Origin: Candidatus Acidiferrales bacterium
GTDB lineage: Bacteria; Acidobacteriota; Terriglobia; Acidiferrales; UBA7541
Direction of reading: 5' to 3'
Assembly: GCA_025451835.1 (NCBI GenBank)
Contig: JANWJR010000111.1
Span: 1-40,893 of the forward strand
Length of the DNA stretch: 40,893 nucleotides
The notes beneath the pieces are model-generated. The model had not been told where the DNA came from. It did not search any database and saw only the letters and a list, made by a program, of their open reading frames with translations. The translations under genes and the position numbers were made by a program. Below, one piece after another: positions 1 to 40,893 of this stretch (position 1 is the first letter of the stretch; each line of letters opens with the position of its first letter).

Positions 1-2
1 AG

Positions 3-710
3 GAAAAACAAGAACTTCTCGCCGGCGGTGTTGATGAGTCGCGCGTGATCGTTCGCCGCAACGGAGTCGAGATTCCTGAAACGCCGCCAGGTCGAGGCGA
101 GTTCCGACGACGCTGGAATATCGACGCCCAAACCAAACTAGTTTTGTTTCTCGGACGTCTGGTGTCGAAGAAGAGTCCCGATCTGTTGATCGAAGCATTC
201 GCGGCGTGGCGAAGGAATTCCGCCGATGCCCAGGAAGCCGCGCTCGTGCTGGCGGGCCCGGAGGAAGAAAACCATGGATATGTCAGGCAACTGAAGCAAC
301 TGGCTCGAAAGCTCAATATTGCAGAGAACGTCCGGATGGTTGGTCCGTTGTACGATGACGCAAAATGGCAGGCCTATCGCGACGCGGATGTTTTCGTGCT
401 TCCCTCGCAGAACGAGAACTTCGGGAATACAGCGGCGGAAGCCGCAGCGTGCGGCACACCCGTCATCGTAACGCACCGCTGCGGAATCGCGCCGTACGTG
501 GGAGGCGCGGGCCTGGTTATCAACCATGAAGTCTCCGAATTGGAGGCCGCGCTTAAGACAATCCTCGAAGATTCGGAGTTCCATGCCAGATGCCGCCTAG
601 GATGCACGGAAATGGCGGCTAGTCTTTCGTGGAACGGCCCGCTCGACGAAATGGAAGCGCTTTACCTTCGATGCGTTTCCGGGATTACCGCCGGCCGCGC
701 CGCTGGCTGA
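3..710 (+). CDS. GT4-family glycosyltransferase, C-terminal part (5' end outside window)
   Basis: The reading frame is already open at base 3 and continues without a start into the first in-window GTG/ATC codons, so the true start lies left of the window. What remains is the GT-B C-terminal nucleotide-sugar-binding domain (Glycos_transf_1): a VVRxNGVE-like segment near the start, a VLFLGRLVSKKSPDLLIEA stretch that opens the Rossmann half, and the retaining-GT4 E-x7-E signature in NENFGNTAAEAAACGTPV. Members transfer a sugar from a nucleotide donor onto a lipid-linked or polysaccharide acceptor at the cytoplasmic face. It is the first visible gene of a + strand run with two carbamoyltransferases, another GT4 enzyme and a polyprenyl-phosphate sugar transferase, so glycan assembly is the likely role. 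Donor and acceptor cannot be read from sequence. Confidence 0.88.
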   Translation, partial: EKQELLAGGVDESRVIVRRNGVEIPETPPGRGEFRRRWNIDAQTKLVLFLGRLVSKKSPDLLIEAFAAWRRNSADAQEAALVLAGPEEENHGYVRQLKQLARKLNIAENVRMVGPLYDDAKWQAYRDADVFVLPSQNENFGNTAAEAAACGTPVIVTHRCGIAPYVGGAGLVINHEVSELEAALKTILEDSEFHARCRLGCTEMAASLSWNGPLDEMEALYLRCVSGITAGRAAG

Positions 711-898
711 AGCGTCGATGACTCCGCGCCGGAAACACCGCCCCACAGACGATGTATTTTCGCGTTTCCGTGGGAGAATTGCCTGAGCGGCACACGACTG
801 GCGCGGCCTATTTGCCCTGCCTGGCGCAGAAACGCAGCGACTCCGTCGCATAAATGCCGACGGGAGCATCTGAAAGTAGCAAGACAAACGCGGCGCAT

Positions 899-2692
899 AT
901 GATCATCCTGGGCATCAACGCATACCACGCGAACGCATCGGCGGCGATTGTTGTCGATGGCCGCTTGATCGCCGCCGTCGAAGAGGAACGACTAAATCGC
1001 GTCAAGTACGCGGCAGGGCTTCCGGTGCGTGCGATTCAGTATTGCCTCGACGAGGCCGGGGCCAGGCTGCAGGATATCGATCACATCGCGATTCCGCGCG
1101 ATCCTCGGGCTCGATTGGGCACCAAGCTTCGCTACGCCATGCGCATGCCGCGATTCGCACTCGATCGCATCCGCGTGATGCGCCGCTTTGCGGGCATCGA
1201 CGAGGACTTGGCCGCCGCCTTCGAACTCGATTCGAAGAAAATTCGCGCACAAGTACATCGAATCGAGCATCACGCCGCGCACCTGGCCAGCGCTTATTTT
1301 GTGTCGCCCTTCGATCACGCCGCCGTGCTTTCCGCGGATGGGCTTGGCGATTTTGGAAGCTCGATGTGGGCGCTGGGTGAAGGTTCGCAAATGCGCGTGC
1401 TGGGGGACGTCCGGTTTCCACATTCACTCGGAATATATTATGCGGCTCTCACTCAATACATCGGCTTCTGGAAATTCGGCGATGAATACAAGGTGATGGG
1501 CTTGGCCGCTTATGGCCAGCCGGAATTCCTTGATGAATTTCACCGCATTGTGTACGCGGATGGGCCGCTTTCGTTCCGTCTCGGCCTGCAATATTTCGTT
1601 CACCAGAATCAAGGCCCTGAAATGACCTGGCGCGAATCCGGCCGCACGCCGGTCCTCGGAAGGCTATTTTCGGATTACCTCGAACAGCGCCTGGGTCCGG
1701 CGCGCAAGGCGGAAGAACCGATCGAGCAGCGTCACAAGAATATTGCAGCAAGCATGCAGGCTGCGCTCGAAGAAGTCCTGGCGAAACACTGGAACGCGCT
1801 GGCCGAAAAAACCCAGCAAAAGGCGCTGTGTCTTGCGGGCGGCGTGGCTTTTAATTGCGTTGCAAACGGAAAAATCTTCGAATGCTCGCCTTTCGAGCGC
1901 GTCTACGTTCAGCCTGCTGCTGGAGACGCAGGGTTGTCAGTGGGGGCAGCGTTCGCTGTCAACCATCAAGTCCTCGGACGGCCGCGCGAATTCGTCATGG
2001 AGCAAAGCGGGTGGGGACCCGGATTTTCGTCAGAGCAATTGCGTGGGGCGATCGAACGGTTTAACGGCCCGGGCGACGAAATTCAGATCTCCGAACTTGC
2101 CGAGGACGCGCTGGTGCAAGAGACAGCTCGGCATATTGCCGCGGGAAAAGTGACTGGCTGGTTTCAAGGCCGAGTGGAATGGGGTCCGCGTGCGCTTGGC
2201 CAGCGGAGTATTCTGGCCGACCCCCAGCGCGCCGAAATGAAGGAGGTTCTCAACCGACGGATTAAGCATCGCGAATTGTTCCGGCCGTTCGCGCCGTCGA
2301 TTCTTGAAGAAGCGGCGGGAGAATATTTTGAGAGGGCTCATCCCTCGCCTTTTATGACGTTCGCGTATCGCGTGCGCCCGGAGAAGCGCGACTTGATCCC
2401 TGCCGCAACGCATGTGGATGGCACGGCGCGGCTTCAAACAGTCAGCCGGCGCGCAACGCCGCTTTATTGGAAACTTTTGCGCGTATTTGGCGACCTGACG
2501 GGAGTGCCGGCCGTTGTGAACACGTCATTCAACGATAACGAGCCTATCGTCTGCCGCCCGGAAGAAGCCCTCGATTGCTTCCGGCGCACGCAGATGGATG
2601 TTTTGGTGATGGGAAATTTCATTTTGGAGAAGAAGCTGGCATTGGCATCTGGCATGGAAACTTTCGAAGGGGTTGTGAAGCGAACGAATTGA
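899..2692 (+). CDS. NodU/CmcH-type O-carbamoyltransferase (copy 1)
   Basis: Family members transfer a carbamoyl group from carbamoyl phosphate, via a carbamoyl-adenylate, to a hydroxyl on a sugar or antibiotic. The N-terminal Kae1/HSP70-like fold begins with MIILGINAYHANASAA and carries the metal-site HHxxH at about residues 124-128 and a DGLGDFGSS loop. CLAGGVAFN and VQPAAGDAG follow, then the C-terminal YrdC-like domain with EWGPRALGQRS near 429 and NTSFNDNEPIV. Length (597 aa) is normal. An in-frame ATG exists 45 bases upstream at 854, but family proteins begin at the MIILGIN-type strand, so 899 is preferred. Neither start has a convincing Shine-Dalgarno. It lies between two GT4 glycosyltransferase genes, so a glycan hydroxyl is the probable acceptor; this is inference. 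Confidence 0.9.
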   Translation: MIILGINAYHANASAAIVVDGRLIAAVEEERLNRVKYAAGLPVRAIQYCLDEAGARLQDIDHIAIPRDPRARLGTKLRYAMRMPRFALDRIRVMRRFAGIDEDLAAAFELDSKKIRAQVHRIEHHAAHLASAYFVSPFDHAAVLSADGLGDFGSSMWALGEGSQMRVLGDVRFPHSLGIYYAALTQYIGFWKFGDEYKVMGLAAYGQPEFLDEFHRIVYADGPLSFRLGLQYFVHQNQGPEMTWRESGRTPVLGRLFSDYLEQRLGPARKAEEPIEQRHKNIAASMQAALEEVLAKHWNALAEKTQQKALCLAGGVAFNCVANGKIFECSPFERVYVQPAAGDAGLSVGAAFAVNHQVLGRPREFVMEQSGWGPGFSSEQLRGAIERFNGPGDEIQISELAEDALVQETARHIAAGKVTGWFQGRVEWGPRALGQRSILADPQRAEMKEVLNRRIKHRELFRPFAPSILEEAAGEYFERAHPSPFMTFAYRVRPEKRDLIPAATHVDGTARLQTVSRRATPLYWKLLRVFGDLTGVPAVVNTSFNDNEPIVCRPEEALDCFRRTQMDVLVMGNFILEKKLALASGMETFEGVVKRTN

Positions 2693-2715
2693 ATTCGATT
2701 GCTTGATGCTTGCTG

Positions 2716-2747
2716 TGGCCGCCGCTTTGAGTGAGGTCCGGCGGTCA
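2716..2747 (+). other. Intercistronic hairpin before the WcaI-type gene
   Basis: TGGCCGCCG and CGGCGGTCA can pair as a 9-bp stem with one G-T wobble around a 14-nt loop, in the 75-bp gap between the first carbamoyltransferase and the next glycosyltransferase. No U-tract follows. Instead a GAGGG purine run starts right after the stem, about 15 nt before the next start codon. It may stabilise the upstream message or modulate initiation, or may be chance in GC-rich DNA. Confidence 0.35.
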
Positions 2748-2767
2748 GAGGGAAACTTGGATCGCTG

Positions 2768-4012
2768 ATGCACATTTTGCTGTTAAACGAGTACTATCCG
2801 CCCGACACATCCGCCACGGCGAAGATGGCGGTGCAGGTGGCGGAAACTCTTGCCCAACGCCATCGAGTGACCGTGGTCGCAGGCCGGCCATCCTACGATC
2901 CGGATGAGCGCTACCCTTACGCACTCCTGCGCCGCGACAAGCGCAACGGCGTGATGGTCGAACGGGTCGGCTCGACGGCGTACCCACGGCACGTGATGCG
3001 GCGGCGGGTTTCAAACTATTTATCGTATCTGGCGCTGGCAGTTCCCCGCGCGCTTACGATTCGCGCCGACGTTATTCTCGCGATGACGGACCCTCCCGTC
3101 GCCGGCATTGCGGGCGCGTTTGTTGCGCGGGTGTCGAAGCGCGCGTTCGTTTACAACATTCGCGACATGTATCCCGACATGGCTATTGGTGGCGATATTG
3201 TCCGGCCGAATCGCTGGGTGCGGCGCTGGGAGCGAATGCACCGGGCTGCCTTGGGCCAGGCGGCCCGTGTGATTGTTCTCGGCGACGATATGCGCGAGCG
3301 CATCCTGTCCAAAGGAGTGGCTCCGGAACGCGTTGTGGTTGTACGGGATGGAGCGACGATATCAGGTTCGATGCCAGACATGGGCGATCCCGTGGTGCAG
3401 GAAATTCGCAGCGGGATTCCGTTCGTGGCTTTGCACGCGGGTAATCTCGGCTTCTACGGAGCGTGGAGCACTCTTCTGAAGGCGGCGGAGATGCTCAGCA
3501 ACGAAAATGCCGGGATCGTGTTTATCGGGGATGGAGCAAACCGCGCCTCACTAGAAGCATCTGCATCGGCCTTGCCGAACGTGCGATTTCTGCCTTTTCG
3601 ACCAGTTGAACAGGTGCCGCACGCGATGATGGCAGGGGACATACACATCGTGACGGTGCGTCGTGGGCTCGAGGGGATCGTTGTGCCCAGCAAGCTCTAT
3701 TCGATCCTTGCCGCGGGCCGCCCAGTTCTTGTTGTGGCAGCCGCTGAGAGCGATGCAGCGCGTATCGTGCTGAAAGCGGGCTGCGGGATGGCAGCCGATC
3801 CCGACGATCCAGCTGCGGTTGCCGCGGCTATCCGAACCATGCGCGCCGATCCGGCCCGACTCTTGGAGATGGGCCGGCGCGCAAAAGAGTCCGCGCGCGG
3901 CTATGCTAGAGTAGATGAACTGAAGCGCTTCGTGGGGATCATGGAAGATGCGGTGCAGGAAAAGAACGGCACGGCGCCCTCTGGCATCGTAAGCGAACTT
4001 TCCCGGTCCTAA
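2768..4012 (+). CDS. GT4-family glycosyltransferase, WcaI/WbuB type
   Basis: A complete 414-residue GT-B enzyme. The N-terminal acceptor domain opens with MHILLLNEYYPPDTSATA, the typical beginning of the WcaI/WbuB group, which add fucose or N-acetylsugars during colanic acid and O-antigen synthesis. The C-terminal donor domain has HAGNLGFYGAW, IVFIGDGANR and the GLEGIVVPSKLYSILAAGRP segment, which aligns with the GT4 nucleotide-sugar site. There is no signal peptide; a hydrophobic patch near residues 85-120 is typical of membrane-associated GT-B enzymes. Its TAA is followed after two bases by the ATG of the polyprenyl-phosphate sugar transferase, so the two are almost certainly co-translated. 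The exact sugar cannot be inferred. The start has only a distant GAGGG. Confidence 0.88.
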   Translation: MHILLLNEYYPPDTSATAKMAVQVAETLAQRHRVTVVAGRPSYDPDERYPYALLRRDKRNGVMVERVGSTAYPRHVMRRRVSNYLSYLALAVPRALTIRADVILAMTDPPVAGIAGAFVARVSKRAFVYNIRDMYPDMAIGGDIVRPNRWVRRWERMHRAALGQAARVIVLGDDMRERILSKGVAPERVVVVRDGATISGSMPDMGDPVVQEIRSGIPFVALHAGNLGFYGAWSTLLKAAEMLSNENAGIVFIGDGANRASLEASASALPNVRFLPFRPVEQVPHAMMAGDIHIVTVRRGLEGIVVPSKLYSILAAGRPVLVVAAAESDAARIVLKAGCGMAADPDDPAAVAAAIRTMRADPARLLEMGRRAKESARGYARVDELKRFVGIMEDAVQEKNGTAPSGIVSELSRS

Positions 4013-4014
4013 AG

Positions 4015-5082
4015 ATGGCGAAAATTCCAACCAACTTAATCGCGTTCGCCGTGGCTTTGGTGGCCTCGCTGGCGCTCACGATCCCCGTCCGGCGCATGGC
4101 GCTTCGCTACGGGATGGTGGACCGACCGAATCCACGCAAGGTACACGTCAAGCCGATCCCGCTTCTTGGCGGAATCGCCATTTATCTCGGCTTCGTCCTG
4201 GCAATTCTACTCACGCTTCCAGCGGTGCCGGAGCAGCAGATTATTGGCATTCTCGCCGGGGCAACCCTCCTTGCGATCGTCGGGTTTCTCGACGACGGCG
4301 GTTTGCTGCATCACCAGGTAAAACTGTTCATCGGAATGCCGGCCGCCGCGATATTTTTGCTGACGTCCGGAATCCGGGCACAGCTTTTTTCGCCGTTCGT
4401 CCCCGGGGGCGCGGGCGCGGCTCTTGACGCGTGTTTCACGATCCTTTGGGTTGTGGGGATCACGGCGTCATTCAGCATCCTGGACCACATGGACGGCCTT
4501 TGCGCCGGCGTTGCGGCGATGGCTGCGTTGTTCTTCACGATCTCAGCAAGCATGAATGGCCAGACACTGGTTTGCACGCTGGCAGCGGCCACGCTCGGTG
4601 CTGCAGTGGGTTTTCTCCGCTGGAATTTCAATCCAGCGAGGATTTTCATGGGCGATGGCGGCGCGATGTTCCTCGGGTTTCTGATGGCGACCCTTGGCCT
4701 GAAAATTCGACCGATAAACATTGTGTTTCCGGTTACCTGGCTGGTGCCAGTGCTAATTCTCGGCGTTCCGATCTTCGATACGACGCTGGTCACGATTTCC
4801 CGCGCGCGGCGCGGCTTGCTTCCCTTTACGTCACCAGGAAAAGATCACACGGCCCACCGGCTGTCGAACCTGGGATTGGGACAGCGGGGCGCCGTTCTGG
4901 CGATGTATTTTTTCGGTGGTGTTTCAGGCGGGCTCGCACTTCTCGCTCCCTGGTTATCGGCAGCGACAGCGTATGCGCTGGCCGCAATGCTCGTGGCATG
5001 CGTCCTCCTGGCAGTTTTTTTCCTTGAGAGCGTACCGTACGAACGCCAAGGGAAGCTGCATAAGCCTTCGACGGCACCATGA
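4015..5082 (+). CDS. WecA/MraY-family polyprenyl-phosphate sugar-1-phosphate transferase
   Basis: This integral membrane enzyme (355 aa, about ten hydrophobic segments) would move a sugar-1-phosphate, usually GlcNAc-1-P or a related aminosugar, from UDP-sugar onto a polyprenyl phosphate, the first step of lipid-linked glycan synthesis. Family motifs in order: DRPNPRKVH (36-44), the DD pair at 93-94, SILDHMDGL (154-162), FNPARIFMGDGG (205-216), VPIFDTTLV and the cytoplasmic GKDHTAHRL loop. The second motif differs from the usual NLIDGLDGL: Asn is Ser and the first Gly is His, while both Asp residues are kept. GDSG is GDGG. The DHxxHRL loop belongs to the WecA-like rather than the peptidoglycan MraY branch, so it is unlikely to be the essential mraY. 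It is two bases downstream of a WcaI-type glycosyltransferase. Confidence 0.9.
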   Translation: MAKIPTNLIAFAVALVASLALTIPVRRMALRYGMVDRPNPRKVHVKPIPLLGGIAIYLGFVLAILLTLPAVPEQQIIGILAGATLLAIVGFLDDGGLLHHQVKLFIGMPAAAIFLLTSGIRAQLFSPFVPGGAGAALDACFTILWVVGITASFSILDHMDGLCAGVAAMAALFFTISASMNGQTLVCTLAAATLGAAVGFLRWNFNPARIFMGDGGAMFLGFLMATLGLKIRPINIVFPVTWLVPVLILGVPIFDTTLVTISRARRGLLPFTSPGKDHTAHRLSNLGLGQRGAVLAMYFFGGVSGGLALLAPWLSAATAYALAAMLVACVLLAVFFLESVPYERQGKLHKPSTAP

Positions 5083-5117
5083 AGGGCTTCTAAGACCGCA
5101 CTTCTCTTTGGGGATAG

Positions 5118-5144
5118 GTGTGTCTAGTGTGTCTACGTTATACT
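5118..5144 (+). promoter_or_regulatory. Tandem GTGTGTCTA repeat next to a TATACT -10-like box
   Basis: The 201-bp gap before the flavoprotein gene contains two perfect, directly adjacent copies of the 9-mer GTGTGTCTA (5118-5135), followed three bases later by TATACT (5139-5144). Direct repeats overlapping the -35 zone of a promoter are a common activator site layout. No good -35 hexamer is present at the normal distance, which would fit an activator-dependent promoter. Predicted from pattern only; the start codon is about 140 bp downstream. Confidence 0.35.
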
Positions 5145-5283
5145 TCCGTGAGAGTTTGTCCGTGCTGAATGCGCCAGGCGGCATTCGGCGCGCACAAAGA
5201 GATGCTTCAGTACAGCGGCCTACTGAGAGCCGCATTGCGTTTTGATTCTAATTTTCCCATGAGGCCGAAGCTTACGGACGACC

Positions 5284-6492
5284 ATGGCGCACGAACAGAG
5301 CAACCCCGAGAACGCATCTCTGCCCACATCCCGCTTCGATGCCGGGAACGTGGCGGTGATAGGCGGATCGGCCGCCGGGCTGTTTACAGCTTCGTTGCTC
5401 GCGCGGCAGGGACGACAGGTGCGCGTGTTCGAACGGATGGAATCGCTCGAGCCGGCGGAGCGCACGCTGATCGTCACGCACCGGATGCGGCATTTGCTGG
5501 GCCGCAGGGCCGAAGGTTGCATCGTCAATGAAATTCGCCGCTTCGAGCTTTTTACCGATGGTCGGTCCGCGACAGTCCCCCTGAAAAATCCCGACTTGAT
5601 TATTGAACGCCGCGCTTTGATTCAAGGCCTGGCGGACGAAGCCGTCCGTGCCGGGGCTTCGATTGAGAGCGGACGCCGTTTTCATGCGATGCATCCAAAC
5701 GACCGAGGAGTGGTTCTCGAAATCGAGCGATGCAGCGACGGACTGCGCGAGGAAGTTCACGCGGGAACCGTGGTGGGGGGCGACGGAGCGGCGAGCCGCG
5801 TGGCGCGGGCCGCGGGGTGGCCGCCACTTGCGACGGTACCTCTGGTGCAGGCGATCGTGCGGCTGCCAAGGGACATGTCGCCCGATACGGCGCGGGTCTG
5901 GTTCGTTCCGCAGGACACTCCCTATTTTTACTGGCTCATCCCGGAATCGCCCACGCGCGGGGCGCTTGGCTTGATCGGCGTGAGAGGATCCCAGACGCGA
6001 CGAGCTTTGGAGCAGTTTCTCGAAAAAAAACGACTAGAACCGATTGAATTTCAGGGTGCGCGCATTCCGGTGTACACGCGATGGATTCCGGTCCGGCGCA
6101 ACGTGGGAAGAGGCGCTGTCTATCTGGTTGGCGACGCAGCCGCACAGGTGAAGGTCAGCACGGTCGGGGGAATCGTGACGGGCTTGCGAGGCGCTCTGGG
6201 CGTCGCGCAGGCAATCCTCAATGGCGGGGCAAGCCACGAATTGCAGAGGCTGCGGCGCGAACTTGATGTTCACCTGTTGCTTCGCAAGTCGATGCACGAT
6301 TTCGAACAAGCCGATTACAGTTATTTGGTGGACCTGCTCAACGACCCTACAAAGCAGTCGCTTGCCGAGTATTCGCGGGATGAAGCCTGGAAGATCCTCT
6401 GGCGCGTCTTCCTTCGGCAGCCCCGGCTGGTGCTGCTGGGAATACGCGGGCTGCTAACCCGCGGCCGCCCGCTCTCGCAGCCGCACGGTTGA
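5284..6492 (+). CDS. FAD-dependent oxidoreductase, geranylgeranyl-reductase/FixC-like
   Basis: A 402-residue flavoprotein of the p-hydroxybenzoate-hydroxylase fold. The FAD-binding dinucleotide motif is VIGGSAAG at 25-32 (a GGGPAG variant with Ser in the middle). An acidic-end FERME follows near 60, a VGGDGAASR middle motif near 163, and the second FAD motif YLVGDAAAQVKVSTVGGI near 280. The GDAA...GGI pattern and the C-terminal 'lid' are typical of geranylgeranyl reductases and related halogenase/monooxygenases. These act on isoprenoid double bonds or hydroxylate small molecules. It has no signal peptide. It sits between the polyprenyl-phosphate sugar transferase and a second carbamoyltransferase, so reduction of the lipid carrier's isoprene chain is one reading and modification of a sugar or aglycone another; neither can be settled here. 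The start lacks a strong Shine-Dalgarno. Confidence 0.82.
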   Translation: MAHEQSNPENASLPTSRFDAGNVAVIGGSAAGLFTASLLARQGRQVRVFERMESLEPAERTLIVTHRMRHLLGRRAEGCIVNEIRRFELFTDGRSATVPLKNPDLIIERRALIQGLADEAVRAGASIESGRRFHAMHPNDRGVVLEIERCSDGLREEVHAGTVVGGDGAASRVARAAGWPPLATVPLVQAIVRLPRDMSPDTARVWFVPQDTPYFYWLIPESPTRGALGLIGVRGSQTRRALEQFLEKKRLEPIEFQGARIPVYTRWIPVRRNVGRGAVYLVGDAAAQVKVSTVGGIVTGLRGALGVAQAILNGGASHELQRLRRELDVHLLLRKSMHDFEQADYSYLVDLLNDPTKQSLAEYSRDEAWKILWRVFLRQPRLVLLGIRGLLTRGRPLSQPHG

Positions 6493-6569
6493 GCGGAGCT
6501 GGCGCGAATCATTCCGTGAAATGCAGAACTACTTGATGCTGCACTCTTCCGTGATACAAACCAGCTAGC

Positions 6570-8285
6570 ATGTACATTTTGGGCCTCTCTTCGATGGAGC
6601 ACGATCCGGCAGCCGCTCTCCTGAACGAGCGCGGCATAGTCGCTGCGATCGAGGAGGGGAAACTCGCGCGTTCCAGGCGGGCCGAAGGGATACCTCGCTT
6701 GGCGATTCAGTATTGCCTGAACCGCGCAGGAATCGATTGGCGCGCCATCGATCGAATCGCCATCGCCAGCCGTCCTGCAATCGCATGGCGCCGGCAGACG
6801 CTGTTCCGGGCGCGCCTTGCGCCGCTAAGTCCGCTTTCGAGCGGCTACTTCCTAAACAAGGCGTTCGGTGAGTTCGGGCGCGAGCTGAACAATTTCCGCA
6901 TCGTGCGCTCACTGGCCGGCGCGCCCGAAGGGCGAGTTGCAGGCTACGATCATCATCTGTGCCACGCCGGGAGCGCCTATTTCGCGTCCGGGTTCGAGCG
7001 AGCGTTGATCGTCACGCTCGACGAACGGGGTGACGGACGCGCGGGCTTTGCGGGTATCGCTCATGGCAATGATATTCGCGAATTTGTAACGGTTCGCTTC
7101 CCTCACTCACTCGCGTGGGCTTACACACAGTTCACAAAGCTGCTTGGTTTTCGGCCGCATGCCGACGAGCATAAGACGCAATGGCTAAGCCTTGCAGGGG
7201 AACCGGTGTTTACCGATTTTTTTCTGAGCATTCTTCGGCGCCATCCACAGGGACCACCGCATCTCAACGGACAGTATTTTCGGCACGAGTTCGCGGGCCA
7301 GCTCTCTTTCGCCGAAAAGTTTTACGCGCGGCTGGAAATCCCTCGCGGGTCCGAAACGACGCTGGGCAATCCGCTGAAGGCCGATATCGCAAGTAGCGTG
7401 CAAAAGGCTTGCGCGACCGTGGTCTGCGACTGGTTGGAAACGCTGCGCAAGCGGACGGCGGAACGCTATTTGTGTCTGGCCGGCGGGCTTTTCTTGAATC
7501 CGCTATTGGTCTCCGCGATTGAGAAGCACACAGGTTTCGACCGGATTTTCGTTCAGCCTGCGGCCGGCAACGAGGGTACCGCCCTGGGAGCTGCATGGCT
7601 CGCGTGGCACAAAAGGCCTGGGCGTCCGCGATTCGAACGCATGGCAAACGCGTACTTAGGGCCCGGCTATCCCAACGAAGCCATCAAACAAACGCTCGAC
7701 AACTGCAAAGCCGCGTACCGCTGGTGCGATTCAGAAGATCGCAAAATCGAAGAAGCGGTACGGCTGCTGCAGGCTGGAAAGATTGTTGCATGGTATCAAG
7801 GCGCGACGGAATTTGGACCGCGAGCCCTGGGGAATCGCAGCCTGCTTGCATCGCCGTGGGCGCCCTACGTGAAAGAAAATTTGAACGACTACGTGAAACA
7901 CCGCGAGTCGTTTCGTCCGTTTGCGCTCTCAATGCCGGCCGAAGATTGCGCACGCTATTTCGAGTGTTCGGCGAATGGCCGATTCATGACTACGATGGCA
8001 ACTGCAAATGAAGACGGCCGGAAGTTGCTCGATGTCTTGCCGCCGGGCTTCCTGTTGCCCGGAAACCTGGTGCGGCTGCACGTGGTGGGAGCGGACGACA
8101 ATCCTTTGCTCTGGAAGCTCTTGAAGCGATCCGGCGAAAATGCACCCGCGCCAATGCTCATCAATACGTCGTTCAATCTTTTCGGCGAACCACTGGTCGT
8201 CAGTCCGCGGGACGCGGTTCGAAGCTACTACTGCTCCGGGACCGACGCTCTGATTGCGGGCAGCTTCTTGCTCACCAAGCATTGA
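6570..8285 (+). CDS. NodU/CmcH-type O-carbamoyltransferase (copy 2, divergent)
   Basis: This is the second carbamoyltransferase of the cluster (571 aa). It starts MYILGLSSMEHDPAAAL, has HHLCH at 128-132, CLAGGLFLN, VQPAAGNEG, EFGPRALGNRS near 415-424 and NTSFNLFGEP near the end, so both the Kae1-like and YrdC-like domains are complete. It differs from copy 1: the usual DGxGD loop after the first domain's histidines reads TLDERGDGRAG, and no long similarity beyond family motifs is visible, so this is not a recent duplication. Different acceptors are likely. A TTGATG-N16-TACAAA pair ends nine bases before the ATG and no Shine-Dalgarno is visible, so a very short or absent leader is possible. 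Its stop overlaps the start of the DUF218 gene. Confidence 0.9.
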   Translation: MYILGLSSMEHDPAAALLNERGIVAAIEEGKLARSRRAEGIPRLAIQYCLNRAGIDWRAIDRIAIASRPAIAWRRQTLFRARLAPLSPLSSGYFLNKAFGEFGRELNNFRIVRSLAGAPEGRVAGYDHHLCHAGSAYFASGFERALIVTLDERGDGRAGFAGIAHGNDIREFVTVRFPHSLAWAYTQFTKLLGFRPHADEHKTQWLSLAGEPVFTDFFLSILRRHPQGPPHLNGQYFRHEFAGQLSFAEKFYARLEIPRGSETTLGNPLKADIASSVQKACATVVCDWLETLRKRTAERYLCLAGGLFLNPLLVSAIEKHTGFDRIFVQPAAGNEGTALGAAWLAWHKRPGRPRFERMANAYLGPGYPNEAIKQTLDNCKAAYRWCDSEDRKIEEAVRLLQAGKIVAWYQGATEFGPRALGNRSLLASPWAPYVKENLNDYVKHRESFRPFALSMPAEDCARYFECSANGRFMTTMATANEDGRKLLDVLPPGFLLPGNLVRLHVVGADDNPLLWKLLKRSGENAPAPMLINTSFNLFGEPLVVSPRDAVRSYYCSGTDALIAGSFLLTKH

Positions 8286-8962
8286 TGAGAACGGCGGACA
8301 ATTCACGCGTAGGCAGTGGAACGTCCCGGCGGCGCCACCTCGCCGTTACGATGCTCCTTCTTGCGCTGGTGGTTCTCTCTTTGATCTCAGCCTTCCGGGA
8401 GGCCGGCGTGTGGCTGGTGCGAGAAGATCCTCTCGCACGCGCCGATGTAATTTTCGTCTTGAGCGGAAGCATGCCATATCGCGCGGAAGAAGCGGCCAAC
8501 ATTTATCGCAAGGGGTACGCGCCCGAAATCTGGGTAAGCCACCCGCTAGGCCCCTCCGAGGATCTTCAGGAACTCGGAATCCACTACGTCGGTGAAGAAG
8601 AGTACGACCGCGAAGTTTTGATCCATGAAGGAGTTTCGGAATCAGCGGTTCGCGTTCTAGCGGATGAAATCGTCGACACCGAACAAGAGATGCAAGCGGC
8701 GTCGAAAGAAATGAGGGCCACAGGCAAGAGAAGGATCATCATCGTCACGTCGCCGGAGCATTCGCGGCGAGTCCGAGCGCTGTGGAGAAAGCTCGGCTTG
8801 AAAGATTCAATGGCGATCATTCGGGCGGCGCCCGAAGATCCGTTTGATGCGGTCTATTGGTGGCGCGACACGCGGGACGCCCTTGCGGTGGTGCGGGAAT
8901 ACCTGGGACTGATGAATGTCTGGGCTGGATTGCCGGTGCGGCCGCGTTCGGGTGGGGTCTGA
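8285..8962 (+). CDS. DUF218/YdcF-like membrane-anchored protein
   Basis: The ATG at 8285 overlaps the preceding TGA as TGATG, a classic translational-coupling arrangement; a TTG directly before it is the less likely start. The 225-residue product has one N-terminal membrane segment (about residues 17-36). A DUF218 domain follows: ARADVIFVLSGSMPYRAEEAANIY, then RVLADEIVDTEQEM, and KRRIIIVTSPEHSRRVRALW. YdcF/SanA/ElyC proteins are linked to envelope integrity and to lipid-linked precursor metabolism in other bacteria, but their reaction is not firmly known. Coupling to a carbamoyltransferase suggests it acts in the same glycan pathway, probably at the periplasmic face of the inner membrane. It ends the + strand cluster: the next gene is convergent, 13 bp away. 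Confidence 0.82.
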   Translation: MRTADNSRVGSGTSRRRHLAVTMLLLALVVLSLISAFREAGVWLVREDPLARADVIFVLSGSMPYRAEEAANIYRKGYAPEIWVSHPLGPSEDLQELGIHYVGEEEYDREVLIHEGVSESAVRVLADEIVDTEQEMQAASKEMRATGKRRIIIVTSPEHSRRVRALWRKLGLKDSMAIIRAAPEDPFDAVYWWRDTRDALAVVREYLGLMNVWAGLPVRPRSGGV

Positions 8963-8975
8963 ATGCCATTCGGGG

Positions 8976-9845
8976 TTAAACCTTTGCGTTGTTCAGCCAC
9001 ACTGGCTCGGGTTCGAGGATTTTGCAGCGGTCCCAATCTGCTTTTTTCCTCAGGTCGTGCAGCCAGAGCTGCCACTCGATCCCGGTATCCTGATCGTCGT
9101 GAGAATAAAATGCACGCCAGCAGCCACCCCCACCGGGGGACGGCTGTCCGCCATTTTCAGAGCTCTCCAACGGATCGTGACTCCGAAACTCCGCCAGCAG
9201 ATCCACGTCGAGATGCACCCGGAGAAATGTAGTGGCATCGGCGTCGGAACCGCCGGGGCAGCCGTTATTGGTATTCGCGGCGTTTACTTTCGAACAGCAA
9301 TAACATCCCCGGAGTTCGATCGAGTTTTTCGAGAGAATGAGTTCGAGGGAGGGCGGACGTTCGATGCGCTCGCCGCCAGCGAGCCGCAATTCCCAAAGAG
9401 TCAGTGGATCCGCGGCGGCATCGGAATCCGCGTAAAAATCCAGCGTTCGCGTTTGACGCAGTGCCGCCTGACTCTCTGGCAGAATCTCCGTGGTCGTCGC
9501 AACCGTATGGCTGCGCCAGCGTTCGAGTTTTACCGACGCGACGAAACTGCCGTAGGATTGAATGAATTTTCGCTGTTCGCTGGTGATGGCGAGGGTGTGT
9601 TGCCAGAAGCGCTCGCTGATGCGGAATGAGAATGTAAAGACTTGCTCAAGCGGTACCGGAAAGGACTCCCCCAGGCGGCGCTTGAAATCGGGATTGCCAA
9701 TTTCTTCCAGATCCCGGATGCGATCCGCAAGCCGCCGGATGGTCCAGGACTGCTTTCGCAATACCTGCTGCCAATGGCTCGCCAGGCCTGCAAAGACAAA
9801 AACAACGATGATGGAGATTCCCATTGCCGGCAGGAGAATGTCCAT
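8976..9845 (-). CDS. Unknown membrane-anchored, cysteine-rich protein
   Basis: I do not recognise a family. The 289-residue product begins with one hydrophobic segment (about residues 5-23), then a basic, helical stretch (WTIRRLADRIRDLEEIG) and a soluble C-terminal part. The C-terminal half carries a CYCC cluster, NNGCPGG, a GGGGC turn and DRCK, six cysteines in roughly 100 residues, which could bind metal or form disulfides. A GGAGAG Shine-Dalgarno lies about 9 nt upstream of the ATG. A 237-codon open frame on the opposite strand (8916-9629) overlaps it but lacks a ribosome site and sensible composition, so the minus strand is chosen. It separates the glycan cluster from the UDP-sugar genes, and nothing in the context fixes a role. 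Confidence 0.6.
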   Translation of the reverse strand: MDILLPAMGISIIVVFVFAGLASHWQQVLRKQSWTIRRLADRIRDLEEIGNPDFKRRLGESFPVPLEQVFTFSFRISERFWQHTLAITSEQRKFIQSYGSFVASVKLERWRSHTVATTTEILPESQAALRQTRTLDFYADSDAAADPLTLWELRLAGGERIERPPSLELILSKNSIELRGCYCCSKVNAANTNNGCPGGSDADATTFLRVHLDVDLLAEFRSHDPLESSENGGQPSPGGGGCWRAFYSHDDQDTGIEWQLWLHDLRKKADWDRCKILEPEPVWLNNAKV

Positions 9846-10153
9846 ATGTGCGCTCTCCGGGTGTTGCGCGGGGTCGAGCGGATTCTACTACTAAATTGCT
9901 GGACCGCGGATGCAATCGCGGCCTTGGGAGACTTTTTTGCAGGGATTACGTCCAGGGATTACTGGGCACTTTCATGAATGCGCGTTACTCCAAGAGTGTC
10001 AGACTTCGGACGTGCTAGCACCGATTCGATGATTACTCATCATCAAGTGGGATTCCGAACGTTTGTGATTTGGCTTGGCGGATTGCACCAGCTATACGAA
10101 AATGGAATGCACGTTAAGCATTTTTCATAGATGAGCAATTCGGGAGATTTGCT
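9846..10153. other. 308-bp divergent intergenic region between the unknown membrane gene and ugd
   Basis: No gene is visible. It contains a short CCGCG/CGCGG hairpin at 9904-9921, followed 11 nt later by six T residues (9933-9938). That spacing is too loose for a normal intrinsic terminator, and the position upstream of a divergent gene argues against one. The right half holds the predicted ugd promoter. Nothing else in the stretch stands out. Confidence 0.45.
10070..10098 (+). promoter_or_regulatory. Predicted sigma-70-type promoter of ugd
   Basis: TTGGCT (10070-10075) and TATACG (10093-10098) are separated by 17 bp, matching four of six consensus bases in each hexamer. The transcript would begin near 10105 and have a leader of about 50 nt before the TTG start of the UDP-glucose dehydrogenase gene. 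Prediction by pattern only. Confidence 0.4.
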
Positions 10154-11506
10154 TTGAAAATTTCTGTGATTGGGGCCGGTTATGTCGGCCTGGTGACGGG
10201 CGGATGTCTGGCTGCAATCGGCCACGAAGTAATTTGCACCGACAACGACGCAGCAAAAATCAAGACTCTTGAAGCGGGCCGGCTCCCCATCTACGAGCCG
10301 GGACTGGACTCCGTGGTGGCAACCGCTCGCAAAGAGGGGCGCCTGACTTTTACCGCCAATCCGGCGGGCGCCGTGGCAGCCGGAGACGCAATCTTTATTT
10401 GCGTCGGCACGCCGCCTCTTCCCAACGGCGACGCCGACTTGAGCGCCATTGACCGGGTGGCGCGCACGATCGCCACGGAAGCGCGCTCGACCAAGTTGGT
10501 GATCGAAAAGAGCACAGTGCCGGCACAAACGGGACAGGAGCTGCAGCGTGCACTTTCGGTCTACGGCCGCAAAAGCAATTTATCGTTCCGCGTTGCGTCG
10601 AACCCTGAATTCCTTCGCGAAGGAACAGCCGTCGAAGATTTCCTGCACCCCGACAGGATCGTGGTTGGTGTGGAGGATGAAGCGTCCGAGCGCCAGCTCC
10701 ACGAAATATACCGGCCCGTTCTGGAGCGCAAATTCCATTGCTTCGCCCACGGCGGAAAGTGCGCGGACGGGCCGCTGCCCGAATGGCTGGTAACCACGAT
10801 CAACAGCGCCGAGCTAATCAAGCATGCTTCGAACTCATTTCTGGCGCTGAAAATTTCCTACGCCAACATGGTTTCGGATCTCGCGGAACGCCTCGGGGCG
10901 AACGTCGACGAAGTGCTCCACGCCGTGGGAACGGACCCTCGCATCGGCAAGAGTTTCTTCCGCGCGGGAATTGGATTTGGAGGCTTCTGCCTGCCGAAAG
11001 ATTTGCAGGCGTTCGTACACCTCGCGGAGCGGTCGGGCGTGGATTTTTCGATGTTGAAGGAAGCAGAAGAAATAAATCACGGGCGCATTCACCATTTTAT
11101 GGAAAAAATCAAGCGCGCCCTCTGGGTGGTGAAGGAAAAGCAAATCGGCGTGTTAGGCCTGGCTTTCAAGCCCAATACGGACGACATTCGATTCTCGCCG
11201 GCAATCGATTTGATTTCCGCGCTGGTGTCGGAAGGAGCGCACGTTCGCGCCTACGATCCTGAAGCAATGGAGCGCGCGCGTGCTTCGTTTCCGCATCTCA
11301 AATACGCCGAATCCGCCTACGACGCCGCCGACAACGCCGAAGCGCTGGTGATCGCCACGGAATGGGATCAGTTCCGGCATCTCGATTGGGACCGCGTCCG
11401 GGAATCAATGGCCCGACCGCTGATTCTCGATGGGCGCAACCTGCTTTCCGCACGTGAAATGAAAGCCTACGGATTCGAATACTATTCGGTGGGCCGTCCA
11501 GACTGA
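10154..11506 (+). CDS. ugd: UDP-glucose 6-dehydrogenase
   Basis: The enzyme oxidises UDP-glucose to UDP-glucuronate with two NAD+ in the cytoplasm. The 450-residue product has the N-terminal Rossmann motif GAGYVGLVTGG, FICVGTPP and EKSTVPAQTG. It then has NPEFLREGTAVEDFLHPDR, the catalytic-cysteine motif GFGGFCLPKDL with Cys279, and the C-terminal LAFKPNTDDIR/ATEWDQF segments. The start is TTG: the protein must begin MKISVIGAGYVG, the codon before AAA is TTG, and a GGGAG ribosome site lies eight bases upstream. No ATG fits. It is convergent with a UDP-glucuronate decarboxylase gene, so the two probably supply UDP-GlcA and UDP-xylose for the nearby glycan cluster or for LPS. Confidence 0.95.
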   Translation: MKISVIGAGYVGLVTGGCLAAIGHEVICTDNDAAKIKTLEAGRLPIYEPGLDSVVATARKEGRLTFTANPAGAVAAGDAIFICVGTPPLPNGDADLSAIDRVARTIATEARSTKLVIEKSTVPAQTGQELQRALSVYGRKSNLSFRVASNPEFLREGTAVEDFLHPDRIVVGVEDEASERQLHEIYRPVLERKFHCFAHGGKCADGPLPEWLVTTINSAELIKHASNSFLALKISYANMVSDLAERLGANVDEVLHAVGTDPRIGKSFFRAGIGFGGFCLPKDLQAFVHLAERSGVDFSMLKEAEEINHGRIHHFMEKIKRALWVVKEKQIGVLGLAFKPNTDDIRFSPAIDLISALVSEGAHVRAYDPEAMERARASFPHLKYAESAYDAADNAEALVIATEWDQFRHLDWDRVRESMARPLILDGRNLLSAREMKAYGFEYYSVGRPD

Positions 11507-11567
11507 TTGGCGGGAGCCGGGCCTCTGGAAAATGGGAATTACGCAGATGCGTGACGCCAAACTTTCG

Positions 11568-12518
11568 CTAGCGCGCCTGGTTGGATTCAGCAAGCTTTTT
11601 GCGGAAGTAATCATAGGTACGGCGTAAGCCTTCCGCGAGATCTACCTGCGGCTCCCAATGCAGGATGCGCTTTGCTTTGCTGATATCGGGACAGCGCTGT
11701 TTGGGATCGTCCTGCGGCAAAGGATGAAACACTATGGGAACATTCGCGCCTACAAGTGCGCGCACACGTTCGGCAAATTCATGGATGGTGATCTCATGCG
11801 GATTTCCGATGTTCACGGGATCGTGTTCGTTCGATTCAAATAAGCGGTAGATTCCATCGAGCAAATCCGACACGTAACAAAAGCTCCTGGTCTGGCTACC
11901 GTCGCCATACACCGTGATTGGTTCCCCGGCCAGTGCCTGGTACAGGAAATTCGGCAGCGCCCGGCCGTCGTTCAAGCGCATGCGGGGACCGTAGGTATTG
12001 AATATGCGGACGATGCGCGTATCGAGACCGTGGTAGCGGTGATAGGCCATCGTCAAGGCTTCGGAAAAACGCTTGGCCTCGTCATAGACGCCGCGCGGCC
12101 CCACTTGATTTACATGACCCCAGTAGCTTTCCGGCTGCGGGCTCACGTCTGGGTCTCCGTAACATTCCGACGTCGAAGCCATGAAAAACTTTGCTTTCTT
12201 GGCAAGCGCCAGACCCAGGCAGTTGTGCGTTCCCAACGAACCAACCTTGAGCGTTTGAATCGGCAATTTCAAGTAATCCGGCGGGCTTGCAGGCGAGGCG
12301 AAATGGAAGACGGCATCCACCGCACCGGGAACTTCGATGTGTTTTGTTACATCGTGACGCTTGAATTCGAACCGAGGATTCTCGCGCAGGTGGGCGATGT
12401 TGGCTTCCGAACCCGTGGCGAGATTATCCAGACACAAAATGCCCCAGCCTTTCTCAATCATTAGGTCGCAGAGATGGGAGCCAAGGAATCCCGCACCGCC
12501 GGTAATTACCGCTCGCAA
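11568..12518 (-). CDS. UDP-glucuronate decarboxylase (UDP-xylose synthase), extended SDR family
   Basis: Extended short-chain dehydrogenase of 316 residues. The N-terminal NAD+ site is [12 protein letters not shown], the active-site pair is Y145-x3-K149 in GVYDEAKR, and STSE supplies the catalytic Ser/Thr region. [14 protein letters not shown] and [15 protein letters not shown] are distinctive of the UXS/UDP-glucuronate decarboxylase group rather than GalE. That reaction converts UDP-glucuronate to UDP-xylose and CO2. The ugd gene, making the substrate, is convergent and 61 bp away, which supports the assignment. The short intervening gap shows no clear terminator. A dTDP-glucose 4,6-dehydratase is the main alternative but the RMRLNDGR motif argues against it. 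Confidence 0.9.
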
Positions 12519-12645
12519 ATGAGTGCTCCTTAACGCCCGGTTCGGACGAACGCCGCAGGGAGCATTATGTCTGAAAAAAAGACGGCGGAGAAGAGCCGCG
12601 CCCGTGAGATCACGGTCGCGGAAAACGCTGGATTTTCCAATAGGC

Positions 12646-13152
12646 TTAGTGAGTCGTTACGAGCCGGTCTGAAGGGAAAGCGGTCGTATGATCCACGACA
12701 ATTTTCCAGCCGTCAGGAAATCTCTGAAAATTCAGGGTGAAGACTCCCGCCGGCTTGTCGCGTTCGCGTTCAAGCTGGTATTGTCCGGTCGCGAAAGCGG
12801 CATCCCCGCAGACGACGTGGATCTCCAGCTTCGAAAACGTCAGGTGGCCCATCGCTTTTCGATCCGGGTAATGTTTTCGGTAACGGTCGAGGAGCGTCTG
12901 CCACCCATGCGAAACCCCGTCGGCACTGACAAATTCCGTTTGGCTGGATTTCCAGTATCCCGCCATGAATCCATCGATATCTCCTCGATTCCAGGTGTCC
13001 GTTTGAGCCTCAAGAACGTTGCGGATACTTAGTTCCGGTGACTGATCCACAGCGGGTATCGGCTCTGAGATGGCAATTGAGGACCCGGGGGTGATGGCGA
13101 GAAGAATCGCGAGAAATCCCCAAAGAACCGGTCTCATGCGCTTAAAGTTCAT
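12646..13152 (-). CDS. Secreted SnoaL-like/DUF4440 protein
   Basis: The open frame extends further upstream, but the ATG at 13152 is preceded by a strong GGGAGGAG Shine-Dalgarno and followed by a signal peptide (basic MNFKRMRP, a hydrophobic core, cleavage probably after SSIA), so this start is chosen (168 aa). The mature part matches the DUF4440/SnoaL-like (NTF2-fold) pattern: [22 protein letters not shown], then [12 protein letters not shown], and [22 protein letters not shown] at the C-terminus. These small cone-shaped proteins bind or turn over small ligands. The exported versions are poorly characterised and no catalytic assignment is possible here. It is transcribed away from the small membrane gene at 13336. 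Confidence 0.82.
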
Positions 13153-13335
13153 CCGTTGTCTCCTCCCAAGGCTGACGCTGCAAGCCGGTGCTAGAATTTC
13201 GGGGAGCTGCGATCGGCGTGCAATTGTATAGCACCATCGGCGAGGCGCTGGCATTCGCCCGTCCTATCGAGCAGAGTACGCTAGTTCTATTGTCGACGCA
13301 CGGTCCGCACGGCAGACTAGCACTCGGTCGAAGCT

Positions 13336-13746
13336 ATGTTGATCTCAGCCTTCATTTTCGTGATGACGGTCGTCACCCTGCTCCAGTTCGGCGCGTGGAG
13401 CTGGCGAGCCGGCTTACTGCGAGTGGCCGCCTTGGCGCCGATGCTCAGCCCGGAAACTCAAAGCAACCCGGTCGCCCAGATCTTACTGGATTCACGAGAC
13501 TTCCCGGAAGTGATAGGTTATCAAAAGCTGTGTCCCCAACTGGGTAATGAGCGCGGTTTGCGTGCCGTCGCTCTCTACTATCGCCTCGTGAAGGCCGTAG
13601 GCGCGTTGGGCGAGGCAATCGTTCCTTCGGTGCCGACCAGTTGGGCAAGTCGTGAAATGGTCCTCTGCACGCGCTACGCAGCCGTTGTGATGGTGCAGCG
13701 TCTAGAACGAAATCAGACCCTCGCCGCCCAGGCCCGATCCTACTAG
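13336..13746 (+). CDS. Small membrane protein of unknown function
   Basis: This 136-residue frame begins with a hydrophobic N-terminus (MLISAFIFVMTVVTLLQFGAW) that looks like an uncleaved membrane anchor. A soluble alpha-helical region with several basic residues follows (YYRLVKAVGALGEAI, TRYAAVVMVQRLERN). I do not recognise a named family. No strong ribosome site precedes the ATG. It is divergent from the SnoaL-like gene and 181 bp upstream of the Ig-like lipoprotein on the same strand. Composition and single-frame continuity favour a real gene over chance, but confidence is moderate. Confidence 0.55.
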   Translation: MLISAFIFVMTVVTLLQFGAWSWRAGLLRVAALAPMLSPETQSNPVAQILLDSRDFPEVIGYQKLCPQLGNERGLRAVALYYRLVKAVGALGEAIVPSVPTSWASREMVLCTRYAAVVMVQRLERNQTLAAQARSY

Positions 13747-13927
13747 CGGTTCGACCTGCCCCCCTGTTGATTCTTCAGCCTCCTCCCATTCAACCCTTTT
13801 GAATCGAGTCCTAGCACTACTGATAATATTCGATTATCCGAGGCTGCGGGAACTGGGGTCGGGCCGAGGCGGTTTCGGCGCTCGCTGTCACGAACAGCCC
13901 AACTCCAACGGACTGAGGAGCACCACG

Positions 13928-16249
13928 ATGACTACGCGAAAGGCCCCGTTTTGGGTCGTGCTGTGTTTTTCCGCGATCTCGCTCGGCCTTCTGGGCTGCG
14001 CCGGAGCGCCCCCGGTTCGCGTGTTCTTGACGCCCGGCGCGCCTCAAACAATCGACCAAGGCCAAACACTGAACCTTGCCGCTACCGCTCCCGCAGACAC
14101 GACGAATTCCGGAGTAACCTGGTCAATTTCGCCTGCGACGGGTGCTGGCACGCTGATGAATACGACGACAACATCCGCGACGTATGCCGCTCCCGCCAGC
14201 GTCACCAGCGCCACAACCGTAACCATCACGGCCACGTCGGTGCACAGTGCGAATCGCTCTTCCTCGCTGGCAGTCACCGTGGAACCGCCACCGACGATTC
14301 CAGCGACGAACCTGCCTTCGGGCAATCAAGGGTCCGCATACACCGCTACCGTAAGCGCCACGGGTGGGATCGCTCCCTACATTTTTTCTGTCGCATCTGG
14401 CTCGCTTCCGGCCGGTCTAAGCCTCGCTGCGAGCAGCGGGAGCTCGGTCACGATCAGCGGAACGCCAACGGCGTTGGGGACTTCGACGTTTACACTTCGC
14501 GTGACTGACGGCGGCGGGCTTTCGGGCGTCTCGCCATCTCTAAGCATCACGATCAACCAGGCATTGCCCCTGCAAATTACCACGACGGCGTTGCCGAACG
14601 GCACGATCAACACCGCCTACCCAACAACTACGCTGCAGGCAACAGGCGGCATCCAGCCTTACAAGTGGACCGTTACCACCGGCACTCTTCCGCCAGGACT
14701 GAGCCTGGCGACGAACGGCACGATTAGCGGAACGCCGACAACTGCCGGCACGTCAAACTTCACGGTTCAAGTCACCGACTCCGCGACGCCGACCGCGAAC
14801 ACCAAAACTGCAAATCTGAGCATTGCGATTTCCGCGTCCACGCCGCTGCAGGGTAATTTCGCATTCGAGTTCAGCGGGAACGATTCCAGCGGCCTTGTCG
14901 TGGCTGCCGGCAGCTTCACCGCCGATGGTCAAGGCCACATTACGAACGGAGTGGAGGACTTCAATACGGTCGGCGGCAGGCGCTTTCTCGCCCAGAGCTT
15001 TACTGGCAGCTATACATTGGGCGCGGACAATCGCGGCACTCTCACCTTGAATCTCCAGCAGGGGACGACGATTTACGCATTCTCGATGGATTCGACGGTT
15101 TCCCACGGCCGGCTGATCGAATTCGATAGCACAAGCACGCGGGGCTCCGGTGAAATCGAAAAGCAAAGTCTGACGACATGTTCTACGACTACGTTGAACA
15201 CAACGTACGCGCTGGGCATGTCCGGATTTATAAGCGCCGTAAGCGGCCTATCTCCCGGCCCGGTCGCACTCGCCGGAAGTTTCCTCGCCGATGGAGGAGG
15301 GCACTTCTCGACTGGCGAAGTCGACGCAAATTTGGCGGGGACGCCAAGCTCGGTGCTGGGATTCGGCTTTTCCGGCTCGATTGCGGCGGGCTCTAGTCCA
15401 GCGTCCTGTACTTTATCTACAGTGGCTCTAACAACGGGATCCATGAACCTAAGCGCCTATCCTGTCTCGGCGTCAGAATTTTTTCTAGTCGAGACTGATG
15501 CCATCAACGCCGCGACTCCCACGCTTCTGTCCGGCAAGCTGCTTCAGCAATTCGGAGCACCCTTTGCCGGGGCAAGCGCGCTCAATGCCAATAGCGTCGC
15601 CGCGCTCACTGGTCAGGTATTCACTTCAAGCAATGGCAGTTTTGTCCCCGATGTTTTGGTGGCGCAAATTTCTTTTCCAGGGAATAACAACTTCAGTCTG
15701 ACCGATACGGAAAATGAAAATGGCACCGTCTTAACGAACGTCAACAATACCGGGACGTTCGCGATTGATCAGGTTGGCCGGGTGCAGTTCTCCGGAGGAA
15801 CCGGCACTTTCAATTTCGTAATGTACATCATCAACGCGAACCAAGCGTTTTTCGTGACAACCAGTACCAATAGTTCGGGAAATGCAAACCCGCTTCTGGG
15901 AGAGTTCGATCCGCAAATCTCCACAACGCTGCCAGCTTCAGCAACTTTTGTGGAAGGAACGCTGCCTTCCGGAACTTTGACGACGCCCGATTACTCCGGC
16001 TTTTTTACGGTGACGGGAACAGCTGTAACTGGAACACAGGACACGAGCAAGTCTGCCGGGAACACCTCGGGGCAAGCGATTACAGGGACACTATCGAATC
16101 TGGACACCTCGATTGGCAGCGGGGATTACACGCAGTCGGCTCCAACAAATCTCAATGGTTTCTTCTACACGGTGTCGCCGACAAAGTTCGTCATGGTCAC
16201 GACGACGCCGGGAGATCCCAATCCAGTGGTGATCGTCTTCGGAAACTAG
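13928..16249 (+). CDS. Large Ig-like repeat lipoprotein
   Basis: The ATG at 13928 has a GAGGAG ribosome site seven bases upstream and starts a lipoprotein signal (LGLLGC, lipid-modified Cys24); the longer upstream frame has no such support. The 773-residue product is Thr/Ser/Gly-rich. An Ig-like segment (about 30-115) is followed by two He_PIG 'putative Ig' domains with the LPxGLSLA...ISGTPT signature (about 118-210 and 213-302). From about residue 310 there are three related beta-rich units of 100-150 residues, each with a GxFxxDGxGxxxxG-type start and a G-x-L-L-E/K end. There is no LPxTG, PEP-CTERM or enzyme motif. It is probably anchored in the outer membrane or exposed on the surface; adhesion is a guess. 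Confidence 0.85.
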   Translation: MTTRKAPFWVVLCFSAISLGLLGCAGAPPVRVFLTPGAPQTIDQGQTLNLAATAPADTTNSGVTWSISPATGAGTLMNTTTTSATYAAPASVTSATTVTITATSVHSANRSSSLAVTVEPPPTIPATNLPSGNQGSAYTATVSATGGIAPYIFSVASGSLPAGLSLAASSGSSVTISGTPTALGTSTFTLRVTDGGGLSGVSPSLSITINQALPLQITTTALPNGTINTAYPTTTLQATGGIQPYKWTVTTGTLPPGLSLATNGTISGTPTTAGTSNFTVQVTDSATPTANTKTANLSIAISASTPLQGNFAFEFSGNDSSGLVVAAGSFTADGQGHITNGVEDFNTVGGRRFLAQSFTGSYTLGADNRGTLTLNLQQGTTIYAFSMDSTVSHGRLIEFDSTSTRGSGEIEKQSLTTCSTTTLNTTYALGMSGFISAVSGLSPGPVALAGSFLADGGGHFSTGEVDANLAGTPSSVLGFGFSGSIAAGSSPASCTLSTVALTTGSMNLSAYPVSASEFFLVETDAINAATPTLLSGKLLQQFGAPFAGASALNANSVAALTGQVFTSSNGSFVPDVLVAQISFPGNNNFSLTDTENENGTVLTNVNNTGTFAIDQVGRVQFSGGTGTFNFVMYIINANQAFFVTTSTNSSGNANPLLGEFDPQISTTLPASATFVEGTLPSGTLTTPDYSGFFTVTGTAVTGTQDTSKSAGNTSGQAITGTLSNLDTSIGSGDYTQSAPTNLNGFFYTVSPTKFVMVTTTPGDPNPVVIVFGN

Positions 16250-16270
16250 CTCGTCAAGCCTTGGAACAGC

Positions 16271-16305
16271 AGGGGCGCCTTCGATTAGCCGGCCCCTTGT
16301 TTCGC
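16271..16305 (+). terminator. Possible weak terminator after the Ig-like lipoprotein
   Basis: AGGGGC at 16271-16276 can pair with GCCCCT at 16292-16297, followed by a short TGTTT run. It lies 22 bp after the lipoprotein stop in a convergent gap before fabH. The stem is only six base pairs and the U-tract is poor, so this is a low-confidence call. Confidence 0.35.
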
Positions 16306-16426
16306 GCGAGAACCCTCACCAGCGCGCAGCGAGCAACGTCCCTACGAACATCTGAGTCGGTGCGTCGCCGAGCGAGCTGTCTTCCCTCTCTCGGCCAGTT
16401 AGCTCATTCCCCACGGCCTCTTACAT

Positions 16427-17422
16427 TCAGTAGGCCCAGCGCATCAAGACTGCTCCGGTGGTGTACCCCGCGCCGACGGCGATCAGCAGCACCAAATCAC
16501 CTTTGCGCAGGCGCTTCTCGTTGACCGCGTCCATCAGCCCCAAGGGGATCGTCGCAGCGGTGGTGTTCCCAAAGCGGTCGATGTTGACCATCACTTTCGA
16601 ATCGTCCACGCCCAACCGTTCCTGCATGGCGCGGATGATGCGAAGATTCGCCTGGTGCGGCACCACGAGCGCCAGATCGCGGCTCGTAAATCCATTGCGT
16701 TCGAGCAATTCCACAGCAAGCTCGCTCATCCTGCGCACCGCGTATTTGAAGACCTGCGCGCCTTCCTGATGGACGTAATGCATGCGCTTTTCGACCGTTT
16801 CCGCCGATGCCGGATTCAGAGAGCCGCCGGCCGGCATGTACAAATTGCATCCGCCGGAGCCATCCACATCATGCGCGAAATCGATGATCCCTTCGGCATC
16901 CGACGCCGGCTCCAGCAAAACGGCGCCTGCGCCGTCACCAAACAGCACGCAGGTGGCGCGGTCCTTGAAGTCGAGAATCGAAGTCATCACGTCGGTACCG
17001 ATCACGAGAACTTTGTTGTGCGTGCCAGCGCCGACGAACTGCGCGCCCACCGTGAGCGCGTAAGCGAATCCCGAACATGCCGCAGACAAGTCAAATCCCC
17101 AGGCTTTCTTGGCGCCCAGGCGGTCCTGTATCAGGCAGGCAGCCGCCGGAAAAAACATATCCGGCGTGACGGTCGCTACCACGATCATGTCAATTTCTTC
17201 GGGACTCACGGCTTTGCTTTCGAGCAGTTTCTTGGCGGCTTCCGTTCCCAGATGCGACGCGGCAACGCCGGGACCCGCATAATGGCGTTCGCGGATGCCC
17301 GTGCGCGTGCGGATCCATTCATCGTTTGTATCGACGATTTTCTCGATGTCGAGATTCGTGACCGTGCGCGGGGGAACATGTCCGGCAACTCCAGTAATCT
17401 TCGCAGCAATGCGATGCCCCAT
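16427..17422 (-). CDS. fabH: 3-oxoacyl-ACP synthase III (FabH)
   Basis: FabH condenses acetyl- or branched acyl-CoA with malonyl-ACP to begin fatty acid synthesis. The thiolase-fold protein has the Cys-His-Asn triad: Cys116 in [10 protein letters not shown], His256 in [10 protein letters not shown] and Asn286 in [12 protein letters not shown], plus [11 protein letters not shown] and the N-terminal [11 protein letters not shown] motif. An open frame runs 85 codons further upstream, but the ATG at 17422 gives 331 aa, normal for FabH, and has GGAGAG six bases before it; an ATG 12 bases upstream is less supported. Upstream is a 68-bp tandem repeat carrying two promoter-like sequences. The next gene upstream on the same strand is an OsmC protein. 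It lies outside any fatty acid synthesis cluster in this window. Confidence 0.95.
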
Positions 17423-17453
17423 GAATCTCTCCATTGTTCGGGAATAGTTTGAG

Positions 17454-17483
17454 ATTGTATGCAATCGCGCCAGCAGGTGACAA
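17454..17483 (-). promoter_or_regulatory. fabH-proximal promoter (repeat copy 1)
   Basis: On the minus strand TTGTCA (17483-17478) and TACAAT (17459-17454) are spaced by 18 bp, each matching five of six sigma-70 consensus bases. Transcription would start near 17447, giving a leader of about 25 nt that contains the GGAGAG site of fabH. This is the better of the two duplicated promoters. Confidence 0.65.
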
Positions 17484-17521
17484 GCGAAACACGCGGCAGG
17501 ATTGTTCGGGAATAGTTTGAG

Positions 17522-17551
17522 ATTGTATGCAATCGCGCTAGGAGGTGACAC
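17522..17551 (-). promoter_or_regulatory. fabH-distal promoter (repeat copy 2)
   Basis: The upstream repeat copy keeps the TACAAT -10 (17527-17522) and 18-bp spacing, but its -35 is GTGTCA (17551-17546) because of base differences between the copies. It would start a transcript about 68 nt longer than the proximal promoter. Predicted to be weaker; not proven to be used. Confidence 0.5.
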
Positions 17552-17609
17552 GCGAAACACACGGCAGGATGGCTCGCCGGACCGAGCGGCTGGCAGCGCG
17601 AAGGAAAAG

Positions 17610-18023
17610 TTAAGACTTAGACGGAAGGATTTCGTACCGGTAGCTGATGGCCGCGGTCTTTGCCAGCATGGCTGCAACGGAGCAGTACTTGGCCTGGCTC
17701 AGATCGATAGCATCCCGCACCGCCTTGTCTTCGAGGCGTCCGCCCAGACGGTAATAAATTTCGATTTTGGTCCATACGGCCGGCGTCGCTTCGGCACGTT
17801 CTCCGGAGACCGACACTTCCAGCGAATCGAGCTTTTGGCGTTTCTTGGCAAGAATCAGAACGACGTCGACTGATGTGCATGCGCCCAGGGCTGCCAGGAG
17901 CATCTCCATTGGCCCCGGCGCCGAATTGTGTTTGCGATCGGCATCAAACGGAACGGTGTGTCCAGATGGCGACGTGGCCACGAATTCCTCACCGCCCTTC
18001 CAACGTATCGTTGCTGTTTGCAT
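17610..18023 (-). CDS. OsmC-family protein (YhfA/Ohr superfamily)
   Basis: A 137-residue OsmC-fold protein. The two redox cysteines are present: Cys49 in [13 protein letters not shown] and Cys114 in [10 protein letters not shown], with the GPMEM segment before the first. Family members reduce organic hydroperoxides as dimers in the cytoplasm, but the short YhfA-like branch, which this resembles, has no well-proven substrate. An AAGGAA ribosome site is about eight bases before the ATG. It is on the same strand as the upstream c-di-GMP protein (59 bp) and the downstream fabH, which has its own duplicated promoter, so co-transcription with fabH is possible but not required. Confidence 0.9.
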
Positions 18024-18082
18024 GGCGCGATTCCTTTGAATGGCAAGAATTGCCGAACGCTCCGGGCGTTCGAGCGAAACGT

Positions 18083-21000
18083 CTAGAGGTGAGTATTGAG
18101 GCGGTCCGCGGCCGCCACCGGTTCTTTTGGGAGGCGCCTCGGCGTGCGCCGCATCGTATCGATGAACATGCGGACCATTTCCGGATCGAATTGGTTGGAT
18201 GCACAGCGCTCGAGTTCGGCAAACGCATCTTCCGGTGTGCGCGCTTTCTTGTAGGTGCGCTCGGATGTGATCGTATCGTAGGCGTCAGCAATGGCGATTA
18301 CGCGCGCGCCAAAGGGAATTTTATCTCCTTCCAACCGCTCTGGATATCCCGTGCCGTCGTAAAATTCGTGATGGTGGCGCACCATGAGCCGGATTTTTTT
18401 CATGGCCTCAAGCGGCTCGAGGATTTTAGCGCCCAGGTTCGTGTGCGTCTTCATCGTCTCCCATTCCGCAGGGTCGAGCGGGCCTGATTTATTCAAAATC
18501 TGTTCGGGGATTCCGACCTTGCCGATGTCATGCAACAGCGCCGCCAGCCTGATCTCTTCCACTTCCGGCGTTTTCAGGCCCAGCGACTGAGCGATCAATG
18601 CCGCGTAGGCGGAGACCTTTTGCGAATGCCCTTGCGTATAGTGATCTTTCGCGTCAATGGCGAGGGCGAGCGAAGTCACCGTTTCGACCACGGCGGGCGG
18701 CAGCATGTCCGGCGAATCGCCCTGGCCTTCCTCGGAGAGCGAGCGAGTAAATTGTTCGAGGCGGCGATACACTTCCTCGAACGCTTCCGGCCCCGTGGCG
18801 AAAAGGCGCTTTAGCGTGACGCCCAGGTAAGCTTCCAGCACGTCCTTCTTCCATTCTTTCGTTTCACTCGGGTCGTAATGCTCGGCGCTCGATACGGCAT
18901 TTCCGCCCTGGTGCTTGGACAGGTACATGGAAGAATCGGCCACCTGGATGAGTTCTTGCGGCGTCGAACCATGCACCGGAAATCCCGCGATGCCAAAACT
19001 GGCGGTGATGTTCTTGTCGCGCAGCAGGGGATCGGAGGCCACCCAGCCGCGAAGCTTGCACGCAAGCTGGTACGCCTGCTCGACGGTAGTTTCCGGCATC
19101 AAGATCACGAACTCATCTCCGCCGTAGCGCGCCACAACGTCGGAGCGCCGGCAATTCTGCTCGAGTATATGCCCGACGCGTTGCAGAACGACGTCGCCTT
19201 CGAGATGGCCGTAATAGTCGTTGACGAACTTGAACCGGTCGAGGTCCATGAGCACGAGCGCAAAGGGACGGTTCGCTCGCGGGGATCGCTTCCACTCGGA
19301 CGACAGCGCCTCCATCAGGAAGCGATGCGTTTTCACGCCCGTCAAGCCGTCGGTAATCGCCTGTTCCTGCGCCTTCTGGAACGTCAGTGCATTGTGCAGC
19401 GCTCCGGCGAAAAGATCGGCGAGTGTCCGCAGCAGGAGCACCTCCTGCTCGCCGAATTCGCAGGGTTCCGCCGATTCCACGTATAGAACGCCCATCAATT
19501 GTTCTGCATAGGTCACCGGCAGCGCGATGGCGCTTACCGACCCGACAAGAACGGGCTGGGGCGACGACGGAGTTACCTCGCGGACGATCTCCATCTGGCC
19601 GCTGCGGGCGACATGTCCGACCAACCCCTCGCCGAGCACGATCCGGCGTCCCACCGCGTCCCGCCGCGATCCAGCCTCCGCCTGAATCATCAGTTCTTTC
19701 GCGGAATAATCGAGAATGGCGATGCCGATATGATCGTAACTGAGGGCATTCTCGATTTCTCCGGCGATTTTCGTCAGCATCTCGTCAGGATTCAGAGTGG
19801 TAATTGCGTGGCCCGAAATATTATTGAGCAGCATCAATTGCCGCGATTTCTTTTGTTCTTCCGCAAACAGACGCGCATTCTCGATGGCGATGCCGGCCTC
19901 GCTCGCCAGAACGCGGAGCAACTCAACGTGGCCTTCATCGAAGGCGCGCTCCTGCTGGCTATGGACCGCCATCACGCCGATCGCGCGGTCGTACAGGACG
20001 AGCGGCACGCCGCAGAATGAACCCGCATGCCTCCCCGGCTGTATTCCGAGCCGTTGCATTTCTTCGGCGAAATGATCGCGGACCAGAATTGGCTGCCGGG
20101 TACGCATGATGTATTCAATCATGCGGTTTCCGGCCGCACGCGTGTGCTTCGGCTGGCGTTCGCCTTCGATGATCTCCATATCGAAACGTACTTCGTCCGT
20201 TTTGCGGTCGTAGAAGGCGATGAAAAAACTGCTCACGTCGAGCAACCGCCGCATTTCGGAATAGATCCGATCGAAGAGCGAATCGATCTCCAGCGTGGAA
20301 CTCAGTGCGCGGCCAATTTCATTCAGGATGTGGAGTTCCTCGCTGCGGCGCGCCGTCTGCTGAACCAGATAACTGTTCTCGACGGCCATCCCAATTTGGT
20401 GCCCTAACGCGAGCAGAAGCCGCAGCTCCGCCGGCGTGAAATTGCGGTTGTCGGGAGACCCCAACAGCAGGACGCCAAGCACGCGCTCTTTCGCCTGAAG
20501 GCTAATCCCCACGACCGTGCGCAGTCCTTGCCCAAGAAGCAACTTGCGCGCCCGCCCGAATTCGGGTTCCCTTTCAAGCGCCTCGTAATTTGAATCGGAT
20601 TCAAGATCGCGGAGCACGACCAGGCCGCCGAGGCGCGCCACAAGGTTCACAATGTAGTTGTCGAGGTCGTCGTCCTGAATGGCCTGGCATACGCCTTCAT
20701 TCAGCCCGGTGACTACCACCGAAGTCGGACCCGCGGCCTCGCCGTAGTGCAGGATTAGAGCTCCAGCCGGAATGCGGGCGACGTTGAGAACGCGATCCAG
20801 CGCCTGAGCCAGCATTTTTTGGATTTCGCCGCCGACGAAGCTCGAAGTCGCGAGGTTCAAATTCGAAAGCGCCAGCATGTTTCTTTCGACGCGCCGCCGC
20901 TCTTCTTCATAGACTGCCATCACCATCAGCACACCCGCAAACAACAGGGGCAGCACAACCAGAGGCAGGAGGTTCCTGCCTGCCAGCCATCCGATACGGG

Positions 21001-21481
21001 GCTGTAAAACGGTCGTAGCGCGCAAAATTCCCCACCCAGCGAAGGTCAAGGCAAGCAGAATGTCCCCGCGAGTTTCCTGCTTACGCCCTTCCTCCCAGAA
21101 GGTCCTCGCGACAAAGAGAAATAACAGCGCAACCCCCAGGCCGAGCGGCGCTGCAATCCAGCCCCGCGAATACGCAAGCGCCCAGACCGCGGCGATTGTG
21201 GCGCCCGCAACCACTCGGCGCAGTGGCAGCTCGAGTTGCGAATACAGTCGCGCCGAACAATAAAAAGTCAGTGCCGCGATAGCCAAAATCCATTCGGCTA
21301 GCGTTCCGGCCCACGCATGAGCGCGTCCGGTTTCGGCCCATGCGGGCCCGATGAAGTGGAGAGCAATCAACGCCCAACCGAGCGCCCAGACGAGCAGGTA
21401 GCTCTGTCGCTTTTGGCGGTACACAAAAGCGAAAAATATCGCCAGCAGCAATGCCGCCATGACGAGCACAACTCCGCCCAT
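18083..21481 (-). CDS. Membrane GAF-GAF-GAF-GGDEF-HD-GYP c-di-GMP protein
   Basis: About 1,132 residues. Seven hydrophobic segments (roughly 1-210) form a membrane sensor region. Three GAF-like domains follow (about 225-375, 390-540, 560-700), separated by helical linkers. Then comes a GGDEF domain with an intact ARYGGDEF active site near 786 and an upstream RxxD inhibitory site, and an HD-GYP domain with HDIGKVGIPE near 986 and HHHEFYDGTGYP near 1035. Both c-di-GMP synthesis and hydrolysis residues look complete, so it may switch between the two according to GAF ligands. The ATG at 21481 is chosen; a TTG six codons upstream is also open, and neither has a strong ribosome site. Its divergent neighbour is gltX. 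Confidence 0.92.
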   Translation of the reverse strand: MGGVVLVMAALLLAIFFAFVYRQKRQSYLLVWALGWALIALHFIGPAWAETGRAHAWAGTLAEWILAIAALTFYCSARLYSQLELPLRRVVAGATIAAVWALAYSRGWIAAPLGLGVALLFLFVARTFWEEGRKQETRGDILLALTFAGWGILRATTVLQPRIGWLAGRNLLPLVVLPLLFAGVLMVMAVYEEERRRVERNMLALSNLNLATSSFVGGEIQKMLAQALDRVLNVARIPAGALILHYGEAAGPTSVVVTGLNEGVCQAIQDDDLDNYIVNLVARLGGLVVLRDLESDSNYEALEREPEFGRARKLLLGQGLRTVVGISLQAKERVLGVLLLGSPDNRNFTPAELRLLLALGHQIGMAVENSYLVQQTARRSEELHILNEIGRALSSTLEIDSLFDRIYSEMRRLLDVSSFFIAFYDRKTDEVRFDMEIIEGERQPKHTRAAGNRMIEYIMRTRQPILVRDHFAEEMQRLGIQPGRHAGSFCGVPLVLYDRAIGVMAVHSQQERAFDEGHVELLRVLASEAGIAIENARLFAEEQKKSRQLMLLNNISGHAITTLNPDEMLTKIAGEIENALSYDHIGIAILDYSAKELMIQAEAGSRRDAVGRRIVLGEGLVGHVARSGQMEIVREVTPSSPQPVLVGSVSAIALPVTYAEQLMGVLYVESAEPCEFGEQEVLLLRTLADLFAGALHNALTFQKAQEQAITDGLTGVKTHRFLMEALSSEWKRSPRANRPFALVLMDLDRFKFVNDYYGHLEGDVVLQRVGHILEQNCRRSDVVARYGGDEFVILMPETTVEQAYQLACKLRGWVASDPLLRDKNITASFGIAGFPVHGSTPQELIQVADSSMYLSKHQGGNAVSSAEHYDPSETKEWKKDVLEAYLGVTLKRLFATGPEAFEEVYRRLEQFTRSLSEEGQGDSPDMLPPAVVETVTSLALAIDAKDHYTQGHSQKVSAYAALIAQSLGLKTPEVEEIRLAALLHDIGKVGIPEQILNKSGPLDPAEWETMKTHTNLGAKILEPLEAMKKIRLMVRHHHEFYDGTGYPERLEGDKIPFGARVIAIADAYDTITSERTYKKARTPEDAFAELERCASNQFDPEMVRMFIDTMRRTPRRLPKEPVAAADRLNTHL

Positions 21482-21806
21482 TTGCACTGGTATAGGCAAA
21501 TTGATGTTCCGCAGCCTTGCACTACGGCCGTAGCTTGAGAATATCAGAAAACGTCCGTTGATCCGGGACGTGTATCCGGCCGAGTTTCGTGGAGGTCAAC
21601 GCATGGCGGTCTCGTCCGGGGGAGTAAGCCCTGGTATTCAAATTCGGTCCGTTTCCTCCGATACTATGCGGGCCCGAAGCTTGGCGTCAACAGTACCCGT
21701 GTACCAAGTGCTTCCCGCAGCGGAACTTGCAGTGCGCCCGGCTCGATTTCGGTTCCCTGTTCCGATAAGATGAAATGCTTCCAACACGAGGAAGGAACCT
21801 AACCGT
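21482..21806. other. 325-bp divergent intergenic region between the c-di-GMP gene and gltX
   Basis: No gene or RNA is visible. It includes a perfect 12-bp palindrome, CTACGGCCGTAG (21522-21533), and a looser ACGTCC/GGACGT inverted pair (21551-21571), both nearer the c-di-GMP gene and possible operator sites. A purine-rich GAGGAAGGAA ribosome site for gltX ends the region. No promoter hexamers were convincing on either strand. Confidence 0.4.
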
Positions 21807-23279
21807 ATGAACTCAGCAGAAAAGCCTCGCGTGCGTTTCGCGCCGTCGCCAACCGGCTATCTCCACGTGGGGGGCGCGCGCACCGCCCTGTTTAACTGGT
21901 TGTTTGCACGCCGTAAGGGTGGCACGCTGCTTTTGCGGATCGAGGATACGGACGTGGAGCGTAACAAACCCGAACTAGTCGATGGAATCCTCGAAGGCTT
22001 GAAGTGGCTAGGCGTGAAATGGGACGAGGGTCCTTACTTTCAATCAAAACGCCTCGATATGTATCGCGAGGCAGCCGAGCGCTTGCTCGCAAGCGGCGCT
22101 GGGTTTGCCTGTTACTGCAAGGGAGCCTCTTATGCAGGTCCCGATACCGGCGAAAAACCGGGAGTCGAAGGTGATGACGAGGACAAAGTTGCGAAAGCGC
22201 CTGCCTGCCCGTGCCGCGACCTCACCGAAATCGAGCGAACTGCCAAAGAGAAAGAAGGTATCGCTCGAGCCATCCGCTTCCGGGCGCCGCGAAGCGGCAC
22301 TACAAAATTTGAGGACGCGGTATTCGGCTCGCGCGAGGTGCAAAACCCAGACATCGAGGACTTCGTCCTACTGCGATCGAACGGCTTGCCGACCTATCAG
22401 CTCAGCGTGGTCGTGGACGATATCGACATGCGCATCACACACATCATCCGCGGCGCGGACCACCTCTCCAATACCCCGAAGCAAGTGCTGATCTACCAGG
22501 CTCTCGGCGCGACGCCGCCAATTTTCGCACACGTCCCGCTCATTTTGGGGCCCGACCGCACACGCCTGTCGAAGCGCCATGGCGCCACGAGCGTAGGATC
22601 GTACGCCGATGAAGGGTTTCTGCCCGAGGCCTTCCGCAATTTCCTGGCGCTGCTCGGCTGGTCGCCCGGCGACGATTCCGAGTATATGCGCACGGCGGAA
22701 CTGATCGAACGGTTCGCGCTATCCGGAGTCAGCCGGACGAATGCCATTTTCGACCACGCCAAGCTCGAATGGTTCAATACTCAATATCTGCAGAAACCTG
22801 CGATCGAGGAATTGCTGCCATACGTTGAAGCAGAGCTGAAACGCGCGGGACTCTGGGATGGATCGCAGGCGAGCCACGATCGCGCCTGGTTCGCACATGC
22901 CGTGGATTTGATTCGGCCACGCACCCGCCTGCTCGGCGATTTTTCCGGCTGGGCGCGTGCATTCTTCTCCGACGACTTTGACTACGACGTCGAAGCACGC
23001 GAAAAGTTCTGGAAAGATGAGCGTCTGGCAGGATTACTGGGAAAGCTGGCCGATTCTCTCGGCGCGCTCGATCATTGGAATCATGACGCCTGCGATGCGG
23101 CGTTGCGCAATCTGGCAGCGGCCGAGGGAGTGAAAGCCGGCTTGCTAATAAATGCAACGCGTGTGGCGATTGTAGGCCGCGCCGTAGCGCCACCGCTTTT
23201 CGAAACGATGATCATCCTCGGCAAAGATCGCGTCGTTTCCCGCCTGCGCCGCGCGCTACCCATTCTTTCCGCCCAGTAA
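21807..23279 (+). CDS. gltX: Glutamyl-tRNA synthetase
   Basis: Class I aminoacyl-tRNA synthetase, 490 residues, charging tRNA-Glu. The HIGH-type motif is SPTGYLHVGG near residues 13-22 and the KMSKS-type motif is RLSKRHG with Lys256. The catalytic domain also has RIEDTDVERN and IRGADHLSNTPKQ. Cysteines CYC near 104 and CPC near 130 flank a charged insert and resemble the zinc-binding knuckle found in some GltX. The C-terminal part is helical, as in the tRNA anticodon-binding domain. A GAGGAAGGAA ribosome site lies about nine bases upstream. Whether it is discriminating or also charges tRNA-Gln cannot be told from the sequence alone; the amidase downstream at 26041 is not clearly a GatA. Confidence 0.97.
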   Translation: MNSAEKPRVRFAPSPTGYLHVGGARTALFNWLFARRKGGTLLLRIEDTDVERNKPELVDGILEGLKWLGVKWDEGPYFQSKRLDMYREAAERLLASGAGFACYCKGASYAGPDTGEKPGVEGDDEDKVAKAPACPCRDLTEIERTAKEKEGIARAIRFRAPRSGTTKFEDAVFGSREVQNPDIEDFVLLRSNGLPTYQLSVVVDDIDMRITHIIRGADHLSNTPKQVLIYQALGATPPIFAHVPLILGPDRTRLSKRHGATSVGSYADEGFLPEAFRNFLALLGWSPGDDSEYMRTAELIERFALSGVSRTNAIFDHAKLEWFNTQYLQKPAIEELLPYVEAELKRAGLWDGSQASHDRAWFAHAVDLIRPRTRLLGDFSGWARAFFSDDFDYDVEAREKFWKDERLAGLLGKLADSLGALDHWNHDACDAALRNLAAAEGVKAGLLINATRVAIVGRAVAPPLFETMIILGKDRVVSRLRRALPILSAQ

Positions 23280-23339
23280 AGCGAACTTCTTGGCCGTTTT
23301 CCCCAGCCGAAACACAACCGGGCAGGAGGACAGCGTGGC

Positions 23340-23933
23340 TCAACTCTGGGGAGAGGCCGTCGAAAATATTTCAGGATGGTCTGCGCGCGTTTTCGTTCCG
23401 GCCGCGGCAACTTTCAATTGCACGCTAACAGGCAATTTCACCGGCGGCAGGCATGTCGTGTCGTTGCATGCTTGGTAGCGAAGAACGATCGGGATCGTGG
23501 CGATGCCCAGCCGGACATTGGAGCGGGCTGCGATCCGCAACCGCATAATCACGGTTCCGGTGTAAACATTGAGCGGCTTATCCGGAGAGAATGCGAATTT
23601 TTTGTCGCGTCCCTGAGGATAAATCGTGCCGAGAAGTTTGAAGCCCGCGGGAATCTGCGGCGCGACCGTGGTGGCGATCAAATATGCATCGGAAGGTTTA
23701 TTCGAGTTCATGTGGTATCCCGGCGCGATATCCACCACAACGGCAACTTGAAATTCCTTTCCCGCGGGTATCGGTTCGAGAGATACAAATGTGCGAGCCT
23801 TAACCACTGACGAGGCCCCAGCCATCGCGGACGTGGCTTGCGGAGCCGTTCGGGCGCGGGCGACGACCGCAACACAAAGAGCGCTCGCCGATAACAGGAT
23901 GGCGCAAAGAATAGAGGCTGTGCGTCTCCGCAT
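23340..23933 (-). CDS. Secreted DsbD N-terminal-domain-like protein
   Basis: A 197-residue exported protein: a basic MRRR start, a hydrophobic core to about residue 25 and probable cleavage near ARA. The mature part resembles the DsbD alpha/DsbC-type immunoglobulin-fold domain (PF11412-like), with VDIAPGYHMNSNKP and the redox segment YQACNDTTCLPP. Cys156 and Cys161 occupy the place of the DsbD alpha cysteine pair. In DsbD this domain passes electrons to periplasmic partners. Here it is a separate gene, last in a ccdA-tlpA-cyaY run. Its AGGAG ribosome site overlaps the TAG stop of cyaY, so the two are translationally coupled. Electron acceptor unknown. Confidence 0.8.
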   Translation of the reverse strand: MRRRTASILCAILLSASALCVAVVARARTAPQATSAMAGASSVVKARTFVSLEPIPAGKEFQVAVVVDIAPGYHMNSNKPSDAYLIATTVAPQIPAGFKLLGTIYPQGRDKKFAFSPDKPLNVYTGTVIMRLRIAARSNVRLGIATIPIVLRYQACNDTTCLPPVKLPVSVQLKVAAAGTKTRADHPEIFSTASPQS

Positions 23934-23940
23934 ACCGCTC

Positions 23941-24273
23941 CTAAACCTCTACCGCCTCGCCTAATTTTTCCGAGAGGATACGGCTCATCACTTGGTTCAG
24001 CATCTCACCGGTCTTTTCCAGCACAAACGCCTGGGCCGCGTCGGACCAGCCGAGCTTGAAACTCGTGGTCAGCGCCGAAATCCAAATCTGCCGCACCGGG
24101 GCATTGGGGCTGATGACGAACCGCGTGCCTTCGTCATCTTCGAACTCGATTTCGAGTTTCCCGCTGCCGCCTTCGACCTCGAACTCGTGCTCATCGCCCA
24201 CGTCCATCAGGCGGTTACGCAAAGCCTCCAACGCCGCGTCGCATTTCTTCTGGAAATCACGTTCGTCCATCAT
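23941..24273 (-). CDS. cyaY: Frataxin-family iron-binding protein CyaY
   Basis: The 110-residue sequence follows CyaY over its whole length. An acidic first helix (MDERDFQKKCDAAL...) comes first, then strands EFEVEGGSGKLEIEFEDDEG, the conserved surface VISPNAPVRQIWIS, then SFKLGW and a C-terminal helix. CyaY/frataxin binds iron and modulates the IscS-IscU iron-sulfur assembly machinery in the cytoplasm. The location is unusual: between a TlpA-like lipoprotein gene (74 bp upstream) and a DsbD-N-domain gene (7 bp downstream, coupled), in a thiol-redox operon rather than near isc/suf genes. Two adjacent ATG codons occur at 24273 and 24270; the first is used here. No clear Shine-Dalgarno is present. 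Confidence 0.88.
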   Translation of the reverse strand: MMDERDFQKKCDAALEALRNRLMDVGDEHEFEVEGGSGKLEIEFEDDEGTRFVISPNAPVRQIWISALTTSFKLGWSDAAQAFVLEKTGEMLNQVMSRILSEKLGEAVEV

Positions 24274-24347
24274 CGTAGTGGCAGGTTATCGCAGAATTGC
24301 GAATGGGAGCAAGGGACGGTCACCAAAATTGGTGGCGGCCCACACGA

Positions 24348-24923
24348 TTACAGCAGGCCTTGAATCTGCTTCTCGAGGGTATCGTGGTCGGCAAGCCCGA
24401 TGAAACGCTTCACGATCTTTCCGTCGCGCGATATCACAACAGTGGTCGGCAGCCCGATCAGCCCGCCAAATTTGGACGCGAGATCGTCGTTTCCCAGAAC
24501 GATCGGATAATTCATCGCCTCTTTCTTTCCGTCCACATCAAATTGACTCTTTTGGACGAACGGCGCCACAACGCTTTTGCCTTCCTCGTCCATGGCGACG
24601 CCGAGCATCGTGAATCCCTTGTTGGCATATTTATCCTGGAACTCGATCATCCAAGGTATTTCGATCTGGCAAGGTTCGCACCAGGTTGCCCAGAAGTTGA
24701 CAACCACCACTTTACCTTTGAGGCCGGCGAGGGCGACGTCCTTACCGTCCAAATCCTTGAACGTGACGTTCGGTTCCTCGAGCCCAACTTTGCCGGCGCT
24801 CGCAAGAGATTTCTCAGGTCCCGAGGTCTGCGCGCTCGATGAGCTTCCTTTGCAACCCGAGACAGCCATGGCAAATGCCGAGAGAAGAACAGCGTATATC
24901 GCTCTGGTCAAGCACTTTCTCAT
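24348..24923 (-). CDS. TlpA/ResA-like thioredoxin-fold lipoprotein
   Basis: A thiol-disulfide reductase facing the periplasm. The chosen ATG (24923) is preceded by GGGAG eight bases away; another ATG at 24938 overlaps the ccdA stop as TAATG, but the GGGAG sits just after it. The 191-residue product has a lipoprotein signal ending VSGC (Cys24), then a thioredoxin fold with WATWCEPC, Cys82 and Cys85, as in TlpA/ResA/CcmG. Its electron donor is most likely the adjacent CcdA. Such proteins reduce cysteines of apocytochrome c or of copper and other metal-binding partners. It is the second gene of ccdA-tlpA-cyaY-dsbD(N). Confidence 0.9.
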   Translation of the reverse strand: MRKCLTRAIYAVLLSAFAMAVSGCKGSSSSAQTSGPEKSLASAGKVGLEEPNVTFKDLDGKDVALAGLKGKVVVVNFWATWCEPCQIEIPWMIEFQDKYANKGFTMLGVAMDEEGKSVVAPFVQKSQFDVDGKKEAMNYPIVLGNDDLASKFGGLIGLPTTVVISRDGKIVKRFIGLADHDTLEKQIQGLL

Positions 24924-24937
24924 TCGCTCAACTCCCA

Positions 24938-25801
24938 TTAACGTGAAAACCGATTCAGAAATCCCAGTTTACCCGAAAGCAACGTCAACCGGTTGAAGAA
25001 GACCAATCCTCCGATAACCAGCAGCAGAATCCCGCTGAACACTTCCACTGCGTGCAAATGCCGGCGGAAGCGCTGATAAAAGCGCAGGAACCGGCCGATG
25101 CCCAGGGCCGTGAGGAGAAACGGTATCGCCAGCCCAGCCGAGTAACACGCCAGCAGAAAAATTCCTTGAGCAATCGTTTCCCGGGTCGCGGCCATCGCCA
25201 ACACCGCCGCCAAAATCGGCCCGATACACGGCGTCCAGCCGAACGCGAATGCGAATCCCATCAGAAAACCGCTCGCGATTCCGGGCTGGCCGCCGAGGTT
25301 CCGGAAATGGACGTCGCGGTTGAGCCAGCGCGTCATTGCGGGCCCGATCAAAAAGATAATCGCGATCGAATAGAAATAGATGGCTTTGAGCCCGCCTTCC
25401 GCCAGGCCTGATCGGAGGTTGATTGCAACGCCCGCCGCAACCAGCAAAATGCCGATTGCTAACCCCGCCCTCAGGGAAATCTTCGCCAGCCAGCCGATCA
25501 GGTGCAGACCGAAGAGAACGATCAGCGCTCCGGCAACTGGCGCAAGCACGTTGCGGTTGCGCAGGAGAAATGATCCAACCGCGCTCGCGGAAGCTCCGAA
25601 GCTGATAAAGACAATCGAAAAGCCAATTACAAACGCCAGCGCCGAGCTAAGCAATCCGCCGCGCGTTCCTTCGCCCTCCTTCAGTTGTTCGACGCCGATT
25701 CCCGACAGCATCGAGATGTATCCGGGGACGAGCGGAAGAACGCATGGGGAAAGAAATGACACCAGACCAGCAATAAATGCAGCCAGTATCGAAACGTCCA
25801 T
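24938..25801 (-). CDS. ccdA: CcdA-family transmembrane thiol-electron carrier
   Basis: An inner-membrane protein that moves reducing equivalents from cytoplasmic thioredoxin to periplasmic thiol proteins. The two essential cysteines are in family context: Cys20 in FLSPCVLPLVPGY and Cys192 in FAFGWTPCIGP. Most CcdA proteins have six membrane helices in about 235-250 residues. This one has 287, and between the LFGLHLIGWL helix and the FLMGFAFAFGW helix there is an extra segment (about 108-162) that looks like two more helices. A moderate AGGGA ribosome site precedes the ATG. Its TAA overlaps the first possible tlpA ATG. It is the first gene of the redox operon; the 239 bp upstream to the amidase stop contain no gene. 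Confidence 0.9.
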   Translation of the reverse strand: MDVSILAAFIAGLVSFLSPCVLPLVPGYISMLSGIGVEQLKEGEGTRGGLLSSALAFVIGFSIVFISFGASASAVGSFLLRNRNVLAPVAGALIVLFGLHLIGWLAKISLRAGLAIGILLVAAGVAINLRSGLAEGGLKAIYFYSIAIIFLIGPAMTRWLNRDVHFRNLGGQPGIASGFLMGFAFAFGWTPCIGPILAAVLAMAATRETIAQGIFLLACYSAGLAIPFLLTALGIGRFLRFYQRFRRHLHAVEVFSGILLLVIGGLVFFNRLTLLSGKLGFLNRFSR

Positions 25802-26040
25802 TTATGTCCCTGACTCTTTCTCCGACCCATTCATCTAATAGAGATTATCCGTTGCGATTCAGCCCTGATCTTCGCACATCCATTGGACGCAACCCCAGTG
25901 ATTATGACTCACGCAATAACCTCGGATAGGGACAGGTTTCTCGCTCGACTGCTCGGCCTGACCTTGGGTGCGGAAGAATCCGAGAAGTGACGCCTGAACG
26001 CGCCGCTCGGGGCTGCCTCAGATTCACTCATGGCTTGCGT

Positions 26041-27453
26041 TCACTCCAAGTCCGGACGCTTCTTGTGCCAATTGGTCGCTTGTTCATAGGCAAACGCGAT
26101 TTCGAGTAGCCCCGCTTCGCCCCAGTGCGGTCCGATGATTTGCAGGCCGATCGGCAATCCCGCGCGCGTAAAACCGCACGGAAGCGAAATTGCCGGGTGC
26201 CCGGTGTAATTCGCCGGGCGGTTCAATCGCAACAGTGCGGAGCGGACGGTTTCCTTTTCTCCCGCGATTGAGACTTCCTTCGATCCAAGGGCCGGCGCAG
26301 CAATAGGGGTTGTGGGGGCAACGATGACGTTCACTCGCTCGAAAGCAGCATCAAAATCGTGCATGACTTCACGCTGTTGCTCACGTGCGCGCAAATAGTC
26401 CACGGCGCGCACCTCGCGACCCTGTTCGAGCCGGCGCCGTAGATCGGGGCTGTATTCATCGGCACGCTTTGGAAAATATCCCCGCGATTCGTGATATTGC
26501 GTCGCTTCCGCAAGGGCAATATTCGTGCTTGGCGCAACGGAATCATCCAGATGCGACAGCGAAACTTCCGCGGCGCGCCCGCCCAGTGATTCCAGCGTCT
26601 TCACGGCATTTTTGACGGCGCGAAAAACTTCGTCGTCAATTCGGCAAAAGAAATACTGTTTCGGCCATCCGATCCGAAACCTTGCGGGCCGTTTCTTCCG
26701 CAGCTTCCGGAAATCCGGCGGGCGCGCCAGATCTGGATATCCTCCAGCAATCGCTTCCAACATGATGGAGGCATCGGCAACGCTGCGAGCCATAGGTCCA
26801 GCATGGTCGAGGCTCTCGGCAAGCGGCACGACGCCTTCAAGGCTCACGAGCCCAAATGTCGGCTTGAGGCCGACGATTCCGCACAAGGACGATGGAATCC
26901 GGATCGACCCGCCCGTGTCCGTCCCAACCGATGCGAAACACAGGCCTGCTGCAACCGCTGCGCCCGATCCGCCGCTCGAGCCGCCGGGAATGCGGTCTCG
27001 CAGCCAAGGATTGTGCGTCGCGCCAAAAAACGGATTCTCAGTGGTCACGCCGTATGCGAATTCGTGAAGATTTGTTTTTCCGACGAGAATCGCTCCGGCG
27101 CGCGCCAGTTGCTCGGCAATGACACTGTTTTTCGCGGGAATGAAACTGCCGAGAATCTTTGACCCGGCCGTCGTGCGGATTCCGCGTGTCTCGATATTAT
27201 CCTTGAGAGATATTGGAATTCCGTGAAGCGGGCCGCGCCACCCGCGTCGGATTTCTCGATCGGCCCGCTGGGCCTCGCGGCGCGCTGCGTCATCGGCAAC
27301 CGTGATAAATGCATTCAACGACGGATTGAGCCGTGCGATGCGCGAAAGAGCTGCGCTCACAAGTTCAGCGGACGATATTTCCCTTCGCCGCAGCAGGCGA
27401 GACGCTTCCACAATCGAGAGGAAAGCCAACTCGGATTCAAGTCTGGAAGTCAC
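26041..27453 (-). CDS. Amidase-signature-family hydrolase
   Basis: The frame is open far upstream within lptD, but the GTG at 27453 gives a normal 470-aa amidase and has GAGGA seven bases before it, overlapping the lptD stop. The amidase-signature Ser-cisSer-Lys triad is visible: Lys in SLKDNIETRG, the Gly/Ser loop GGSSGGSGAA, and GTDTGGSIRIPSS. GatA-like stretches occur (LHGIPI, SKILGSF, GKTNLHEFAYG), but LDHAGPMARSV and the C-terminal NRPANYTGHPAISLP are typical of general amidases. No gatB or gatC is adjacent, so a general amidase (EC 3.5.1.4 type) is likelier than Glu-tRNA-Gln amidotransferase. It appears translationally coupled to lptD. Substrate unknown. Confidence 0.85.
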   Translation of the reverse strand: MTSRLESELAFLSIVEASRLLRRREISSAELVSAALSRIARLNPSLNAFITVADDAARREAQRADREIRRGWRGPLHGIPISLKDNIETRGIRTTAGSKILGSFIPAKNSVIAEQLARAGAILVGKTNLHEFAYGVTTENPFFGATHNPWLRDRIPGGSSGGSGAAVAAGLCFASVGTDTGGSIRIPSSLCGIVGLKPTFGLVSLEGVVPLAESLDHAGPMARSVADASIMLEAIAGGYPDLARPPDFRKLRKKRPARFRIGWPKQYFFCRIDDEVFRAVKNAVKTLESLGGRAAEVSLSHLDDSVAPSTNIALAEATQYHESRGYFPKRADEYSPDLRRRLEQGREVRAVDYLRAREQQREVMHDFDAAFERVNVIVAPTTPIAAPALGSKEVSIAGEKETVRSALLRLNRPANYTGHPAISLPCGFTRAGLPIGLQIIGPHWGEAGLLEIAFAYEQATNWHKKRPDLE

Positions 27454-27463
27454 GCGTCGTTCC

Positions 27464-29788
27464 TCAGAAAATCTTTTCTTGCCGGCGCAAGTTGCCGAGC
27501 GACCCGAGATTCGCAATCCGAAAGACACCCTCGAACTGATTCTCGTTTCGAATCTGGCCGAATGAGAATTTGCGGTATTCGAAGCCGACGCCGCAGCAGG
27601 AGCCGTTGTAGCTGATCTCCGCAATCTGATTCTGAAACGCATTCTGCGCAAAATCGTAGCTCGCCCCGAACGTTGTGCTCCACCCGGTACGATTCATGTC
27701 TCCATACCCGAACAGCGTGCGCACCTGGTTCGATCGCGGCTCAAAATTGAGCGGTGGCGGCGACGGGTTTTCAGGCAAATTCAGCGTCGAGAAGTGAGCG
27801 AGTGTGACGAACGACTCTTTATACGGCTTCAGCTTCAGCAGCGTACCGATTGCCGTTATACGCCCGCGATTCGGATCGAAGTTGACGATGAACTCGGTGT
27901 CGTAGTGCTTTCCCGGCTCGATCGTCAGGTCGCTGACAATCGGCGAAAAGTGATGCGGCTCTTCGGCAAACGCAAACGGCGTCAGCGAATCGAGCGCCTG
28001 AAAGACATTCCGCTGCCCAGGGACCAGCGCGCCGCCAAACGTGGGATCGAAATAGTATTTCTCCGCGAGGCGCCAGGTTATCAATTCTTTCGTGCCGCCT
28101 GAACGCGTGCGATGATACAGACGCTGCGTGATTCCGTACTCGATTTCATTCGTGTCCGTCAGCGTTTCGTCCTCGTCGAAGCGTACGAAACGCCCGAAAT
28201 CGGTCACGCCCGATACATAGTTGTAGGCAATGTCCGGCTCGATTACGTGTTTCCACTTCGAATCGTCCGAACCCCACAGACGGTCCAACGTAGGCGGGCG
28301 CAAGTCGACCGTAAACTCTTCGGTATTGCGAAAAAACCCCTGGCTCGTGAAACCGCCATTGATTAATTGGCCGCCGTAGTGAGTTGTTCGAAACGTGAAG
28401 CTCGGCGTCACGTTGAGCCACGATCCTAAGTGAAACGGCACCGTCACGCTCGGCGCGAATTCGTTGCGTTCAATGTACGCCGGCGAATTAAAAGGCGTCA
28501 CGGACTCGCTTCGATGCTCGGCCCCGATGAAAGAGTCAAAGGAGAAATAAACCGGGAGATTTCGGAAGGGCGCCTGATCCACGGAACTGAAATGCGCTTC
28601 CGGCGCCGTTCGCAAGGTAATCGAAGTCTGCGGCGTGGCGCTCAGGAAGTTTTCGTAGCTCAGCGCGGCGAAGTTGAGACTGAACCCTTTGAAATTGTCG
28701 CTCAGAAACGCGTCGTTTCGGACTTCGGAGTTTACCGCTTGCGTGAACGTCTCGGACCACGCCAGGCGGAAGGTAAGCGACGTGAGCTGGTCCAAATCCG
28801 CTACGGCACGCCAGCCGTGCGGCAACAGCGACGTGAAAAGCAAGCGGTCCTCGTGACCTCCTTGTTTAATCGGCGGCCCATCTTCCTGCTCCAGCCCGCG
28901 ATCGATCACGCCGAAATAGGAGGCGACGAGTGTTGCGTTCTCCCAAGGCTTCATGCGAATTTCCGCTTTTTGACTCCAGCCGCGCTTGCTGAAATATGAG
29001 GCACCCAGCGTGGCATCCATCCAATCCGTCGGCGCCCAATAAACGGCATCGCCCAGAACGTAGCCCTTTTTCGAGGTTTCGCCCGGTTCGGGGATCAGAA
29101 ACCCGGAAGTGCGCTGCTTTTCTGCGGGAAACGTCGCGTAGGGCAAATAGAGAATGGGCACCCTGAACAGCCGAAAGTTACCGTTTTCAAGATGCACGGA
29201 TGTCCGCAACTTCACTTTGGCTGATGGCGCATAGAATTTCCACACCGGCCGGCCCGGATTACAGACGGTCATCCACGCATTGTGAACGGTATAGGTGTTT
29301 TCGTCGAGGCGGTCGGCTTCTTCGGCTTCGAAATAGAGCGGATTTTGGGTTATGAGAAGCGCAGGTGTGGGCCGGCGCTGCACGGCAAACGTCGCGCGAA
29401 CGTGATGGAACTTGCCGCGCCCGGTGCGCACCTCGTATCGAGCGTCATCAGCCTCCACGTGCTGCGTCATGTAATCGAGCTGCACGTGGCCGCGCGCAAT
29501 GATTATCTGAGTCGCTTCGTTATATTCGACGTGATCGGCTCGCAGCCGAACGTTCTGATAGCGGACGTCAACGCGCCCATCGGCGTAATAAACTCGGCCA
29601 ATCTGGCTCTGGCGATCCGCTTCGAGCGTCGCAACACGATCGCTCGCGCCGGCTTTCTGCGGAGAATTCGCGGCCGATCCTTCACGATCCTGCGCGAAAA
29701 GCGGCGATGGCAACGAGATACCAATCGCAAGGAGGGCCGCTAAAATGGCAAAAGCGCGGAGGCATCCTGAAAGCGTCGCGTTCGGCAT
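27464..29788 (-). CDS. lptD: LPS-assembly protein LptD (outer-membrane beta-barrel)
   Basis: LptD with LptE inserts lipopolysaccharide into the outer leaflet of the outer membrane. The 774-residue product has a signal peptide (cleavage near PLFAQ), then an OstA-like jellyroll with YYADGRVDVRYQNVRLRADHVEYN repeats (about 60-190). A long beta-barrel follows with many aromatic turn strands (FRLFRVPILYLPYATFP). It ends YNGSCCGVGFEYRKFS, the C-terminal CC pair, and has VCNPGRP before the barrel, the cysteines used for the barrel-jellyroll disulfides. ATG 29788 follows a TTG; no strong ribosome site. Its stop codon lies inside the GAGGA site of the downstream amidase. Its presence marks the organism as an LPS-bearing diderm. 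Confidence 0.92.
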   Translation of the reverse strand: MPNATLSGCLRAFAILAALLAIGISLPSPLFAQDREGSAANSPQKAGASDRVATLEADRQSQIGRVYYADGRVDVRYQNVRLRADHVEYNEATQIIIARGHVQLDYMTQHVEADDARYEVRTGRGKFHHVRATFAVQRRPTPALLITQNPLYFEAEEADRLDENTYTVHNAWMTVCNPGRPVWKFYAPSAKVKLRTSVHLENGNFRLFRVPILYLPYATFPAEKQRTSGFLIPEPGETSKKGYVLGDAVYWAPTDWMDATLGASYFSKRGWSQKAEIRMKPWENATLVASYFGVIDRGLEQEDGPPIKQGGHEDRLLFTSLLPHGWRAVADLDQLTSLTFRLAWSETFTQAVNSEVRNDAFLSDNFKGFSLNFAALSYENFLSATPQTSITLRTAPEAHFSSVDQAPFRNLPVYFSFDSFIGAEHRSESVTPFNSPAYIERNEFAPSVTVPFHLGSWLNVTPSFTFRTTHYGGQLINGGFTSQGFFRNTEEFTVDLRPPTLDRLWGSDDSKWKHVIEPDIAYNYVSGVTDFGRFVRFDEDETLTDTNEIEYGITQRLYHRTRSGGTKELITWRLAEKYYFDPTFGGALVPGQRNVFQALDSLTPFAFAEEPHHFSPIVSDLTIEPGKHYDTEFIVNFDPNRGRITAIGTLLKLKPYKESFVTLAHFSTLNLPENPSPPPLNFEPRSNQVRTLFGYGDMNRTGWSTTFGASYDFAQNAFQNQIAEISYNGSCCGVGFEYRKFSFGQIRNENQFEGVFRIANLGSLGNLRRQEKIF

Positions 29789-29955
29789 CAACTGAGAAGT
29801 CCGTAAAGTGACGAAAGAAAGCTCGTGAAAAGAAAATTGAGCCTAACACGCGTCCGCCAGCCTCGCAATCGGCGGGGACAAGCGAATAGCCCACCTAGAT
29901 TTCTTTCCGCCATCGAAATTTCGGCAGCGCAACCGTCAAACAATCCGTGCGTCGC

Positions 29956-29973
29956 ATACAGTTTATTCTGTAT
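29956..29973. promoter_or_regulatory. ATACAG-N6-CTGTAT inverted repeat in the lptD/RDD divergent gap
   Basis: A perfect 6-bp dyad with an AT-rich centre, in the 292-bp gap between the divergent lptD and RDD genes. The half-sites are in the opposite order to a CTGT-N8-ACAG LexA box. It may be an operator for an unknown regulator. The rest of the gap holds no gene. Confidence 0.3.
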
Positions 29974-30080
29974 TGCTCGATTGGCGACATCCGCCTTCCG
30001 TCGCTCGCGGCATCTGGATAGAAGGTCGTGCTATCATCATTGCGTTCCTCACTGGAACTTCCGCAGCGCAAAACGGACCA

Positions 30081-30965
30081 GTGATTCGAATCTGCTCGCA
30101 CTGTGGCGCTCTTTTATTTGAGGACGCCGACACATGCTCATTCTGTGATGCGCCTCTAGCCGAGAGCGACGACGAACTCGTCCCGGCCGTCGCGGGTGTT
30201 TCTGTTCAAGCCGAATGCCAAGAACCCGAATGGCGGCGTGAAGTGGCGCGACGCTTGGAAGATTACCGCGCGCGACGCCATCGCGGCCGCCCGGATGATC
30301 CACAGTCCGGCCTTCCCTTTGCCATCACTTCGACTTACGAAGAGGAAATCCGCTTGCGCGACGCGCCTCGCGCACGTGCAAACCAGCGAATATCGTCGCG
30401 CCAGCGAACCGCGGAACGCGTGGAAATATGCATTCAGCCGGAGCTTGATTTTGCAAATTCGCCGGACGATCGCGCGCGCCCTCAAACGGCTCTGGTCCCT
30501 GTGGCGGGTATTGCCGATCGCCGCACCGCCGGCGTGCTCGATGCCATATTTCTAGCGCTCACGTATGCGGCATTTCTCGGTGTATTCGGCTCGTTGGGCG
30601 GGCAAATCATGCTCGAAAAAGTTGATGCCGCGGTCTATCTCGCTACCTTTTTCCTCTTCTACGCGCAGTATTTCTTCCTGTTCACGACGTTTGCCGGATC
30701 GACACCCGGGATGCAGCTTCGCGGGTTGACCATCGTCCGCCTGGACGGCACGTTGCCCGACACCCGGCAACTCCTCTGGCGCAGCTTCGGCTATCTGCTT
30801 TCCGGTGCAACGTTGATGGCCGGATTCCTCTGGGCGGTATGGGATGAGGACCGTTTCACGTGGCAAGACCGCATTTCGCAGACCTACATAACCGCAGCCT
30901 CACCAGTCAAGGATATTCCCGCGTTCGAGGTCCCAGCACGCCGCCACGGCTTCGCGCACAAGTAG
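30081..30965 (+). CDS. Zinc-ribbon RDD-family membrane protein
   Basis: With the GTG at 30081 the 294-residue product starts with a zinc ribbon, C5xxC8...C19xxC22 (ICSHCGALLFEDADTCSFC). A long charged, disordered linker follows (about 30-155), then an RDD domain (ADRRTAGVLDAIFLALTY) with about three membrane helices and the TPGMQLRGLTIVRLDG, LLWRSFGYL and DRISQTY motifs. RDD proteins are membrane proteins of mostly unknown function, some proposed as ion exchangers. The open frame reaches back to a TTG at 29973, but the upstream stretch has no family features. The ribosome site is weak. It is divergent from lptD and upstream of the S41/deacetylase pair. Confidence 0.78.
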   Translation: MIRICSHCGALLFEDADTCSFCDAPLAESDDELVPAVAGVSVQAECQEPEWRREVARRLEDYRARRHRGRPDDPQSGLPFAITSTYEEEIRLRDAPRARANQRISSRQRTAERVEICIQPELDFANSPDDRARPQTALVPVAGIADRRTAGVLDAIFLALTYAAFLGVFGSLGGQIMLEKVDAAVYLATFFLFYAQYFFLFTTFAGSTPGMQLRGLTIVRLDGTLPDTRQLLWRSFGYLLSGATLMAGFLWAVWDEDRFTWQDRISQTYITAASPVKDIPAFEVPARRHGFAHK

Positions 30966-31185
30966 TCAACCCTGCTCGGGCCTCGGGCGGCGTCATTTGG
31001 CACAGTCTCAGCAGAGCCCCGCCCGCCGGAGTTAGCGGTGCCGCGGATTCAGCGAAACCGCCCTTCAAATGCTATACTCCTATTTCCAAGCCCGCATCGC
31101 GAGCATCGGACTTTTACAGTTCGAACCATCGAGGGATGCCCCCTATTGAGGCGCAGCCCGATCGGGGCGCAGAAAAGGGAAACAC

Positions 31186-32475
31186 ATGAGTCCTCTGGCA
31201 AAGAAGATTGTGATCGCATTTTCGGTGCTCGTGCTGGTTTACGTCACAGCAGGCTACCTTCGAGCGCGAGCTTCGGACGACAAATCCTTCCACGCGCTGA
31301 CGGTCTACAGCGAAGTCCTCGAACACATCCAGCGAGATTACGTCGACGAACCTAACATGCATCAGGTGACCAACGGCGCCCTCCATGGCCTGGTCGATTC
31401 TCTCGATCCCGAATCCACGTACCTCAGCCCTCTCGAATACAAAGATTACAAGGAAAAGAGCGAGCAGCCCGCACCCGCCAGCGCAGGCGCTACGCTCACC
31501 AAGCGTTTCGGCTATATCAGCGTGATCTCGACACTGCCCGATAGTCCCGCCGAAAAGGCCGCACTACAATTGGGCGATATCATCGAAAAGATTGCGGGAT
31601 TCACGACGGGCCAGATGGGAGTCGATCAGGCGCAGGTTCTGCTAACGGGCGTGCCGGGAACGGTTGTGAAGCTTTCCGTGATCCGCCGCGGAAAACCGGA
31701 ACCGCAGGAAGTTAATCTCACGCTCGCGAAGCTGCCGACGCCCAAGCTGGTGGAGGACAAGCTGGCCGGAGATGTCGCCTATCTGCGCATTCCGGAGTTC
31801 GAGGCAGGCGTCAGCCAGCAAATTCGGACCAGGCTCGCCGAGTTCAACCGCCAGGGAGCTCACAAACTAATCCTCGACCTACGCGACTGTTCGTCCGGAG
31901 AAATGCAGGAGGGAATTTCCACGGCGCAACTTTTCCTGAATTCGGGTACGATCACGACATTGAAAGGACAGACCGTCTCGCCTGTCGTGTCGTCAGCGGA
32001 ACCCTCGAAAGCCGTCTGGGCGCAGCCGATGACCGTCTTGATCGGAAACAGCACAGCCGGACCTGCCGAAATCGTGGCGTCGGCTATTGCAGACAATCAT
32101 CGCGGAGACACGATCGGCGACCGCAGCTATGGCACGGCATCGATGCAAAAATTGATGCAGCTTGACGACGGCTCCGCCATTATCCTCACGATAGCGAATT
32201 ATTACACGCCTGCCGGCAAAGAAATCCCGACCGATGGCGTAGTGCCGACAGTCGCGGTAGCTCCGCCGCCAGCCGATTCGGTTGCGGAAATGGAGCAAAG
32301 TCCGTCAGCCTTACCCGCTGGCACTGTTTCGCCCGATGATCCCGTCGTAAAGAAAGCCATTGAAATCCTGCAGAGCGTGGCTCCAATGAAGAAGGCGGCG
32401 GCAAACCGGAAGCCAGCGCGCAGCAACACGACCGCGGTCCTCGAATCTCTCGCCTCGATGCCACAGGCTGCATAG
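31186..32475 (+). CDS. S41 (CtpA-like)/PDZ protein apparently lacking the Ser-Lys dyad
   Basis: A 429-residue protein with an N-terminal membrane anchor/signal (VIAFSVLVLVYVTAGYL), a CtpA-type N-terminal helical part (DYVDEPN, DSLDPESTYLSPLEY), a PDZ domain (about 92-172) and an S41 core (KLILDLRD...). In active S41 peptidases the core reads xSASxEI and GxxTxGKGxxQ. Here the aligned stretches are NSTAGPAEI (288-296) and GDRSYGTASMQ (311-321), so Gly292 replaces the catalytic Ser and Thr317 the Lys. The fold and PDZ are kept, so a substrate-binding, non-catalytic role is likely; this rests on my hand alignment. An AAGGG ribosome site precedes the ATG. The deacetylase gene starts three bases after its stop. 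Confidence 0.85.
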   Translation: MSPLAKKIVIAFSVLVLVYVTAGYLRARASDDKSFHALTVYSEVLEHIQRDYVDEPNMHQVTNGALHGLVDSLDPESTYLSPLEYKDYKEKSEQPAPASAGATLTKRFGYISVISTLPDSPAEKAALQLGDIIEKIAGFTTGQMGVDQAQVLLTGVPGTVVKLSVIRRGKPEPQEVNLTLAKLPTPKLVEDKLAGDVAYLRIPEFEAGVSQQIRTRLAEFNRQGAHKLILDLRDCSSGEMQEGISTAQLFLNSGTITTLKGQTVSPVVSSAEPSKAVWAQPMTVLIGNSTAGPAEIVASAIADNHRGDTIGDRSYGTASMQKLMQLDDGSAIILTIANYYTPAGKEIPTDGVVPTVAVAPPPADSVAEMEQSPSALPAGTVSPDDPVVKKAIEILQSVAPMKKAAANRKPARSNTTAVLESLASMPQAA

Positions 32476-32478
32476 TTA

Positions 32479-33645
32479 GTGGCAACTGTCTTGAGCGGGC
32501 TCAATATCCCGCCGCAAACGGACGGTTTCACCAGTTCCAGAGAATTCGTAAAAACCGCAATCGGAGTGTGGCGCCATGTTCCCAGTTTCGCCATTGTCAT
32601 CGTCCTCACACTTTCTGGGTGCGCAAAAAGACCACCATCCAAATCCGAATTTCGGGCCATCACAGCGGAAGTAGTCGCCGCGGCGCAGAACGCTAGCGCA
32701 CATAGGGCCCAGGTGACGATCCGCCCGGAAATCCATCCGTCCGGCAACAGGGCACTGAGCGGAAACGGAACAGATCACATCTATGTCACCCTGGCCGGCG
32801 CCTCGCAATTGGCCCCCTTCCGACAGTCCCTCCGCCATATCGCTCGCCATCACAGATTGGCGATGACGGAAGGCTCATCGGGCGGCATGATAGAATTCGA
32901 TCTCGCATTTCGCGGAAACCGCACGCACTCCATCCATGTGATAACGCCACTCGCCGAGCACCAGCCCGTTTTGCGCGCCTCTTCAGCGCCCAAGCTCGCG
33001 ATTATCATCGATGATCTGGGTTACGACCGAGTGTCAGCGAACGATTTGCTCGCGTTATCTTTTCCGCTCACGGTTTCCGTGATCCCGCACCTGCCACTAT
33101 CGGGCGAGGTGGCCGAAGAAGCGTATCGACGCGGGGATCAAGTGCTCCTTCATCTCCCCATGCAATCAGAATCGCATGATGTGAAGCATGAAGACGTCGA
33201 ATTAAGCGCAGGGATGAATTCAAACCAGGTAGCATCGGCGCTGGCGGGGATGCTTGAAACAGTGCCGCACGCGGTGGGCGTGAACAATCACCAGGGTTCG
33301 CGAGCCACATCCGATCCGAAGTTAATGCAGGAGCTTATGCCGGATCTTCGCGCGCGAAACCTTTTTTTCATCGATAGCCGGACAACCGCGGCGACGGTCG
33401 CCTACCGCACCGCGCAGCGCTTCGGCGTGCGCGCCGCATCGCGCAAAGTCTTTCTCGACGACACGCCATCGCGCGATGCCATTCTCGCGCAACTAAAACT
33501 GGCTGCGAGCGACGCGACACGCGATGGATACGCGATCGCCATCGGCCATCCGCATCCGGAAACCATCGCCGCATTAGCGGACGACGTTCCACGCCTCGAA
33601 TCTCAAGGCATCCTTCTCGTCTTCGCTTCGGACGTCGTCCACTAA
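32479..33645 (+). CDS. Divergent polysaccharide deacetylase (YibQ/DUF610)-like lipoprotein
   Basis: The C-terminal half is a NodB-like barrel of the divergent-deacetylase family. The APKLAIIIDDLGY strand has an Asp178-Asp179 pair, then HLPMQS, VGVNNHQGS with His271, LFFIDSRTTA, and GHPHPE near the end. A weakly conserved N-terminal domain (50-170) precedes it. The annotated start is the GTG three bases after the S41 stop. A GTG at 32566 would place a lipoprotein signal (VWRHVPSFAIVIVLTLSGC) at the N-terminus, more natural for an exported enzyme, so the start is uncertain. YibQ-type genes often lie beside S41 peptidase and EnvC genes in proteobacteria; here the S41 partner lacks its dyad. A deacetylase of a cell-wall or surface glycan is likely, not proven. 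Confidence 0.8.
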   Translation: MATVLSGLNIPPQTDGFTSSREFVKTAIGVWRHVPSFAIVIVLTLSGCAKRPPSKSEFRAITAEVVAAAQNASAHRAQVTIRPEIHPSGNRALSGNGTDHIYVTLAGASQLAPFRQSLRHIARHHRLAMTEGSSGGMIEFDLAFRGNRTHSIHVITPLAEHQPVLRASSAPKLAIIIDDLGYDRVSANDLLALSFPLTVSVIPHLPLSGEVAEEAYRRGDQVLLHLPMQSESHDVKHEDVELSAGMNSNQVASALAGMLETVPHAVGVNNHQGSRATSDPKLMQELMPDLRARNLFFIDSRTTAATVAYRTAQRFGVRAASRKVFLDDTPSRDAILAQLKLAASDATRDGYAIAIGHPHPETIAALADDVPRLESQGILLVFASDVVH

Positions 33646-33680
33646 GAGAACAAACGGCTCACTTCGTCGAAACTGATTCG

Positions 33681-34841
33681 CTAGTAGTCACCGCCTTTTC
33701 GATCAAAGAGCGGAGTGGTAGGCAGCAGCCGCGCTTGCGTGCCGTCGTGTACCGCGTACTGCACGCGCCTTCCATCCGGGTGCATGCCCCAGAGGCTTCC
33801 GGCGCCATATTGTCCATCTTTATTGATTGCGTAGAACTGAAGATGGAATAGCTTCAGACGGTCCGGGAATGCTTTGTAATTTCGCGCTACGCGATGCAGT
33901 GCCTCCAGGCACGCGTCCGTGGGTGACTTCCCCTGCCGCATCATTTCGACAATCGTGTGCCCGCCTGAGATTTTGATGTTCTCTTCGCCGCGACCCGTCG
34001 AACCTGCCGCCCCAACCTCGTTGTCCACGAACAGCCCAGCTCCGATGATCGGCGAATCCCCCACGCGGCCGGAGATTTTCCAGGAAAGGCCGGAAGTCGT
34101 TGTCGTCCCGGAGATGTCTCCCTTCGCGTCCACAGCCACGCAATTAATCGTTCCCGTCCGCGGATGCATGACGACGTCTTCAATGTGCCCGCGCCACGCC
34201 ATCCTTTCCGACGTATCGAGTAGCTCCGCCATTTTTTCTTTCCACTCGGGACTATCGAGTCCCGGCCGCCAATTTTCCGTGGTGTACGCTTTCCACGCCA
34301 GCCACGCCAGGCGGGACCGGTCGGTCAGCAAATTCATGGTCTGAAAGCCTTCGTCAACCGCGAATTTTTCCGCTCCTGCTCCCACGATGAAAATGTGGTT
34401 GGTCTTTTCCATCATCATTTTCGCCACAAGCGATGGATTCTTTATTTTCTCGATTGCGCCAACCGCGCCACAGCGTCCCGTCGGCCCGTGCATTACGCAG
34501 GCATCAAGCTGGACGACTCCGTCTTCATTCGGCAATCCACCGTAACCCACCGAATCGTCGTTAGGATCATCTTCCACTTTCGTCACCACGGCGAGAACGG
34601 CGTCAAGAGTATCGCCGCCGCCTTTCAGCACCGCCATTCCCGCGTCGAGATGGTGGATTCCATTTGCCGCGGAGACGATTAAAGGCCGCGCGCCTTGGCC
34701 GCCCGTGCGAGCCTGCTGAAGCGCGTCCGCCGCGAACGTCGACTTTCTTCCAGGCGCCGCGCCAAGGAGTCCCTTTGTGCTGGCGGCGACTCCGCCCGCC
34801 AACGTCGCCAGAAAAAATTTTCGTCGCGTCCACTTCTCCAT
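33681..34841 (-). CDS. Tat-exported N4-(beta-N-acetylglucosaminyl)-L-asparaginase-like Ntn hydrolase
   Basis: A 386-residue Ntn-hydrolase. It starts with a twin-arginine signal (RRKFFLATLAGG). It then has ANGIHHLDAGMAVLKGGGDTLDA, the AGA family start of the mature alpha subunit, and SVGYGGLPNEDGVVQLDA. The predicted catalytic Thr231 is in GTINCVAVD, followed by GTTTTSGLSWKISGRVGDSPIIGAG. Family members autoprocess before this Thr and cleave the Asn-GlcNAc bond of glycopeptides or isoaspartyl/beta-aspartyl peptides. The residue before Thr231 is Gly rather than the Asp of some aspartylglucosaminidases. AGGAGAGG lies about seven bases before the ATG. It is divergent from an S9 peptidase gene, both exported. 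Confidence 0.9.
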   Translation of the reverse strand: MEKWTRRKFFLATLAGGVAASTKGLLGAAPGRKSTFAADALQQARTGGQGARPLIVSAANGIHHLDAGMAVLKGGGDTLDAVLAVVTKVEDDPNDDSVGYGGLPNEDGVVQLDACVMHGPTGRCGAVGAIEKIKNPSLVAKMMMEKTNHIFIVGAGAEKFAVDEGFQTMNLLTDRSRLAWLAWKAYTTENWRPGLDSPEWKEKMAELLDTSERMAWRGHIEDVVMHPRTGTINCVAVDAKGDISGTTTTSGLSWKISGRVGDSPIIGAGLFVDNEVGAAGSTGRGEENIKISGGHTIVEMMRQGKSPTDACLEALHRVARNYKAFPDRLKLFHLQFYAINKDGQYGAGSLWGMHPDGRRVQYAVHDGTQARLLPTTPLFDRKGGDY

Positions 34842-35033
34842 TTGCGCACCTCTCCTAAATCATAAATTCCCGCGCAGCATAATCCTGGTTGCATCATTCG
34901 ACAAGCCAAGAATGCAAAGCGCGGCTGATGCCTCATCCTTGATTTTTTGCGGCTGCCGGCTCACGATGTCGAGTCCACAGACTTTCGCCTTGGCGGGCAG
35001 CGATGGCGTGCGGGGCAATAACGAGGAGAAGAG

Positions 35034-37055
35034 ATGAATCGGATGGTTACGAAATCGGGCGTTTTGGCCTCAGCACTGCTTGTGATTTCATCCGGCACCG
35101 TTGCGCAGAAGCCGTCGAAAGCGAGCGCAAAATCTTCTTTGGCCGATGCGATGCACGCGATGTTTGGCGTAACCAACTTTCTGCAGTCCACCATCTCGCC
35201 GGACGGTAAGCAAGTCGCATTCGTCGAATCGCTCGCGGGTCCTGGCGGTGCCCCATCGGCTAACTCCGCGATTTATGTTGCGAGCTTGCACTCGCCCGAG
35301 ACGCCCCGTCAAATATCAGCCAGTACCGATAAGGCAGCCTGCGAAGAGCACGACATCGCCTGGTCTCCGGATAGTAAACGCCTCGCATTTCTTTCGGATG
35401 CCGCAAAGCGCGGTCAGCTTCAGCTTTTCGTTGCCGATATTGGCGGCGGACCTGCCAAAGAACTGACGCATCTGAAGGGATTTCTCGCTATGCCTGGCTG
35501 GTCGCCGGACGGCAAGACAATCGCCGTGCTATTTACTGAGAACGCGACGCGCGCCGCCGGCCCACTCGTCGCCGAGACACCGGATGAAGGCGTCGTTTCG
35601 GACGCGTTCCTCGAACAGCGGCTGACGCTTGTCGATTCGGCGACTGCGCATGTCCGCCGAATCTCGCCCGGCGATACTTACGTCTACGAATTTGACTGGG
35701 CGCCGGACAGCAAGCGCCTCGTCGTAACCGCCGCAAAGGGCAATGGCGACGATAACTGGTACATCGCCAATCTTTTTGCCCTTAATGCGAATTCGGGCGC
35801 GATGACCCCCTTGCTCGAAAAACCAACCATTCAAATCGCCGAGCCGCGCTGGTCGCCCGATGGCGGCCAGATCGTTTTCATCGGCGGATTGATGAGCGAC
35901 GAACCGATCCCCGGCGGCGATGTTTTTTCCGTTCCCGCGGATGGCGGCTCGATGCGTAATCTGACGCCCGAAATGAAAATGACAGCGACATCGCTCCACT
36001 GGATGCCTGATTCGCGGAGCGTCTTGATGACCGGCATCGTAAACGGCGAGACATTTATCGCCAGGCTCAGCGCCGACGGAAATATCGCACCGATCTGGCT
36101 CGGTGGGGCAAAACTCTCGCAAGGGCCGTTTGTGCCTGACATCTCGCTGGCGGACGACGGAAAGGGCTCGGCTGTGATTCGGCAGTCATTTTCGCAGCCT
36201 CCGGAAGTCTGGGCCGGAGGGATCGGGCAATGGAAACAAATAACCCATCGGAATGCGGACCTGCATACGGCATGGGGCGAAGCGAAAAGTCTGAATTGGA
36301 AGACGGACACCGGAGACGTTCAGGGCTGGCTGGTCTATCCCCTCGATTTCGATGCGTCGAAGAAATATCCGATGGTGGTCGGCGTGCATGGGGGCCCTTC
36401 CTGGTCGCACATGCCGGCATGGCCCAGTCGATGGACGTATGAGATGGCACTTCCTTCGCAGGGATATTTTCTGTTCCTGCCTAATCCGCGTGGAAGCTAT
36501 GGCAAAGGAGAAAAATTCACGCAGGCGAACGTGAAGGACTTTGGCTATGGCGATTTTCGCGACATCATGGCGGGTGTGGACAAGGCCATTCAGTCGGCCC
36601 CCATTGATCCCAATCGCCTCGGATTAACCGGATGGAGCTACGGCGGCTACATGACCATGTGGGGCGTTACGCAGACGGGCCGCTTCCGGGCTGCGGTGGC
36701 CGGCGCAGGCCTTGCCGACTGGCTAAGCTATTACGGCGAGAACAAAATCGATCAGTGGATGCCGCCATTTTTCGGTGCAACGGTGTATGACGATCCCGCC
36801 GTCTACGCGAGAAGCTCGCCCATCACGTTTATCAAGAATGTGAAGACGCCCACGCTGGTTGTGGTTGGCGATAGCGACGGCGAGTGCCCCCCTCCACAAT
36901 CATACGAATTCTGGCATGCGTTGAAAACGCTCGGTGTACCCACCGAGTTCGTGATTTACCCCAAGGAGGGCCACGAATTTGCCGATCCCGCGCATAGCCG
37001 CGACGTGATCGAGCGCGCCATCACCTGGTTCAACAAATATCTCCAGACTCCGTGA
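35034..37055 (+). CDS. S9-family prolyl oligopeptidase (acylaminoacyl/dipeptidyl-peptidase type)
   Basis: A 673-residue exported peptidase: signal peptide in residues 1-25, then a beta-propeller with WSPDSKR/WSPDGKTI-type repeats (about 60-390), then an alpha/beta-hydrolase domain (about 430-673). The catalytic triad is Ser535 in GWSYGGY, Asp615 in GDSDGEC and His647 in EGHEF. Order and spacing fit family S9 (S9C-like). The enzyme would cleave short peptides in the periplasm. A GAGGAG ribosome site lies six bases before the ATG. It is divergent from the Tat-exported asparaginase (192-bp gap without a convincing promoter), so the two may share regulation. A 10-bp inverted repeat lies 87 bp after its stop. 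Confidence 0.93.
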   Translation: MNRMVTKSGVLASALLVISSGTVAQKPSKASAKSSLADAMHAMFGVTNFLQSTISPDGKQVAFVESLAGPGGAPSANSAIYVASLHSPETPRQISASTDKAACEEHDIAWSPDSKRLAFLSDAAKRGQLQLFVADIGGGPAKELTHLKGFLAMPGWSPDGKTIAVLFTENATRAAGPLVAETPDEGVVSDAFLEQRLTLVDSATAHVRRISPGDTYVYEFDWAPDSKRLVVTAAKGNGDDNWYIANLFALNANSGAMTPLLEKPTIQIAEPRWSPDGGQIVFIGGLMSDEPIPGGDVFSVPADGGSMRNLTPEMKMTATSLHWMPDSRSVLMTGIVNGETFIARLSADGNIAPIWLGGAKLSQGPFVPDISLADDGKGSAVIRQSFSQPPEVWAGGIGQWKQITHRNADLHTAWGEAKSLNWKTDTGDVQGWLVYPLDFDASKKYPMVVGVHGGPSWSHMPAWPSRWTYEMALPSQGYFLFLPNPRGSYGKGEKFTQANVKDFGYGDFRDIMAGVDKAIQSAPIDPNRLGLTGWSYGGYMTMWGVTQTGRFRAAVAGAGLADWLSYYGENKIDQWMPPFFGATVYDDPAVYARSSPITFIKNVKTPTLVVVGDSDGECPPPQSYEFWHALKTLGVPTEFVIYPKEGHEFADPAHSRDVIERAITWFNKYLQTP

Positions 37056-37141
37056 GCAGCGTCACCGTGCCTCAAAGACATCACGTTACGTCATTGCAGT
37101 CCCGCACACGGAGCGCCCGCGCGAACAAGGATTGCCTTATT

Positions 37142-37167
37142 TTTGCCTGTCCGATGTGACAGGCAAA
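37142..37167. promoter_or_regulatory. Perfect 10-bp inverted repeat upstream of the TPR gene
   Basis: TTTGCCTGTC and GACAGGCAAA are perfect complements around a 6-nt centre (CGATGT). No U-tract follows in either direction, so it is not a normal intrinsic terminator. It lies 108 bp before the TPR gene, where an operator would be expected. A regulatory dyad is the best reading. Confidence 0.4.
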
Positions 37168-37274
37168 CGTTCTAGCCCAAAAACTGGCCGGGCGTTCTAT
37201 ATCGCTTCACAGAGCACGGGCATAGGCTCAATTCAATTCTCCCCCGCAAAGCCGCGGGGTAAGGAAGGAGCCTA

Positions 37275-37760
37275 ATGTCCCACTGGATTGGAACTACATC
37301 GCCCACCGACGCTGGAATGTCTGATTTCAAGGAATGCCTGAAGCACCTTCGCGATGGACACGCCGATGAAGCTCTGCTGCACGCTCGCCGCGCACTTGGC
37401 ATCGCACCAAAAAACCCTTTCTATCTGTCGTACACGGGCCTTCTGGCCGCGACGGCTGAGCGGCGATTCGCTGACGCCGAATCGCTCTGCCAGGAAGCAC
37501 TGGGCATGAAGGTGAACCACGCTCAGTTGTACCTGAATCTTGCGGATGTCTATCAGCAAGCCGGACGCCACTCGGAAGCCATCCAAACTCTCGAAAAGGG
37601 ATTGATTTCGGCGGGGCGTGATTTTCGCATTCGCCGGGCGCTCGAACGGATGGGCTTGCGTCGCGCCCCGGTGATGACGTTCTTGCACCGCAGTCATCCC
37701 GTGAACCGCGCACTCGGTAAGTGGCGCCATCGGCTCAATGGACCGCACAAAGCGGCGTAG
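37275..37760 (+). CDS. Small TPR-repeat protein
   Basis: A 161-residue protein of two to three tetratricopeptide repeats: FKECLKHLRDGHADEALLHARRALGIAPKN, LSYTGLLAATAERRFADAESLCQEALGMK and LNLADVYQQAGRHSEAIQTLEKGL. The C-terminus is basic. There is no signal peptide or membrane segment, so it is probably a cytoplasmic adaptor. A GGAAGGAG ribosome site precedes the ATG. A CCCCGC-N6-GCGGGG hairpin (37242-37259) ends directly before that site and could affect translation or be chance. Partners are unknown. Confidence 0.8.
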   Translation: MSHWIGTTSPTDAGMSDFKECLKHLRDGHADEALLHARRALGIAPKNPFYLSYTGLLAATAERRFADAESLCQEALGMKVNHAQLYLNLADVYQQAGRHSEAIQTLEKGLISAGRDFRIRRALERMGLRRAPVMTFLHRSHPVNRALGKWRHRLNGPHKAA

Positions 37761-37809
37761 CTGTAGATCCGAAATCTCTCTGTCTGTACTCTCTGCAGGT
37801 GAGAAATAC

Positions 37810-37842
37810 CCGGGACGGATTCTGGCGGGGATTCCGTCCCGG
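37810..37842. terminator. Hairpin in the convergent TPR/deoxynucleoside-kinase gap
   Basis: CCGGGACGGA (37810-37819) and TCCGTCCCGG (37833-37842) form a perfect 10-bp GC-rich stem with a 13-nt loop, between two gene ends (37760 and 37896). A convergent gap is where a shared terminator belongs. No clean U-tract follows on either strand (GTATTTCTC on the minus side), so termination efficiency is uncertain. Confidence 0.5.
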
Positions 37843-37895
37843 AAAAACTTCCGTCTGCCGGCAAGGCTTTTCGCACGAGCCGGTGATCCTAGGCC

Positions 37896-38546
37896 TTAGG
37901 CCTGTCCAAGCGGCAGAAAATACTGGGTGCCTTTCACTGGCTGGCGCAAGCGCCGCAATAATTCCTGCAAATCCTGGTTGCGCTCCACAAAATCGATTTC
38001 CGAAGTATCCACGACCAAAAGATTCGAGGCGGAATAGCGAAAGAAAAAATGTTCGTAGGCATTTGCTACGGTCTCGAGATATTCCGGCGACACTTCCGCC
38101 TCGCTGGGATCGGCCTTCTTCGAAACGCGCTTCAGGAGAACTTCCGGTTTGGCTTGCAAATAAATCACGAGCTCTGGCGGGGGAACCGACGGAGCGAGCA
38201 TGTCGAAATACCTCTCGTAGAGCTTCAATTCCTCGTTGTCGAGATTGATGTAGGCAAAGATTTTGTCCTTCTCGAAGAGAAAGTCGCTGACGATGGGCGC
38301 AGCCCCATCTTCCGGGCGCGACTCAATCAGGCGGCGATGGCGCTCGTACAGAAAATACATCTGTGCGCGGAAGGCGGCACCGGGTTTCTCGTCGTAGAAA
38401 TCCGCAAGAAAAGGATTGTCCTCGCAGTCGAAAATGCGGCGTGCGTGCATCCGTTCCGCGAGAATCCTCGCAAGTGTGGATTTGCCGACGCGGATCGGTC
38501 CCTCGACCACGATGTGGCGCGGAGCTTTGAATGTTGGGCCAGCCAT
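37896..38546 (-). CDS. Deoxynucleoside kinase (dGK/dAK/dCK-type P-loop kinase)
   Basis: A 216-residue P-loop kinase that phosphorylates deoxynucleosides with ATP for the salvage pathway. The Walker A motif is GPIRVGKST at 16-24. FDCEDNPFLADFY follows (the substrate-binding acidic region of the family), then SDFLFEKDKIFA, LVIYLQAKPEVLLKR and a lid-type RVSKK segment. Length and motif order fit bacterial dAK/dGK enzymes. The exact base specificity cannot be read from sequence. The start has no Shine-Dalgarno but a consensus TATAAT ends eight bases before the ATG, so the mRNA is probably leaderless. Confidence 0.9.
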   Translation of the reverse strand: MAGPTFKAPRHIVVEGPIRVGKSTLARILAERMHARRIFDCEDNPFLADFYDEKPGAAFRAQMYFLYERHRRLIESRPEDGAAPIVSDFLFEKDKIFAYINLDNEELKLYERYFDMLAPSVPPPELVIYLQAKPEVLLKRVSKKADPSEAEVSPEYLETVANAYEHFFFRYSASNLLVVDTSEIDFVERNQDLQELLRRLRQPVKGTQYFLPLGQA

Positions 38547-38554
38547 GGCGCGGG

Positions 38555-38560
38555 ATTATA
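38555..38560 (-). promoter_or_regulatory. Consensus TATAAT -10 just upstream of the deoxynucleoside kinase ATG
   Basis: The minus strand reads TATAAT at 38560-38555 and the ATG begins at 38546. With the usual 6-8 nt from the -10 to the start of transcription, the first transcribed base falls at or one or two bases before the ATG. This predicts a leaderless transcript. No good -35 hexamer is seen at 16-18 bp. Confidence 0.5.
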
Positions 38561-38634
38561 GCAGAGGCGAAATGCGGAATATCGCCGGCGCCGACGAGAA
38601 ATGCAAATAAACGAGCAGTCGAAAAGCACTCCTG

Positions 38635-40893
38635 CTACCAGCTTTTTGCGATTACGGCGACGATGCGGCCCAACGCATCCACATCGCGTGTGTCGATAAC
38701 TTCAGCCGGCGAATGCGAATACCGCAGGGGCCAGCCGAGCGCGACATCCACGGAGCCATATCGCACGAATGCGGAGCCGTCGTTGCCTCCTCCGGTGACG
38801 CCGTACTGCACTGGAATTTGATTCGTTCGCGCCAGCTTGACGACCCTCTGAACGAGATTTGAGGGCACGATGTTCGAATTGTCCACGGCGCGAACCACAA
38901 AACCCTTGCCGACAGGCGCATCACCAAAGCGTTTCGACTCCAGCGGCGAATCCGAGCTGACAAAGGTATCCACGGCGAAGACGTAGTCCGGTGCGTGGCC
39001 CTCAGCCGCGAGACGCTTGGCGATTGCCGCAGCGCCGTTCAGTCCGAGCTCCTCTCCTGTGGACCAAACGAACGTCACGTCACGACCCTTCAGCGGACCG
39101 CCGAGCGACCAAACGGCAGAGATCAGCGCGGTGCAACCTACGCGATCGTCGAAGCTGCGTCCGTTCGCGCGCGTCCCAAGCAAGGTGCGATATTCTTTCG
39201 GAATTGTGATCCAGTCGCCTGTCTTGATACCGAGCCTTTCAACTTCCTCGGGTGTTCGAGCTCCCACGTCCACGCGCAGCACGGGTTCCTGCGGACCGCG
39301 CGGCCAAGTGAAATTCGGCGTATCCCATCCGTCGGGAAGCTCCATGATCGCGTCGCGATCTCCATTCGCCGTGTGAACGAGCGCCGGGTGACCGGCAAAG
39401 AAACTCAGTTCCCCGCCGCCCTTCCATTCGACTTCCAGTCGGCCATCCTTTGCGATCGACTTCACTTCGAAGCCGATTTCATCCATGTGAGCCACAACAA
39501 GAATGCTCGGAGTCTTTGAATCGGGTGAAGCTGTGCCTACGTGCAACACCAAATTCTCTGCGTCGTCTGTTTCTGGTTTCGCCCACGCGGGCAGCAGGCG
39601 TTTCACTTCCTCGCGGACGGGACTTTCGTGATCGCTAACTCCGTAAGTCTCCACGAGAGACTTCAAAATGTGCCCGTTTGTGGGCGCGCCATGTTCGATA
39701 GCCTCCCCTTGCGCGAAACTTGTCGCACCCAACTGTTCGGCGGCAGGTTTTGGAATTCCCATATAGAGGGCGAGCAGGCTCTCCAATTTGTGCAGATCGC
39801 CCAAATCCACAAACTCCGCAGGCGTATTCGGCCATGCGGTTGCGATACCAAGATGCACCCATTTCGCGGGCATTGGCGGCGAAGGCAAATAGCTGCGCGA
39901 AATCAAGCCGCCGGAGTAATCAGCCTCAAATGGAATTTTGTTCGCCTCCGCGAGTTGTCTAAGGGCCGCGGCGAAACCGGAGAACGTGCCTTCGCTTTGT
40001 GGCAATCCGAGAAGCACCCCGCTGCCGGGCTCGCGCCGCGGTGCGCGGCGGACGTTCTGGGCTCCCGGCAGCGGTCGGCCTGGAATCATCCGGCCCACAT
40101 AGATCATTTCATCTGCCTTTACGGTCGTGAGAATGCGTTCAAGGCCGCGTGCCCCAGTGTACTGCTGGACGACGAACGCGACGGTCAACGTTCCTTGAAT
40201 CATCGATGGTTTGAAATCTTTCAACAGCTCCAAAAGAGCATCCGCGCCGAAGCGATCTCCGATGGACGCTCCCGCGGCATTGCCATACCCCAGCGTCATG
40301 AGCGAACGATTAATGACGAGCGGACTGAGATTGTCAACGCCCGCGCGGCGCGCTTCGGCGGCGGATTTCGCTCCGATATCGACGTAGAAATTTTCCAGAT
40401 CGCCCGAGTTTGGAGGATTCGTGTGGCCAGGCTGGAGATGGACTGAGAGACCGGCGACAACGCCGTCAATCCACTTGCCACTCGCAGTCCGAACTTTCAC
40501 GGGTTGAGCGGAATAGAGTTCATTGAACATCGGCGACAGCCCGAATTGCGGAAGGCGCTGCACGCAGAGGTAGCCGTCGTCAGTGATCTCGCTGACAACG
40601 AATCCTGGTTCATCGATCGGCGCAACGATCAGGCGATTCGGCGAGCCGCTGCCAATCGTGATAACGACATCGCCCAAATTGTCGGTTTGGGGTTGGAATG
40701 CAGCGAGTTCTGAACGTATCCGACCGGAAAGCTGGCCTTCGTACCCGGAAACTGCCGGCGTCTCTACGAGCGCTTTTAGCTCTCTATACTCGGGATCCAA
40801 CGTGGCGTGTGATGGATACGATTGGGCAAAAGCCGTGGCACCGCTTGAGACGCAGATCGGCAAGAACATGATAGAAAACAAAAAAAGAATGCG
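38635..40893 (-). CDS. Exported tandem M42-type peptidase, N-terminal half degenerate (5' end outside window)
   Basis: The frame is open to the right edge (the last visible codons read RILFLFSIMFL), and this looks like the middle of a signal peptide ending ATAFAQ, so the true start is just outside; the TTG at 40881 is unlikely. Two M42 aminopeptidase-like halves follow. The C-terminal half (about 400-750) keeps the metal and catalytic set: AHMDEIGF, DDRVGC, TGEELGL, AVDTF, GGGNDGSAF and RYSHSPAE. In the N-terminal half the aligned places read APIDEPGF, IGDRFG, QQYTGARGL, YVGRM and WPNTPAE, so the His, Asp and Glu ligands are lost. A single active site plus a binding or oligomerising pseudo-domain is likely. 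Family M42 enzymes clip N-terminal residues from short peptides. Confidence 0.87.
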   Translation of the reverse strand, partial: RILFLFSIMFLPICVSSGATAFAQSYPSHATLDPEYRELKALVETPAVSGYEGQLSGRIRSELAAFQPQTDNLGDVVITIGSGSPNRLIVAPIDEPGFVVSEITDDGYLCVQRLPQFGLSPMFNELYSAQPVKVRTASGKWIDGVVAGLSVHLQPGHTNPPNSGDLENFYVDIGAKSAAEARRAGVDNLSPLVINRSLMTLGYGNAAGASIGDRFGADALLELLKDFKPSMIQGTLTVAFVVQQYTGARGLERILTTVKADEMIYVGRMIPGRPLPGAQNVRRAPRREPGSGVLLGLPQSEGTFSGFAAALRQLAEANKIPFEADYSGGLISRSYLPSPPMPAKWVHLGIATAWPNTPAEFVDLGDLHKLESLLALYMGIPKPAAEQLGATSFAQGEAIEHGAPTNGHILKSLVETYGVSDHESPVREEVKRLLPAWAKPETDDAENLVLHVGTASPDSKTPSILVVAHMDEIGFEVKSIAKDGRLEVEWKGGGELSFFAGHPALVHTANGDRDAIMELPDGWDTPNFTWPRGPQEPVLRVDVGARTPEEVERLGIKTGDWITIPKEYRTLLGTRANGRSFDDRVGCTALISAVWSLGGPLKGRDVTFVWSTGEELGLNGAAAIAKRLAAEGHAPDYVFAVDTFVSSDSPLESKRFGDAPVGKGFVVRAVDNSNIVPSNLVQRVVKLARTNQIPVQYGVTGGGNDGSAFVRYGSVDVALGWPLRYSHSPAEVIDTRDVDALGRIVAVIAKSW

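Follow-up and report, generated by a model that had tools for sequence, protein, structure and literature searches.

Among bacterial surface glycans, carbamoylation is known chiefly from LPS cores and Nod factors. The class III O-carbamoyltransferases include TobZ, GdmN, NovN, VtdB and the NodU group, and combine a Kae1-like with a YrdC-like domain. In GdmN, iron is coordinated by H133, H137, D156 and D333, and the G157 backbone contributes to the oxyanion hole (PMC9633730); the tetrad of the YrdC-like domain is KxR...SxN (PMC9654439). For the LPS core of Pseudomonas, WapO has been described as a putative carbamoyltransferase (PMC8005017). In Haloferax, a geranylgeranyl reductase (GGR) is required for saturated dolichol phosphate (PMC10821996).

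Here we describe a glycan locus of a soil acidobacterium that encodes a canonical carbamoyltransferase (CT1), a second protein of the same fold with a replaced metal ligand (CT2), a WecA-like sugar-phosphate transferase and a GGR-like flavoprotein. No paper on this type of locus in acidobacteria was found in the openly accessible literature.

Results

Gene content and conservation of the locus

The window, i.e. the whole stretch of 40,893 nucleotides that was analyzed, comes from the left end of contig C111 in a MAG (2.22 Mb, 164 contigs, 79.5% complete). The features are summarized in Table 1. All seven genes listed in an earlier sequence-only reading were found at the given positions and in the given order, and both tight joints named there were confirmed: the genes of the WcaI-like and the WecA-like enzymes are separated by a 2-bp gap, and the ATG of the DUF218 gene at 8285 overlaps the stop codon of CT2 (TGATG). 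The start of CT1 was set to position 899 by orthologue alignment, instead of 854. The cluster runs further to the right than described there, up to the UGD and UXS-like genes.

Table 1. Features of the glycan locus in the window (positions in nucleotides).
Feature	Position	Strand	Evidence
GT4-family glycosyltransferase, C-terminal part, cut by contig start	3..710	+	PF00534 122.6 bits
CT1, canonical class III O-carbamoyltransferase (Kae1-like + YrdC-like domains)	899..2692	+	Carbam_trans_N (PF02543) 212.7 bits, cut-off 24; Carbam_trans_C (PF16861) 238 bits, cut-off 27
WcaI-like GT4 glycosyltransferase	2768..4012	+	NF007640 156 bits, below cut-off 276
WecA/MraY-family polyprenyl-phosphate sugar-1-phosphate transferase	4015..5082	+	PF00953 102 bits; TIGR02380 106.6 bits
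Geranylgeranyl-reductase-like FAD protein (flavoprotein)	5284..6492	+	TIGR02032 106.4 bits; fold 3oz2
CT2, carbamoyltransferase-fold protein, N-type clade	6570..8285	+	Carbam_trans_N (PF02543) 147.3 bits, Carbam_trans_C 149.8 bits, both well above cut-off; TobZ/VtdB fold; N334
DUF218 (SanA/ElyC/YdcF-type) protein	8285..8962	+	PF02698 55.3 bits
Conserved protein, family without assignment, beside DUF218/UGD in relatives	8976..9845	-	11-member family in compared loci
UDP-glucose/NDP-sugar dehydrogenase (UGD)	10154..11506	+	TIGR03026 442 bits, above cut-off; after the block in several relatives
NDP-sugar epimerase/decarboxylase (UXS-like SDR)	11568..12518	-	PF16363 170 bits; same position in several relatives

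The WecA-like protein belongs to the WecA/MraY superfamily (PF00953, cut-off 27 bits) and stays below the cut-off of the ECA WecA model TIGR02380 (326 bits). The 289-aa product of the minus-strand gene at 8976–9845 had no match in Pfam or NCBIfam; this protein is retained next to DUF218 and UGD in several relatives. Scans for promoters and terminators gave no signal clearly exceeding that of shuffled sequence.

Orthologues occur in the same order in many relatives, which rules out a spurious reading of the gene set. The consensus order, from which individual loci may miss single genes, is GT4s - AsnB - CT1 - WcaI - NAD epimerase - WecA - flavoprotein - (CT2) - (DUF218) - UGD - UXS, and upstream of it the relatives carry genes for Wza-like, Wzc, epimerase, Wzm/Wzt, GT2, HpsL-like and Wzy_C proteins. 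The block forms the downstream portion of a cluster of the exopolysaccharide/O-antigen type that is whole in relatives, with Wza, Wzc, Wzy_C, Wzm/Wzt and many glycosyltransferases. The window has neither AsnB beside CT1 nor the NAD epimerase, both of which are flanking genes in most relatives. Several relatives encode a weak transglutaminase-like protein upstream of AsnB (e.g., L043:11918-12868, minus strand).

In relatives, the export and chain-length genes (Wza/Wzc, Wzm/Wzt) are joined to the block. In the window's own genome, homologues of these export genes lie on contig C12, physically separate from C111 in the assembly; as C12 terminates within Wzt, the locus is probably split across the two contigs. 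The comparison across relatives thereby bore out the assignment to a lipid-linked glycan locus whose genes are kept together, and the suspicion that the cut left edge hides further genes.

Co-occurrence within the family

Presence and distance of the genes were determined in 89 genomes of one family, with counts uncorrected for shared ancestry or genome incompleteness. CT1 was present in 69 genomes, the flavoprotein in 75, WecA in 71 and CT2 in 19, the last count including a contig-edge fragment from G002. The flavoprotein was found in every CT1-positive genome (69/69) and every WecA-positive genome (71/71), WecA in 68 of the 69 CT1-positive genomes, and both CT1 and the flavoprotein were absent from 14 of the 89. 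The flavoprotein had been seen as a mere companion of the glycan genes; it accompanies CT1 in all CT1-bearing genomes.

CT1 and WecA were at most 9 kb apart in 53 of 68 genomes and on different contigs in the remaining 15. For WecA and the flavoprotein, the distance was at most 4.5 kb in 51 of 71 (different contigs in 19). In 17 of the 19 CT2-positive genomes, CT2 and the flavoprotein were no more than 4.5 kb apart, and CT2 usually came directly after the flavoprotein. CT2 is an accessory gene of the family loci (19/89); 52 of the 69 CT1-positive genomes lack it. Two genomes (G004 and G018) retained the flavoprotein with CT1 and WecA both missing, and in some others (e.g., G001, G009, and G014) it is on a separate contig; it may therefore serve another pathway.

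Active-site residues of CT1 and CT2

CT1 keeps all four iron ligands (H, H, D, D, corresponding to GdmN H133, H137, D156, and D333), the YrdC tetrad K, R, S, N (KxR...SxN), as well as H495 and Q503 (GdmN numbering). Neither CT1 nor CT2 reached the cut-off of the NodU equivalog NF041651 (182.8 and 93.6 bits; cut-off 1000). Judged by the residues that CT1 keeps, carbamoylation of the glycan by this enzyme is likely, and the support for a lipid-linked glycan with a carbamoyl group as its predicted product is good.

CT1 and CT2 had been called unrelated-looking. They are homologous: both contain Carbam_trans_N and Carbam_trans_C, and they share 35% identity. In a tree of 146 sequences they fall into deeply separate clades. 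A recent tandem duplication was ruled out by the tree and the identity. The predicted fold of CT2 remains of the TobZ/GdmN type, the model showing the two-domain Kae1-YrdC architecture with a Z-score of 41.5 to 3vez/3ver/7xb6 (TobZ/VtdB; 532–557 residues, rmsd 2.3–2.7).

The iron-ligand set of CT2 is H, H, D, N, with N334 at the position of GdmN D333, instead of the four-ligand HHDD set. Among the 87 sequences of the CT2-like group, this position is N in 84, D in 2 and I in 1; it is D in 59/59 other homologues. The exceptions within the N-type clade are Ile in L104 and Asp in L108 and L132. The Asn is therefore not fixed in the clade. Further changes of the group against the 59 homologues are MG208-209 to QW, N313 to V, H495 to L, Q503 to H and, for the most part, G157 to E or R (GdmN numbering); several of the replaced residues are at least 90% conserved among the other homologues compared. 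The tetrad (K443, R445, S534, and N536 in CT2), both His ligands and D156 are essentially invariant (n = 87).

Because the KxR/SxN adenylation tetrad is retained, CT2 probably still forms an acyl adenylate. Remodelled residues at the transfer site and in the YrdC-like domain make it likely that CT2 departs from CT1 in donor, metal or acceptor. The sparse occurrence of CT2 in the family, together with the replaced metal ligand and conserved residues, suggests that its transferred group, its donor or its acceptor may be a different one. The glycan had been predicted to carry two carbamoyl groups: the one assigned to CT1 stands on canonical residues, but the second is not established, given the replaced metal ligand in the clade of CT2 and the presence of CT2 in only 19 of 89 family genomes. 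We regard the remodelled CT2 clade as the more unusual part of the locus.

Phylogeny of the CT2-like group

The CT2-like group consists of clade A (26 sequences, support 0.974) and clade B (60 sequences, support 1.0), which are sisters joined at 0.997; the member from G043 branches outside both with low support. The window's CT2 belongs to clade A, together with relatives whose genes are found in glycan loci beside those for sulfotransferase, WecG and epimerase; close relatives of CT2 outside the family likewise lie in such loci. The records of the closest CT2 relatives are Acidobacteria and Terriglobia MAGs, one of them named Candidatus Acidiferrales, which confirms that the window is acidobacterial.

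Neighbourhoods of clade B were taken from a fetched, largely Bryobacterales sample, separate from the genomes used for the presence count, which belong to the order of G046, itself from the same class as the window. Among 54 loci of this sample with sufficient upstream sequence, at least 42 had the clade-B gene directly after gltX or glnS, and seven further loci showed gltX at this place; the commonest junction was a 4-base overlap (13 loci). Loci L125–L182 are mostly directly downstream of gltX or gltX-glnS (e.g., L179:10001-11572 and L157:10001-11575). One of them, L181, comes from a record titled Bordetella parapertussis, which looks like a mislabelled MAG. The protein was present in 79 of 81 genomes of G046's order (Bryobacterales-type), with one match each at an E-value of 1e-90 or better. 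The basal members L123 and L155 lie downstream of a dTDP-sugar epimerase-like gene; a sugar context may therefore be the older one. No paper that links a NodU-like protein to gltX was among the titles and abstracts listed from the openly accessible literature.

A function of the clade-B protein as TsaD substitute in t6A synthesis was ruled out, as 30 of the 31 genomes compared from that order have a TsaD that exceeds its cut-off. In G130 (three contigs, 95% complete), TsaD was below cut-off (best E-value 3.5e-5). The glutamyl-tRNA synthetase gene of the window (21807-23279) is followed by a called gene on the opposite strand, and not by a carbamoyltransferase-like gene.

The flavoprotein

The best fold match of the flavoprotein was 3oz2, an archaeal GGR-type reductase (Z 33.4, rmsd 2.9, 347 aligned residues), clear of the next group, with a model of moderate confidence (pLDDT 78.2). 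The score for TIGR02032 lies below the cut-off of 158.8 bits. The segment TPYFYWLIP is invariant in 12 aligned orthologues and agrees with the GGR cavity motif PxxYxWxFP strictly only at W and the final P. Saturation of the polyprenyl carrier appears to be the most likely role, at lower strength than the other steps; because it misses the family cut-off and the strict motif, we keep it as a working hypothesis.

Discussion

From gene content, gene order, co-occurrence, residue changes and predicted folds, we infer the reactions of an envelope-polysaccharide cluster in which CT1 carbamoylates the glycan, the flavoprotein acts on the carrier and CT2 is an optional extra transferase; as an explanation of the whole locus, we consider this fairly probable. 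The WecA-like enzyme would begin the glycan on polyprenyl phosphate and the GT4/GT2 enzymes would lengthen it. CT1 would convert carbamoyl phosphate and ATP to carbamoyl-AMP and then carbamoylate a sugar hydroxyl; the product would be exported or polymerised by the Wzm/Wzt, Wza/Wzc and Wzy_C proteins encoded upstream. The flavoprotein would partially saturate the isoprenoid carrier, as is typical for its closest fold relatives, and CT2 would add a further acyl or carbamoyl group to this glycan or to a related one.

For CT2, three other readings have to be weighed. It has the complete class III fold, both His ligands, D156 and the KxR/SxN tetrad, it lies near CT1 in glycan loci, and a canonical homologue is also close to the CT2-like genes in L110 and L111. 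CT1 and CT2 could thus both be ordinary O-carbamoyltransferases for two positions of one glycan, the Asn still binding the metal and the other changes tuning the acceptor only. We consider this unlikely, as the changes are clade-wide and affect both half-sites (D333N, G157E/R, MG to QW, N313V, H495L, and Q503H), and most CT1-positive genomes lack CT2. An inactive or regulatory paralogue, for instance a partner subunit of CT1 like the pseudo-enzymes of other Kae1-type systems, would fit the loss of the metal-ligand Asp and the oxyanion-hole Gly and the position next to CT1 clusters. It is improbable, since the near-invariance of the tetrad and the other three metal ligands in 87 sequences argues for retained catalysis, and many CT2-like genes lack a canonical homologue within the flanks that were fetched. 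Tentatively, and with the balance leaning against it, CT2 and its acidobacterial relatives might constitute an enzyme family of their own that is built on the carbamoyltransferase fold and uses a different donor or acceptor; this family would act on envelope glycans in one branch and, in the sister branch, be a single-copy core gene of the Bryobacterales-type order, coupled to gltX/glnS in the largely Bryobacterales sample.

The flavoprotein could instead be a sugar or small-molecule oxidoreductase or a halogenase-like enzyme, to the exclusion of a polyprenol reductase. Halogenases have the motif WxWxIP, which F-Y-W-L-I-P of the flavoprotein resembles as closely as it does YxWxFP of GGR; halogenase folds reach a Z-score of about 27 against the model, and the protein can persist without WecA or CT1. 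Against this stand the nearest fold, which is clearly the archaeal GGR-type reductase (Z 33.4 versus at most 29.5), and the best NCBIfam model, which is the GGR family, although below cut-off. This alternative is a real contender, if somewhat short of an even chance.

With carrier saturation as the working hypothesis, the strict association of CT1 and the flavoprotein prompts one to ask if, in some bacteria, the polyprenyl carrier of one glycan is saturated in the way that archaea saturate dolichol. The locus offers a conserved, testable case of predicted carbamoylation in acidobacteria, which are known mostly from metagenomes, and the replacement of a catalytic metal ligand across a clade is a natural experiment on substrate change in the ancient YrdC-Kae1 chemistry.

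Comparison with known systems

With exopolysaccharide clusters of the Wza/Wzc (XrtA/EPS) or Wzm/Wzt type, the locus as it stands in relatives shares a Wza-like export protein, a Wzc-type autokinase, an AsnB amidotransferase, GT4 enzymes and WecA-type initiation. It differs by the addition of CT1, the flavoprotein and the optional CT2, and no exosortase turned up among those genes of the relatives that were scanned. WapO resembles it in the predicted carbamoylation of an envelope glycan and in a carbamoyltransferase gene amid glycosyltransferases; compared by description, WapO concerns the heptose of an LPS core and a single carbamoyltransferase, whereas the present cluster is a long one of the exopolysaccharide/O-antigen type.

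The archaeal geranylgeranyl reductases 3oz2 and 3atq share the fold of the flavoprotein (Z 33.4 and 29.5), but the identity is about 15–17% and T-P-Y-F-Y-W-L-I-P stands in place of PxxYxWxFP. Compared with the class III O-carbamoyltransferases, CT1 has both Pfam domains, the iron ligands and KxR/SxN; CT2 shares the two-domain fold over 532–557 residues and KxR/SxN, but its clade has changed D333 to N, G157 to E/R, MG208-209 to QW, H495 to L and Q503 to H. The genes of CT1 and CT2 lie in a polysaccharide cluster, in contrast to the antibiotic or Nod-factor synthesis served by the known enzymes.
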